Source: an uncultured bacterium | Lineage (GTDB): Bacteria; Patescibacteriota; Minisyncoccia; Phycocordibacterales; CAINVO01 | DNA: 50,003 nucleotides | Reading direction: 5' to 3' | Assembly (NCBI GenBank): GCA_903854195.1 | Contig: CAINVO010000034.1 | Coordinates: 1 to 50,003, forward strand | Part shown: positions 1 through 50,003 of the stretch, piece by piece | Layout of the letters: the number at the start of each line of letters is the position of its first letter | Position numbering within the stretch: position 1 is the stretch's first letter | Notes under the pieces: model-generated | Databases searched by the model: none | What the model was told of the DNA's origin: nothing | Seen by the model: the letters and a program-made list of their open reading frames with translations, nothing else | Program-made: the position numbers and the translations under genes

Positions 1-2438
1 AGTGATTTCACAAGTCCCTCCTACTATTCCTCCTACTGAGTATTGTAGTGAACATGTGTTGTTTGAAACAAATTTTGTTGTTGCTTTAAGTATTAGTCCT
101 GCTGGGTTTGTTGAACCGTTGTTTCCGGTGTTGGTTCCGTTACCATTTCCATTGTTATTAGTGTTCTGACATTCAGACACCCCCGTGCTTGAAGTCTGAC
201 ATTCAGAACCTGGAGAACATGAATCTACAATGTTTCCACAGCTGTCTACTACGTCACCGTTACTACAGGTATTTTGTCCACCTGCTGTTGGGCAGGTTGT
301 ATCTGGTTGGCAACTTAGTACACCAGCATCATCTGCCTGACATGAATTACCTGTTCCACAGATAGATATTGTGTTACCACAACTATCTACGATGTTACCA
401 TTGCTGCAGGCTTCTTGGCCAGACAAAGGTACGCAAGAATCAGTAACATTAAGTGTCCAATACCCTGAAGCAGATGCAAAAGGCGAACGCCAAATAATAT
501 TTGTAAAATTATACCAAGGTGGAACAGGATGATTTTCTTTAAAACCACTTGCATTTGAATTTTTCTTGCAGGTACCAGCTAGAGAATTTGAAAAACTACC
601 ATTTGAACTATAACCACACAACCAGCCAGATAAAGGCCAATAATCATTTACTGCTAAATTTAATTTTACTTTTCCTACCTGATCTGGAGCCACAAAATCC
701 CCCATGTACAGGTCGTAGTAAACAGTATACTTATGAATATGAAGGGTTGGATCAAAAGCATCAACTAATTTTGTTTTATCGAGGCTTCCTGCTTGTCCAC
801 CAGCTAATGACCAAGTTGCATCAATATAATCTGGAGTATTTTCACATGCATACATGGAAACGGTTGCATTACCTGGAAATGATTCCCCTTTTCCTATAAC
901 ACTTGGAATATTTCCGGTGACATAAACAGGCATACTGCTCTTGTATTGTTTTGTATAAACAAAACTATCCGCATTAACCTGAGTAAAAGCAAGACATAGT
1001 CCCAAAATCAAAGCAAGAATAATCAAAGCGATTGCAATCTTTTTTTTCTTTAAAAAAACAGCAACAATTGCGAGAATAATAATGATAGCTAGAGAAACAA
1101 AACCTATCACCCTTGAGATAGAACCTCTTTCACTCTGTCCAAAACCATACTGAGAAAAAGTTCCAATGGCTTTTTTAACAACTCCGTCCTTATCGTAAAC
1201 AACATTTCCTTTATAACTAAAAGTACTTGACCCTGTCACAATGGAAACTTCAGCGACCAAACTATTTGAATCTCCAGTCAATGGAATGGCCATTGCTACA
1301 AAACCAGCTATATTAATAGGTGTATTTTTAATATTTTTCTGACCTACTAAAACGTTATTTTCATTGTAAAGTGATACATTCACATCTGCATTAAATGATT
1401 CAGTTGGAACAGAACTTGAAGCGTCAGAGGGTGACAACAAGGCGGAGTTCAAATTTACCGGTTTTCCCGTATATTTAACGGCAATATCAGCAACTCCCCC
1501 TGTTTTAATTGGAGTTTGATTTGTTACATAAACAGAATCAATATTTGCGATATTTCCACCCATAATAAACCTTGCATACAACTGTGGAATTTTTGATACG
1601 CCATTTGTATCATTCAATGTTACTGATGCAAGGTAAACTCCCGGAGCTAAGTTGTTAGTTGGAATATCTAATGAAAAAAATGTACTAGTAGCTTTTGCAG
1701 ATACTTTTACAGGCTGACCAATAACATCCACCGTCCCAGGTACTGGATTGAAAGCCTTATCCAAAAAGGATATTTTAGGAGTTAAAGTTGATGAGAATTT
1801 TTTAGGATTTATAAAAGTTGCATCAAAAGTTAATCGATCTCCTTGGGTTACGGTCATACCTGTCTGTAAACCTGCTTTAATAATGCCATCACTATTTTCA
1901 AGGGTAAGATTTGCGTCTACTGGCAAAAAGATACTACTACCTGATGTAACTTTTATAGGAGAAACAAACCAACCCAAAGATGCAGCATCTTTTGTTATTA
2001 CACGAACCAAAATACCCACGTGATCCTTATTAGGCAAAACACTTAAATTATAGTTTAATTTTATAGGTAAAGAGCTTTGTCCATCAATGTTCAATGGACC
2101 ATATTTTTTTCAGCATATGTAACTGTAGCAACATGATCTGAATCATCAAGACCAACAACAGAAACGTTGTAGTAAATATCATTTGCCACGTTTCCACCTT
2201 GATTCTTTATTGTAAATGATCCGTTCAAAGTATCCCCTTCTGAGTAGTCTTTTTTATCAAGACTTAAATTAGAAATAAAAACGTTCGGAAGTGCATATAA
2301 ATCTTTCTGAAATTGAGCAATTTCAGAATCCTGATCTGACGTCGGTTCCGTCTGCGCATTTGCTAATTTCACAAACCCAACTGACAATAAAGCACACACT
2401 ACCATACCCAAAAAAACTATTTTTTTATAAATGCTCAT
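1..2438 (-). CDS. Large secreted/membrane surface protein, 5' part with signal peptide; frameshifted and cut by window edge
   Basis: Reads from an ATG at 2438 leftwards off the window. An N-terminal signal peptide (hydrophobic run ending LANAQ) is followed by CARDB-like beta domains (YSEGDTLNGSFTIKNQGGN). The starting frame ends at a TGA at 2091-2093, but the next frame is open from about 2105 to base 1. Adding one A to the A7 tract at 2104-2110 joins them (AEKKYGPLNIDGQ), giving more than 800 residues. Near 980-1105 are two membrane segments separated by KKKK; the second resembles a signal peptide (LGLCLAFTQVNADS). Further on lie two cysteine-rich repeats of the type CSNG.(I/V)VDSCGN...C...C (about 195-420) and an Asn/Gly linker. 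Role unknown; a surface location is inferred. The break may be a sequencing error, slippage or a real mutation. Confidence 0.75.
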
Positions 2439-2468
2439 TTTTTTAAAATTTACTTAATCTAAATAACT

Positions 2469-2474
2469 ATTATA
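2469..2474 (-). promoter_or_regulatory. -10 box of the left-edge surface protein gene
   Basis: TATAAT on the minus strand, 30 nt before the ATG at 2438. No convincing -35 lies 16-18 nt upstream, so this is a tentative -10 only. Confidence 0.4.
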
Positions 2475-2551
2475 AATAGAGTACCAAAAACTAGACTTAA
2501 TTAAAATTATAGCATTAAAAATTTTGCCATGCATTTAATACATAGCTTTAC

Positions 2552-2583
2552 TTTTTTAAAAAATCGTCTTTCATTTTAAGACG
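2552..2583 (-). terminator. Intrinsic terminator after trmD
   Basis: On the minus strand CGTCTT-AAAATGA-AAGACG is followed by ATTTTTTAA, directly after the trmD stop at 2591. The stem is short (6 bp) but it is correctly placed and has a U tract. Confidence 0.6.
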
Positions 2584-2590
2584 AACAAAT

Positions 2591-3277
2591 TTATTTAGAA
2601 ATACTTCTCCACTCCTCTATTTTTTTATGGTCGCCAGAGAGAAGAACCTCTGGAACTTTTAGTTTTTTATCTTTATAAACAATAACTTCTGGACGAGTAT
2701 AAACATCTGAGCTTGCATTACGACTCTCTTCAAGTGAGTCTATATTTCCAAGAACACCATCGATACGACGAGATACGGCATCCATAATGATCATGGCTGG
2801 TAGCTCACCCCCCGTTAAAACAAATGGACCCACTGACAAATCCTCCATTTTAAATACTTTTTTTATACGAGCATCAATACCTTCATATCTTCCACAAACA
2901 ATAACGATATCTGAAAATTTTTTAGAATAATTATTTGCTATAGTGTTTGTGAACTGTGTTCCGCCTGGAGACAAAAATAAAATCTTAGTAGTTTTAGTAT
3001 CACTTTTGCTTTTAGTTTTTTTGACCGCTTTTTCTAATGCTTTTATTATTGGTAGCGCTTGCATAACCATACCAGGACCTCCACCATATGGCTTATCATC
3101 TATACGAAGATATGGTTTTTCGTGAGTTTTTTGCTTTTTTGTTGGCTTCACAAAATCTCTAGGGTTGTAAAAAAGTGCTCGGATTTTTTTCTCTTTTTGA
3201 GCCCTAGCCAAAATAGACTCATTTATATATGAGTCAAAGCTTGCTGGAAATAGTGTGATGATGTGAAAGGTTATCAT
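2591..3277 (-). CDS. trmD: tRNA (guanine-N1-)-methyltransferase TrmD
   Basis: Methylates G37 of tRNAs with SAM, next to the anticodon, preventing +1 frameshifts. The 228-residue protein has the SPOUT trefoil-knot signatures: GGGPGMVM (65-72), LSPGG (102-106), GRYEGID (129-135) and VGPFVLTGGELPA (149-161), followed by DGVLGN and YTRPEV. Length is normal. Where well-studied TrmDs have a catalytic Asp, this one appears to have EES (LEESR); the alignment is by eye only. It lies downstream of the KH protein and rpsP on the same strand, as is common in bacteria, but the long hairpin at 3332-3428 separates it from them. No Shine-Dalgarno precedes the ATG. Confidence 0.96.
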   Translation of the reverse strand: MITFHIITLFPASFDSYINESILARAQKEKKIRALFYNPRDFVKPTKKQKTHEKPYLRIDDKPYGGGPGMVMQALPIIKALEKAVKKTKSKSDTKTTKILFLSPGGTQFTNTIANNYSKKFSDIVIVCGRYEGIDARIKKVFKMEDLSVGPFVLTGGELPAMIIMDAVSRRIDGVLGNIDSLEESRNASSDVYTRPEVIVYKDKKLKVPEVLLSGDHKKIEEWRSISK

Positions 3278-3331
3278 TTGTTTGTGATGAATATTGTCAT
3301 GTTTTTCAAACTTTGTAAAGGTGTGGTAGGC

Positions 3332-3428
3332 AAAAATAAAACCCTACTTAACGAAACATTCGCTACATCCAGGGAGAACTTGAGTCTTCAGGATGTGGGG
3401 CGAGTGAGTTAAGTAGGGTTTTATTTTT
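3332..3428 (-). terminator. Long structured hairpin between KH-protein gene and trmD
   Basis: A perfect 21-bp inverted repeat (3332-3352 with 3408-3428), with A-rich left and T-rich right ends, so it could terminate in either direction. The 55-nt interior is itself paired (ACATCC with GGATGT and smaller helices). Its core differs from the two recurrent core families in this window. It begins 6 nt after the KH-protein stop. Confidence 0.75.
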
Positions 3429-3433
3429 GTATA

Positions 3434-3745
3434 TTACAACTTTAAATCTGCCATTGCTTCGTCTACTGTTTTGATTGTAGGCTCACGCTTTAGACCACCT
3501 TCTGGTTCATTAATTTTTAGGTTTACTCGAGCGTTGTTTTTCATTCCCACAACTCGAAGAAGAGTTCTGATAGCTTTGGCTGTATTTCCTGATCGGCCAA
3601 TAATCTTGCCCATATCAGCACCATCAACAGTTAGGGTTAAAAGCACCCCCATCTCATCAACTGTTCTGTTTATTTTTACTGAATCTGGTGTATCTACAAG
3701 GGCCTTGATAACATAATCCAAAAACTGTGTGTCTAATTCATTCAT
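3434..3745 (-). CDS. khpA: KH-domain RNA-binding protein (KhpA family)
   Basis: Small single-KH protein. The GxxG loop is visible at residues 46-54 (GKIIGRSGN), followed by TAKAIRTLL, the usual KhpA/YlqC pattern. The family binds RNA and works with KhpB in Gram-positives, with roles in cell division and RNA turnover. At 103 residues it is longer than the usual 75-80 because of a C-terminal tail (about 80-103) ending DEAMADLKL. It lies between rpsP and trmD, the conserved context of this family. It has its own -10 box upstream, separate from rpsP. Confidence 0.9.
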   Translation of the reverse strand: MNELDTQFLDYVIKALVDTPDSVKINRTVDEMGVLLTLTVDGADMGKIIGRSGNTAKAIRTLLRVVGMKNNARVNLKINEPEGGLKREPTIKTVDEAMADLKL

Positions 3746-3779
3746 ATTCTATGTTTGTCTATCAATTTATAATTTGCTA

Positions 3780-3808
3780 ATTATAGCATCACTCCGTAAG
3801 ACGGCAAA
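3780..3808 (-). promoter_or_regulatory. Promoter of the KH-protein gene
   Basis: Minus strand TTTGCC, 17-nt spacer ending TGC, TATAAT (3780-3785): an extended -10 with a moderate -35, about 34 nt before the ATG at 3745. Confidence 0.6.
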
Positions 3809-3809
3809 T

Positions 3810-3830
3810 GCCCATGCTATTCACATGGGC
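3810..3830 (-). terminator. Hairpin after rpsP, possible terminator
   Basis: GCCCATG-CTATTCA-CATGGGC, a 7-bp GC-rich stem 47 nt after the rpsP stop. It has only a weak T stretch, so termination is uncertain. Two small palindromes lie between it and rpsP (TAAGTATT-GA-AATACTTA at 3840-3857 and TAGATT-AA-AATCTA at 3867-3880). Confidence 0.45.
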
Positions 3831-3877
3831 ACCTAATCGTAAGTATTGAAATACTTAGTAAATATTTAGATTAAAAT

Positions 3878-4417
3878 CTATGCTACTACTTCTGGGTTTG
3901 TATCAGGAGCTACCTCGGTTGCAGCTTCTGCTGTAACTTCAGATGGAGTTTCAGAAGAAACTTCAACAGGGGCAACCGGAGCTTCCTCTACGGGGGCAGC
4001 TTCTACAACAGGTTCAGGTTCTGAAACGGGCGCAACCTCAACTACTGCTTCAACTACCGGTGCTGCAACTGGTGCTGGAGCAACAACAGGAGCTGCTTTT
4101 GGCTGAGCTTTTACCTCTACAACAGGCTCTTCTTTCTTTTCAACAGTCTTCTTTGGAAGAACGTTTATTTTTTTACCTGTAATAACATTGTTTGTAATAA
4201 GAAGATTGTGAACTGTACCAGATGCCTGAGCTCCCTGGGCTAACCAGTGTTTTGCACGGTCGGCATTGATAATAGTAGATCCTTTTCTGCGAAAATCATG
4301 AGAACCAATAGTCTCAAGACTTTTGCCACTTTTTGTACTGTTTTTTGAATCAGTAACTACAAGTCGAAATGTTGGTTCGTGCTTGCGTCCTGTGCGTTGT
4401 AATCGTATTTTTAACAT
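3878..4417 (-). CDS. rpsP: 30S ribosomal protein bS16 with long acidic/Ala-Pro tail
   Basis: The first ~85 residues are a standard bS16 (MLKIRLQRTGRKHEPTFRLV, then SKSGKSLETIGSHD and a TVHNLL region). The remaining ~95 residues are a low-complexity tail rich in Val, Ala, Pro and Glu, about doubling the usual size. The start at 4417 is chosen over a longer in-frame start at 4489 because it gives the canonical N-terminus and lies 9 nt after a good promoter; the longer form would cross that promoter. It is divergent from rnr. The tail should be disordered and acidic; its role is unknown. Confidence 0.95.
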   Translation of the reverse strand: MLKIRLQRTGRKHEPTFRLVVTDSKNSTKSGKSLETIGSHDFRRKGSTIINADRAKHWLAQGAQASGTVHNLLITNNVITGKKINVLPKKTVEKKEEPVVEVKAQPKAAPVVAPAPVAAPVVEAVVEVAPVSEPEPVVEAAPVEEAPVAPVEVSSETPSEVTAEAATEVAPDTNPEVVA

Positions 4418-4426
4418 TGTCCGCCA

Positions 4427-4455
4427 ATAGTAGCAGATGAATAGATATTGGTCAA
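4427..4455 (-). promoter_or_regulatory. rpsP promoter
   Basis: Minus strand TTGACC (4450-4455), 17-nt spacer ending TGC, TACTAT (4427-4432), with 9 nt between the -10 and the ATG. The transcript should have almost no leader. It is back to back with the rnr promoter. Confidence 0.75.
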
Positions 4456-4461
4456 CGGTCG

Positions 4462-4470
4462 TGCTATAGT
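4462..4470 (+). promoter_or_regulatory. rnr promoter (extended -10)
   Basis: TGC followed by TATAGT (4465-4470), 21 nt before the rnr ATG. No good -35 is seen; the extended -10 probably compensates. Confidence 0.55.
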
Positions 4471-4491
4471 GAGGCGCATAACACAACACAC

Positions 4492-6561
4492 ATGAACAAA
4501 AAGCTAATAAAACATGCAGAAACCATGAAAGGCATCATAAGTATCAACTCTAAAGGGGCAGGCTTTGTAGCACCACTTGAGGCTGATCAAAAGGTTAATA
4601 AAAAGCGTTTAAAAGATGATGATTTGATGATACAACCAGAAATGTTGGGCACAGCCTTCCACGGTGACGAGGTTGAAGCCGAAATCATAGGGAAAAATCG
4701 CTACGGCCGCAATGAAGGAAAAATCACTGAAATCACAAAAAGAGCTCGTACAAAATTTGTAGGAACACTCGAAAGCGCAAAAAACGAAAATAATGCAGAA
4801 AACGCGCCCTTGAAAAATTCATCCTCTAATTTTTTCCTTGTAGCTGATGATAAAAGAGTTTATGTTGATATTTTTGTCGAGACAGGAAAGGATGAAAAAA
4901 ACAAACTCATTGAACAAAAAGCAAAAGAAGGTTACAAAGCCCAAATCGAAATAATTGATTGGAAAGGAGAAAATGGTCATCCAACTGGACACATATTAGA
5001 AGTACTTGGAAAAAAGGGTGACAACAATGTTGAAATGCATTCAATCGTACTCGAAAAAGGTTTTGAGATTGGTTTTCCAGATGAAGTTATAGCAGAAGCT
5101 AATGCTTTAGAAAAAAGTGAGAAGCCTATAAAAGAAAAGGAAATTTCTGAACGTAGAGACATGAGGAATGTTACAACATTCACAATTGACCCTGTAGATG
5201 CAAAAGACTTTGATGATGCAATTTCATACCGTGAACTTGGTTGGAATGAAGATCATAAATGTGAAATCATTGAAATCGGTGTTCACATTGCAGATGTGTC
5301 TCACTATGTCCGTCCAGGAACAGCACTTGATACTGAAGCACATAAACGAGCTTTTTCTGTATACCTTGTTGATCGTACCATTCCAATGCTCCCTGAAGTT
5401 TTGTCTAATGACCTATGTAGTTTAAATCCACACGAAGATAAACTTGCATACTCATCTATTTTTGAGATAAAAAAGCCCACAAACAACCACCACCCCTTAG
5501 AAATAGTTTCCAAATGGTTTGGACGTACAGTTATCAACTCAGATCGAAGATTTTCATACGAAGATGCTCAAGGAGTAATTGATGCGAAGCAGGGAGATTT
5601 TGTAAAAGAACTTTTGGCTCTGAACGATATTTCCCAAAATCTTCGTAAAGAAAAATTTGATAAAGGTGCTATTGATTTTGAAACATCCGAAGTAAAGTTT
5701 CGCTTGGATGAAACTGGTCGCCCTATTGAAGTTTACAAAAAAGAAAGACTTGAAACCCACAAGCTAGTTGAAGAATACATGCTCTTGGCCAACCGTGAAG
5801 TAGCTGAGTACATATACAAAGCCACTGAAGACAAGCAAGGTGCTGCAGGTATATATCGTATTCATGATGTGCCGCAAGAAGAAAAAATTGCAGAACTAGC
5901 TATATTCCTAAAGGCTATGGGATACGACATAACCCTAACAAAAGGAACAATTTCTTCAAAAGAAATAAATCTTTTACTTAAAAAAATAGAAGGAAAAGCC
6001 GAAGAGGCCCTAATCAAAACAGCAACAATCCGATCCATGGCCAAAGCTATTTATTCACCAGTAAATATTGGTCACTTTGGTTTGGCATTTACTTTCTACA
6101 CACACTTTACATCCCCTATTCGTAGATATGCGGATCTTCTAGTTCATCGTATTTTGCAAAATCATTTAACTGGTGGAAAAATTTCTCAAGATGAATTTGC
6201 CAAGTACAAACGAATAGCTGAACAATGTTCTGCCCAAGAAATAAAAGCTGCGGAAGCAGAGCGTACGTCTATCAAGCTCAAACAAGTAGAATATATGAGT
6301 GAAAGAGTTGGCCAAATTTTCGAAGGGACAATCTCTGGTGTGACTGAGTGGGGTATGTATGTTGAAGAAAAAAATACTCGATGCGAAGGTATGGTTCGTC
6401 TACGGGATATGAGCGGTGACTACTTCTCACTTGATGAAAAGAAATACGCCATTGTTGGTGAGAAAACAAAAAAAGTTTACTCCCTTGGCGATTCAGTACG
6501 ATTTAAAGTACTATCCGCTGATATTGAAAGAAAATCACTTGATTATGTTTTAGTTGATTAA
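4492..6561 (+). CDS. rnr: Ribonuclease R (RNB-family 3'-5' exoribonuclease)
   Basis: Degrades structured RNA from the 3' end. At 689 residues it has N-terminal cold-shock-like domains (about 10-175), the RNB catalytic domain with the metal-binding acidic motif DPVDAKDFDDA (233-243), IGVHIADVSHYVRPG, and FTSPIRRYADLLVHR near 540, and a C-terminal S1 domain (about 605-689, GTISGVTEWGMYV). It lacks the long basic tail of E. coli RNase R. Transcribed divergently from rpsP and followed by a shared terminator at 6575-6610. In a genome with this many long 3' hairpins, an exonuclease that unwinds structure is a fitting partner; that link is inference. Confidence 0.96.
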   Translation: MNKKLIKHAETMKGIISINSKGAGFVAPLEADQKVNKKRLKDDDLMIQPEMLGTAFHGDEVEAEIIGKNRYGRNEGKITEITKRARTKFVGTLESAKNENNAENAPLKNSSSNFFLVADDKRVYVDIFVETGKDEKNKLIEQKAKEGYKAQIEIIDWKGENGHPTGHILEVLGKKGDNNVEMHSIVLEKGFEIGFPDEVIAEANALEKSEKPIKEKEISERRDMRNVTTFTIDPVDAKDFDDAISYRELGWNEDHKCEIIEIGVHIADVSHYVRPGTALDTEAHKRAFSVYLVDRTIPMLPEVLSNDLCSLNPHEDKLAYSSIFEIKKPTNNHHPLEIVSKWFGRTVINSDRRFSYEDAQGVIDAKQGDFVKELLALNDISQNLRKEKFDKGAIDFETSEVKFRLDETGRPIEVYKKERLETHKLVEEYMLLANREVAEYIYKATEDKQGAAGIYRIHDVPQEEKIAELAIFLKAMGYDITLTKGTISSKEINLLLKKIEGKAEEALIKTATIRSMAKAIYSPVNIGHFGLAFTFYTHFTSPIRRYADLLVHRILQNHLTGGKISQDEFAKYKRIAEQCSAQEIKAAEAERTSIKLKQVEYMSERVGQIFEGTISGVTEWGMYVEEKNTRCEGMVRLRDMSGDYFSLDEKKYAIVGEKTKKVYSLGDSVRFKVLSADIERKSLDYVLVD

Positions 6562-6574
6562 GATTTAAAATAAT

Positions 6575-6610
6575 AAAACCCCCGTTGCACCTAAGTGTAA
6601 CGGGGGTTTT
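6575..6610. terminator. Bidirectional terminator between rnr and orphan gene
   Basis: AAAA-CCCCCGTTGCAC-CTAA-GTGTAACGGGGG-TTTT: a 12-bp stem with one G-U pair and A and T tracts on both sides, placed between two convergent genes. Confidence 0.9.
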
Positions 6611-6651
6611 TAAAAGATCCCCTTTCTCTATTTTTTGATTTAAATAACAAC

Positions 6652-7230
6652 TCAAGAAATACTCCCAGAGGCAGCTTCAAGTTGTGTCATAGAAACCGGA
6701 ACCTGAGTTGGTAAAAATGGAACCAAATCCTTTACGTCATAAAGCTCTAGGCAATTAACATAAAAGGATGGTCTCCCCTCCTCAACGACGGGCACTGACA
6801 TCATAGGGAGATGCCAGTAAAAACTAACTGGATCCTCCACCGGATGTTCCCATTTTTCTGAAAACTCAGATGGGCAAACTGAACCAACTATTCCTTGAAA
6901 AACGACGGCAACTAAGATTTCTGCTTCATCGAATGTCAGTTTGATTGACCCTTCAACCATACGTATTTTGGAAAACACATACGATCTATTTGTCGCCACC
7001 ACTATCGACACAATAATCAACTCATGTGCCTGCCGCCCATGAAGTGCCATATTTTTTGCAAGAAAATGCAACTTTTTTGGAACATCAAAAGCGTTCATGT
7101 AGATTGTTAGTTGTGTCCTGGGTACGTCTTTGGCTTCGGACTTGGCCGATGTGGAATCTCTCGATGCCAGCCTGTTCTTACCCACACACAAAAGGGCTAA
7201 TGCCGCATTAAATATTTTTTCAAAAATCAT
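6652..7230 (-). CDS. Hypothetical protein, compositionally atypical
   Basis: A 192-residue protein with no recognised family. A short hydrophobic N-terminus (IFEKIFNAALALLCVG) is followed by an Arg/Ser/Lys stretch and a mixed alpha/beta body with a hydrophobic strand (AEILVAVVFQGIVGSVC, about 110-125). The coding DNA is visibly richer in G+C than its neighbours. It is the only intact gene seen here that ends in TGA. It starts 29 nt after the smc stop and may be read through from smc. No Shine-Dalgarno; an 8-bp hairpin covers the start codon. It may be a recent acquisition. Confidence 0.6.
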   Translation of the reverse strand: MIFEKIFNAALALLCVGKNRLASRDSTSAKSEAKDVPRTQLTIYMNAFDVPKKLHFLAKNMALHGRQAHELIIVSIVVATNRSYVFSKIRMVEGSIKLTFDEAEILVAVVFQGIVGSVCPSEFSEKWEHPVEDPVSFYWHLPMMSVPVVEEGRPSFYVNCLELYDVKDLVPFLPTQVPVSMTQLEAASGSIS

Positions 7231-7247
7231 TTAGAAAAGTCTAAATG
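7228..7247 (-). promoter_or_regulatory. Hairpin overlapping the start codon of the 6652-7230 gene
   Basis: CATTTAGA-AAAG-TCTAAATG, a perfect 8-bp inverted repeat whose end contains the ATG of the orphan gene. It could limit ribosome access, or act as a weak terminator after smc because ATTTTT follows on the minus strand. Confidence 0.4.
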
Positions 7248-7259
7248 AACTATACCATA

Positions 7260-9578
7260 TTATTTAGCAACTGTCACTGCCTCATCGAAAGCAATCGAGA
7301 GGAGTTTTGAAGCACCCTCTTTACCCATAGTCACCCCAAAAATACTGCCGGCTCGAGACATAGTCTCTCTATTATGTGTAATCAAGATAAGTTGAGAATA
7401 TTTTGCCAAATTTCCAATCATGTCTCCATATTTACGTGAGTTAGCCTCATCAAGCGCAGCATCTGTTTCATCAAGAATAATAAAAGGTGGTGGATTAACT
7501 TGAGAAATAGCAAAAAGAAGTGCAATAGATGTAAGGGCGCGTTCCCCGCCTGAAAGCATGACAAGACCTTTTATTTTTTTTCGCGGCAAAGAAACCTCTA
7601 TATCTACACCTTCTTCTGAGTCTTCTTCCTCTTCCACGTTTGAACTGTCTTCATCACCCAAGTCACCTACTCCTGACAAATCATCCGAAATATTTTCATC
7701 ATCTAAACGTGCGCGACGTTTACGTTTCTTTTCTTTGACAACAGTAAGTGCCGCATAACCTCCCCCAAACATTAGATTAAAGAAAGAATTAAACTGGTCG
7801 TTTATTTTTTTTACTCCAATTTTAAATTCTGTATCGAGTTTCTGTTCGAGTTCCAAAATAAGTTGTTCTAGTGAGCTTGCAGAACTAATAAGATCTTCCA
7901 GTTCTTTTGCAAGAAAATTATCACGTTCCTTTGCCTCTTGAAACTCCTTCATTGTTTCATCCGTACTACCTACGCCCGCCTCCTCTAGACGAATCTTAAT
8001 TTTTTCCAACGCTCGACGCCTCTCTATCTGTAAGTGTCTATCTTCATTTAAAATTTCCGAAAACTCCGAAGCACCAAGATCTATACGCTCATAATTCATT
8101 GATTCTCTACCAGCAATAAAAGCAGCCTCTCCAAGCTCACGTTTAAAGTCTTCTTCCTCAATTGCAATTTTTTCCTCACGTACTTTTAGTGCCTGTACTA
8201 CAACGTACAACTCATTCTGCCGGCTCATAATTTTCAAAATAGCTTTCTCGGCTTCTACATTTTTATCTTTTCCACGCTCAATTTCGAGCTTTATAGAATT
8301 ATACGCCTCCCCTGCCTCACGCTCTTCTTCTCTAATTGTTGAAATTTTTATCTCCACCAAAACTTTCTCTTCTTCTAGTTTTGAAAGTTCAATTTCATAC
8401 TCATTATTTTCTGGGACTTCATCTTGTTCGTGATGTCTTTTAATAAAACTCCCCAAAATTTCTCTAACCGACGCAAGTAAATTTTTTACAATAGATGAAT
8501 CCTCTCCTCGATCAACCGATTGATCGATCTCACTGAGTTTACCTTCCACATCTTTAGACAAACTCTCAACATCTCGCAAATAAACTGTACGATTATTTTC
8601 TCTGACCAACTCGTCACTTTTTTTTGCTATGGCACGTTTTAGATATGAAATTTCTCCTTCGATTCGTCCGAGCTCTCGTGTGGTTCCATCCTTTGCAGAA
8701 CGTATAGACTGAACTCTTGACTCAAGAGAAATAAGCTCGGGACTACGTGAGTCTTGTTGTGAGGTTTCAGCAATAGTTTTTTTCAAAATTTCGAGTTCCT
8801 CCGCAAGCTGAGCAAGCTCATGATGAGGCTCCTTTTTTTCATCAGAAATAACAGCTTTTTCTTTTAGAATATACGCATCTTCACGTCTAAAATATTCCTT
8901 ATACAAAGCAACAAGTTCAAGCTTCATAGCCATAGCTCTTTCTATTTTTTCAACTTGTTTCTTTAGAAATTTTATATGTGGAGCAAGTTCACGTCTAAGT
9001 GATTCAACTTGCTTCACGTTCTCACGAGTCTTTTCTAACTTTTTTAAACTCTCTTCTTTTTTATATTGGTAAAGCTTTAGACCAAGAGCATCCTCAATCA
9101 TAGATCGCCTTTCACGAATGTTTGAATTTAACATCTTGTCTGCCTCGCCTTGAGAAATAATATGATGTCCTGAGGCGCCAATATGAGCAGAAGCCAGGAG
9201 TTCAATGACATCACGCAAACGAACAGAACTACCATTTATTAAATATTCATTAATACCATCTCTATGAACAACACGCTCGATAGTTACTTCATCAAAATCA
9301 ATATTTATCATTCGTCGACTATTATCAAATGTCACTTTTACCGATGCTCTATTAGCTCTCCCTCCCTCCCCTGCACCATTAAAAATTAGGTCCTCACCCT
9401 TTTTACCACGCAATGATTTTATAGATTGTTCCCCCAAGACAAAACGAAAAGCCTCGGCAATGTTTGATTTGCCTGAACCATTAGGACCAACTATGGCAGA
9501 GATTGGTGAACCAAAAACCAATTCGCTTTTTTTTGCAAAAGATTTGAAACCAGCAATGTCTAGAGACTTGAGATACAT
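7260..9578 (-). CDS. smc: SMC-family chromosome segregation ATPase, short form without a recognisable hinge
   Basis: ABC-type head ATPase with long coiled coils that organises the chromosome. Residue 1 onward: GFKSF, Walker A GPNGSGKS (31-38), a Q-loop region, coiled coil from about 165 to 600, a lysine/acid-rich insertion around 620-670, signature LSGGERAL (675), Walker B FIILDETDAALDEAN (about 698-712) and a D/H-loop region LILITHNRE. At 772 residues it is roughly two thirds of ordinary SMC length, and no glycine-rich hinge is seen between the coils. No scpA or scpB is nearby. The ATG lies 7 nt after an extended -10 box. Confidence 0.88.
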   Translation of the reverse strand: MYLKSLDIAGFKSFAKKSELVFGSPISAIVGPNGSGKSNIAEAFRFVLGEQSIKSLRGKKGEDLIFNGAGEGGRANRASVKVTFDNSRRMINIDFDEVTIERVVHRDGINEYLINGSSVRLRDVIELLASAHIGASGHHIISQGEADKMLNSNIRERRSMIEDALGLKLYQYKKEESLKKLEKTRENVKQVESLRRELAPHIKFLKKQVEKIERAMAMKLELVALYKEYFRREDAYILKEKAVISDEKKEPHHELAQLAEELEILKKTIAETSQQDSRSPELISLESRVQSIRSAKDGTTRELGRIEGEISYLKRAIAKKSDELVRENNRTVYLRDVESLSKDVEGKLSEIDQSVDRGEDSSIVKNLLASVREILGSFIKRHHEQDEVPENNEYEIELSKLEEEKVLVEIKISTIREEEREAGEAYNSIKLEIERGKDKNVEAEKAILKIMSRQNELYVVVQALKVREEKIAIEEEDFKRELGEAAFIAGRESMNYERIDLGASEFSEILNEDRHLQIERRRALEKIKIRLEEAGVGSTDETMKEFQEAKERDNFLAKELEDLISSASSLEQLILELEQKLDTEFKIGVKKINDQFNSFFNLMFGGGYAALTVVKEKKRKRRARLDDENISDDLSGVGDLGDEDSSNVEEEEDSEEGVDIEVSLPRKKIKGLVMLSGGERALTSIALLFAISQVNPPPFIILDETDAALDEANSRKYGDMIGNLAKYSQLILITHNRETMSRAGSIFGVTMGKEGASKLLSIAFDEAVTVAK

Positions 9579-9585
9579 GTTTAAT

Positions 9586-9594
9586 ATATTATCA
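9586..9594 (-). promoter_or_regulatory. smc promoter (extended -10, leaderless start)
   Basis: Minus strand TGA-TAATAT then 7 nt to the smc ATG. No clear -35. Spacing suggests transcription starts at or next to the ATG. Confidence 0.5.
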
Positions 9595-9620
9595 AAATTT
9601 CATGAAATCTCCCAGCAATA

Positions 9621-9683
9621 AGATAAGGAGTGTCTCTTGAACGGGTTAGGTTTTACGCTTAGTGAAAGAGACACTTCTTATCT
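9621..9683. terminator. Hairpin with GGGTTAG-type loop after rnc (copy 1)
   Basis: An 18-bp stem (9621-9638 with 9666-9683, one G-T pair) starting 2 nt beyond the rnc stop. The 27-nt loop begins GAACGGGTTAG and ends CGCTTAGTGA, almost the same loop as at 38361-38386 although the arms are unrelated. Confidence 0.75.
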
Positions 9684-9685
9684 GG

Positions 9686-10372
9686 CTACCAACTCATTTT
9701 ATCAAGTGCCTTGCGAGCTGCTTCTTGTTCAGCTTCTTGTTTTGATTTTCCACTACCTTCAATAATTTTTTCGTCGTTTACAAAAAGCCCAATAGTAAAT
9801 TGTTTGTTATGATCTGGACCTGTCTCGCGTACAGTTTTATACAAAGGAGTTGCTCCAAGTTTTTCTTGTGCCTTTTCCTGAAATAAACTTTTAGAATCTA
9901 TGAAAAGTCTTTTTTCTATAATGTCTTCTATCAAATTAAAAAGTTGGCTGCCAATAAAATCTCGAGCTGCGTCATATCCCTGATCAAGATAAATTGCACC
10001 GATAACTGCTTCAAAAGTATTTGCGAGGATATAAAGTCTAGCGCGTCCTGTATCTTTGGCCTCACCACGAGACAAAAGTAAAAGATCATTCATTCCAATT
10101 TTTTCCGCTGCAATAGCGAGAGTATTTGCATTCACAAGTGACGAGCGGAATGCCGTGAGCTCACCCTCAGGCTTTGTCTCATACTTACCAAAAAGATAAT
10201 CAGTAACCACAAGCTCTAGCACGGCATCACCCAAAAATTCTAGACGTTCATTGTGCTCAAGTTTAAGCTGTTTATTCTCATTTATATAGGAACGATGAAT
10301 AAAGGCCTGTTTTAATAGGTCTTTATTTTTGAATGTTGTTTTGATATTTTTCTGAAAAACTGATAGGTCCAT
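9686..10372 (-). CDS. rnc: Ribonuclease III
   Basis: Double-strand-specific endoribonuclease for rRNA and mRNA processing. The signature NERLEFLGDAVLE is at 41-53, with the second acidic cluster near 115-125 (ANTFEAVIGAIYLDQG). A C-terminal dsRNA-binding domain spans about 158-228 (FQEKAQEKLG ... KSKQEAEQEAARKAL). 228 residues is normal. It lies 18 nt downstream of the NusB-Nudix gene and is probably in one transcript with it. In this genome, hairpin-rich 3' ends are possible substrates (inference). Confidence 0.97.
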   Translation of the reverse strand: MDLSVFQKNIKTTFKNKDLLKQAFIHRSYINENKQLKLEHNERLEFLGDAVLELVVTDYLFGKYETKPEGELTAFRSSLVNANTLAIAAEKIGMNDLLLLSRGEAKDTGRARLYILANTFEAVIGAIYLDQGYDAARDFIGSQLFNLIEDIIEKRLFIDSKSLFQEKAQEKLGATPLYKTVRETGPDHNKQFTIGLFVNDEKIIEGSGKSKQEAEQEAARKALDKMSW

Positions 10373-10390
10373 GGTAGTTGTGAAATAGGG

Positions 10391-11302
10391 CTACTTATTA
10401 GGTTTCTCGGCAAGCAAAATGTTTATAGCTTTAGTCACTATTGGCAGGATATCATTATAAAAATTAAGGTCAAGGATCTCTTTAAGATTGAACCATTTGG
10501 CATCGTCCAGCCCGCCTGAAGATTCCAACTTTAATTCAACATATTCTGCTTGCCCTAAAAAGTATGTAACCTGTTTACGAAGCTTACCTTTTTCAGGGTG
10601 AGTAGCGATATATTCATTTTTTGCGAGTTCATCTCTGATTTTGATATCCAAACCAATCTCTTCTTTAATTTCTCGCATAGTTCCCTCTTCAACATTTTCA
10701 CCTGGCTCTAATCTACCTTTTGAAAGGGTCCAATGTCCGAACACATCATGAACCATGGCAAGATAAATCTGATTCTCGTGACGGGCATAAACAACAGATC
10801 CTCCAAGTACTTCAATAGGCATTTCTTCATACGGAATATCTTTTCTAAATTTTTTCTTTTTTGAAACCTCATCTTTTCCTGGTTCACCCATTTCCTTGTA
10901 AACTGCACCAAGCACTCCGTTTACAAATTTTCCAGATGTATCTCCTCCGAAAGTCTTTGCAAGTTCGATTGCCTCATTTATTGCAACCTTCGCAGGGACT
11001 TCTTTTTTATCAGCAAAAAGAAGCTCATACAAGCCAATACGAAGAATATTTCTATCTGCAATTGCAATTTTATCAATAGGCCACTCAGGAGCTGCCTTTT
11101 CTATAATAGTGTCTAATTCTGAACGCTTCTTTAAAATATTTTGAACTAGCGTCCTCATGAATGAAAAATCTCCCATACCGGGAGCGAACTCTTCGGCATT
11201 ACGAGTAAAAATAGTCTCAATTTCAGAGTCAGGACGACTTGAAAAATCCCACTCAAAGAGTGATTGGAGAGCAATACTTCGTGAAAGATGCCTGTTTGCC
11301 AT
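10391..11302 (-). CDS. nusB: NusB antitermination domain fused to a Nudix hydrolase domain
   Basis: Residues 1-138 are NusB (LSRSIALQSLFEWDF; EWPIDKIAIADRNILRIG; VPAKVAINEAIELAKTFGGDTSGKFVNGVLGAV), which binds boxA RNA with NusE/S10 in rRNA antitermination. After a basic linker (145-155), residues 160-300 form a Nudix domain with an intact box at 196-218 (GRLEPGENVEEGTMREIKEE), which cleaves nucleoside-diphosphate-linked substrates. No stop or start separates the halves, so this is a true fusion unless the assembly is wrong. It is followed by rnc. The Nudix substrate cannot be read from the sequence; the HPEKGKLRKQVTYFL segment resembles diadenosine/NTP-type members. Confidence 0.92.
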   Translation of the reverse strand: MANRHLSRSIALQSLFEWDFSSRPDSEIETIFTRNAEEFAPGMGDFSFMRTLVQNILKKRSELDTIIEKAAPEWPIDKIAIADRNILRIGLYELLFADKKEVPAKVAINEAIELAKTFGGDTSGKFVNGVLGAVYKEMGEPGKDEVSKKKKFRKDIPYEEMPIEVLGGSVVYARHENQIYLAMVHDVFGHWTLSKGRLEPGENVEEGTMREIKEEIGLDIKIRDELAKNEYIATHPEKGKLRKQVTYFLGQAEYVELKLESSGGLDDAKWFNLKEILDLNFYNDILPIVTKAINILLAEKPNK

Positions 11303-11406
11303 GTTTTGTATTAAGAACTTTAACCAACAACTGACTTATTTACCATCGAAACCAAATTTTATGAAAATTTACTAGTGTTAGCTAGTGACCGACTGAACAT
11401 TAAAAA

Positions 11407-11628
11407 CTATCTACCTTCTGCTGTCTTTATTTTTGCAGCTTTTTTATTGGCCTTTGCAAGAATATCTACAACAACTTTACCTTTGTATGTACCGCATTTT
11501 GGGCACATAACATGCTTTTCACGTGGGTTTCCACATTTTTCACACAGAGTAAAAGAAGCGCTAGCTAAAGCGTGATGAGATCGGCGGCTGCCGGTCTGTC
11601 CTCGATTGTGTCGCATGTGATTTACCAT
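11407..11628 (-). CDS. rpmF: 50S ribosomal protein bL32
   Basis: 73 residues with GSRRSHHAL and the zinc-ribbon cysteines CEKCG and CPKCG typical of bL32, plus a basic C-terminal extension (ANKKAAKIKTAEGR) making it longer than the usual ~57. The N-terminus (MVNHMRHNRGQ) differs from the standard MAVPKRK. The start at 11628 is preferred to one at 11706 because it lies 7 nt after a TTGCGA/TAGATT promoter and fits the family. Confidence 0.93.
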   Translation of the reverse strand: MVNHMRHNRGQTGSRRSHHALASASFTLCEKCGNPREKHVMCPKCGTYKGKVVVDILAKANKKAAKIKTAEGR

Positions 11629-11635
11629 AGGCAAT

Positions 11636-11664
11636 AATCTATCATATTCATATAAAATTCGCAA
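11636..11664 (-). promoter_or_regulatory. rpmF promoter, leaderless start
   Basis: Minus strand TTGCGA, 17-nt spacer ending TGA, TAGATT (11636-11641), 7 nt before the ATG at 11628. Confidence 0.6.
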
Positions 11665-11751
11665 GAATGTACACCTATCTACTCCATTTACCGCACAAAA
11701 ACACAACTAAATCACAAACAACAGCTCCCCCGACATTTTTAAAATTCTAAC

Positions 11752-11806
11752 AAAAAAACACCCAAAGGTAGTGGAGCAATAAACTGCTTCCAGACCTTTG
11801 GGTGTG
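11752..11806 (-). terminator. Terminator after the degenerate Nudix gene
   Basis: ACACCCAAAGGT pairs with ACCTTTGGGTGT (11758-11769 with 11794-11805). An inner helix GGAGCA/TGCTTCC lies in the loop. A run of seven T follows on the minus strand. Confidence 0.85.
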
Positions 11807-11832
11807 TTAAGTTAGCGAACTTTGTTCTTTGA

Positions 11833-12771
11833 CTATCCGATAAGTTGTGAAAACTTTATCTGATAGTCAACCAATACTTCTTTGTAGTTCTTGCGAACCT
11901 CAGCGTCCTCAATCGTGAGGAGTTGCAGGGTATTTAACCCAGCCTTGATGTGATGCTGAATATTCTTCTGCGATCGCGGGGCTGAAGTCAGCCAGGTAAG
12001 GAGAAGATCATTCACTTCAACCCAGGTTGGTGCACCGAGAATGTCTCCATCCTTAAGTGCGACTTTTTCTACGTTGCGGACTTTTCCGCGAACCAGGTCG
12101 TTGATGAAGAAGACTTTGTGATGCCACCCAGGCTTCTGCAAATCTCCCCGGGAGCTAAAGTAGTGAACAGGGCGCGGCCGAATTTCGACCGACATCCTGT
12201 GATCATTTGCAACTTCCCAGAACATGATTCGGTGAGCGGTCCGAGCTGGAAGCTCACCTTCCTCAACACTTCCCCCAGGAAATCGGATTGTTTTTCGGTT
12301 GACGTCCCCAAGCGGCGAATACGCCTGCACAAGGAAATAAACCTTTCCATCTTTTTTACTGTAGGTAACAACTCCGCACCATCCGGAATCCTTAGGGTCC
12401 ATCCTTACGTCAGGAGTGGAACTAAAAGTCATTTCTGCAAATGAGCTTTTAGAAAATGAGAGATTGTCTCCCTCACCTGCGTCAGAACCATCGGCCGACG
12501 AGCCTAAAGTTTTTTCAAGCTCCGGCTTCCCGACCTCGTGCCCCCTCCGAATCCTCGAAAGGTTGGCCTGGGTTGGATCAAACACAAACGTACTAGCGCC
12601 ACTCTCAAAGCGGCGACTATTATCAGTACGATGACTACCTTGTCCTTTTCGGCCGTCACGATTCGAATCGTGTTTCCGAAATTTCGTGTGTTCTGAACCT
12701 TTGTTCCTTCCACCACCGAGATCACGAGGGTCAAACGATTCCTCGTCTACAATTCTGCTTGCCTTTTTCAT
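11833..12771 (-). CDS. Nudix-fold protein with degenerate Nudix box and disordered N-terminus
   Basis: 312 residues. The first ~125 are polar and low-complexity (Arg, Asp, Gly, Ser rich). Residues 130-265 look like a Nudix fold: GWCGVVTYSKKDGKVYFLVQAY, then IRFPGGSVEEGELPARTAHRI. The Nudix box at 167-188 keeps the first Gly, Glu and Arg but has IMFWE where REUxEE is expected, so catalysis is doubtful. G+C is visibly higher than neighbouring genes. It has a strong promoter (12865-12893), a leader of about 85 nt with a palindrome, a Shine-Dalgarno (AAAGGGG, 9 nt before the ATG) and its own terminator. Probable foreign or specialised gene; function unknown. Confidence 0.65.
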   Translation of the reverse strand: MKKASRIVDEESFDPRDLGGGRNKGSEHTKFRKHDSNRDGRKGQGSHRTDNSRRFESGASTFVFDPTQANLSRIRRGHEVGKPELEKTLGSSADGSDAGEGDNLSFSKSSFAEMTFSSTPDVRMDPKDSGWCGVVTYSKKDGKVYFLVQAYSPLGDVNRKTIRFPGGSVEEGELPARTAHRIMFWEVANDHRMSVEIRPRPVHYFSSRGDLQKPGWHHKVFFINDLVRGKVRNVEKVALKDGDILGAPTWVEVNDLLLTWLTSAPRSQKNIQHHIKAGLNTLQLLTIEDAEVRKNYKEVLVDYQIKFSQLIG

Positions 12772-12780
12772 TAAAAATAT

Positions 12781-12787
12781 CCCCTTT
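12781..12787 (-). promoter_or_regulatory. Shine-Dalgarno of the degenerate Nudix gene
   Basis: AAAGGGG on the minus strand, 9 nt before the ATG. It is notable because most genes in this window lack any such site. Confidence 0.6.
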
Positions 12788-12824
12788 AGTTATAGGTATA
12801 TTGTTTTTCTCAAAGATCACCTCT

Positions 12825-12838
12825 GGCCCATCTGGGCC
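12825..12838 (-). promoter_or_regulatory. Palindrome in the leader of the degenerate Nudix gene
   Basis: GGCCCA-TC-TGGGCC lies between the promoter and the start codon. It could be an operator or an RNA hairpin. The rest of 12772-13014 holds only the promoter, the Shine-Dalgarno and the next gene's terminator. Confidence 0.4.
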
Positions 12839-12864
12839 GCCATTTCTTCAAGACTCTACCTACA

Positions 12865-12893
12865 ATTGTATCACAATATTCAAAAATAGTCAA
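12865..12893 (-). promoter_or_regulatory. Promoter of the degenerate Nudix gene
   Basis: Minus strand TTGACT, 17-nt spacer ending TGA, TACAAT (12865-12870), close to sigma-70 consensus. It gives a leader of about 85 nt, unlike the leaderless housekeeping genes. Confidence 0.7.
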
Positions 12894-12934
12894 TAATTCT
12901 TAGACGGTAAAACCATCATCAAAAACAATTAGGC

Positions 12935-12971
12935 AAAACAAAAAGCGGTCACACACAGGGGTGTGACCGCT
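12935..12971 (-). terminator. Terminator after the 13015-13491 gene
   Basis: AGCGGTCACAC-ACAGGG-GTGTGACCGCT, an 11-bp perfect stem, followed on the minus strand by TTTTGTTTT. Confidence 0.9.
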
Positions 12972-13014
12972 CTACAACTGTCTTGTAACCAGGTGGTTTC
13001 AGGTTGTTTGTGGC

Positions 13015-13491
13015 TTATAAAAGCTCTGACCCCTGTTTAAAAAGAACTGTAACTGCGCCCTGAAGAGCTTGAGCAAAAACAAGTGACGATGGACTCCAAG
13101 CCTGACACCTATGTTGGGTATCGAGACTTACCATTGACTCCCTTTTCGCAATTTCTACAAGCTGTTCTGGACTTAACATCTGACTTTCGGAAAGATGATC
13201 CTCTTCAATTTCGCGTTCCATCCCCAATACCAAGAGACCTACACCTACGTCCATTGTTTCGGCTTCGCGGCAAATGTTAATCAAGTTTGATTTTGCTGCT
13301 ATAAAAAGCCTCGTGCAAGAAGTCTCATTATTTCTGTCGGACCTTGTCGGATTCCAGGAACAAGAATGTTCTACCTGCCACTGAAGCAGTTTTCTTATTT
13401 TCCCAGAATCAGCAGTCCTATTTTTAAGACCTATTTCCTCAAGAAACCCGCAAAGAAAGGCTCTTGAGAAAACACAACTAGAGGATTTCAT
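13015..13491 (-). CDS. Hypothetical protein, compositionally atypical
   Basis: 158 residues with no recognised domain, rich in Ser, Glu and Cys (about seven cysteines). The C-terminal half looks helical (MEREIEEDHLSES, PEQLVEIAKRESM). The start at 13491 is chosen because AAAGGAGGGG sits 6 nt before it; an in-frame ATG at 13509 would put that perfect Shine-Dalgarno inside the gene. It follows rnhB on the same strand and has its own terminator. G+C is higher than its neighbours. Origin by transfer is possible; function unknown. Confidence 0.6.
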   Translation of the reverse strand: MKSSSCVFSRAFLCGFLEEIGLKNRTADSGKIRKLLQWQVEHSCSWNPTRSDRNNETSCTRLFIAAKSNLINICREAETMDVGVGLLVLGMEREIEEDHLSESQMLSPEQLVEIAKRESMVSLDTQHRCQAWSPSSLVFAQALQGAVTVLFKQGSELL

Positions 13492-13497
13492 ACTGGC

Positions 13498-13507
13498 CCC
13501 TCCTTTC
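13498..13507 (-). promoter_or_regulatory. Strong Shine-Dalgarno deciding the start of the 13015-13491 gene
   Basis: AAAGGAGGGG on the minus strand, 6 nt before the ATG at 13491. It is the best Shine-Dalgarno match in the window. Confidence 0.75.
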
Positions 13508-13525
13508 ATTTTTTTAAAAATCTAC

Positions 13526-14251
13526 CTATTTTTTATCACGTTTAGTTAAAAAAGTCAAACGATGTTCTGGATTTAAGCCGTTTTTATCGATAGCCTTCAT
13601 GTGAGCCATAGTTCCATACCCTTTATGTTTTTCAAAGCCATATAATAGATATTTCTTTGATAAGGACACCATCAGGTTATCTCTATCAACTTTCGCAAGG
13701 ATTGAGGCTAAAGCTATAACAGGTTCACTGTTATCACCCCTGATAATAGTCTTTTGTTTTTTAAAAATATCTGGGGCAACTAAACCACCATCAAGCAGAA
13801 CCTGAATCAAATCAAAAACATCCTCAGGTTTTTTATTTTCATCATTTTTTACAACTCTTTCAGTCACATTGTTTATAGATTTTTCTAGTGCCTTTCTTAT
13901 AGACGGAACAATCCCAATTTTATCTATTACACTTGCTTCTATATGGGTCACTGAAAAATATAAATTTTTTGCAATATTTTTATCAACTTGATTTGATTCA
14001 AAATTTTCTTTAATAAAATTTGATATTTTTTCCCTTTTTGTTGGTGTCATTTTTTTGCTATCTCTAAGACCCATTTTTATAAGCTCATCGAAATTAAAAT
14101 TTTCAATATTTATCATGACAGCACAAACTGTTACAGGTCCAGCAACTGGCCCCCTACCCACCTCGTCTATGCCAATTAGCCATTTAATATCCTTAGAAAT
14201 TTTTGTCTGATTTGCAGAATTTTCAGAAATGTTTTTTAAATTTTTTTTCAT
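13526..14251 (-). CDS. rnhB: Ribonuclease HII
   Basis: Cleaves RNA in RNA-DNA hybrids, including single embedded ribonucleotides. The signature IGIDEVGRGPVAGP is at residues 26-39 with catalytic Asp29 and Glu30. Further conserved segments are LRDSKKMTPTKRE, QVLLDGG and ASILAKVDRD near 180-190. At 241 residues it is slightly long because of a polar N-terminus and an insertion near 115-140 (NENKKPEDVFD region). Divergent from dnaE, with an extended -10 placed 7 nt before the ATG. Confidence 0.95.
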   Translation of the reverse strand: MKKNLKNISENSANQTKISKDIKWLIGIDEVGRGPVAGPVTVCAVMINIENFNFDELIKMGLRDSKKMTPTKREKISNFIKENFESNQVDKNIAKNLYFSVTHIEASVIDKIGIVPSIRKALEKSINNVTERVVKNDENKKPEDVFDLIQVLLDGGLVAPDIFKKQKTIIRGDNSEPVIALASILAKVDRDNLMVSLSKKYLLYGFEKHKGYGTMAHMKAIDKNGLNPEHRLTFLTKRDKK

Positions 14252-14258
14252 CCCTTTG

Positions 14259-14267
14259 ATTGTAGCA
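14259..14267 (-). promoter_or_regulatory. rnhB promoter (extended -10, leaderless start)
   Basis: Minus strand TGC-TACAAT, then 7 nt to the ATG at 14251. The -35 is weak. Confidence 0.55.
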
Positions 14268-14285
14268 GATGGATAATTAATCGGA

Positions 14286-14291
14286 TATAAT
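14286..14291 (+). promoter_or_regulatory. dnaE -10 box
   Basis: TATAAT, 50 nt upstream of the dnaE ATG, in the divergent rnhB-dnaE gap. The -35 is not clear. Confidence 0.45.
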
Positions 14292-14341
14292 GCAAAGATA
14301 AATAAAATCTAAAAATCTCTTAAACACCTCAAAACTCCAAA

Positions 14342-17300
14342 ATGTCCAAGTTTATCCACCTACATACACACAGTCACTACAGTCTACTGAGTGCCTTACC
14401 CAAGATACCCGAGCTAGTAAAAGCTGCAAAAAATGACGGAATGAAAGCTCTTGCGCTCACAGATAACGGCAACATGTACGGTGCGATTGAGTTTTACAAG
14501 GAATGTAAAAAGAAAGAAATAAATCCGATCATTGGTGTAGATTTTTATGTTGCGGCACGCACCAGACATGACAAAGAGGGTCGCCTAGATAGTCGACACA
14601 GTCGTATTGTGATGCTTGCAAAAGACATTGAAGGCTACAGAAGCTTAATCAAACTAGTCACAACCTCTAACCTTGAAGGTTTTTATTACAAACCACGCAT
14701 CGACAAAGAACTTATTGAAAAACACTCCGCGGGACTTATTTGTATTTCGTTATCCTTTAGTGGCGATATTGCTCAAGCTGTAAAAATGGATGATTTTGAT
14801 AAGGACAAGGAACTGATTGCATGGTATAAAAAAATATTCAAAGATGATTTTTATATTGAGATCACACACCATCCAGAACTAGAAGGGCATCAAGAGAAAA
14901 TGAAAAAACTTGTTGCTCTTGCGCGAGAAACTGATACTCAAATAGTTGCCGCACAAGATGTGTATTATCTAAATCCTGAAGACCAAAAAGCACGTGACAC
15001 CCTTGTGTCCGTACAAAATGATTTTGGTGGAGGAAAAGCTTCAGGTGCAGCTGGTGCCGGAAACACAGGAGGAAACGGCACGCGCGGAGGGTTTGGAAAT
15101 GACCAAGCTGACTTTTCTTTTATTAATGGAAAAACGGCTGACAAATATTTTATTGAAGAAGATGGTATTCCAGACGCCATAGAAAATTGCGAAAAAATTG
15201 CTCAGAAATGTAACTTGGAAATAACTCTTGGCAAATGGCTATTCGCCAACTTCGAACTCCCTGCAGGACAAACAGCTGATCAAGTGTTAAACGATATCGT
15301 ATACGCGGGTATAGAAAGAAGAGGTATCGAACGCACTCAGGTGGTCCTAGACCGCGTAGAATACGAACTCAAGGTCATCAGAGACAAAGGATATGCACCT
15401 TACTTTCTAACTGTGGCCGATCTTCTTAAATATGCACATGAAAACGGTATTCTTACAAACATTCGAGGATCTGTGGCCGGGTCCATGGTCACTTACCTTT
15501 CATATATTACCAACATCAATCCAATTGAGTTTATGCTACCTTTCGAGCGTTTCCTCAACCCTCTCCGTCCATCTGCTCCCGATATCGATATGGACTTTGC
15601 CGACAACCGACGTGACGAAATGATTGAGTACGCACGGAAAAAATATGGCCGCGACAAGGTTGCTCAAATTGGAACATTCGGAACCATGATGGCACGTGGC
15701 TCCGTACGTGATGTTACCCGAGCACTTGGTTTTCCTTATGCTCTTGGTGACCGTCTTTCAAAACTCATACCTATGGGTTCACAAGGTTTTCCAATGACAC
15801 TAGAAAAGGCTCTTGAAATAACACCCGAGCTTGAGAAAGCCTACAAACAAGAGAAAGATGCACATGAGATTATAGACATGGCAAAAAAAATTGAAGGCTG
15901 TGCAAGACACATTTCTGTGCATGCTGCAGGTGTCGTTATTTCTCCTGTACCACTTACTGATCTAGTACCACTCCAATACGACACCAAAGGTGATGAGAAA
16001 ATTATCACCCAGTACGACATGTACTCAGTAGATGAAAACAATGTTGGACTTTTGAAGTTTGACTTTCTTGGTATCAAAAACCTTTCTATTCTTGCAAATG
16101 CCATTGCCCTTGTAAAAAAAATTGAAGATGTAGAAGTAAACTTAGAACGAGTACCCATTGATGATTTAAAAACTTTCCAAATGCTAGCAAAGGGTGAAAC
16201 TGAAGGAGTCTTTCAGCTCAACGGTTCAGGAATGACACGTGCACTAGTCGACCTCAAACCAACAAGTATTCATGATATCAACGTGATGGTGGCGCTCTAT
16301 CGTCCAGGACCGATGGACACAATCGAAGAATACACCGCACGTAAACACGGTAAAAAACGTGTTACATATTACCATCCAAAAATGAAAAAGTTTCTGGAAA
16401 GAACATTCGGACTACTTGTATATCAAGATGACCTTTTGTACACGGCGCTTGAACTTGCTGGATACAACTGGGAAACCGTAGATAAGTTTCGTAAGGCTAT
16501 TGGTAAAAAAATTCCAGAGGAAATGGCAAAGCAACATGAAATTTTCGTAAAGGGATGTATAGAGTTCAGTGCCATGTCAAAAAAGGACGCTGAAACTATT
16601 TGGAAACTTTTTGAACCGTTCCAAGGATATGGTTTCAACAAAGCACACGCTGCGAGTTATGGACTTTTGGCATATCAGACCGGCTACATGAAAGCCAATT
16701 TCCCTGCTATTTATATGGCCGCTGTACTTACCGCTGATGCTGGAGATGTAGAAAAAATTGGAGCCTTTATTGCTGAGTGTAAGCGCATGAAAATTCCGGT
16801 ACTTCCTCCAGACATAAACGAAAGCTTCCGAGATTTTACAGTTATCAAATCTGAAACTGAAACTTTCGAAGAAACCCAACCCGATGGATCAATTATAATA
16901 AAACCACTCGAAAAAATTCGCTTTGGTCTTTTGACTATTAAAAATTTTGGAGAAAGTATTGGAAATGTCATCATCGAAGAACGCAAAAGGGGTGGACACT
17001 TCAAATCTCTAGAGGATTTTTTAAACCGAATAAAAGATCGAAACTTAAACAAAAAATCTCTAGAGGCACTCATAAAAGCCGGGGCTATGGATGCCTTTGG
17101 TGACCGTGGAGTGATGCTTGCAAATTCTGAGGATCTGCTCGAATACAACAAAGAAACACACAAGGCTCCAGCCAATCAAGATTCACTTTTTGCATCAATT
17201 CAGTCCGCTGATTCCAATGAGAACCTCCCCTCTCTTCGTCTCAAAGAAGCACCAAATGCCACACCATCAGAAAAACTTAACTGGGAAAAAGAACTACTTG

Positions 17301-17671
17301 GTTTGTATATTTCCGGACATCCATTAGACAAATATCGTCAAATACTCGACAAGAGGGATGTCAATATTTCAAAAATAAAAGGTGAATCTGCTGGAGGATT
17401 TGGACCAGGAATAAAAGAAGATAGTGAAATAGTTATTGGAGTAATCATCGAAGAAGTACGCGAAATTCTAACAAAGAAAGATCAGTCACGTATGTTATTT
17501 ATCAGAATTGCTGATTTTACAGGATCAATCGAAGCGGTAGTTTTTCCACGAACATTTGCTGAATTTAAAAATACTTTTGTTACTGACCGATGTGTTGCAA
17601 TCAAAGGAAAAGTATCAGACCGCAATGGAGAAAAGAGTGTAATCGTAGAGAGTGTGAAAGTCTTGCAATAA
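14342..17671 (+). CDS. dnaE: DNA polymerase III subunit alpha
   Basis: Replicative DNA polymerase catalytic subunit, 1109 residues. The N-terminal PHP domain is seen as HLHTHSHYSLLSALPKI and LALTDNGNMYGAIEF. Palm catalytic aspartates are in PDIDMDFADNRR (about 412-423). Fingers and HhH regions follow, with a C-terminal OB fold (about 995-1095: VIGVIIEEVREILTKKDQ, VKVLQ end). A glycine-rich insertion (residues 226-250, GGGKASGAAGAGNTGG) sits in the PHP-palm region and looks like a flexible loop. The usual tau-binding tail appears minimal. The stop codon abuts a three-way-junction hairpin. Confidence 0.97.
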   Translation: MSKFIHLHTHSHYSLLSALPKIPELVKAAKNDGMKALALTDNGNMYGAIEFYKECKKKEINPIIGVDFYVAARTRHDKEGRLDSRHSRIVMLAKDIEGYRSLIKLVTTSNLEGFYYKPRIDKELIEKHSAGLICISLSFSGDIAQAVKMDDFDKDKELIAWYKKIFKDDFYIEITHHPELEGHQEKMKKLVALARETDTQIVAAQDVYYLNPEDQKARDTLVSVQNDFGGGKASGAAGAGNTGGNGTRGGFGNDQADFSFINGKTADKYFIEEDGIPDAIENCEKIAQKCNLEITLGKWLFANFELPAGQTADQVLNDIVYAGIERRGIERTQVVLDRVEYELKVIRDKGYAPYFLTVADLLKYAHENGILTNIRGSVAGSMVTYLSYITNINPIEFMLPFERFLNPLRPSAPDIDMDFADNRRDEMIEYARKKYGRDKVAQIGTFGTMMARGSVRDVTRALGFPYALGDRLSKLIPMGSQGFPMTLEKALEITPELEKAYKQEKDAHEIIDMAKKIEGCARHISVHAAGVVISPVPLTDLVPLQYDTKGDEKIITQYDMYSVDENNVGLLKFDFLGIKNLSILANAIALVKKIEDVEVNLERVPIDDLKTFQMLAKGETEGVFQLNGSGMTRALVDLKPTSIHDINVMVALYRPGPMDTIEEYTARKHGKKRVTYYHPKMKKFLERTFGLLVYQDDLLYTALELAGYNWETVDKFRKAIGKKIPEEMAKQHEIFVKGCIEFSAMSKKDAETIWKLFEPFQGYGFNKAHAASYGLLAYQTGYMKANFPAIYMAAVLTADAGDVEKIGAFIAECKRMKIPVLPPDINESFRDFTVIKSETETFEETQPDGSIIIKPLEKIRFGLLTIKNFGESIGNVIIEERKRGGHFKSLEDFLNRIKDRNLNKKSLEALIKAGAMDAFGDRGVMLANSEDLLEYNKETHKAPANQDSLFASIQSADSNENLPSLRLKEAPNATPSEKLNWEKELLGLYISGHPLDKYRQILDKRDVNISKIKGESAGGFGPGIKEDSEIVIGVIIEEVREILTKKDQSRMLFIRIADFTGSIEAVVFPRTFAEFKNTFVTDRCVAIKGKVSDRNGEKSVIVESVKVLQ

Positions 17672-17782
17672 AAATAATAAAACACCTTTTAGAGGGGCTC
17701 ACGGAGGCCGACGGGCCGAGTGTGAAGGAAAAAGTCAGCAGACTTTTTACCTGTACCCTATAAAAGGTGTTTTATTATTTTT
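17670..17782 (+). terminator. Three-way-junction 3' element, copy 1 (after dnaE)
   Basis: P1: 22-bp perfect arms (17670-17691 with 17761-17782), A-rich left and T-rich right. Inside, GGGG/CCC and two hairpins. P2: CAC-GGA-GGCC-GACG-GGCC-GA-GTG. P3: AGG-AAAAAGTC-AGCA-GACTTTTT-A-CCT with a bulged A. The linker before P1 closes is GTA. It overlaps the dnaE stop and faces the convergent surface-protein gene. Same core as at 21973, 22184 and 32731. Confidence 0.8.
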
Positions 17783-17794
17783 AATGTAGAACTA

Positions 17795-18959
17795 TTACGC
17801 TATCAAACCACGATTCTTCATGTTCTCAATTTTAAACTGAGCAGCAAGACTTTGAGAATTTGATGTTGAAACATTTCCAGCAAGTTGAGCTTTGCGATTC
17901 TTACGTGCAATGAATATGTAAGTCATGAATGCACTCCACATTAGAAGTCCTAGGATAAATAGACCAACTTTCAAGTTGAAACTAATACCAGTTGCGGGCA
18001 CTTGATTTAGAAAGACACCAGCGACAGGAGTACCATTAGTAGGTGTGATATCACGAGTGACAGTTACACCAGCAGTGTTAATGTTTCCAACATTTGTGTT
18101 ACAACTTCGAGAGATGGACTGACCATCTGTAGATGTGATAGTAACTGTTGCTGTTTTGTATCCAGCTGTTGCATACATACCTGTAATACTTTGACCATTT
18201 CCATAAAGGTTATCTGATCCTGTCCAAGAATAACTGAATGATCCGCTTCCACCTGATGCAGTTGCTGACCAAGTTACTGGAGTATTAATTCCACTTCCTG
18301 TGTAAGAAACTACACAAGATCCACTCATTGCTGAATAGTTTGTAGCATTATTTCCATAATATCCATTTGGATAGTAAACACCATTGTTGTAATAGTTAAC
18401 GGCTAACTGATTATTACTATTGTTTCCATTATTATTGTTATTGTTTGAAACTATTGTTGTATTGTTTGTACTCCCAGAAGTTGTTCTTTGTGGAATATAA
18501 ACGTAGTGACTTGCCTGAGGCATATAAGTGTAACCACCGCCTGTAGAATATCCACCATTGTATGAGTAACCATGTGAAGCACATGATGAACAAGAAGATC
18601 CTGAACTATATGAACTAGTTGGTACGTATGTATCGTAGTTGGAAGTTCCTGAATATGAAGGGGTGTATGTATGTGTATGTATCGTAATTTGATGTACCAG
18701 AACTTGAGGGAGTATATGTGTAAGTATCATAGTTGGATGTACCTGAACTTGATGGAGTGTAAGTATCATAGTTGGATGTACCTGTATCATATGTATCGTA
18801 GTTGGAAGTTCCAGTATCAAAAGTATCATAATTAGATGTACCGTAATCTACTGAATCCCCTCCACCAGCATAAACTTTTACAGACAACCCGACAAAAACA
18901 ATTGAAAACACCATTATTACTGTAGTGATTTGAATTATTTTATTTAGTATATTTTTCAT
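17795..18959 (-). CDS. Surface protein with TSNYDTY repeats and C-terminal membrane anchor; frameshifted
   Basis: Starts at 18959 with a signal peptide (IIQITTVIMVFSIVFVGLSVKVYAGG), then six GTSNYDTY repeats (about 18620-18845). The starting frame reaches a TAG at 18615, while the rest is open in another frame to 17795. Removing 4 nt from the duplicated GTATGTAT region (18664-18681) restores one frame of about 385 residues. Downstream are Ser/Tyr/Gly- and Asn-rich stretches, a PKD-like beta domain (VTWSATASGGSGSFSYSW), and a C-terminal membrane helix (VGLFILGLLMWSAFMTYIFIA) with a basic tail. No LPxTG. A Tyr-rich surface filament or adhesin is possible; function unknown. Confidence 0.75.
18620..18845 (-). 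repeat. Tandem GTSNYDTY-coding repeats
   Basis: Six imperfect copies of a unit encoding GTSNYDTY followed by DT or TPSSS-like spacers, inside the surface-protein gene. Copies share most bases, making the region prone to slippage. The frame break lies within it. Confidence 0.85.
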
Positions 18960-19020
18960 AAATTTTTCGTTAATGTTTAACCGTCAAATAGAATATCTCT
19001 TAAAATTATTTATTGATTAC

Positions 19021-19049
19021 ATTATATACTATATATTAAATAAAGTCAA
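19021..19049 (-). promoter_or_regulatory. Promoter of the TSNYDTY surface-protein gene
   Basis: Minus strand TTGACT (19044-19049), 17 nt, TATAAT (19021-19026). The leader would be about 55 nt. Confidence 0.7.
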
Positions 19050-19061
19050 TAGTTATTTAAT

Positions 19062-19096
19062 TAAAAAGGGCAGCCGTCGTATTGACGTCTGCCCTT
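19062..19096 (-). terminator. Terminator after the 19114-19848 gene
   Basis: AAGGGCAG/CTGCCCTT with an inner CGTC/GACG helix, followed on the minus strand by TTTTTAATT. Confidence 0.85.
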
Positions 19097-19113
19097 CTTC
19101 CACATCCTTATAC

Positions 19114-19848
19114 TTACTGAATGTAGGTTGAGAACCATTCGGTTCCGCGATTCCGTGACACCCTGACCGATTTCCAGTCAGGCCCATACTTGTTGATTAC
19201 CGACTGAGGTAATGCGCAGTCTGCCATAATCCCACCATTGTGACCAACTAACGCCGTCACCATGCGAGGACCTTCACCCTCGATGTTCAATGTGAGTCTG
19301 GCAGTTGTGAAGCCGCCATCGTATTTTGGGGCCAAAGTCCCCGCATTGACCATTGTCATCCTCGGCTTGGCCACCAGTCTTTCGACATTGGGCCGTCCGG
19401 GGGGGAGAACTTCTGGTTGCTGGCGATCGTCATCAACCCCAACTCCGACGAACTGCCGGTCATCGATAACCTTCCTTTGGGGAAGATCGGCGATTGCTGA
19501 GTAGGCGTAGAGCCCTGCCCAAAGAACCAGCATCAAACCGAGAAGCACCAATACCAGCACTCCAAACCCTTCCAGTACTTGACGGAGCGTTGTCCGACGA
19601 GTCGTTGTTGTGGTTGTCCGTGTTGCCCGAGGGGCAGACGGTGGAGGTGTTCCTAGATCTGGCATCGTGTTGTGCACATGCACAACAACGGGTTGCTGAG
19701 CGGCTGCTGCTTGACCTTGCGGGCGAGGAGTAGCTGCTGCGGCTGGTGTTGCAGGAGTTCCGGCAGCGGGTGCTGTTGGAACGTTTGTTGCGGCGGCGGG
19801 AGCGTTTGCACGACCACCACCACGACGAGGATTATTTCCAGTTGCCAT
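19114..19848 (-). CDS. Hypothetical single-pass membrane protein with Ala/Pro/Thr-rich N-terminus
   Basis: 244 residues from the ATG at 19848; in-frame ATG 19854 or GTG 19893 are alternatives and no Shine-Dalgarno decides. The N-terminal ~80 residues are low-complexity (Ala, Pro, Thr, Arg), then one membrane helix (VLEGFGVLVLVLLGLMLVLWAGLYAY) and an external domain of about 120 residues (ALVGHNGGIMADCALPQ, WKSVRVSRNRGTEWFSTYIQ). No family recognised. Codon use is far more G+C-rich than neighbouring genes. It has a consensus promoter and a long leader. Lies between two surface-protein genes, so a cell-envelope role is plausible. Confidence 0.65.
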   Translation of the reverse strand: MATGNNPRRGGGRANAPAAATNVPTAPAAGTPATPAAAATPRPQGQAAAAQQPVVVHVHNTMPDLGTPPPSAPRATRTTTTTTRRTTLRQVLEGFGVLVLVLLGLMLVLWAGLYAYSAIADLPQRKVIDDRQFVGVGVDDDRQQPEVLPPGRPNVERLVAKPRMTMVNAGTLAPKYDGGFTTARLTLNIEGEGPRMVTALVGHNGGIMADCALPQSVINKYGPDWKSVRVSRNRGTEWFSTYIQ

Positions 19849-19879
19849 TATCATTTGCGCCGTTATCGGGCGACTTGGT

Positions 19880-19893
19880 TTGTGCTTTCGCAC
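19880..19893 (-). promoter_or_regulatory. GAAA-tetraloop hairpin in the leader of the 19114-19848 gene
   Basis: GTGC-GAAA-GCAC on the minus strand, within the long leader. A GNRA loop on a 4-bp stem is small but could be structured or a protein site. Confidence 0.3.
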
Positions 19894-19965
19894 TTTGTTT
19901 TAAAGGAGCGTTAGTTGGTGACCCTATTGGTCGTACTTGTTATTTTCCAATCTAACTATGCTACT

Positions 19966-19993
19966 ATTATAGCACAATACATACTTTTGTCAA
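19966..19993 (-). promoter_or_regulatory. Promoter of the 19114-19848 gene
   Basis: Minus strand TTGACA, 16-nt spacer ending TGC, TATAAT: perfect hexamers plus an extended -10. It implies strong expression and a leader of about 110 nt. Confidence 0.8.
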
Positions 19994-20041
19994 GCGATTA
20001 TAAAGTGCTATGACTGTTACATTTGAGACCAATTTTACAGC

Positions 20042-20782
20042 CTATATTATAGGGCTTTTATCAACAAAGTCAGCTTGTACAACATAGCGATCCGTTTTTT
20101 TACCAAAACTATCACACGTCGAAAGTGTAAGCATAGGGCTAGTTTTATCAAAGTCTACCCAAGAATTATTCTCATTTTGCAAAACTACAGTTCGCACCTT
20201 ATATACATAATGTGTGCTACTTGAATAAACATCTATAATATCGCCGGCTGCAAGCTTATCTAATCCATTAAAAGCCTTGTAAGCTTTATTATTTACGATT
20301 TTAAAACCTGTACTATGTCCAAATAGAAACATATTTCCTGATCCTGGAGTGCCAGACCCTGGGTAATGAACAACGCCTTTTGAAAGCTCTTGGTCCAAGT
20401 AGTCAACATCAGTAGTGTTTGGGTTACGGACAACAATATCAGTTCCTGATTTAATAATCACAACCCGAAGAGGAATATCACCTACTTGTATTTTTTGGGC
20501 CTTATTCTGAGCATTATTTAATACATTTTGGTCTGTAGTTGTGGTAACAGAATTATCCCCTTTTATCACAGAAAGTGACCATGCGTTCAAATTATCAAAA
20601 AAGTTAGTGGAAGTATCTTCTTGAAACTCACTTGGAACAAACCCAATTATATACAGGACTGTAAAGCTTAAAATAAAAATCGGAATAAAGAAAAGTCCGA
20701 ATTGAAACTCTGGATATTTTAAAAGATGTTTCCAAATTGTCCTTATTTTACTATCCTTGTTGTTACTCATATTAGTTGACAT
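20042..20782 (-). CDS. Sortase family transpeptidase
   Basis: Membrane-anchored cysteine transpeptidase that links surface proteins to the envelope or to each other. 246 residues with one N-terminal membrane helix (27-49). The sortase barrel has His156 (LFGHSTGF), Cys223 (TLSTC) and Arg232 (TDRYVVQA), the full catalytic set. The HYPGSGTPGSGN segment is like class D/E enzymes. No LPxTG-type signal is seen in the two nearby surface proteins whose C-termini are visible, so substrates are probably elsewhere. Divergent from the CARDB gene with overlapping promoters. Confidence 0.93.
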   Translation of the reverse strand: MSTNMSNNKDSKIRTIWKHLLKYPEFQFGLFFIPIFILSFTVLYIIGFVPSEFQEDTSTNFFDNLNAWSLSVIKGDNSVTTTTDQNVLNNAQNKAQKIQVGDIPLRVVIIKSGTDIVVRNPNTTDVDYLDQELSKGVVHYPGSGTPGSGNMFLFGHSTGFKIVNNKAYKAFNGLDKLAAGDIIDVYSSSTHYVYKVRTVVLQNENNSWVDFDKTSPMLTLSTCDSFGKKTDRYVVQADFVDKSPII

Positions 20783-20803
20783 TTTAACCGATTATGATAT
20801 AAT
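20776..20803 (+). promoter_or_regulatory. Promoter of the CARDB surface gene
   Basis: TTGACA (20776-20781), 16-nt spacer ending TGA, TATAAT (20798-20803). The -35 overlaps the start of the sortase gene. Confidence 0.8.
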
Positions 20804-20827
20804 ACTGTGTAAATAATAACTATACAA
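20799..20827 (-). promoter_or_regulatory. Sortase promoter, overlapping the divergent one
   Basis: Minus strand TTGTAT (20822-20827), 17 nt, TATTAT (20799-20804). Its -10 shares bases with the plus-strand -10, so the two promoters should compete. Confidence 0.6.
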
Positions 20828-20831
20828 ATTT

Positions 20832-21968
20832 ATGGAAACTAACAAATCATCCGGCGCTCGCACATTAGTTCGTGCCATCATTATAGCAGGAATTCTCATC
20901 ATTCTCTTGGTGATGAGTTATGCTGTGATTAAAATCGTACCAAAAGCATTTTCAACTTTGGCTTCTGCCAATATTTCTCTAGGTACACTGTTTTCTCCAA
21001 AAGGCGCAGCGACTTCAACAAACGCAATTGCAACTAGCACAACATCAGTTAAAAATAATGGAATAAGTGGTCCTGGTGGATTTACAGTTATTTCAACAAG
21101 TACTCAGGCAACAACAACTACAAAAAATACTTCAAGCTACAACAATCAAAGTAGCAACACTTATGTAAACCATCCTGTAGTTCAGAACGGCTTACCAGAT
21201 CTTGCAATTGCAATAACTTCAAAGGGTATCCAAGATCCTACAACTGGAAAATTTATTGAGACCAATAACGTCCAGCCAAATGATCGTGTGATTATAAATT
21301 TTATTGTAACAAACCAAGGTTCTCGTGCATCAGGGTCATGGACTCTACGCGCTCAACTTCCAGCATATGATGCCGCTGATCGTCTAAAAACAATTAATGG
21401 TGTATCTATCCCAGCAGGGCAAGCTATTAGTGGCCAAGTATATTTTGACCGCGTGCAGATTGCTGGCAACAATAATGTCATTTTGACAATCGATCCAAAT
21501 GGCTCAATTTCAGAATCAGACAAATCAAACAATGTCGCTCAGGTTGTAATCACTTCAACAGGAACAAACACAGGTACTACTTATACTACTGGAACTATTA
21601 CAAACGGTTCCCTATCAGACCTAAGCGTAAATATTATTGCAACAGGTATTCTTGATTCAAGTAATAATTTTGTACAGACAACTCCTCGATCCGGTCAGCG
21701 CCCAGCTGTACGTTTCCAAGTGGTGAACAATGGCGGAAGTGATACTGGAACATGGTACTTCAACGCTTTCATGTCTGGTCAAACATCGTATACTTCCGAC
21801 CCTCAACCAACTCTAGGTGCTGGTCAAAAATTCATCTACACTATTGGATTCAACTCTGTAAATTACGGAACAAATGCAATCACAATAAACGTAGATCCTA
21901 CAAACATTGTTCGAGAATCAAATGAAGGAAATAACACCGCAAGTGCAAGTGTTTATGTTGGGAACTAG
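20832..21968 (+). CDS. Membrane-anchored surface protein with two CARDB domains
   Basis: 378 residues. An N-terminal membrane helix (about 12-34, AIIIAGILIILLVMSYAVI) anchors the protein, followed by a Ser/Thr/Asn-rich linker (about 55-120). Two CARDB-like adhesive beta-sandwich domains span about 125-247 (NGLPDLAIAITSKGI ... SESDKSNNVAQV) and 262-377 (SDLSVNIIATGI ... RESNEGNNTASAS). No LPxTG. CARDB domains usually mediate adhesion or assembly on the cell surface. Divergent from the sortase. Its 3' end runs into a cluster of three hairpins shared with convergent gyrB. Confidence 0.88.
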   Translation: METNKSSGARTLVRAIIIAGILIILLVMSYAVIKIVPKAFSTLASANISLGTLFSPKGAATSTNAIATSTTSVKNNGISGPGGFTVISTSTQATTTTKNTSSYNNQSSNTYVNHPVVQNGLPDLAIAITSKGIQDPTTGKFIETNNVQPNDRVIINFIVTNQGSRASGSWTLRAQLPAYDAADRLKTINGVSIPAGQAISGQVYFDRVQIAGNNNVILTIDPNGSISESDKSNNVAQVVITSTGTNTGTTYTTGTITNGSLSDLSVNIIATGILDSSNNFVQTTPRSGQRPAVRFQVVNNGGSDTGTWYFNAFMSGQTSYTSDPQPTLGAGQKFIYTIGFNSVNYGTNAITINVDPTNIVRESNEGNNTASASVYVGN

Positions 21969-21972
21969 TTAG

Positions 21973-22094
21973 TATATAAAACACAAAAAACACCTTTTAT
22001 CGGGTACAGGTAAAAAGTCTGCTGACTTTTTCCTTCACTCTCGCGCGGTCGCGCTCCGAGGGCCCCTCTAAAAGGTGTTTTTGTATTTTATATA
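21973..22094 (-). terminator. Three-way-junction 3' element, copy 2 (after CARDB gene)
   Basis: Arms 21973-21999 and 22069-22094 pair with one mismatch and one indel. Read on the minus strand the core is CTC-GGA-GCGC-GACC-GCGC-GA-GAG, then TGA, then AGG-AAAAAGTC-AGCA-GACTTTTT-A-CCT, then GTA. The core orientation is opposite to the CARDB transcript. It starts 5 nt after the CARDB stop. The 330-nt gap 21969-22298 is filled by this and two more hairpins. Confidence 0.8.
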
Positions 22095-22105
22095 ACTACC
22101 TAAGT

Positions 22106-22155
22106 AAAACCCACAGTTACTCAACGGTGTTGAACTTTCGGGGTGGTTTTTTATT
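22106..22155 (+). terminator. Second hairpin downstream of the CARDB gene
   Basis: AAAACC...GGTTTT arms enclose AGTT-CAAC-GGT-GTTG-AACT pairing, followed by a T-rich run. It is less regular than its neighbours, so moderate confidence. Confidence 0.5.
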
Positions 22156-22183
22156 TGAGAAAATTGAAAGTATTAATGATGTT

Positions 22184-22300
22184 AAATAAAATACTAAATG
22201 TTTCTTTTTGGAGACTTGCAAGGCTCGACGGAGCGAGCACGAGGAAAATCCTAGTAAGGATTTATCCGTACTCCAAAAAGAAACATTTAGTATTTTATTT
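22184..22300 (+). terminator. Three-way-junction 3' element, copy 3 (after gyrB)
   Basis: Perfect 30-bp arms (22184-22213 with 22271-22300); the right arm overlaps the gyrB stop. Core on the plus strand: TGC-AAG-GCTC-GACG-GAGC-GA-GCA, then CGA, then GGA-AAATCCT-AGTA-AGGATTT-A-TCC, then GTA. It has the same layout as the other copies with different paired bases in P2 and P3. Confidence 0.8.
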
Positions 22301-24518
22301 AGATATCAATACTTGCTAACTTTGCATTCGACTGAATAAATGACTTTCGTGAAGGCACGTCATTACCCATCAAAATATCGATAACCTTATCGGCTTCAGC
22401 ACCGTCAGCAATAGTAACGCGCTTCAATACTCTTTTTTCAATATCCATAGTTGTTTCTCCAAGCTCATCAGCGTTCATTTCTCCAAGACCTTTGTATCGT
22501 TGAACGTGAATCTTACTTTTCTTTGCTTCAGATGCAGCATCTTTTCCTTTAGCACCTTTTCCTTTTGCTGTTTTTTCAGAATCTTCTTCATTTACACTTT
22601 CTTCTGTTTCCTCATTTTCGTTTTGATTATCTGAGTCTTGATCACCTTCTTCAATTTCTTGTATTTCGTTTGCATCAACACCTTCTTGTTTAAAATATTT
22701 TGAAAGTTCTTCATCACTGTAGAAATAGTGTACGTCTTTTCCTTTCTTCACTTTGAAAAGTGGAGGTTGAGCAATATACACATGACCTGCGTCTATAAGT
22801 GGGCGGAAATATCTGTAGAAAAGTGTAAGTAGGAGTGTACGAATATGGGCGCCGTCAACATCGGCATCTGTAGCAATGATAAGTTTGTGGTATCGAAGCT
22901 TTGTAATATCAAATGTATCTCCAATAGCGGTACCGAAAGCAACCACTAGATTTTTAATTTGTTCTGATGCTAACATTTTATCAAGGCGGGCTCGCTCGAT
23001 GTTTAGAATCTTTCCTCTCAAAGGAAGCACGGCCTGAGTACGACGATCGCGTCCCATTTTCGCTGTACCTCCAGCAGAATCTCCCTCTACAATAAATAGC
23101 TCTGATTCCTCAGCTCTTTTACTCTGACAATCCGCAAGCTTTCCAGGAAGAGTCATGCCTTCAAGAGCTCCCTTTCTAAGAACTGAGTCCTTTGCGGCTT
23201 TTGCAGCCTTTCGGGCACGCATTGCAAGCAAACCTTTGTTTATGATTGCTTTAGCGTCCTCTGGATTTTCCTCGAAAAACTCTGCGAAGGCTTCGCCGAA
23301 AGCAGCAGATGTTGCACCTTGTGCCTCCGTAGATCCAAGCTTAGCTTTTGTTTGTCCTTCAAACTGAATATCAGGCATCTTTACAGAAACCACAGCCACA
23401 AGACCTTCCTGCACATCATCACCAGTCAAAGTATCTTCATTATCTTTGATAATGTTATTTTTCTTGGCGTATGAGTTAATGGTACGAGTCAGAGCTGTTT
23501 TAAAACCGGCAATGTGAGTACCACCTTCACTGTTGTAAGTGTTGTTAGCGAAAGCCACAATCTTTGGGTTGATATCATCTACGTACTGTAGAGCAACCTC
23601 AACACCAACGTCTTTTGCGTGATTAGCTTCTTCACCATTACTACCTGTTGCGAGAACTTCTTTTTCTACATAGAAAATATTTTTATGAATTGGCTTTTGA
23701 GTGTGATTGTAAAAGGCAACAAGTGATCGAAGACCTCCTTCAAAATAAAAAGTCATTTCTGGCACATCAATGCACTCCTCTTGGAAACTATCCTTTAAGT
23801 AGAAAGAAGATTCATCTAGCAAACTTTTTGCAAGATGCTTTTGATTTTTTTCATCAAGACCTCTTGCATCTAGAATATTTATTTGCAAACCTTTTACAAG
23901 ATATGCTTGCTGGCGCAAATGAGCAATTATTTTTGCCCACTCAAAAACGATACCTTCCTTGAAGATTTCTGCATCGGCTTTAAACAAAACGATTGACCCA
24001 TGAGCTTTTGTTTTACCAACCTGTTTTACTTTGTATTGAGGTATACCAATCTTATATTCCTGGGCATAGATTCCACCATCTTTATGAACCGTAACTTTTG
24101 TATGAACTGACAGCGCATTTACAACTGAAGCTCCCACTCCATGCAAACCTCCAGAGACTTTGTATCCATCACCACCGAACTTTCCTCCGGCGTGAAGTGT
24201 AGTCATAATAGTTTCAAGAGCTGAAACTTTTGTTTTTGAATGCATGTCAACAGGAATTCCTCGTCCGTTGTCTACTACTCTAATGTATCCATCAGGAAGA
24301 AGTGCAACTTCAATACGGTTACAAAAACCACCCATGGCTTCATCACGTGAGTTGTCGAATATTTCCCAGATCAAATGATGCAGACCATCCGGTCCTGTTG
24401 TACCAATATACATTCCAGGTCGCTTTCTTACAGGCTCTAGACCTTCAAGAACTGTAATAGAATCTGCTCCGTAACTACTAGCTTTTTTTATTGTTTTTTC
24501 GTCTTCTTTTTTTGCCAT
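22299..24518 (-). CDS. gyrB: DNA gyrase subunit B
   Basis: ATPase subunit of the type IIA topoisomerase that supercoils DNA. The GHKL ATPase is seen as EIFDNSRDEAM, VVDNGRGIPVD and GGLHGVGASVVNALS; then the transducer, the TOPRIM motif IVEGDSAGG and the metal site ATDADVDGAHI, and the C-terminal RYKGLGEMNADEL. An acidic, Gln/Glu/Asn-rich insertion (about 635-690) precedes that final motif. The start at 24518 gives MAKKEDEK; a TTG at 24551 in frame would add 11 odd residues. 739 residues. GyrB rather than ParE is favoured but not proven without gyrA in view. Confidence 0.95.
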   Translation of the reverse strand: MAKKEDEKTIKKASSYGADSITVLEGLEPVRKRPGMYIGTTGPDGLHHLIWEIFDNSRDEAMGGFCNRIEVALLPDGYIRVVDNGRGIPVDMHSKTKVSALETIMTTLHAGGKFGGDGYKVSGGLHGVGASVVNALSVHTKVTVHKDGGIYAQEYKIGIPQYKVKQVGKTKAHGSIVLFKADAEIFKEGIVFEWAKIIAHLRQQAYLVKGLQINILDARGLDEKNQKHLAKSLLDESSFYLKDSFQEECIDVPEMTFYFEGGLRSLVAFYNHTQKPIHKNIFYVEKEVLATGSNGEEANHAKDVGVEVALQYVDDINPKIVAFANNTYNSEGGTHIAGFKTALTRTINSYAKKNNIIKDNEDTLTGDDVQEGLVAVVSVKMPDIQFEGQTKAKLGSTEAQGATSAAFGEAFAEFFEENPEDAKAIINKGLLAMRARKAAKAAKDSVLRKGALEGMTLPGKLADCQSKRAEESELFIVEGDSAGGTAKMGRDRRTQAVLPLRGKILNIERARLDKMLASEQIKNLVVAFGTAIGDTFDITKLRYHKLIIATDADVDGAHIRTLLLTLFYRYFRPLIDAGHVYIAQPPLFKVKKGKDVHYFYSDEELSKYFKQEGVDANEIQEIEEGDQDSDNQNENEETEESVNEEDSEKTAKGKGAKGKDAASEAKKSKIHVQRYKGLGEMNADELGETTMDIEKRVLKRVTIADGAEADKVIDILMGNDVPSRKSFIQSNAKLASIDI

Positions 24519-24591
24519 AAAAATAAAAAGCATTAAGGCTTTATTGGGCAAAGTATACCAAATTGAGCCTAAAACTGCTAGGAAAGAAGGG

Positions 24592-24620
24592 TTGCGATTT
24601 AGCTAAAATTGGGGTATAAT
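24592..24620 (+). promoter_or_regulatory. Promoter of the GT2 glycosyltransferase gene
   Basis: TTGCGA, 17 nt, TATAAT (24615-24620), 13 nt before the ATG, leaving a leader of only a few bases. Confidence 0.65.
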
Positions 24621-24633
24621 AGCCTCTATAAAT

Positions 24634-25938
24634 ATGGACATCTCGATAGTGCCAATTTTGGCAACAATCACGGGTAGTGTGACATATGTAGCCCTATTTG
24701 GGGCCCTATATTTTCAGGTTTTTCTTCTAATTACTTTTATAGAAAAAAGAAAGACATTTAGAGCGGAGGAACATTTTCTAGATAAAAGAAACAGTGACAA
24801 GAAGCTTGGAATTTCAAATGAATCTTTAGACTACCCAAGCGCAACAGTTATTGTCCCCTGCTTTAACGAGGAGAAGACAGTCGAAGGAACAATTAGATCA
24901 TTACTCCAATTGGATTATCCAAAAGATAAACTAAAAATACTTATAATAAATGACGGCAGTAAGGATAATACTGGAAAAGTAATAGATACATTTTCAGGAA
25001 ATCCTCAGATTGAAATCTACCACAAAGAAAACGGCGGAAAATACACGGCACTAAACTTTGGCCTTTCGAAAACTCATACAGAAATAGTTGGATGTTTGGA
25101 TGCTGACTCTTATGCTGATTCACAAGCTCTTAAGATTATTGCTTCATATTTTGATGACAAAAGTGTTATGGCAGTTACACCTTCAGTTGTAATTAATCAC
25201 TCTAGAAATGTTTTACGACAAATTCAAAAGGCCGAGTATAATCTCGGTATTTTTGTTAGAAAGGTTTTAGGAATGATTGATGCAATTCATGTTACTCCTG
25301 GGCCATTTTCTTTCTTTCGCCGTGAAGTTTTTGAAATTATTGGGAACTATAAACATGCTCATAACACAGAAGACCTAGAAGTTGCATTTCGTATGCAGAA
25401 GCATCACATGAAAATAGTAAACGCACACAAAGCCTTTGTTTATACAGTTGGACCAAACACTGTAAAAAAACTTTACAGACAACGTGTGAGATGGACTAGT
25501 GGGTTTCTTGCAAACCTCGTGGACTACAGAGAAATGATCTTTAAGAAAAAATATGGTGATCTTGGTATGCTCATACTTCCTATGACTATTTTTACAATAG
25601 GCACAACACTGATTGTAATTGGTCTATCAATAATAAATTTTGTGATATCACTCCACAAGGAATTTGTTAAGTTAGAATCCGTTGGTATGCAACTAAAAAT
25701 GCCTTCGTTTAATTTTGATTGGTTTTTTATGAATACAAGTGCAATTGTGATAATAGCCCTAGGACTATGGCTTTTAACTGCAGCTGTGATAGTATCTGGC
25801 CAAAGAATTGGTACAGGAAAGACAAGAATAACAATAGATGTATTCTACTTTCTACTCTTATATTCTTTCATTGCACCATTTTGGCTTATAAAATCAGTCT
25901 ACAACACTACATTTTCCAAAACAGCACCATGGAGATAA
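24634..25938 (+). CDS. Processive family 2 glycosyltransferase (membrane)
   Basis: Polymerises an envelope polysaccharide from nucleotide sugars at the membrane. 434 residues: N-terminal membrane segment (about 14-36); GT-A domain with TVIVPCFNEEKTVEGT (71-86), INDGSKDNTG (105-114), DAD (156-158) and TED (245-247); and QRVRW (283-287), the Q/RxxRW motif of processive enzymes such as hyaluronan, cellulose and poly-GlcNAc synthases. Two or three C-terminal membrane helices follow (about 305-330, 360-380, 400-425). Sugar specificity is not readable. Followed 53 nt later by the thioredoxin-fold gene on the same strand. Confidence 0.92.
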   Translation: MDISIVPILATITGSVTYVALFGALYFQVFLLITFIEKRKTFRAEEHFLDKRNSDKKLGISNESLDYPSATVIVPCFNEEKTVEGTIRSLLQLDYPKDKLKILIINDGSKDNTGKVIDTFSGNPQIEIYHKENGGKYTALNFGLSKTHTEIVGCLDADSYADSQALKIIASYFDDKSVMAVTPSVVINHSRNVLRQIQKAEYNLGIFVRKVLGMIDAIHVTPGPFSFFRREVFEIIGNYKHAHNTEDLEVAFRMQKHHMKIVNAHKAFVYTVGPNTVKKLYRQRVRWTSGFLANLVDYREMIFKKKYGDLGMLILPMTIFTIGTTLIVIGLSIINFVISLHKEFVKLESVGMQLKMPSFNFDWFFMNTSAIVIIALGLWLLTAAVIVSGQRIGTGKTRITIDVFYFLLLYSFIAPFWLIKSVYNTTFSKTAPWR

Positions 25939-25991
25939 AATATTATAAATTAGGCTGTTATTTAAAGATTAAATAAAATAAACATAAAAAA

Positions 25992-26837
25992 ATGAACAAC
26001 GATCAAAACCCTAACCCGCCACACCACACAGAACCTCACCAACATGTTCGTGCACCTTTTGAATGGCAAAAATATTTAATTGCCTTTCTTATAACAGCTA
26101 CTATTTTTTTAAGTGCAGTTTATTTTAATAACTACTTTGATAATAAAAGGGTTGAAAATATCAAGTCAATTCAAGATCAGATTTCGCTAGATATTCTTTC
26201 CTCTGAGACCCAATTTGATTTGCTCAAAGAAGCAACATGTAAAAGTGTGGACGACTCCGTATTATCTCAAGAGCTAAACACTTTGGCCAGCAAGCTCTCT
26301 TACATGGAAGAAAATGACAGTACAAATACTGACCTACCTCAACTTAAAAAATATTACTCTTTACTCGAAATCAAAGATTTTCTACTTATGAAACAGCTAG
26401 GACAGAGATGTCCTTTCAAACCGGTTTCTATACTATATTTCTATTCTCAAAAATCAGACTGTCCTAACTGTGAAAAAATGGCCTATGTTCTAACCTACCT
26501 ACGTCAACAGTATCCTGAAGTGCGTATATACTCATTTGACTATAACCTAAACTTATCCGCAGTTGATACAATGAAAAAGGTTTATTCTCTAAACGATACA
26601 GAACTCCCAGCAGTCATTGTTGGAGATAATGTATATCATGGATTCATAAGTGTAGACGACATGAGAAAAGCTGTACCTGAACTAAAGAGCTTAGATAAGA
26701 AACATGCAGCTGATGCCGCTGCAGCAGCAAAAGAAGCCGCACAACAAGCATCTAGCACTCAAAGCACATCTCAATCATCAACATCCAAAAATAGTACATC
26801 TAACACAAACTCCACATCTACTGGCTCTAGTAATTAA
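25992..26837 (+). CDS. Membrane-anchored thioredoxin-fold protein (CPNC)
   Basis: 281 residues. A His/Pro-rich cytoplasmic N-terminus and one membrane helix (about 28-46) are followed by a helical region (50-140), then a thioredoxin-like domain (145-230) with active-site pair C157-P-N-C160 and a cis-Pro-like LPAVIV. The tail is Ala/Ser/Thr-rich. Probably an external thiol oxidoreductase or a redox-linked folding factor; two further cysteines (83, 140) may form a disulfide. Its 3' end overlaps the convergent Nudix gene by 4 nt. Confidence 0.8.
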   Translation: MNNDQNPNPPHHTEPHQHVRAPFEWQKYLIAFLITATIFLSAVYFNNYFDNKRVENIKSIQDQISLDILSSETQFDLLKEATCKSVDDSVLSQELNTLASKLSYMEENDSTNTDLPQLKKYYSLLEIKDFLLMKQLGQRCPFKPVSILYFYSQKSDCPNCEKMAYVLTYLRQQYPEVRIYSFDYNLNLSAVDTMKKVYSLNDTELPAVIVGDNVYHGFISVDDMRKAVPELKSLDKKHAADAAAAAKEAAQQASSTQSTSQSSTSKNSTSNTNSTSTGSSN

Positions 26838-27277
26838 TATTTGTAAAACTTCCCAGCATTATAATTATTTAAAATTTTCTGACTTGGAGGAAAAATTGGT
26901 GATGGTAATTTATCCAACGGAAACCATTTCCATTCAGTTATTTCATCTGGCTCCATTACTTTTGGCTCATATGGATAATTTTCACAAAATAAACCGACAG
27001 TAACAAAGTGAGCATCTGGAACAATGTCGTTTGTAAGACTTACAACCTTTAAGTTGTCGATGGAAATTTCTACCCCAGTTTCTTCTAGAACTTCTCTCTT
27101 TGCACCCTCTTCAAAACTTTCTCCGAAGCGCAATTTACCACCCGGCATAGTCCATGTACCTTCACCGTGCAGCTCACTGTCTGCTTTTAACGGATCAGCA
27201 TGTCTTTTTCCAAGTAAAAGTTTCCCATCCTTTAAGACCATCACCCCGAATCCGTTACCTATCTTTAGATTCTCCAT
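26834..27277 (-). CDS. Nudix hydrolase (MutT-like)
   Basis: 147 residues with a full Nudix box at 47-69 (GKLRFGESFEEGAKREVLEE). The GEGTWTMPGG entry and FGVMVLKDGKLLLGKR strand are those of MutT/NUDT15-type (d)NTP or dinucleotide hydrolases; substrate not readable. The start at 27277 is chosen because the upstream ATG (27289) lies inside the tRNA. It begins 3 nt after the tRNA CCA end, so it is probably made by processing of a tRNA-mRNA transcript. Third Nudix domain in the window. Confidence 0.88.
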   Translation of the reverse strand: MENLKIGNGFGVMVLKDGKLLLGKRHADPLKADSELHGEGTWTMPGGKLRFGESFEEGAKREVLEETGVEISIDNLKVVSLTNDIVPDAHFVTVGLFCENYPYEPKVMEPDEITEWKWFPLDKLPSPIFPPSQKILNNYNAGKFYKY

Positions 27278-27280
27278 AAA

Positions 27281-27356
27281 TGGAGCCACCTCTCAGATTT
27301 GAACTGAGGACCTACTGTTTACAAAACAGTTGCTCTACCAACTGAGCTAAGGTGGC
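27281..27356 (-). tRNA. tRNA-Thr (anticodon UGU)
   Basis: 76-nt cloverleaf with encoded CCA. Acceptor GCCACCT/AGGTGGC with discriminator T; D arm GCTC/GAGC; anticodon arm ACTGT-TTTGTAA-ACAGT giving anticodon TGT (reads ACA); T arm CTCAG-TTCAAAT-CTGAG. It is immediately followed by the Nudix gene on the same strand. Confidence 0.96.
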
Positions 27357-27370
27357 TTTAATTTTTGACT

Positions 27371-27391
27371 ATCATACCATGTAAATTTACA
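27371..27391 (-). promoter_or_regulatory. tRNA-Thr promoter with palindromic spacer
   Basis: Minus strand TGG-TATGAT (27371-27376), 14 nt before the tRNA. The spacer holds a perfect palindrome TGTAAATTTACA (27380-27391), which could be an operator. No clear -35. Confidence 0.45.
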
Positions 27392-27456
27392 CGAATCGGC
27401 CTAACACTTTCCCCTCTTTTTCATATTGCCGCTACAGAAATATATACTATTTGGAA

Positions 27457-27873
27457 TTATTTGTCCAACATTCCAGCGACTTTTTGGTCAAGATTATCTA
27501 TATTTCTCTGAGCTTCTTTATGCTCCTCAATATGTTTAAGAAAGAAAGAAACTGAACCCCTATTTGTTGGAATATCTGTACGACAAACAACCTTCATGAA
27601 TTTTTTCCACCATTTATTTAAGTTTATTATTGATCTCACAAAAATACCCTCAACCGTTGTAAGAATATTATGACCAATATTATGCCATGAACCCGCAGTT
27701 AACAAATGTGAAAATTTATTTATAAATCCAGAAAATGAACCTAGCCATTTATCTGTCTTATTAAAAGTAACAGAGACAACTTTTCTACCTGTCTGTAGTT
27801 CAGAAATCTTGTTTCCAAGAAGAGCCACTAGACCGACAAGCGACAAGGACAATGTAATGTATAGATAAATCAT
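27457..27873 (-). CDS. Hypothetical small membrane protein
   Basis: 138 residues. One N-terminal membrane helix (YLYITLSLSLVGLVALLG), a Trp/Ile/Asn-rich middle (about 40-100) and a helical C-terminus (FFLKHIEEHKEAQRNIDNLDQKVAG). No family recognised. It begins 8 nt after a GC-rich hairpin downstream of tsf, so it may be co-transcribed with rpsB-tsf. The topology (one helix, cytoplasmic coiled tail) resembles small envelope-associated proteins in related genomes; function unknown. Confidence 0.65.
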   Translation of the reverse strand: MIYLYITLSLSLVGLVALLGNKISELQTGRKVVSVTFNKTDKWLGSFSGFINKFSHLLTAGSWHNIGHNILTTVEGIFVRSIINLNKWWKKFMKVVCRTDIPTNRGSVSFFLKHIEEHKEAQRNIDNLDQKVAGMLDK

Positions 27874-27881
27874 AAGAGTAA

Positions 27882-27908
27882 GCGCGCGAGGGCAAAGCCC
27901 TCGCGCGC
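27882..27908 (-). terminator. GC-rich hairpin between tsf and the small membrane-protein gene
   Basis: GCGCGCGAGGGC-AAA-GCCCTCGCGCGC, a perfect 12-bp stem 6 nt beyond the tsf stop and 8 nt before the next start. There is no real T tract, so it may attenuate or stabilise rather than terminate. Confidence 0.55.
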
Positions 27909-27914
27909 AGTTAA

Positions 27915-28505
27915 TTATTTCTCCAAAACCCCGAACCGCACAAACTTTGCAACCTCGATCTTTTCACCAAACTTCTGAATAGCGTTCTCAATTAATTGAC
28001 TAATTGTGAGATCTGGATTTTTGATAAACGGCTGTTCAAGTAAAATCTTATCCTGAAAATATGAAGCCAACTTCCCTTCTAAAATCTTTGCTTTCATTTC
28101 TTCTGGTTTTCCTTCAACTTCCTTTTCAAAAACTTCAGTAGCTTTTTGTTTGGCTTCCTCACTTATCTCATCTTTACTAAGATATGTAGGACAAGCCGCT
28201 GAAATATGCATGGCAATATCATAAGCAAGTTTTTTAAACTCTTCATTCTTTGAAACAAAGTCTGTCTCAGAAACAAGCTCAACCATGGCACCAATGGTGT
28301 CATTTGAGTGAATATAAGCAGCTACAGTACCAGCTCCTAGAGTACGGTCTGATTTCTTTGAGGCAATGTCTGATCCTTTCTTTCTAAGTAGGATTAAAGC
28401 CTTCTCCTTGTCACCACCAGCCTCTTCTAGAGCTTTTTTACACTGCATAACAGAAATACCTGTCATATCTCGTAATTCCTTAATTTGTTCAGTAGTTATA
28501 GCCAT
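27915..28505 (-). CDS. tsf: Elongation factor Ts
   Basis: Guanine-nucleotide exchange factor for EF-Tu. 196 residues, the compact type. The N-terminal UBA-like domain (IKELRDMTGISVMQCKKALEEAGGD) is followed by the core with VELVSETDFVSKNEEF (about 77-92) and a C-terminal KFVRFGVLEK. Downstream of rpsB on the same strand, the classic pair, separated by 125 nt with a weak hairpin and a possible own -10 (TATAAT at 28524-28529). Confidence 0.97.
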   Translation of the reverse strand: MAITTEQIKELRDMTGISVMQCKKALEEAGGDKEKALILLRKKGSDIASKKSDRTLGAGTVAAYIHSNDTIGAMVELVSETDFVSKNEEFKKLAYDIAMHISAACPTYLSKDEISEEAKQKATEVFEKEVEGKPEEMKAKILEGKLASYFQDKILLEQPFIKNPDLTISQLIENAIQKFGEKIEVAKFVRFGVLEK

Positions 28506-28600
28506 ATGATTAAATTTATATAAATTATATGTAAATATTTTCTTATCCTTATAATATAACCGCCATTCTCATATTATTGGACCTATAGGATATATAATAA

Positions 28601-28619
28601 CAAAAAACGACAAATGTCG
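28601..28619 (-). terminator. Weak hairpin between rpsB and tsf
   Basis: CGACA-AA-TGTCG followed on the minus strand by a T run, 11 nt after the rpsB stop. The short 5-bp stem suggests partial termination, which would set the rpsB:tsf ratio. Confidence 0.45.
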
Positions 28620-28630
28620 CCTTGTAGTTA

Positions 28631-29341
28631 TTAACCTATTTTCTTTGCGCCTTTGTATGCCTCTACAAACTTCTCCATGAAGAAAGTTACGCTTGAAACA
28701 GAAGAGTCGTTTCCAACAATAGCGTAGTCAACTTTTTTAATATCACAATCAGATCCACAAAGAGCAATTACGGGCACACCCATCTGTTTTGCCTCTGCTA
28801 CAGCGATAGCTTCTTTTTTAGAATCAATAACAAACATTGCAGCTGGCATTTTTGTCATAGAAGAAAGTCCTGAGAAAAGTACATCTAAACGAACAATTTC
28901 TCGGTCGATCAAAAGTCTTTCTTTTTTAGTATATTTTACAAGTTCACCCTTTTCTTTCTGAGAAACAAGGTCATGAAGCTTTTCAACTCGCTTACGAATA
29001 CTGTCGAAATTAGTTAGAGATCCTCCAACCCATCGTCCAGCAACAAAAGGCATATCTAGTGATTCACCTGCCTTTCGAGCAATAGCCTGAGCTTCGCTCT
29101 TTCCACCAACAATCAAAATTTGTTTGTTTTCTGAAGCAAGCTTCTTTACAAATTCAAGAGCTCCGTTTAATGACTCTTCTGTTTTTTCTAGATTAAAAAT
29201 TTCTATCTTGTTTTTAGCACCGAAAATAAAAGGCTTTGTAGATGGGTGACGGCGTGACTTAATAAAGCCAAAATGAGCTCCAGCCTTAAAAAGGGAGTCC
29301 ATCAGTTCGCCTGTTTTCTTTACTGTTGTTTCATTTGTCAT
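28631..29341 (-). CDS. rpsB: 30S ribosomal protein uS2
   Basis: 236 residues with LFKAGAHFGFIKSRRHPSTKPFIFG, GRWVGGSLTNFDSIRKRV and PVIALCGSDCDIKKVDYAIVGND typical of uS2. The start at 29341 is chosen because it lies 10 nt after a TTGCAT/TACTAT promoter; an in-frame start at 29416 would precede that promoter. Followed by tsf. Confidence 0.97.
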   Translation of the reverse strand: MTNETTVKKTGELMDSLFKAGAHFGFIKSRRHPSTKPFIFGAKNKIEIFNLEKTEESLNGALEFVKKLASENKQILIVGGKSEAQAIARKAGESLDMPFVAGRWVGGSLTNFDSIRKRVEKLHDLVSQKEKGELVKYTKKERLLIDREIVRLDVLFSGLSSMTKMPAAMFVIDSKKEAIAVAEAKQMGVPVIALCGSDCDIKKVDYAIVGNDSSVSSVTFFMEKFVEAYKGAKKIG

Positions 29342-29351
29342 GTGTTCGGAT

Positions 29352-29380
29352 ATAGTAGCAAAAAGGGTGATTTTATGCAA
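29352..29380 (-). promoter_or_regulatory. rpsB promoter
   Basis: Minus strand TTGCAT (29375-29380), 17-nt spacer ending TGC, TACTAT (29352-29357), 10 nt before the ATG. Confidence 0.7.
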
Positions 29381-29400
29381 TACCAGGCTAAATATGGCTA

Positions 29401-29454
29401 AAACAATCCCTGCCAATATGTTTTCTCACTAAAGCACATAGACAGGGATTGTTT
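29401..29454. repeat. Inverted repeat between divergent promoters of rpsB and the DUF1653 gene
   Basis: AAACAATCCCTG (29401-29412) and CAGGGATTGTTT (29443-29454) form a perfect 12-bp stem around a 30-nt loop. It lies upstream of both promoters, so it cannot terminate either gene. On the minus strand the loop contains GTGCTTTAGTGAG, loosely like the GGGTTAG-type loops. Confidence 0.7.
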
Positions 29455-29508
29455 ATCCAATTTGCCTCCTATTGCATGATCAACCTTTCAAAAATGTGAC
29501 GGTTGGCA

Positions 29509-29514
29509 TATAAT
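29509..29514 (+). promoter_or_regulatory. -10 of the DUF1653 gene
   Basis: TATAAT, 19 nt before the ATG at 29534; the -35 is weak. Confidence 0.5.
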
Positions 29515-29533
29515 CCACGTAGTCAAACAGTAT

Positions 29534-29767
29534 ATGAAAAATATAAAAAAAGGAATTTACAGAAGCTTTAAAAGTCCAGAAATGACCTATGAGGTTCTTG
29601 GTGTCGCTTCGCACAGCGAAAACCCAGAGCAAAAGCTCGTGGTTTACAAAGCACTTTATGGCGAGAAAGAACTATGGGTTCGCCCTGCGGAAATGTTCTT
29701 GGAAATTATTGACCGTCCGGAACACAACTACAAAGGTCCCAGATTCCTTATGATTGAAGAAAAATAA
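29534..29767 (+). CDS. DUF1653 family small protein
   Basis: 77 residues matching DUF1653: G.Y.....EMTYEVLGVASHSEN, LVVYKALYGEKELWVRP and MFLEIIDRPEHNYKGPRF. The family is widespread, small and of unknown biochemical role; the WVRP and HSE residues are its hallmark. It stands alone, divergent from rpsB, and ends at a GGGTTAG-type hairpin shared with convergent prfA. Confidence 0.88.
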   Translation: MKNIKKGIYRSFKSPEMTYEVLGVASHSENPEQKLVVYKALYGEKELWVRPAEMFLEIIDRPEHNYKGPRFLMIEEK

Positions 29768-29780
29768 TAAAACTAGGGGA

Positions 29781-29848
29781 AAAAATCCTTATATTCTTTT
29801 TGCGAGTTAGCGGAACGCTTTAGCAAAAAAAAAAATATAAGGGTTTTT
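29781..29848. terminator. Hairpin with GGGTTAG-type loop between DUF1653 and prfA (copy 2)
   Basis: AAAAA-TCCTTATATT pairs with AATATAAGGG-TTTTT, then TTTTTGC with GCAAAAA. The 19-nt loop is GAGTTAGCGGAACGCTTTA, in which AGCG-GAA-CGCT can pair. The right arm overlaps the prfA stop. Serves two convergent genes. Confidence 0.7.
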
Positions 29849-30815
29849 ATTTTTCCAAACCAGCCTGGTACTGCTCCAAACTCTGAATAATAGCATCCAT
29901 TTTACCCAAGAAAATACCTTCAATATTGTGCCAAGATTCTTTTATACGGTGGTCAGTCACGCGATCCTGAAGAATGTTATACGTACGGATCTTCTCTGAT
30001 CTATCCCCTGTTCCTATTTGAGCCTTTCTGTTGGCAGCAAATTTTTTGGCATCTTCTTCTTGTTTCATTGCTTCAAGTTTAGCCAAAAGAATAGACATTG
30101 CCTTTTCACGATTTTTAAGCTGACTGCGCTCACTAGTTGAACGAACATCAATACCTGTTGGCTTGTGAATAAGACGTACAGCTGTTTCAACTTTATTAAC
30201 ATTTTGACCACCAGCACCTCCAGATCTAGAGAATTCCATTTCAATATCTACAGGATTAATTTCTATACTGATTTTTTTACGAATAGGAAGAATGGCAACT
30301 GATGCAGTAGATGTGTGTACGCGTCCCATTTTTTCTGTTGCAGGTACTCGCTGTATACGATGCACTCCTGTTTCAAAGCGGAGTAATCTGTAAACATCAA
30401 GACCGTGTATTTCAATGGAGGCTTCTTTATAGCCGCCGACCGCGCTTTCTGACTCGGAGACAATGTGACTAGTCCAACCGCGGGAGGCGGCAAAAGCTCG
30501 ATACATGTCAGCTAGCTCTCGAGCAAAAAGTGAAGCTTCTTCCCCTCCGGCACCGGCACGAACTTCAAGAATAATTTCTGATGGAAACTCCTCTTCTTTT
30601 TCTTCAGCCTTCAAGATATCCTGCATTTTTTCCAACAATGTCTTTTGTTGTAGATCTAGGTCAACAAGTTCGGCGTCTGCCATTTCTTTAAAAGCAGGAT
30701 CACTTTCAGCCATAATCAAAACTTCTCCGCGTTGTCGACTGAGTTTTTCATACTCACCTGCCCAATAATTAGTCTTGGGATTTTGTTTAAATTGTTCTAG
30801 GTTTATTTCTGACAT
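29847..30815 (-). CDS. prfA: Peptide chain release factor 1
   Basis: Reads UAA and UAG stop codons and triggers peptide release. 322 residues, shorter than the usual 360 at the N-terminus. The anticodon-like PAT motif lies in [20 protein letters not shown] and the GGQ loop in [20 protein letters not shown]. No RF2 gene is in the window. Nearly all genes here end in TAA or TAG, the codons this factor reads. Convergent with DUF1653. Confidence 0.96.
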
Positions 30816-30896
30816 TTTATAAATTTCTTATTTAACACACACTTGGGATTTTTACTATCACTTATTAGCTCTTACATTCTACCAATTTTTCCAAAC

Positions 30897-30921
30897 AAAA
30901 AAACCACCCAGGATGTGGTGG
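30897..30921 (-). terminator. Terminator after rpmE
   Basis: On the minus strand CCACC-ACATCCTG-GGTGG followed by seven T, 17 nt past the rpmE stop. Confidence 0.75.
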
Positions 30922-30937
30922 CTTTTTGTGAGCTTAG

Positions 30938-31183
30938 CTATTTTTCTGAACTAGTGTCTGAAACTGCTTTTGCTTTTGGTTTTGCACTTGACTGACGAGC
31001 CTTAAACTTTTCGACACGTCCAGCTGTATCTAGTGATTTCTCAAGTCCTGTGTAGAAAGGATGGCAATTACTGCAGATTTCAATATTTATCTTCTCTTTT
31101 GTACTACCAATAGTAAACACATGCCCACAAGCACATGTGGAGGTAGAATCTGCATAAAACTTTGGATGTATGTCTTTTTTCAT
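30938..31183 (-). CDS. rpmE: 50S ribosomal protein bL31
   Basis: 81 residues: [31 protein letters not shown], the zinc-binding C+ form with CACG and CSNC. The Ala/Lys/Ser-rich tail (about 66-81) is an extension. It has its own promoter and terminator. Confidence 0.96.
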
Positions 31184-31201
31184 ATTTTTATAGGTTTTTA
31201 G

Positions 31202-31229
31202 AGTATAACAGAAAGTTCTAAAAAGGCAA
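31202..31229 (-). promoter_or_regulatory. rpmE promoter
   Basis: Minus strand TTGCCT (31224-31229), 16 nt, TATACT (31202-31207), 18 nt before the ATG. Confidence 0.6.
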
Positions 31230-31243
31230 CTCCCTCTTATTTT

Positions 31244-32668
31244 TTACTGATTACCAGCCAAAATATCAATATTTCCTTGAAGCGCCGTTGCCTTTGCAAT
31301 AACCTGATCACCATAAAATTTATTACTACTATTACATGAACTTCCTGAATAATACTTACAAGCGGCGTTTCGTTCAGCTGTATAGCCACCATTTCCAGCC
31401 CCAAGATCAGATAAATACAGGGCAGAAGCCATGAAAGCATCTTTTGGATTCCAAGGATCTGGCTCTGATGAAATACCGAGGGAGGTCTTGAGACGTGAAA
31501 TATTCAGAGCCCAAGTAGAAGCGATAAACTGGGCCGGACCCATAGCCCCACCATAACCAACACTGAAAGGACAAGATACGCGAGTTTTGTAAGGGTCTCT
31601 GCCAAGAGCACCTGTAATGGCAAGAAACGGTTGAACATCTCGACTTGGCTTCATGATGTTTTTAACAGCCACACCTGTGCTAATTTTTATACCACTTCCA
31701 TCTGTAGCATTTGTCAGATAACATGCACCCACGTTTGAGCCAAGGTTACTTTCTTGTTGAATAACTGCGAGTAGAAATGCGGGTCGGACACCAGTCGCGG
31801 CAGAAGCAGCTTTTGCATAAACAACAGCATCTCCGAATTGAATTGAAGGTGCATCACGAAGCGAAAACAAAGCTGTTCGAATTTTTGAAGCCTGTGACTG
31901 TTTGTCTGCAATTGTAGATTGATAATTTTTCTGTTGAGTTTTGTTTAAACTTAAAAGCTTCTTTTTTTGGTTCTGAGCTGCCGTGATGTTTTGCTTTTCT
32001 GTTTCTACGTTCACTTCAATAGCCTGTTCCTGCACTCGCTTATCACTAAGTTGCTGCTTTGTTTGAACATTCTGATCTTTTGAAGATTTTATATCGCCAA
32101 GAATTGATCTTAATGACTGATTTATTGAAGCAAAGGAGTCAAGATCAATAAAAAACTTAGACAGATCTCCTCCACTAAGAAAAGCCTCCGCTAAAGAAAA
32201 ATTTTCGAGTTGGTTTGCCTGATTTATGATACGTCCAAGAGAACCTTGATCATGCCCTATCTGATCTGTAAGGGCATTAATGGTGTTATTAGTTACAGCA
32301 ATATTTTTACTAAGATTATCTATAGCAAGTTTATGAGCTTTGATTTTTAACTGAGCCTGTTTTACCTGTAGATCCAAAATTGAAATATCTCTACTGATTG
32401 ATGAAGCTTGATTTTGTGTAGTCGTAAGCTGACTAGTAACATCTGTGATTTGATTTTCCAAATCAGTCAAAGCTGTTTGACAAGCAATTTTTTGAGCTGG
32501 GGTATCACACTGAACACTCCCATTTGATGCCGCAGCTGATTGAATTTGTACTGCTGTCTGCGCGAAAGCTGGTTGCAAAAAAGAAACCGGATTAAGCACC
32601 AGTGAGAGTAATATTATTGAGATTGAAAATGATAGAAAAATGCTCCGTTTAAATAACGCGATAGGCAT
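31244..32668 (-). CDS. Secreted coiled-coil protein with lytic-transglycosylase-like C-terminal domain
   Basis: 474 residues from the ATG at 32668, which lies 7 nt after an extended -10; a longer start at 32740 would include that promoter. Signal peptide (SISIILLSLVLNPVSFLQPAFAQ), then a coiled coil (about 50-260, like EnvC/PcsB-type regulators), then a lysozyme-like domain (about 270-474): RPAFLLAVIQQESNLGSNVGACY with the catalytic-type Glu, and GYGGAMGPAQFIASTWA. Expected to cut peptidoglycan or control its cutting at division. Four or more Cys suggest disulfides. Confidence 0.85.
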   Translation of the reverse strand: MPIALFKRSIFLSFSISIILLSLVLNPVSFLQPAFAQTAVQIQSAAASNGSVQCDTPAQKIACQTALTDLENQITDVTSQLTTTQNQASSISRDISILDLQVKQAQLKIKAHKLAIDNLSKNIAVTNNTINALTDQIGHDQGSLGRIINQANQLENFSLAEAFLSGGDLSKFFIDLDSFASINQSLRSILGDIKSSKDQNVQTKQQLSDKRVQEQAIEVNVETEKQNITAAQNQKKKLLSLNKTQQKNYQSTIADKQSQASKIRTALFSLRDAPSIQFGDAVVYAKAASAATGVRPAFLLAVIQQESNLGSNVGACYLTNATDGSGIKISTGVAVKNIMKPSRDVQPFLAITGALGRDPYKTRVSCPFSVGYGGAMGPAQFIASTWALNISRLKTSLGISSEPDPWNPKDAFMASALYLSDLGAGNGGYTAERNAACKYYSGSSCNSSNKFYGDQVIAKATALQGNIDILAGNQ

Positions 32669-32675
32669 AGCCGAT

Positions 32676-32684
32676 ATTATACCA
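32676..32684 (-). promoter_or_regulatory. Promoter of the lytic-domain gene (extended -10, leaderless start)
   Basis: Minus strand TGG-TATAAT (32676-32681), then 7 nt to the ATG. Weak -35. Confidence 0.6.
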
Positions 32685-32730
32685 ATTTTTAAAGAGGAAA
32701 AACAGCTGCAGAACAATGTGTAAACACAAT

Positions 32731-32854
32731 TTAAAAACAAAATAAAAACACACCTTAGGGGGGCTCTCGGAGCGCGACGGCGCGAGAGTGAAGGAAAAAG
32801 TCAACAGACTTTTTACCTGTACCCGATAAAGTGTGTTTTTATTTTTGTTTTTAA
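32731..32854 (+). terminator. Three-way-junction 3' element, copy 4 (after rplY)
   Basis: Arms 32731-32753 and 32831-32854 pair over 23 bp with one extra A. Core on the plus strand: CTC-GGA-GCGC-GACG-GCGC-GA-GAG, then TGA, then AGG-AAAAAGTC-AACA-GACTTTTT-A-CCT, then GTA. The core lies antisense to rplY, which it follows by 9 nt. Confidence 0.8.
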
Positions 32855-32863
32855 ATTAACACA

Positions 32864-33508
32864 TTACTCAGCAGCTGATTCTCCCTCTTCTTCTTTCTTA
32901 CCTTTCTTCTCAGAGATTTCAATTGCTGATAGATCAACTGGAGTAGCTTCTTCTTCCTTCTCCTCCTTTGGAGCAGCAGTTAGAGCGATAACTTCTTCAG
33001 CTTCTGTAATAAGAGTAACTCCTGCAGGCAATTTGATTTCATTTGCCAATACTTGGCTATCAAATGTAGCGAGTGTAGAAATATCTACTGTTAACTCATG
33101 TGGTAGGTCCTTAGGCAAAGCTTCAATTTCAACTTCGTGCAATACTTTTACAAGTACTCCACCAAGCTCTTTGACAGCTGGAGCAACACCAACGAATTCC
33201 AATGGAACGTGAACTTGAACTTTTTTACCTTTTTCAAGAATATAAAAGTCAACATGTTTAACGACTCCTGTTACAGGATCAACGTAAACATCATGGATAA
33301 GTGCCTCGTGGTCCTCGCCAACACCTTTTAGGGTGATAACGGAAGATTCGCCTGCCTCTTTCCATGCCTTTAGAAAATCAACTTTAGGCACCGAAATAGA
33401 CGTTGACGGCTCTTTACGACCATAAAATACTGCTGGGATAATGCCTGAGGCGCGCATTTCATCCAGTTTCTGGGCGATATCTCGCTTTACAACGTTTAAT
33501 GTAGTCAT
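32864..33508 (-). CDS. rplY: 50S ribosomal protein bL25 (CTC form)
   Basis: Binds 5S rRNA. 214 residues: an N-terminal bL25 domain (LNVVKRDIAQKLDEMRASGIIPAVFYGR) and a C-terminal TL5/CTC domain (VHVPLEFVGVAPAVKELGGVLV, LPHELTVDISTLATFDSQVLA). The tail is acidic. The start at 33508 is chosen because it is 7 nt after a TTGATT/TATGAT promoter; an ATG at 33520 would overlap that -10. Confidence 0.93.
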   Translation of the reverse strand: MTTLNVVKRDIAQKLDEMRASGIIPAVFYGRKEPSTSISVPKVDFLKAWKEAGESSVITLKGVGEDHEALIHDVYVDPVTGVVKHVDFYILEKGKKVQVHVPLEFVGVAPAVKELGGVLVKVLHEVEIEALPKDLPHELTVDISTLATFDSQVLANEIKLPAGVTLITEAEEVIALTAAPKEEKEEEATPVDLSAIEISEKKGKKEEEGESAAE

Positions 33509-33515
33509 GCGAGCC

Positions 33516-33543
33516 ATCATAACCTATTTTGCTTAAAAATCAA
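33516..33543 (-). promoter_or_regulatory. rplY promoter, leaderless start
   Basis: Minus strand TTGATT (33538-33543), 16 nt, TATGAT (33516-33521), 7 nt before the ATG at 33508. Confidence 0.6.
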
Positions 33544-33588
33544 GTCTTTATTTAAACAAACCTTCAAAAAATATGAGGTCTATGTACC

Positions 33589-34062
33589 TTAATTACACAA
33601 ATATGAATTGTTGTTGATACCAGTTGAGGTTCCCGACTTGCCAGTACTATCAACACAATATGTTACACCTCCGGACGGACTTGAACTTGCGGCCACTGCC
33701 CATGCATATGTTGGGGTAGTTGATGCAGCACAATAAACATTTGCACCACCCACGGAAGTAATACCTGCGATAAGTCCAGAGACACCATTAGCAACGGACG
33801 CTGTATTAAATGGCGCCTGACTTGTGCACACAGTTTTAGCAGGAGCTGCCGCCACGCCATAGTTACCCTTTGTTGAATAATACATTTCCATCTGAGATCT
33901 AAGATTTACAAGTTGAAGCTGTACGGCTGAAGTTTTGCCTTTCTGTCTAGCAACACTAAGAGCTGCCAAAACGATTCCAGATAAAATAGTAATAATTGCA
34001 ATAACTATCAATAGTTCTATTAGGGAAAAACCTGAATTCGCTTTTTTAGTCATTACTTTCAT
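33589..34062 (-). CDS. Type IV pilin-like protein (prepilin)
   Basis: 157 residues. A short basic leader ends in Gly before FSLIELLIVIAIITILSG, the class III prepilin motif cut by PilD before Phe, with Glu at +5. A helical spine follows (ARQKGKTSAVQLQLVNLRSQMEMYYSTKGNYG), then a Ser/Thr/Gly-rich C-terminal domain with four cysteines. It starts 10 nt after the fba stop, so probably shares its transcript. No pilus assembly genes are in the window. Could be a major or minor pilin. Confidence 0.9.
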   Translation of the reverse strand: MKVMTKKANSGFSLIELLIVIAIITILSGIVLAALSVARQKGKTSAVQLQLVNLRSQMEMYYSTKGNYGVAAAPAKTVCTSQAPFNTASVANGVSGLIAGITSVGGANVYCAASTTPTYAWAVAASSSPSGGVTYCVDSTGKSGTSTGINNNSYLCN

Positions 34063-34072
34063 ATTATCAGAT

Positions 34073-34978
34073 TTATAATCTCAAATCTATACGTATCTTT
34101 TCTTCAGCAACTTTCTGCATTGCTAGGCCAGCGCTTGCTGTAATTTTATATGGTGTGTTTTCATCTGTATTTTCAGCAAGATATTTTCTAAGAGCCTGAG
34201 TATAGGCAAAACGAAGCTCAGTACTAACATGAACAATACCTACTCCATTTTCAATACTTTTTTTAACATCTTCAGCAGAGTTTCCTGATGCACCATGAAG
34301 CACTAATGGGATTTTAACAACATTATAAACAGAAGCCACGGCCTCAATATTTAAAGCAGGATCTACCCCACCACGAAGCATTCCATGAAAATTACCAACG
34401 GCAGGGGCAAGCAAATCCACCCCCGTCTCATTTACAAAACGAATTGCATCTTCTGGTTTGGTCAATGAATCAACTGAAAGAGAAGCTCCATCTGGAATAG
34501 CATCGAGCACCTTTGAGGACTGTCCAATGTATCCGAGTTCCCCTTCAATCAAGATGTCTCGTCCCGTTTTTTGCATTAAATCTTTTGCATATTCTACACA
34601 TTTTTTTGCCTCAATAATATTTTCCTCCATTGAAAGTTTTGCCCCATCAAAAATTGCCATGTCGTATCCTGCATCTAGAGCCTCTTTTACCTTTTCAAAT
34701 GAGTATGTGTGATCAGCATTTAGAAAAACAGGCTGTCCCTTTACTCGAAGACTCTGAACAAGAGCCACTGCCTGGTCTAAGCCTATAACCTCCCTCTCAC
34801 CTTCCGATGTTCCAATAATTACTGGAATAGTCTGTTCATTGGTGAGCCCGATTTCTTTTGACACAACCTGCGCAGCTTTTACAACCGCCCAAAAACCTTC
34901 TAGGTTTGAAATATTAAAATGAGCGACAGCTGTCTTTGATTCTGATGCTTCTTTTACGTACTGGCGAAGTGATTTCAT
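34073..34978 (-). CDS. fba: Class II fructose-bisphosphate aldolase
   Basis: Interconverts fructose 1,6-bisphosphate with two triose phosphates using zinc. 301 residues: AVAHFNISNLEGFWAV, FLNADHTYS with the catalytic Asp and metal His, IEGELGYIG, and PLVLHGASGNS with the third metal His and phosphate-binding Gly/Ser. It is divergent from a PfkB kinase and near the transketolase, Rpe, RpiB and GAPDH genes, so it joins the pentose shunt to lower glycolysis. Confidence 0.95.
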   Translation of the reverse strand: MKSLRQYVKEASESKTAVAHFNISNLEGFWAVVKAAQVVSKEIGLTNEQTIPVIIGTSEGEREVIGLDQAVALVQSLRVKGQPVFLNADHTYSFEKVKEALDAGYDMAIFDGAKLSMEENIIEAKKCVEYAKDLMQKTGRDILIEGELGYIGQSSKVLDAIPDGASLSVDSLTKPEDAIRFVNETGVDLLAPAVGNFHGMLRGGVDPALNIEAVASVYNVVKIPLVLHGASGNSAEDVKKSIENGVGIVHVSTELRFAYTQALRKYLAENTDENTPYKITASAGLAMQKVAEEKIRIDLRL

Positions 34979-35031
34979 TTTGATTGTTGATAATCTGTTA
35001 ATTTGTTGGGCTTATTTTAACATGCCCTGAC

Positions 35032-35059
35032 CTGACAGGATACAGCTCTGTGGTACAAT
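35032..35059 (+). promoter_or_regulatory. Promoter of the PfkB kinase gene, leaderless start
   Basis: CTGACA (35032-35037), 16-nt spacer ending TGG, TACAAT (35054-35059), 7 nt before the ATG at 35067. Confidence 0.65.
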
Positions 35060-35066
35060 ATAGGCC

Positions 35067-36167
35067 ATGAATAATTCATCAATAAATGATTCTGGAGATA
35101 TACAGGCGTCTGACACAGATAAACATGAGGAACCAGTAGGACTAGAATTTTTAGCAATTGGAGACACAGTTATAGATGCTTTTATAAAACTCAAACAAGC
35201 ACATGAAGTAAAAACAGCTGGGAAAGAACCAGAGCTGTGTATGCCGTTTGCGGACAAAATTCCTTATGAGATGTCCGAAGAACTACCCGCAGTAGGAAAC
35301 AGCGCCAACGGTGCAGTCTCCGCAACAAGACTTGGAATGAAATCTGGGATTATCACCAACCTAGGTGACGACCAACACGGTAAAGAATGTTTAGACAGAT
35401 TTCATCTAGAAAATATTGATACATCTCTTATCACTATCCACCAAGGCTTAAAGACAAATTACCATTATGTACTTTGGTTTGAAAAAGATCGAACTATTTT
35501 AATAAAGCATGAAATCTATCCATACAAACTTCCATCAGTTCTGACTCCAAAATGGCTTTATTTAAGTTCCCTCGGAGAAAATTCTCTGGATTATCACAAA
35601 GAAATTTCAGAATATTTAAAAGCAAATCCTTCAATAAATCTTATTTTTCAACCAGGCACTTACCAGATAAAATTTGGTAAAGAAATTCTTGCAGAAATTT
35701 ACAAGCGTTCAAAAATTTTTGTCTGCAACATTGAGGAGGCTCAACACATACTTGGTATCACAGATAGTCGTGATGTCAAAATTCTTATGGAAAAAATATC
35801 AAATCTTGGACCAGAGATTGTAGTACTCACAGACGGACCAGACGGAGCCTATGCTAGATACAAAAGAAATAATCCAGAAAGCGAACAAGGATCAAATCAA
35901 TCGCAAAATTTCGTATCAGTATTTATACCAGCATATCCTGACCCACTTCCTGCATACGAACGAACAGGTGCGGGTGATGCTTTTTGTTCAACATTTTCAG
36001 TGGCTATAGCTCTTGGAAAAACCAAGGAAGAAGCCATGAAATGGGGTTCAATAAATGCAGCTTATGTTGTACAACAAGTTGGTGCCCAGAAAGGACTTTT
36101 ATCAAGAGATCGAGTAGAAAAAATCATGTCTGAAGCTCCATCAGATTGGCAAGTCAAAGAAATCTAA
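35067..36167 (+). CDS. PfkB-family carbohydrate kinase
   Basis: 366 residues of the ribokinase fold. Near the N-terminus is LAIGDTVIDAFI; PAVGNSANGAVSATRLG marks the sugar site; the catalytic anion hole is ERTGAGDAFCSTFS (about 300-313). A polar N-terminal tail and a segment near 45-60 (GKEPELCMPFADKIPYEM) make it longer than ribokinase (~310). Substrate not readable: ribose, fructose-6-phosphate or a nucleoside. The carbon-gene context makes a sugar-phosphate role likely. Convergent with tktC, with only AT-rich weak inverted repeats between them. Confidence 0.85.
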   Translation: MNNSSINDSGDIQASDTDKHEEPVGLEFLAIGDTVIDAFIKLKQAHEVKTAGKEPELCMPFADKIPYEMSEELPAVGNSANGAVSATRLGMKSGIITNLGDDQHGKECLDRFHLENIDTSLITIHQGLKTNYHYVLWFEKDRTILIKHEIYPYKLPSVLTPKWLYLSSLGENSLDYHKEISEYLKANPSINLIFQPGTYQIKFGKEILAEIYKRSKIFVCNIEEAQHILGITDSRDVKILMEKISNLGPEIVVLTDGPDGAYARYKRNNPESEQGSNQSQNFVSVFIPAYPDPLPAYERTGAGDAFCSTFSVAIALGKTKEEAMKWGSINAAYVVQQVGAQKGLLSRDRVEKIMSEAPSDWQVKEI

Positions 36168-36209
36168 AGCCAGAATATTTTTAATTTAAATTTTCAACTA
36201 GTTTTTAGA

Positions 36210-37235
36210 CTAGAAAATATTTTTTCTAGTACGAACTTTTTCAATAGCTATCCCAATATCTGACTCCCCCATTCCGTAATATTCTAAAAGTTCATCGGGT
36301 GTACCGGATTGTCCAAAACGATCACACACTCCAATAAATTCAATTGGTACTGGAAAAAATCTAGCTACACACTCTGCAATAGCACTACCCATTCCTCCAT
36401 ATACTTGATGCTCTTCTATTGTCACAAGTGCTCCAGCTTCTCGAGCTAAAGCAATGATTGAAGCTTCATCGAGGGGTTTAATTGTGGAAAGATTTAAAAC
36501 CTTAATAGATCCGAGTCCCTCATCTGCATATTTTTTTGCAACTTTAAGTGCTTTGTAAAGAAGTGCCCCTGTTGCAATCACACCTACATCAACTTTTTTA
36601 AAGTCCTTTATGAAATCTTTTGGATCAAAAAAAACCTGAGCCTGCCCAATTTTAAAAGGTGTTTCTTCGCTAGTCATGATTGGAGTTTTCTCGCGCGCTA
36701 GGCGTATATACGTTGGTTCTTTTGTAGTGGCAGCTGCCATTGTAGCCTTACGCGCCTCTATAGCATCGCATGGGGATATCACCACCATATTTGGAATAAC
36801 CCGAGTAATAGCAATGTCCTCAATAGCCTGATGAGTTCCACCATCTGGCCCTACAGAAACCCCAGCATGTGACCCTGCAATTTTCACAGGGACATCGTTG
36901 TAGCAAATTGTTGTGCGAATCTGTTCCCAATTTCTTCCAGGAGAAAACATTGCATAAGAGGAGATAAAAGGTATTTTACCCATAGCCGCCATACCTGAAG
37001 CAACTGATGCGAGATTTTGTTCAGCAACCCCCACCTGTACAAAACGCTCAGGAAATCTTTCCTTAAATAAATACATTTGAGTTGACTCTGAGAGGTCCGC
37101 GCAAAGACCCACTACATTTTCATCAAGCTTTCCTGCCTCAAGCAATCCATCACCAAATCCACGACGTATTGGCAACATCTCAATGTCTTTTTCAAAAAGT
37201 TTTGGATTTAGTTTTAAATTATTTTCTTTTGGCAT
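36210..37235 (-). CDS. Transketolase, C-terminal half
   Basis: 341 residues holding the pyrimidine-binding and C-terminal domains: AEQNLASVASGMAAMGKIPF with the cofactor-activating Glu, GSHAGVSVGPDGGTHQAIED, and TIEEHQVYGGMGSAIAE. It works with the separate N-terminal half encoded just upstream (37285-38178), 49 nt away in the same transcript. It moves two-carbon units between sugar phosphates. The split form is common in archaea and small bacterial genomes; the last residues are trimmed compared with full-length enzymes. Confidence 0.92.
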   Translation of the reverse strand: MPKENNLKLNPKLFEKDIEMLPIRRGFGDGLLEAGKLDENVVGLCADLSESTQMYLFKERFPERFVQVGVAEQNLASVASGMAAMGKIPFISSYAMFSPGRNWEQIRTTICYNDVPVKIAGSHAGVSVGPDGGTHQAIEDIAITRVIPNMVVISPCDAIEARKATMAAATTKEPTYIRLAREKTPIMTSEETPFKIGQAQVFFDPKDFIKDFKKVDVGVIATGALLYKALKVAKKYADEGLGSIKVLNLSTIKPLDEASIIALAREAGALVTIEEHQVYGGMGSAIAECVARFFPVPIEFIGVCDRFGQSGTPDELLEYYGMGESDIGIAIEKVRTRKNIF

Positions 37236-37284
37236 TTTATTTTTTATTTGTGTACATTAATCAATGTTTATTTTATGCACATTT

Positions 37285-38178
37285 TTACTGATGTTCACTA
37301 GAAATTTTTCCTCCCAAAGTTCGGAGTTCGGCAAGAGCCATATCGGCTTCGGCTTTACTTGGTGGTTTACCATGCCATTCTGGTTTTCGTTCAAACTCTT
37401 TTACACCACGGCCTGGAATAGTATGAGCAATGATGACAGATGGCTTTTCAAAAAAGGCTTTTGCTTGTTCTATAGCATCAGCAATTTGTTGAAAATTATG
37501 ACCATCAATTTGCTGAACATGCCAACCAAAAGACTTCCACTTTTCATATAAGGGAGAAAGGGGCATAACATCTTCAGTAAAACCATCTATTTGAATATTA
37601 TTTCTATCCACAATTGCAATGAGATTACTTAATCTTTCTTTACTTCCCAACATTGCAGCCTCCCAATTTTGACCCTCGTCAAGCTCTCCATCACCAAGCA
37701 AACAATATATAAAACGATCAATTCCAGATGGACCTCTAAGTTCAGCTCCTGTACGATTTTTAGTATTTATTTGGTCTGCTATCGCCATACCAACAGCTTG
37801 TGAAAGACCTGACCCTAATGGACCTGAGCTATTTTCTAAATATGGTAAAAAATCTCGATGTGGATGACCCTGCAAACGTGAACCGAATTTTCTTAAAGTT
37901 TGCAACTCTTCTACTGGAAAATATCCACTATGGGCCATGGTTGCATAAAGCACTGGACAGATATGTCCATTTGAAAGTACTAGCCTGTCACGCTCCGGCC
38001 AAGTGGGATTTTTAGGATCGTGACGAAGTGAATGAAAATATAAAGTAGTAAAAATATCTGCCATACCAAGTGGTCCGGCAGTATGACCAGACCCAGCAGT
38101 AACAAGCATTGAGATAATAGATTGCCTTATCTCATTTGCGGTTTTTTCAAGCAGGATAATTCCTTGATCTGTTAACAT
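37285..38178 (-). CDS. Transketolase, N-terminal half
   Basis: 297 residues of the thiamine-diphosphate-binding domain: GSGHTAGPLGMADIFTTLYF, LSNGHICPVLYA, GSLGSGLS-like GPLGSGLSQAVG, and the metal motif GDGELDEGQ ... DRNNIQ. First gene of the tkt pair. Its promoter abuts a 27-bp hairpin at 38206-38277. Confidence 0.93.
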   Translation of the reverse strand: MLTDQGIILLEKTANEIRQSIISMLVTAGSGHTAGPLGMADIFTTLYFHSLRHDPKNPTWPERDRLVLSNGHICPVLYATMAHSGYFPVEELQTLRKFGSRLQGHPHRDFLPYLENSSGPLGSGLSQAVGMAIADQINTKNRTGAELRGPSGIDRFIYCLLGDGELDEGQNWEAAMLGSKERLSNLIAIVDRNNIQIDGFTEDVMPLSPLYEKWKSFGWHVQQIDGHNFQQIADAIEQAKAFFEKPSVIIAHTIPGRGVKEFERKPEWHGKPPSKAEADMALAELRTLGGKISSEHQ

Positions 38179-38191
38179 TTTATTTATTTAA

Positions 38192-38200
38192 ATTATACCA
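38192..38200 (-). promoter_or_regulatory. Promoter of the split transketolase genes
   Basis: Minus strand TGG-TATAAT (38192-38197), 13 nt before the ATG at 38178. Any -35 would fall inside the arm of the adjacent hairpin. Confidence 0.55.
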
Positions 38201-38205
38201 AAGTA

Positions 38206-38277
38206 TTGCAAATATATACACGACCTTTTTACTAAGCGCTTCGCTAACCCGTAAAAAGGTCGTGTATATATTTGCAA
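38206..38277 (-). terminator. Hairpin with GGGTTAG-type loop upstream of tkt (copy 3)
   Basis: Perfect 27-bp arms (38206-38232, 38251-38277) around an 18-nt loop. On the minus strand the loop region is ACGGGTTAGCGAAGCGCTTA, identical to that of the next element but in the opposite orientation. Confidence 0.8.
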
Positions 38278-38329
38278 CCATTTAGCGTTATTCAACAAAC
38301 CAGGCATTGGATTTTTGACGAGAATAATT

Positions 38330-38417
38330 CTGAGGTAGCCCTGTAGGAAAATATCTTTTTGAACGGGTTAGCGAAGCGCTTAGAGAAAAAAGATATTTTC
38401 CTACAGGACTACTTTAG
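38330..38417 (+). terminator. Hairpin with GGGTTAG-type loop after rpe (copy 4)
   Basis: 31-nt arms (38330-38360, 38387-38417) pair with two G-T pairs and one C-A mismatch, so the fold is better in plus-strand RNA. The loop of 26 nt contains ACGGGTTAGCGAAGCGCTTA. It lies 12 nt beyond the Rpe-like gene, antisense in orientation. Confidence 0.75.
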
Positions 38418-38429
38418 TTATTATCTTTA

Positions 38430-39152
38430 TTATTCAAAACAGTCATCAAGAGCGTGTATCTCTCCAGCAACATCAATACTTTCTATAAGATCATGACCGA
38501 CGACTAGTCTAGATGCACCTGCATCAATCAGATCGAGCGCTGTGGCAATAGTAACGGCTCCATCAACACTTATTGTTAAATCAGGAAAAGCGTCTCTAAT
38601 AGCTTGAACCTTAACTAACGAACGAGGATCAAAATCCTGACTTTGAAAACCTACATTGGCAATTCCCATCACTTGAACAAGATCAAGCCGATCTCGTATT
38701 TCAGAAATATAAGAAATATCATCTTCTACAGCAGAATCCAAATGAACGGCAAGACCAGCAAAAACCCCACGAGAAGAAAGCTCTTCCAAAATTTTCTCTA
38801 AAGTTTCTTTATCATACTTTCCATCTCGTTTTGGATGAAGAACAATACACTCTGCCCCAGCCATTATCCATTTGTCTATTTCTGCAGCTGGGTCAACAAC
38901 CATAAGATCAATTTCAAAATTTATATCCTGCCAAAAAGGCAAGCCCTCTTCTTGGTCAACAAGCTTTTGAAGGTCACCTTGTGCCGCTTCTGTTCTATAA
39001 GGCCATGAAGCCTTTGGTGTAAGTTCCCCATCACAAACATCTATTTGAACTAAAGGTACAAAATTTTTAAATCTACAAACACCGTCCACCAAGTCGCGAT
39101 CTCGTGAAGGTAAAATTGCAGGAACTATTCTTGATGAAATATATTTTGACAT
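38430..39152 (-). CDS. Ribulose-phosphate 3-epimerase-like protein with altered metal site
   Basis: 240-residue TIM barrel placed with the pentose-shunt genes. The family pattern is recognisable: IVPAILPS, QIDVCDGELTPKASWP, FEIDLMVVDP, VQVMGI, SVDGAVTIATALDLIDAGASRLVVG. Rpe normally binds metal with His-x-Asp in HVDVMDG, a His in DVHLM and an Asp in VDGG. Here the two His are replaced (QID, EIDLM) while both Asp remain. It may use a different ligand set or a related substrate; by context it is the only epimerase candidate in the window. Confidence 0.78.
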   Translation of the reverse strand: MSKYISSRIVPAILPSRDRDLVDGVCRFKNFVPLVQIDVCDGELTPKASWPYRTEAAQGDLQKLVDQEEGLPFWQDINFEIDLMVVDPAAEIDKWIMAGAECIVLHPKRDGKYDKETLEKILEELSSRGVFAGLAVHLDSAVEDDISYISEIRDRLDLVQVMGIANVGFQSQDFDPRSLVKVQAIRDAFPDLTISVDGAVTIATALDLIDAGASRLVVGHDLIESIDVAGEIHALDDCFE

Positions 39153-39164
39153 GTTTTTTAAAAT

Positions 39165-39617
39165 TTAATCTATTTTTGCGATTCTTCTTGCGTGCCTTTC
39201 CTCTCCTGAAAATTTTGTTTCAAGCCAAATCTTAGTGACATCACGAGCCTCTGAATCTGTAAGGAAATGCGCTCCGAGAGATAAAATATTTGCATCATTA
39301 TGTTGTCTTGAAAGTTTTATTATTTCTATCGGTTCACCATAATAAACTACTGCTCTTACGCCCTTATATCTATTTGCAACAATTGCCTCTCCTTGACCAG
39401 AATGCCCTAAAATAACAGCTTTTGCTTCTCCAGCAAAGCTATTTTGATCTTTACTAATCTCTTGTGCAACTAATTTTATATAATCAGGATAATCATCTCC
39501 AGCAACAAACTTAGATGGTCCCAAATCTTTTACATCATGACCCCACTCTTTTAGCCAAATATTAAGCTTTTCTTTTAGCTCGAAGCCTGCATGATCTGAT
39601 CCTAAATATATTTTCAT
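39165..39617 (-). CDS. rpiB: RpiB/LacA/LacB family sugar-phosphate isomerase
   Basis: 150 residues: MKIYLGSDHAGFELKEKL at the N-terminus, DYPDYIKLVAQEI, KGVRAVVYYG, SRQHNDANILSLGAHFL. It interconverts ribose-5-phosphate and ribulose-5-phosphate, joining Rpe and transketolase. The usual CGTGIG segment with its catalytic Cys reads GHSGQGEAIVAN here, so the base may be another residue. It lies between gap and the Rpe-like gene in one minus-strand run. Confidence 0.88.
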   Translation of the reverse strand: MKIYLGSDHAGFELKEKLNIWLKEWGHDVKDLGPSKFVAGDDYPDYIKLVAQEISKDQNSFAGEAKAVILGHSGQGEAIVANRYKGVRAVVYYGEPIEIIKLSRQHNDANILSLGAHFLTDSEARDVTKIWLETKFSGEERHARRIAKID

Positions 39618-39662
39618 TTATGTTTTTTAATTTAAATTTGGAGACATTGTAAGACTTTATAC

Positions 39663-40691
39663 TTACACTAATTTTCCAGCCTCGATAACATGATCTACTA
39701 GAGCATTTGTATATCCCATTTCGTTGTCATACCATGCACAAACTTTTACCAAGTTTCCGTCTATTACTTTTGTAAGTCCTAAATCTGCAATAGACGCATG
39801 AAAATCTCCCACAATATCAGATGAAACTATTGGATCCTCTGTTACTGTGAAAACTTTTTTCCATCTTTCATCACCCGCAGCTTTTTTCAACAAACTATTT
39901 ACCTCTTCTACTGTTGTGTTTCGTTTTGAAATAAAAGTCACATCAGCAATGGATCCAGAAATAACAGGCACACGCATAGAAATACCATCAAATTTTCCAA
40001 TCATTTGCGGAAGAGCCTTGCCAACAGCAATAGCAGCACCTGTAGTTGTTGGGACAATATTGTGTGCAGCGGCGCGACCTTCTTTAAAATCCTTTTTATT
40101 TGGACCGTCAACAATACTCTGACTTGCAGTGTAACCATGCACTGTATTTAATACAGCTTTTTCTATACCAATTGATTCATCCAAAATAGCAATTAAAGGA
40201 CTTGCTGCATTAGTTGTACAAGAAGCATTTGAAGTAATGACACATGTTTTTATAGCATCATCATTTATACCCAAAAGCACGGTTGCGGCCTGTACTGCAT
40301 CTAGTGCGTCTTTCACAGGGGCAGAAATAACAACTCTCTTTGCACCAGCTTTTATATGTGCCTCTGATTTTTCATAACTAGTAAAAAGTCCAGTAGACTC
40401 AACAACAACGTCTACGCCGAGTAGACCCCATGGGAGATTTGCGGGATCTTTTTCAGAAACATATTGAATATTTTTTCCGTTTATAATTAGGCTTTTACTA
40501 TCGTCGCTGACAGTTACATCCAAACCGCTTCGCCCATACGCACTATCATATTTTAAAAGATATGCGATATTTTTAATATCTCCAAGATCATTTATTGCCA
40601 CTATTTCAAGTTCGGGTTTATTTTGAGCTACTTTTAGAAATGCTCGACCGATTCGGCCTGCACCGTTTATTGCGATTTTTGTTGTTTTCAT
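39663..40691 (-). CDS. gap: Glyceraldehyde-3-phosphate dehydrogenase
   Basis: Oxidises glyceraldehyde-3-phosphate to 1,3-bisphosphoglycerate with NAD(P). 342 residues: Rossmann GAGRIGRAFLKV, catalytic Cys in SNASCTTNAASP, TVHGYTASQ, and the C-terminal WYDNEMGYTNALVDH. The start at 40691 gives the standard N-terminus and lies 6 nt after an extended -10; the longer start at 40721 would cross the promoter. First gene of the gap, rpiB, rpe run. Confidence 0.97.
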   Translation of the reverse strand: MKTTKIAINGAGRIGRAFLKVAQNKPELEIVAINDLGDIKNIAYLLKYDSAYGRSGLDVTVSDDSKSLIINGKNIQYVSEKDPANLPWGLLGVDVVVESTGLFTSYEKSEAHIKAGAKRVVISAPVKDALDAVQAATVLLGINDDAIKTCVITSNASCTTNAASPLIAILDESIGIEKAVLNTVHGYTASQSIVDGPNKKDFKEGRAAAHNIVPTTTGAAIAVGKALPQMIGKFDGISMRVPVISGSIADVTFISKRNTTVEEVNSLLKKAAGDERWKKVFTVTEDPIVSSDIVGDFHASIADLGLTKVIDGNLVKVCAWYDNEMGYTNALVDHVIEAGKLV

Positions 40692-40697
40692 GCGGTC

Positions 40698-40706
40698 ATT
40701 ATAGCA
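40698..40706 (-). promoter_or_regulatory. gap promoter (extended -10, leaderless start)
   Basis: Minus strand TGC-TATAAT (40698-40703), 6 nt before the ATG. No clear -35. Confidence 0.65.
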
Positions 40707-40783
40707 AAAGGTCTGAATCAAAACTACATCAAAACATTACAGAGCGGCAGACAGAATTGTAGAGTAAATTGCAGGCCAATTTG

Positions 40784-42310
40784 TTAGCCAATTATCTCTA
40801 AAATAGTGTTCCTAATAAGCTCTGGATTTGCAGAGCCTTTCGTTGCTTTCATCGCCTGGCCGACAAAAAACTGTAAGGCTGTTTGCTTTCCATTTTTATA
40901 GTCTTCTACCACTGACTGATTTGCTGCGATTATTTCAGACAAAATTCTCTTCAACTCTTCTGGATCATTTTTCTGAATAAGACCATTACTCATTGCTACA
41001 GATTTTGCAGATGTGGAAATATTACCAGCAAGACCGTCTGTAAAAATGATTGCGAGGGTATCTTTAGCTCCTCTAGATGAGACCTCAGAATTTTTTATCA
41101 TCATAATTAGTTCAGCAAAAGCCTCAGGAGAAACTGGTATTTTTTCCAAGATACTATCAGTTTTTTTAATAAGACCGGCTAGATCTGAAGTGATGTAATT
41201 AATTGCAAGCTTTATTGTTTCAACATTTTCTGTCCCAATTTTTGACACGACTGATTCAAAAAACTCTCTCATCAAAGATTGCTGTACAAACATTTCAGCA
41301 TCTTCATCTTTCATACCAAAATCTTTTTTATATCTATCTCTTTTTTGCCATGGAAGTTCTGGGAGTTCAGCATAAAGTGAATCACGAGAAAATTCAGGAA
41401 TTTCACTTAACTTTAATTTTGGAAGATCGGGATCCGGAAAATATCGGTAATCATTTGAATCTTCCTTTACTCTTTGTGAGAAAGTTTTTTGTTTTGTTTC
41501 GTCCCAACCTCTTGTTTCCTGAATGATTTTTTCAGTAGTATTTCCAATCTCCGTAGCTTCTAAAATATCTATATGACGAGCTATTTCATAGGCAATAGCT
41601 CTTTCAACCGCTCGAAAGGAATTCAGGTTTTTAACTTCAACTTTTGTACCAAATTTTAATTTACCTTCTGGAGTTTTTGAATCGGCTCTTGAAACAGAAA
41701 TATTGGCCTCTACTCTCATTTCACCCTTCTCCATATTAGCCTCACCAGCACCAAGGTATCTTAAAAGTGTTTGGAGTTCCTTTGCAAAAGTTACAGCTTG
41801 TTCTGCACTGTGAATTACAGGTTCAGTTACAAGTTCCATCAATGGAAGTCCTGCACGATTGAAATCAACGAGAGAATATTTATCTGCATTAGCATCTACT
41901 GACTTAGTTGCATCATGTGAAGATTTTGCAGTATCTTCTTCGAGATGAACACGAGTTAATTCGACACCTGAAATTAACCCTCCAGAAACTAATGGATATT
42001 TAAACTGACTAATTTGATACCCTTTTGGAATATCAGGGTAGAAATAATTTTTTCGATCAAATTCAGTATAATCTGCAAGGTTTCCCTGTGCAGCAACCCC
42101 CATTTTTAGGACGTGTTTAACCGCCTGTTTGTTTATAACGGGAAGAGTTCCGGGATGCCCCATACAAACTGGGCAAATATTGTGGTTTGGGTTAACTTCA
42201 TCTGTATTGTTTACACACCCACAGAACATTTTTGTACGGGTATTAAGCTCAGCATGTATTTCTAACCCGATTATTGGAATATATTTTTTATTTACTTCGT
42301 CGTTTGTCAT
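40784..42310 (-). CDS. gatB: Asp-tRNA(Asn)/Glu-tRNA(Gln) amidotransferase subunit B
   Basis: Amidates mischarged Glu-tRNA(Gln) or Asp-tRNA(Asn) with GatA and GatC. 508 residues: IGLEIHAELNTRTKMFCGC, CPVCMGHPGTLPVIN, the zinc-type cysteines, DIPKGYQISQFKYP, FNRAGLPLMELVTEP, and a C-terminal YqeY-like tail domain. 5 nt downstream of obgE; gatA and gatC are not in the window. Confidence 0.97.
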   Translation of the reverse strand: MTNDEVNKKYIPIIGLEIHAELNTRTKMFCGCVNNTDEVNPNHNICPVCMGHPGTLPVINKQAVKHVLKMGVAAQGNLADYTEFDRKNYFYPDIPKGYQISQFKYPLVSGGLISGVELTRVHLEEDTAKSSHDATKSVDANADKYSLVDFNRAGLPLMELVTEPVIHSAEQAVTFAKELQTLLRYLGAGEANMEKGEMRVEANISVSRADSKTPEGKLKFGTKVEVKNLNSFRAVERAIAYEIARHIDILEATEIGNTTEKIIQETRGWDETKQKTFSQRVKEDSNDYRYFPDPDLPKLKLSEIPEFSRDSLYAELPELPWQKRDRYKKDFGMKDEDAEMFVQQSLMREFFESVVSKIGTENVETIKLAINYITSDLAGLIKKTDSILEKIPVSPEAFAELIMMIKNSEVSSRGAKDTLAIIFTDGLAGNISTSAKSVAMSNGLIQKNDPEELKRILSEIIAANQSVVEDYKNGKQTALQFFVGQAMKATKGSANPELIRNTILEIIG

Positions 42311-42315
42311 TTTGT

Positions 42316-43335
42316 CTATTCTAAATCAAGTTTGTCATTTCGTAAAATCTTGACCAACTCATCAATCAAAGCCTTTATTTCCTTATCATCCAAAATAGAT
42401 ACTGATAGACAATCCTTTTGCAGAGCTTTTGGCAATTCTTTAATTTTTGCCTTAATTTCTTTTGGATCTGAAAGTGTGTCAGTCTTTGTTAAAATAATTA
42501 TTTCTTTTTTATCAGCAAGAGTTGGATCAAATTTTTCAAGTTCATCTCTTACCGTCTTATAAACTTCTCCAAGATTTTCATTTTCAAGAGAAATACAATG
42601 CAGAAGCGCACGTGTTCGTCTAATATGTTTTAAAAACTTATGTCCCAAGCCCTTTCCTTCTGAAGCTCCTTCAATAAGACCGGGAATATCTGCAATAACA
42701 AACTCCTGCAAAGCACCGAGGTTTGGTTCAAGAGTTGTAAACTGATAGCTACCTATTTTTGCCTGAGCATTTGTTAGTGAATTCAATAGTGAAGACTTTC
42801 CAGCATTTGGAAGACCGATAAGGCCAGCAGCTGCAATAAGCTCAATCTCAATGTGAAAATCTGCCTTTTCACTCTCACGCCCAAGAGTACACTCCATAGG
42901 CTTTACATTTGTGGAGGCTTTAAAGTGTTCATTACCGAAACCACCTCTACCCCCTTTTAAGATCAACTTTTCTTCTCCAACTTTTTCAAGTGAAATTTTT
43001 ATCTCAGCAGAAGTTGTATTGTCCTCTGCGATTGGTGACATGTTTGTGATAATACTTCCGACAGGTAAATTAATATAAAGGTCTTCACCATTTTTTCCGT
43101 GCATACTTCTCTTTGCTCCGTCTTCACCTCTTTCGGCAAGAAATTCTTTTTTGTGTCGATAATGAGCAAGCAAGTTTAAATCGCCCACGGCACGTACATA
43201 TACATCACCTCCATTTCCTCCATCCCCACCAGCAGGACCCATAAATTCTCTTCCTTTTTCATGAAGCCAACGAACAACACCGTCACCTCCTCGGCCAGCT
43301 TCTGCATGAAAATTTAGTTCGTCTATAAATGCCAT
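42316..43335 (-). CDS. obgE: GTPase Obg (CgtA)
   Basis: Ribosome-associated GTPase in 50S assembly and stress control. 339 residues: Obg fold with glycine-rich GRGGDGVVRW and GPAGGDGGNGGDVYV, and GRGGFGNEHF; G domain with GLPNAGKSSLLN, DIPGLIEGA and ILTKTDTL (T-K-x-D). No C-terminal OCT domain. Lies between MYG1 and gatB. Confidence 0.97.
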   Translation of the reverse strand: MAFIDELNFHAEAGRGGDGVVRWLHEKGREFMGPAGGDGGNGGDVYVRAVGDLNLLAHYRHKKEFLAERGEDGAKRSMHGKNGEDLYINLPVGSIITNMSPIAEDNTTSAEIKISLEKVGEEKLILKGGRGGFGNEHFKASTNVKPMECTLGRESEKADFHIEIELIAAAGLIGLPNAGKSSLLNSLTNAQAKIGSYQFTTLEPNLGALQEFVIADIPGLIEGASEGKGLGHKFLKHIRRTRALLHCISLENENLGEVYKTVRDELEKFDPTLADKKEIIILTKTDTLSDPKEIKAKIKELPKALQKDCLSVSILDDKEIKALIDELVKILRNDKLDLE

Positions 43336-43380
43336 TTTGTTTTAATTATTAGTTATATTCTATTTAAAAGTATCTCCAGC

Positions 43381-44364
43381 TTATCGAGGTTTCTGTGGTC
43401 CAGAGTCAAGGGCAATTTTAACCATATCCAGAGCCCCTTTTTTGCTTTTGGCGGCTATAAAATGAGTACCATTGTGACAAAATACTGCATCAACTACCCC
43501 GCTTTCCTTAACGATTTCACCATCAGTCTTTCCAGCCCAACTTTTAGGAAAATATGCTCGTCGCTCGAAAGGGTCTTTAGTTGATTCGGTATCTATTCCT
43601 TCAGCTGCCCAACCTCCGTCAGACCTCTTGTATACCACAAAAAGCGGTTCTAGAAAATGCTTAGCAGAAAATGATATATGGGTGGGTAAAACAATTACTC
43701 TCGGATCTTCACCTTTTGAAATTTGTTTTGCATAAATTTTTTCAAAGTTTTTCTGATCATTGACCTTTTTCTTTCTTTTTTGGATCTCGCACTGCAATAT
43801 TTCTTGTGCTACTTCCACTGCCTTCAGAAAAACTTTGTCACTATCTACAGGATCATTTTTTGCCAAAATATTCATTGCAGAAATAACATTAAAAACTGTA
43901 TATGGCTCATACCCCTCAAATATAGACTTGGTAAAAACAATACCGTTATCTGTTGCATCAATATACGCAATCAAAACCTTATCTATAGCTTCAGCCACCT
44001 TTTCGGAACCTGTAATTTTTTTGCCGTATTTTTTCCAAACTAAACCAAAAGAGGCGTATGGTATAGAATTTTCTCTTTTACCAGCACCACCTTTTTGGTG
44101 ATGATCGAAACGTTCCTTATTGGCATTATATTGATATCCAACATCCACAACATAATCACCCGTATTTATTATCTCTTCATCTCTAGTTCTAATTATTTTT
44201 ATATTTGTGTCACTACTTACAATTGTCTTTGTAATCCCACCTTTTTCGATATTTTTAAAAACTTTTTTTTCCAAAAGAATTCTCAAGGTTGCAACAGCAA
44301 AAACATCATCAGCGTGGAAAATTCCGTTATGAGTAATTATCGATATTGTTTTATTTTTTTTCAT
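43381..44364 (-). CDS. MYG1-family metal-dependent hydrolase (DHH-like)
   Basis: 327 residues of the MYG1 family: THNGIFHADDVFAVATLRI at the N-terminus, VVDVGYQYNANKERFDHHQKGGAG with the DHH triad, and YASFGLVWKKYG. Eukaryotic MYG1 is a 3'-5' RNA exonuclease; bacterial members are poorly studied. The residues for metal binding (HNGxFHADD, DHH) are intact. First gene of a run with obgE and gatB, 45 nt apart from obgE. Confidence 0.9.
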   Translation of the reverse strand: MKKNKTISIITHNGIFHADDVFAVATLRILLEKKVFKNIEKGGITKTIVSSDTNIKIIRTRDEEIINTGDYVVDVGYQYNANKERFDHHQKGGAGKRENSIPYASFGLVWKKYGKKITGSEKVAEAIDKVLIAYIDATDNGIVFTKSIFEGYEPYTVFNVISAMNILAKNDPVDSDKVFLKAVEVAQEILQCEIQKRKKKVNDQKNFEKIYAKQISKGEDPRVIVLPTHISFSAKHFLEPLFVVYKRSDGGWAAEGIDTESTKDPFERRAYFPKSWAGKTDGEIVKESGVVDAVFCHNGTHFIAAKSKKGALDMVKIALDSGPQKPR

Positions 44365-44415
44365 ATTAAGTTTTCGAGAAATTTTCTGTAAAAAGCATAC
44401 TTTCTTTTACAAAAA

Positions 44416-44685
44416 CTACAAACCAAGGTTAGACAGGTTTGTAAGACTTGATGAAGCGTTCGTTAGGCTGTCAATTGACCCTCCACCCCCATAAATACTT
44501 AGGAATGACGGCATAACAAAAATCAAACCAATGAGAGGTAAAACAAAAAGCACAACTGTGATAATAAATGTCCACAAAAAATATTTTCGAGTTTTTTCAA
44601 CAGAAACATATATAGCATCAATCTTAAATTGTTGACTTTCTATTTTTTGTTTTAGATCAATGACTTCTTTTTCTAAGTTATCCAT
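44416..44685 (-). CDS. Hypothetical coiled-coil plus membrane-helix protein
   Basis: 89 residues: an N-terminal coiled coil (EKEVIDLKQKIESQQFKIDAIYVSVEKT), one membrane helix (YFLWTFIITVVLFVLPLIGLIFVM) and a Gly/Ser/Leu-rich tail. No family recognised. It lies downstream of the ABC transporter genes but has its own -10 box. Confidence 0.7.
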   Translation of the reverse strand: MDNLEKEVIDLKQKIESQQFKIDAIYVSVEKTRKYFLWTFIITVVLFVLPLIGLIFVMPSFLSIYGGGGSIDSLTNASSSLTNLSNLGL

Positions 44686-44728
44686 ATTTTTAGGCTTATA
44701 TTAAGGTTATTTGATACTTACTTTGATT

Positions 44729-44737
44729 ATTATAGCA
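44729..44737 (-). promoter_or_regulatory. Extended -10 of the 44416-44685 gene
   Basis: Minus strand TGC-TATAAT, 43 nt before the ATG. Weak -35. Confidence 0.5.
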
Positions 44738-44762
44738 CACAAGAAAAATGACTTTTTGGCGA

Positions 44763-45518
44763 CTATTTAAAGAATTCCCTTCGAACTTTCATTACCTCCT
44801 CATGAAATCCTGGACCCTGCTCTCGTCGTGGATATGGAAGATCAACAGAAAATGAAGCATCTAGTGTATGATTTTTAATTAAAAAAACTTTTTGTGACAA
44901 CGACACGGCTTCCTCAATTAAATGCGAAACCATGACGATAGTTTTTTTACTTTCGTGCCATATTTTAATAATATCGTTGTGGAGTTCATCAGTAGTTTTT
45001 GCATCAAGTGCAGAAAAGGGCTCATCAAGAAGTAGAACTTCTGGGTCTACCGCAAGGGCTCTAGCAATACCAACTCTTTGTCTTTGCCCACCAGAAAGCT
45101 CATGTGGGTATTTTTTTGAAAATTCTGAAAGCTTCATCATCTCCAGCATCTCTTTAACTTTTTTATCAATACTTTTTTCATCATAAAAATTTTTTTGAAA
45201 GTTTATAGCATTATTCAAATCACCAGAAACCATTCTTGCTCGCATACTAAAAGCCACATTGTCATAGACGGTAAGCCATGGGAAAAGAGCACCATTTTGA
45301 AAATCCATCGAGACAGCATCGGGTTTTACAACCTCTCCGCTTGTTTCCTTTTCTAGTCCGGCAATCATTTTTAAAATTGTAGACTTTCCACCACCAGAAG
45401 GCCCTATAAGACATGCAAATTCCCCAGGAAAAATATCCAGTGAAACCCCCTCTATCGCCATTTCGTGAGGGTCATCATAAATCTTTGTTACATTTTTTAG
45501 TGAAATTATTGGATTCAT
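44763..45518 (-). CDS. ABC transporter ATP-binding protein (nitrate/sulfonate/taurine type)
   Basis: 251 residues: Walker A GPSGGGKST, Q-loop MDFQNGALFPWLTVYDNVAFSMR, signature LSGGQRQRVGIARAL, Walker B VLLLDEPFSALD and the H-loop MVSHLIEE. Closest by eye to the SsuB/TauB/NrtD group. Starts 9 nt downstream of its permease. No solute-binding protein gene is adjacent. Confidence 0.92.
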   Translation of the reverse strand: MNPIISLKNVTKIYDDPHEMAIEGVSLDIFPGEFACLIGPSGGGKSTILKMIAGLEKETSGEVVKPDAVSMDFQNGALFPWLTVYDNVAFSMRARMVSGDLNNAINFQKNFYDEKSIDKKVKEMLEMMKLSEFSKKYPHELSGGQRQRVGIARALAVDPEVLLLDEPFSALDAKTTDELHNDIIKIWHESKKTIVMVSHLIEEAVSLSQKVFLIKNHTLDASFSVDLPYPRREQGPGFHEEVMKVRREFFK

Positions 45519-45527
45519 TTTTTTATA

Positions 45528-46379
45528 TTAATCAAATTTAAATCTTTCAGCATATCTCAATAGTTTTTGCCAAACAAAGAAATTAAGCAAGGCTATAACT
45601 AGGACCATAGAAAGTAAAGCAAAAATAAATAAATCATTTTGACCCTTAGCTGCAGCATTTACCAAAATACTTCCTACACCAAAAAGATCCTGTGCGGCTG
45701 TTCCATTTGGAATATACACATGCAAAACCTCAGCTACTATAATAATATTCCAACCTTGTGCCACAGCAAGAAGCGAACCCGTCACAAGTTGTGGAACAAT
45801 TGATGGCAAAATGACTTTAAAAAAAGTTTGCACCTTTGATAACCCAAAAATTACTGCAACTTCTTTAATATCCTTTGGAATAATCTTTAAACCTCCAATC
45901 AATGTAAAAACTATATTCCACAACATACTCAAATATAAAATAAAAAGTGCAGCACCATTTAAGAAACCAATGGAAACAAAAAAAACAATGAGGATCGGGA
46001 AAAATGCCAGTATCGGAATAGACTCTAAAATATCAAAGGCTGGTAAGAAAATTTTCTCAGTAAAACGACTTCTTGTTGCCAAAAGGGCCAATGGAATCGC
46101 TGTAACGATAGACAAAATAAAGGCCACAAGAAGTCTTAATGAGGTTGCAAGTAAGGCAGAAAAAATTAAACCTAAAGGTAGAGGCGTAATATCATCAAGA
46201 CTAATGGTAGAATTTGAAAATAATTTTAATAAAATAAAAAGTCCAGCCACAAAAACTACTGGCCCGAGAACAAAAGAATAAAATCTCTCCCATAAGGAAA
46301 TAGGATATGTTATCACCACATGTCTATGAAAACGACGGTGAACAGGTTGATGATTTACTTTTGGAAAGATTTTTGTCAT
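45528..46379 (-). CDS. ABC transporter permease (BPD type)
   Basis: 283 residues with about six membrane helices. The EAA-type loop is at EVAVIFGLSKVQTFFKVILPSIVPQLVTGSLL (about 175-205), which contacts the ATPase. The N-terminus is basic and His/Arg-rich. Matches the SsuC/TauC family; a possible substrate is an organic anion, but without a binding protein this is open. In the middle of a three-gene run. Confidence 0.9.
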   Translation of the reverse strand: MTKIFPKVNHQPVHRRFHRHVVITYPISLWERFYSFVLGPVVFVAGLFILLKLFSNSTISLDDITPLPLGLIFSALLATSLRLLVAFILSIVTAIPLALLATRSRFTEKIFLPAFDILESIPILAFFPILIVFFVSIGFLNGAALFILYLSMLWNIVFTLIGGLKIIPKDIKEVAVIFGLSKVQTFFKVILPSIVPQLVTGSLLAVAQGWNIIIVAEVLHVYIPNGTAAQDLFGVGSILVNAAAKGQNDLFIFALLSMVLVIALLNFFVWQKLLRYAERFKFD

Positions 46380-46406
46380 TAAAAATAAATTAAAAGTTTT
46401 ATATAT

Positions 46407-46808
46407 TTACTTTGTTAAAATAATTTCTTTTTTAATTTCATCAAGTTCACTCTTTATATCATGCATCTCATTTTGAACTTCCCGTAAAACATCTTCCTCA
46501 CCCTTAACATCATCTTCTGTTTTCTCAATTAACTTTTTCTCCTTACGTAAACCAGACATTAAAATAACATCTCCCACAAAAAAAGATACAAAAAGACCAG
46601 TTACCAATAGAACGGCCACGCTCACAAAAACAGAAACAAAACCATTACTCAAAAAAGGTGTTTCGTCGGCTAATACCCATATTCCACGCCAAAAAAGCAC
46701 AATAGCAATTCCTGATATAAAACTATACAAAATAGGGTGAAGACTCAAATATTCTCTAACATGATCTTCAAGCTTATCAAAAAAATGAAAAATTTTTTTA
46801 CCAAACAT
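46407..46808 (-). CDS. Hypothetical membrane protein with C-terminal coiled coil
   Basis: 133 residues: two membrane helices (about 27-47 and 58-85) and a C-terminal coiled coil (ERKKEK region, LREVQNEMHDIKSELDEIKKEI). First gene of the ABC run, 27 nt from the permease. The ATG lies 6 nt after a TATAAT. No family recognised; perhaps an accessory to the transporter. Confidence 0.7.
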   Translation of the reverse strand: MFGKKIFHFFDKLEDHVREYLSLHPILYSFISGIAIVLFWRGIWVLADETPFLSNGFVSVFVSVAVLLVTGLFVSFFVGDVILMSGLRKEKKLIEKTEDDVKGEEDVLREVQNEMHDIKSELDEIKKEIILTK

Positions 46809-46814
46809 ATATCA

Positions 46815-46820
46815 ATTATA
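46815..46820 (-). promoter_or_regulatory. -10 of the ABC gene run, leaderless start
   Basis: Minus strand TATAAT, 6 nt before the ATG at 46808. No clear -35. Confidence 0.5.
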
Positions 46821-46868
46821 ACCTTTAAAACAGGCTTAGACTAGCGACAGTAAGAAAATTTCTTTTGA

Positions 46869-49535
46869 TTAAGAATTAGCTCCGTGACATTTTTTGTATT
46901 TTTTTCCACTTCCACAAGGACATGGATCATTTCGTCCAGCAGACTGATTTGTTGCACCTACACTAGCACCTCCAGTGACACCTAGTACTCCAGATGCCTC
47001 ACCAGGACCACTTGGACCAAGTTCTATGGTTTGAATTTTAGGACCGAGAGTTATATTCCCGACAATATTTGGAATTGTATTTAATATCTGGTATGAAATA
47101 GCACTTTCCATTTCCTTGAACAAACGTAGACCTTCTTTTTTATACTCAACAAGAGGATCTCTTTGTCCATACGCGCGAAGATTCACACTACTTCTCATAT
47201 ATTCCATCATCTCAAGATGATCAACCCAGAGAAGATCTATGGTTTGCAATATTAATGCCTTGATAGAACCATAAAAATGTTCCTCACCTAGTTCTTTTTT
47301 CTTTTCTTCTATTTTTTCTTTTATTTGTTTTTCACCACTTATATTTTCAATATTGGTGTCAAATTTATTATCACTTGTACCATTTGAAAAAGTTACGATA
47401 TTTCCAATATTTGCGTCTGCAGACATCTTTGAAAGTTCTGCATCAATATCCTCTACCCCGCCACAAAGAATTGCTCTGCGACGCTTGTAGATAATAATAC
47501 GATGATAATTTAGGACATCATCATATTCGAGTACATTTTTTCGTGCATCAAAGTTGAAACCTTCAATCTTACTCTGAGCAGTTTCTAGGGAACGAGTAAT
47601 CAAACTATTTTCTATTGGTTGATCTTCAGGAATATTAAATCTACCCATCATTCTTTTAATAATGTCCGTAGCAAAAATTCTCATCAAGTTGTCCTCAAGA
47701 GAAACAAAAAACTGAGTTTCGCCAGGATCTCCTTGACGTCCTGATCTTCCGCGAAGCTGGTTGTCTATGCGGCGCGCTTCGTGGCGTTCGGTACCGATAA
47801 CATACAAGCCGCCAAGTGAGCGAATCTCCTCAGACTCCTCCGCTCCAGAAAGCGCGCCGCCAAGCTTGATATCAACTCCTCGCCCTGCCATATTGGTTGC
47901 AATAGTTACTGCACCTTTTTTACCTGCGTTTGCAACGATCTCACCTTCTCTTTCAGCAAACTGAGGTTTGGCATTTAGAATTTGATGCTTTACCCCCTCC
48001 TGTGCCAAATAATCAGATAGAAGTTGGTTTTTTTCAATAGAAACAGTACCAACAAGAACAGGTTGACCATTTACATTCACCTCTTTAATACGTTTTGCTA
48101 TAGCCATGAACTTTCCCTTCTCAGTTTGAAAAATGAGATCATTTTTATCAATACGAGAAACGGGCTTGTTTGTAGGAATCTCAACAACATCTAATCCGTA
48201 TACTTTATAAAATTCTTCAGCATTTGTTGAAGCGGTACCTGTCATACCTGACAGTTTTCCATACATACGAAAATAATTCTGGAAAGTAATAGAAGCATAA
48301 GTGCGTGACTCTTTCTGAACACGAACACCCTCTTTTGCTTCCATTGCTTGATGCAGACCTTCTGACCAACGACGTCCTGGCTGTAAACGTCCCGTGAATT
48401 CATCCACAATAATAACTTCCCCATCTTTAACAATATATTCCTTTTCTTTATGATAAAGAGCCTTGGCACGTACAGCTGTTTCGAGATGATGTACATACTT
48501 CATGCCTTTTTCCGTATAAATATTTTCTATATTTAATGTTTTCTCAGCAAGATTGATACCTTCTGGTGTAAGAGTTGCACTGTGCATTTTTTCATCTACC
48601 TCAAAATGTTTCTCTTTTTCCATTCTGTCAGCAATTTTTGCAAAAATGCCATATAGATCTTCAGACTCAGTTGTCGGCATAGAAATAATAAGCGGTGTGC
48701 GAGCCTCATCAATTAAAATAGAATCTATCTCATCTACAATTGCATAATTATATCCTCGTTGTCGAAGATCATCTTTTCTTTGTTCAATATTATCTCTAAG
48801 ATAATCAAATCCGAATTCATTATTTGTTCCATATGTGATATCTGCCAAATATGCTTCTGGACGAGTACATGGTCTCAAAAATTCATAACCAACCCTAAAT
48901 GCACCTTCTAAAGCAGCTTCCTCAATTTTTTCTTTTTCTTCATCACTTTTATTTTTGTCATCTAAACCATTTTCCACACTACCTTTATGACTTGGATCAT
49001 ACATAAAAGAAGTTTCGTGATTAATTACTGACACACTGAGACCTAACGCAGAATAAACTCTTCCCATCCAAGTTGCATCACGACGTGACAAATAATCATT
49101 CACAGTAACAATATGAACACCCTTTCCAGTTAAAGCATTTAAATATGCTGGCAAAGTTGCTACCAATGTTTTTCCTTCACCAGTTTTCATTTCTGAAATA
49201 TTTCCTCTGTGCATAATAGCCCCACCAATAAGCTGGACATCAAAATGTCTTTGTCCGAGTGTGCGCTTTGCAGCCTCACGAACTGCAGCAAAAGCTTCTG
49301 GTAAAATATCCTCTAGCGTTTCAATTTTATTTAAAGTATCAGACAGATCTGACATATCTGTATTGTTTTCCAAAACTCCCAAACGTTTTCTAAAATCAGC
49401 GGTAACATTTAAAAGCTCCGTATCAGTCATAGCCGCAAAACGTGGCTCTATAGCGTTGATTTTCTCAACCAGTGGTGAATATTCTTTTAATGCCCTTGCG
49501 GACGATGATCCAAAAATTTTATTTAAAAATGACAT
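46869..49535 (-). CDS. secA: Protein translocase subunit SecA
   Basis: ATP-driven motor of the Sec export system. 888 residues: Walker A MKTGEGKTL, YITDYGTN-type DITYGTNNEFGFDYLRDN, Walker B VDEIDSILIDEARTPLI, GTERHEARRIDNQLRGRSGRQGD and the C-terminal zinc SEC-C motif NDPCPCGSGKKYKKCHG. An acidic insertion (NKSDEEKEKIEEAALEG) lies near 205. The start at 49535 gives MSFLNKIFG; a TTG at 49586 in frame would add 17 residues and cross the promoter. It should serve the many secreted proteins in this window. Confidence 0.97.
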   Translation of the reverse strand: MSFLNKIFGSSSARALKEYSPLVEKINAIEPRFAAMTDTELLNVTADFRKRLGVLENNTDMSDLSDTLNKIETLEDILPEAFAAVREAAKRTLGQRHFDVQLIGGAIMHRGNISEMKTGEGKTLVATLPAYLNALTGKGVHIVTVNDYLSRRDATWMGRVYSALGLSVSVINHETSFMYDPSHKGSVENGLDDKNKSDEEKEKIEEAALEGAFRVGYEFLRPCTRPEAYLADITYGTNNEFGFDYLRDNIEQRKDDLRQRGYNYAIVDEIDSILIDEARTPLIISMPTTESEDLYGIFAKIADRMEKEKHFEVDEKMHSATLTPEGINLAEKTLNIENIYTEKGMKYVHHLETAVRAKALYHKEKEYIVKDGEVIIVDEFTGRLQPGRRWSEGLHQAMEAKEGVRVQKESRTYASITFQNYFRMYGKLSGMTGTASTNAEEFYKVYGLDVVEIPTNKPVSRIDKNDLIFQTEKGKFMAIAKRIKEVNVNGQPVLVGTVSIEKNQLLSDYLAQEGVKHQILNAKPQFAEREGEIVANAGKKGAVTIATNMAGRGVDIKLGGALSGAEESEEIRSLGGLYVIGTERHEARRIDNQLRGRSGRQGDPGETQFFVSLEDNLMRIFATDIIKRMMGRFNIPEDQPIENSLITRSLETAQSKIEGFNFDARKNVLEYDDVLNYHRIIIYKRRRAILCGGVEDIDAELSKMSADANIGNIVTFSNGTSDNKFDTNIENISGEKQIKEKIEEKKKELGEEHFYGSIKALILQTIDLLWVDHLEMMEYMRSSVNLRAYGQRDPLVEYKKEGLRLFKEMESAISYQILNTIPNIVGNITLGPKIQTIELGPSGPGEASGVLGVTGGASVGATNQSAGRNDPCPCGSGKKYKKCHGANS

Positions 49536-49542
49536 AAAACAC

Positions 49543-49551
49543 ACTATATCA
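49543..49551 (-). promoter_or_regulatory. secA promoter (extended -10, leaderless start)
   Basis: Minus strand TGA-TATAGT (49543-49548), 7 nt before the ATG. Weak -35. Confidence 0.6.
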
Positions 49552-49628
49552 TAAAAGTGCCCATATTTCAGCCCCTTGTTTCCCAAATATAAGTATAAAA
49601 AACAAACAATTTATTAAAAATTTTACAA

Positions 49629-49660
49629 GTAAAAACCCCGCACAAGTGCGGGGTTTTTAC
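49629..49660 (-). terminator. Terminator after the lysine-rich small protein gene
   Basis: GTAAAAACCCCGCAC-AA-GTGCGGGGTTTTTAC, a perfect 15-bp stem with A and T tracts, between the small basic gene and secA. Confidence 0.9.
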
Positions 49661-49675
49661 TAAGCGGGAAGAAAA

Positions 49676-49786
49676 TTATTTCTTACCTTTTTTTGCTTTA
49701 GCTTTCTTTACTGGCTTCTTTGCCTTTACTGCTTTCTTTACTGGCTTCTTTGCCTTTACTACCTTCTTTGTTTTTTTAACTGCCAT
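49676..49786 (-). CDS. Lysine-rich small basic protein (histone H1-like)
   Basis: 36 residues, about half lysine, with Ala, Val and Pro: it begins MAVKKTKKVVK and holds two copies of AKKPVKKA. The repeats resemble the KAKKPVKKA motifs of bacterial H1-like histones, so nucleic-acid binding is likely. It has a good hairpin downstream and a typical start. Short enough to be missed by gene finders. It could also be a basic ribosome-associated peptide. Confidence 0.65.
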   Translation of the reverse strand: MAVKKTKKVVKAKKPVKKAVKAKKPVKKAKAKKGKK

Positions 49787-50003
49787 ATTATTATGAAAAT
49801 ATTATTTTTAAAAGTTTTTTTACAACGACGCGACCGACTTTCAAAAATATTTTTAAATTTGCAAAAGCTTTTTTAAAAATATTTTCTATTTGTCTTTGTC
49901 ATCGCAAAAACTTATCTTAATTATCATGCATTTGAAAACAATGCACAAGATTTTTTTTAAAAAAAGTGTGGATAACTTTTTTTTAATTTTATTTTTAAAA
50001 AAA
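49787..50003. other. AT-rich region with DnaA box, possible origin part
   Basis: Very A+T-rich with long A and T runs and no gene seen. It holds a perfect DnaA box TTATCCACA (minus strand, 49967-49975) and an inverted repeat TGCATT-N7-AATGCA (49927-49945). It may be part of oriC or the upstream region of dnaA just outside the window. Confidence 0.45.
49967..49975 (-). promoter_or_regulatory. Consensus DnaA box
   Basis: TGTGGATAA on the plus strand, that is TTATCCACA on the minus strand, an exact match to the DnaA consensus in an AT-rich setting. One box alone is not proof of an origin. Confidence 0.55.

Follow-up and report, generated by a model that had tools for sequence, protein, structure and literature searches.

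LPXTG-type sortase substrates and the locus described here share a signal peptide, a P-x-T-G motif, a hydrophobic stretch, basic residues, and a sortase in the same genome. A sortase family found throughout the CPR has been described, almost universal in Microgenomates and of patchy occurrence in other lineages according to the accessible part of the source (PMC6744442), and surface proteins with sortase motifs are mentioned for CPR bacteria in general in the excerpted text of another report (PMC5220378). The hypervariable PTD-repeat surface protein of Gracilibacterium, as far as the accessible text of its description goes (PMC6851277), is likewise a CPR protein with short repeats in which codons vary synonymously and the amino acids are kept, and its repeat region was likewise troublesome to assemble; it differs in its repeat and its anchor, and no frame break is reported in that portion of the paper. 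The tetranucleotide simple sequence repeat (SSR) contingency loci of Haemophilus influenzae resemble the present locus in the 4-nt step, the surface product, and the truncation after a slip. A literature search of partial coverage returned no description of the anchor motif or the substrate presented below.

The locus lies in a 50,003-nt stretch of DNA (the window) from a draft assembly of 45 contigs, referred to here as G000. Its features are as follows:

14342..17671, plus strand: dnaE, the convergent neighbour, which anchored synteny with the sister species
17795..18829, minus strand: ORF B; the coding frame takes over at about 18658, and the in-frame part, 17795..18658, is the rest of the protein
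17987..18001, minus strand: VPATG of a sorting-signal-like anchor, followed by a hydrophobic stretch and then basic residues
18110..18283, minus strand: weak PKD_4-like region
18615..18959, minus strand: ORF A, 114 aa; start, signal-peptide-like N-terminus and TSNYDTY repeats, followed by some 20 codons out of frame before a stop
18626..18842, minus strand: imperfect tandem array; its units of 30-49 nt encode GTSNYDTY, and the motif occurs six times
18664..18681, no strand assigned: where the 4 surplus nt lie; the tract reads either as TGTA x2.75 or, over 18663-18682, as a perfect 10-nt doublet, GTGTATGTAT x2
20042..20782, minus strand: sortase gene (PF04203, 74 bits), on the same strand and ~1.1 kb upstream of ORF A

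The C-terminal signal of the surface protein is an LPxTG-like one with VPATG in place of LPxTG, and its tail of ~36 residues has a conserved end of its own, which sets it apart from LPXTG-type substrates. Profile searches with this C-terminal end recovered a shared anchor, consisting of L-x-x-[VI]-P-x-T-G, a hydrophobic stretch, and basic residues; the motif was present in all 30 anchors. The survey covered 60 genomes (G000 and 59 relatives): 25 carried the anchor, 29 carried a PF04203 sortase, and 31 had neither. A sortase was present in every one of the 25 anchor genomes (Fisher 4.6e-13, a P value that overstates independence because the genomes are related); the anchor profile was partly built from the surveyed genomes, and the sortase was sought independently. 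Most anchors (21 of 30) had a same-strand sortase no more than 3.1 kb away, two were farther from one on the same contig, and seven were on contigs without a sortase. G000 itself has exactly one sortase (20042-20782) and one anchor. Among the 29 other anchor proteins, 19 start within the fetched locus and ten are cut by its edge; 17 of these 19 can be read without a frame change from a signal-like N-terminus through to the anchor, and two have no signal by a hydropathy rule.

These associations suggest that the surface protein is probably the substrate of the sortase at 20042-20782. More broadly, the sortase and the [VI]P-x-TG anchored protein (in G000 at 20042-20782 and 17798-18079) look like a dedicated sortase-substrate pair of this order. 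The pair, with its shared anchor, is retained in many families of a single order of small bacteria that resemble symbionts. The sortase also departs from LPXTG-type systems in scoring below every NCBIfam class cut-off: the best match was SrtD (46.4 against a cut-off of 140), followed by class E (45.1 against 160) and class D (44.5 against 165).

The interval from the surface gene to the sortase contains an Ala/Pro-rich ORF (19114-19893, minus strand) with a GC content of 0.51-0.59, compared with about 0.35 around it. It had no Pfam match and is possibly foreign.

The sequence-only reading had quoted a plus-strand string for 18664-18681 and had placed there a 4-nt tandem duplication breaking a secreted repeat protein gene. 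The string is present as given, and the duplication was borne out, as two minus-strand frames lie +4 nt out of register. Five TSNYDT copies precede the frame loss in ORF A, whose N-terminus looks like a signal peptide on inspection. The continuation in ORF B begins with the sixth copy and also holds a low-complexity segment, the weak PKD-like region, and the C-terminal anchor. The starts of the TSNYDT units are spaced 30, 30, 39, 45, and 49 nt apart; the last interval alone is not a multiple of 3 and is the equivalent of 4 extra nt. A codon-model Viterbi scan to which the site was not supplied located a change of frame at 18671 and gave both flanks positive scores for coding (27.9 over 96 codons and 77.2 over 292). 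The PKD-like region of the broken protein scored 19.1 bits against PF18911, below the Pfam gathering cut-off of 27; three of the eight related proteins scanned (L004, L008, and L011) exceeded that cut-off. ORF B as a separately started gene was considered and rejected, the upstream ATG at 18829 having no clear ribosome site (by inspection only).

The frame break is, judging by the pattern of substitutions and the ortholog, recent. Across the six 24-nt repeat units (15 pairwise comparisons), pS was 0.74 and pN 0.018; of the eight variable columns, seven fall on third codon positions and one, in the first unit, on a second position. The same synonymous pattern holds for the sixth unit, which lies past the break. 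Since units on both sides share their amino acids at these pS and pN values, the array must have been read in a single frame until recently. G001, a sister species of the same genus, has a syntenic, intact ortholog of 368 aa in one frame beside dnaE, and the C-terminal end is the best conserved part of the comparison; 29 ORFs of the window had some counterpart in the sample of this sister genome. Together, the synonymous pattern and the intact ortholog indicate a frame that was continuous until recently, whether in the organism or up to assembly. The gene is conserved and, the break aside, undamaged; downstream of the break we saw no second disabling change, which fits an artefact equally well. 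In the first samples, GC content was 0.35 in G000 and 0.44 in G001, despite the shared genus and DnaE proteins that are 80% identical.

By itself, the frame break is most probably a recent null allele of an ordinary kind, or else an artefact, and the value of the locus comes from its sortase-substrate context. We favour a genuine recent slippage null allele in the assembled strain over an assembly error or a reversible switch, giving it about an even chance. The gene would encode a secreted surface protein with a signal peptide, short repeats, a PKD-like region, and a C-terminal VPATG anchor, and this protein would be the probable substrate of the sortase encoded by the adjacent gene. A slipped-strand event in the TGTA/TGTATG-rich stretch of one repeat unit may have produced the 4-nt duplication in the assembled strain. 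The ribosome would then leave the frame at about codon 97 and meet a stop about 20 codons further on, so that the anchor would not be made. Against a fixed loss stands the observation that this is the only anchor-bearing gene found in G000 and that the sortase is intact, which makes such a loss somewhat surprising.

An error of local assembly or consensus in this draft metagenome-type genome, with a continuous frame in the living population, is a substantial possibility, though the lesser one. Precedents are available in the accessible parts of two reports: curation of a 1.13-Mb CPR genome met 13 local errors, one of them in a multi-repeat protein gene (PMC7111523), and in a second genome misassembly affected the repeat locus of a CPR surface protein (PMC6851277). 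The conserved and otherwise undamaged state of the gene also agrees with an error, as do two other breaks in G000, both one-base frame changes, at A7 and T6 runs. The repeat assembly error for which the sequence-only reading had allowed keeps real weight, but the repeats do not require it: within the half of the genome that was sampled, the tract is not spanned by any exact repeat, and exact repeats overlapping it reach 12 nt at most. The longest exact repeat starting anywhere in 18590-18869 is 28 nt, and the 20-mer of the tract occurs nowhere else in the whole genome, even when up to 3 mismatches are allowed. The insert duplicates its local sequence exactly and in tandem. As the tract is not covered by any exact repeat, misjoined repeat copies (at a word length of ~20 or more) would not yield this insert; a neat tandem duplication is also unlike the usual sign of a chimeric join.

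Both breaks in the window do fall in genes for secreted proteins, as the sequence-only reading had pointed out, but a genome-wide confinement to such genes did not hold. The other window break, a one-base frame change, adjoins the A7 run at about 2100. The gene that it hits (1-2438, minus strand) encodes a secreted protein, runs off the contig, and has no counterpart in G001; this break is not in a comparable repeat. Elsewhere in the same genome, the gene of an HI0933-like flavoprotein is split at the T6 run (L078:1948-3271, minus strand), and both halves match PF03486 in order. With this cytoplasmic protein split as well, breaks are not restricted to surface genes.

The flavoprotein break came from an ortholog test of 193 G001 proteins against 406 kb of G000, which flagged four breaks in three places. 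The flag at L078 is real, given its two PF03486 halves in order; L082 (two flags) and L046 lie beside tRNA-like sequence and were judged spurious by eye. The test missed both known breaks of the window, since cross-species alignment of repeats is poor and G001 lacks a counterpart of the gene at 1-2438, and its rate is therefore a lower bound. In the reverse direction, 194 G000 proteins against G001 gave two flags, L059 and L094. At L059:14299-14948 (minus strand) a G001 gene is split between two frames in what looks like a real break; its G000 counterpart has a weak TraC match, below the cut-off. A smaller earlier run with 61 proteins each way had given 0 and 1 flags and was superseded by the larger one.

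Two further screens were run on gene calls. The Viterbi scan returned 13 candidates among 835 G000 gene calls, and only the switch at 18671 was kept: five others were put down to gene overlap, to frames open throughout, or to the head of a gene that follows a tRNA, and the remaining seven had a first segment of at most 18 codons. In G001 it gave two raw candidates among 965 gene calls. The scan is insensitive, having missed the L078 break and the one at 2100. An ab initio frame-break screen, with 23 candidates in G000 and 25 in G001, was set aside for its noise; many of the candidates looked at were alternative frames of a single gene.

It is improbable that the tract is a contingency locus, often and reversibly gaining and losing 4-nt units and so turning the surface protein off and on. 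The surface product, the 4-nt unit, the position of the tract within the first quarter of the gene, and truncation soon after the slip would all suit such a locus, and the intact G001 ortholog could represent its ON form in the genus. The pattern of contingency loci proposed in the sequence-only reading nevertheless found no support: the tract is too short, long SSRs are missing from 406 kb of the genome, and a non-surface gene, the cytoplasmic one described above, is broken as well. The TGTA tract measures 11 nt, or 2.75 units, and thus differs from the Haemophilus loci, for which an SSR survey, according to its accessible text, required at least 3 units to call a tetranucleotide SSR (PMC2651432). 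Our sample comprised 24 unmasked stretches totalling 406,018 of the 814,274 bases of G000. It contained 1,399 tetranucleotide tracts of at least 8 nt, 136 of at least 10 nt, 16 of at least 12 nt, and none of at least 16 nt; the longest was 14 nt. The duplication in the supposed simple repeat is thus real, but the tract is not a notable SSR. Several such tracts in one genome, which we had looked for as a mark of contingency loci, were not found in this sample, and in this too the genome half differs from Haemophilus influenzae with its set of loci. Tandem repeats at the ortholog locus (score at least 30) have units of 6, 7, 10, 12, and 42 nt, none of them tetranucleotide. The perfect 10-nt doublet at the tract is the sole one of its kind in the 406-kb sample and marks a local duplication, not hypermutability.

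The fullest form of this idea is a long shot: a reversible 4-nt slippage switch governing whether the cell, a Parcubacteria-like member of the CPR judging by gene content and the search results, displays or withholds its one anchored sortase substrate. If true, this would make the site a contingency locus that operates on a minimal tract embedded in a coding repeat. A search of titles and abstracts found no phase variation described in this group, and real length variation would mean a surface-display switch in a group for which the literature searched holds none.

Recoding, in which a +1 ribosomal shift at the junction (in-frame ATA CAC CCC TTC) would give the full-length protein, can draw on the CCC-T that adjoins the break, CCC followed by T being a slippery context for +1 shifts, but it is hardly credible when the intact G001 ortholog requires no shift, no conserved shift site was seen, and no stop codon stands at the site as a shift stimulus.

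Two minor observations concern the rest of the contig. Its end is a shared node, with bases 1-141 identical to the start of another G000 contig (C40) and bases 1-420 matching the beginning of C12 (a paralogous gene) at 91% identity. At 29825, just outside a prfA-like ORF (29847-30815), stands an A11 run, which no other homopolymer of the 406-kb sample exceeds in length.
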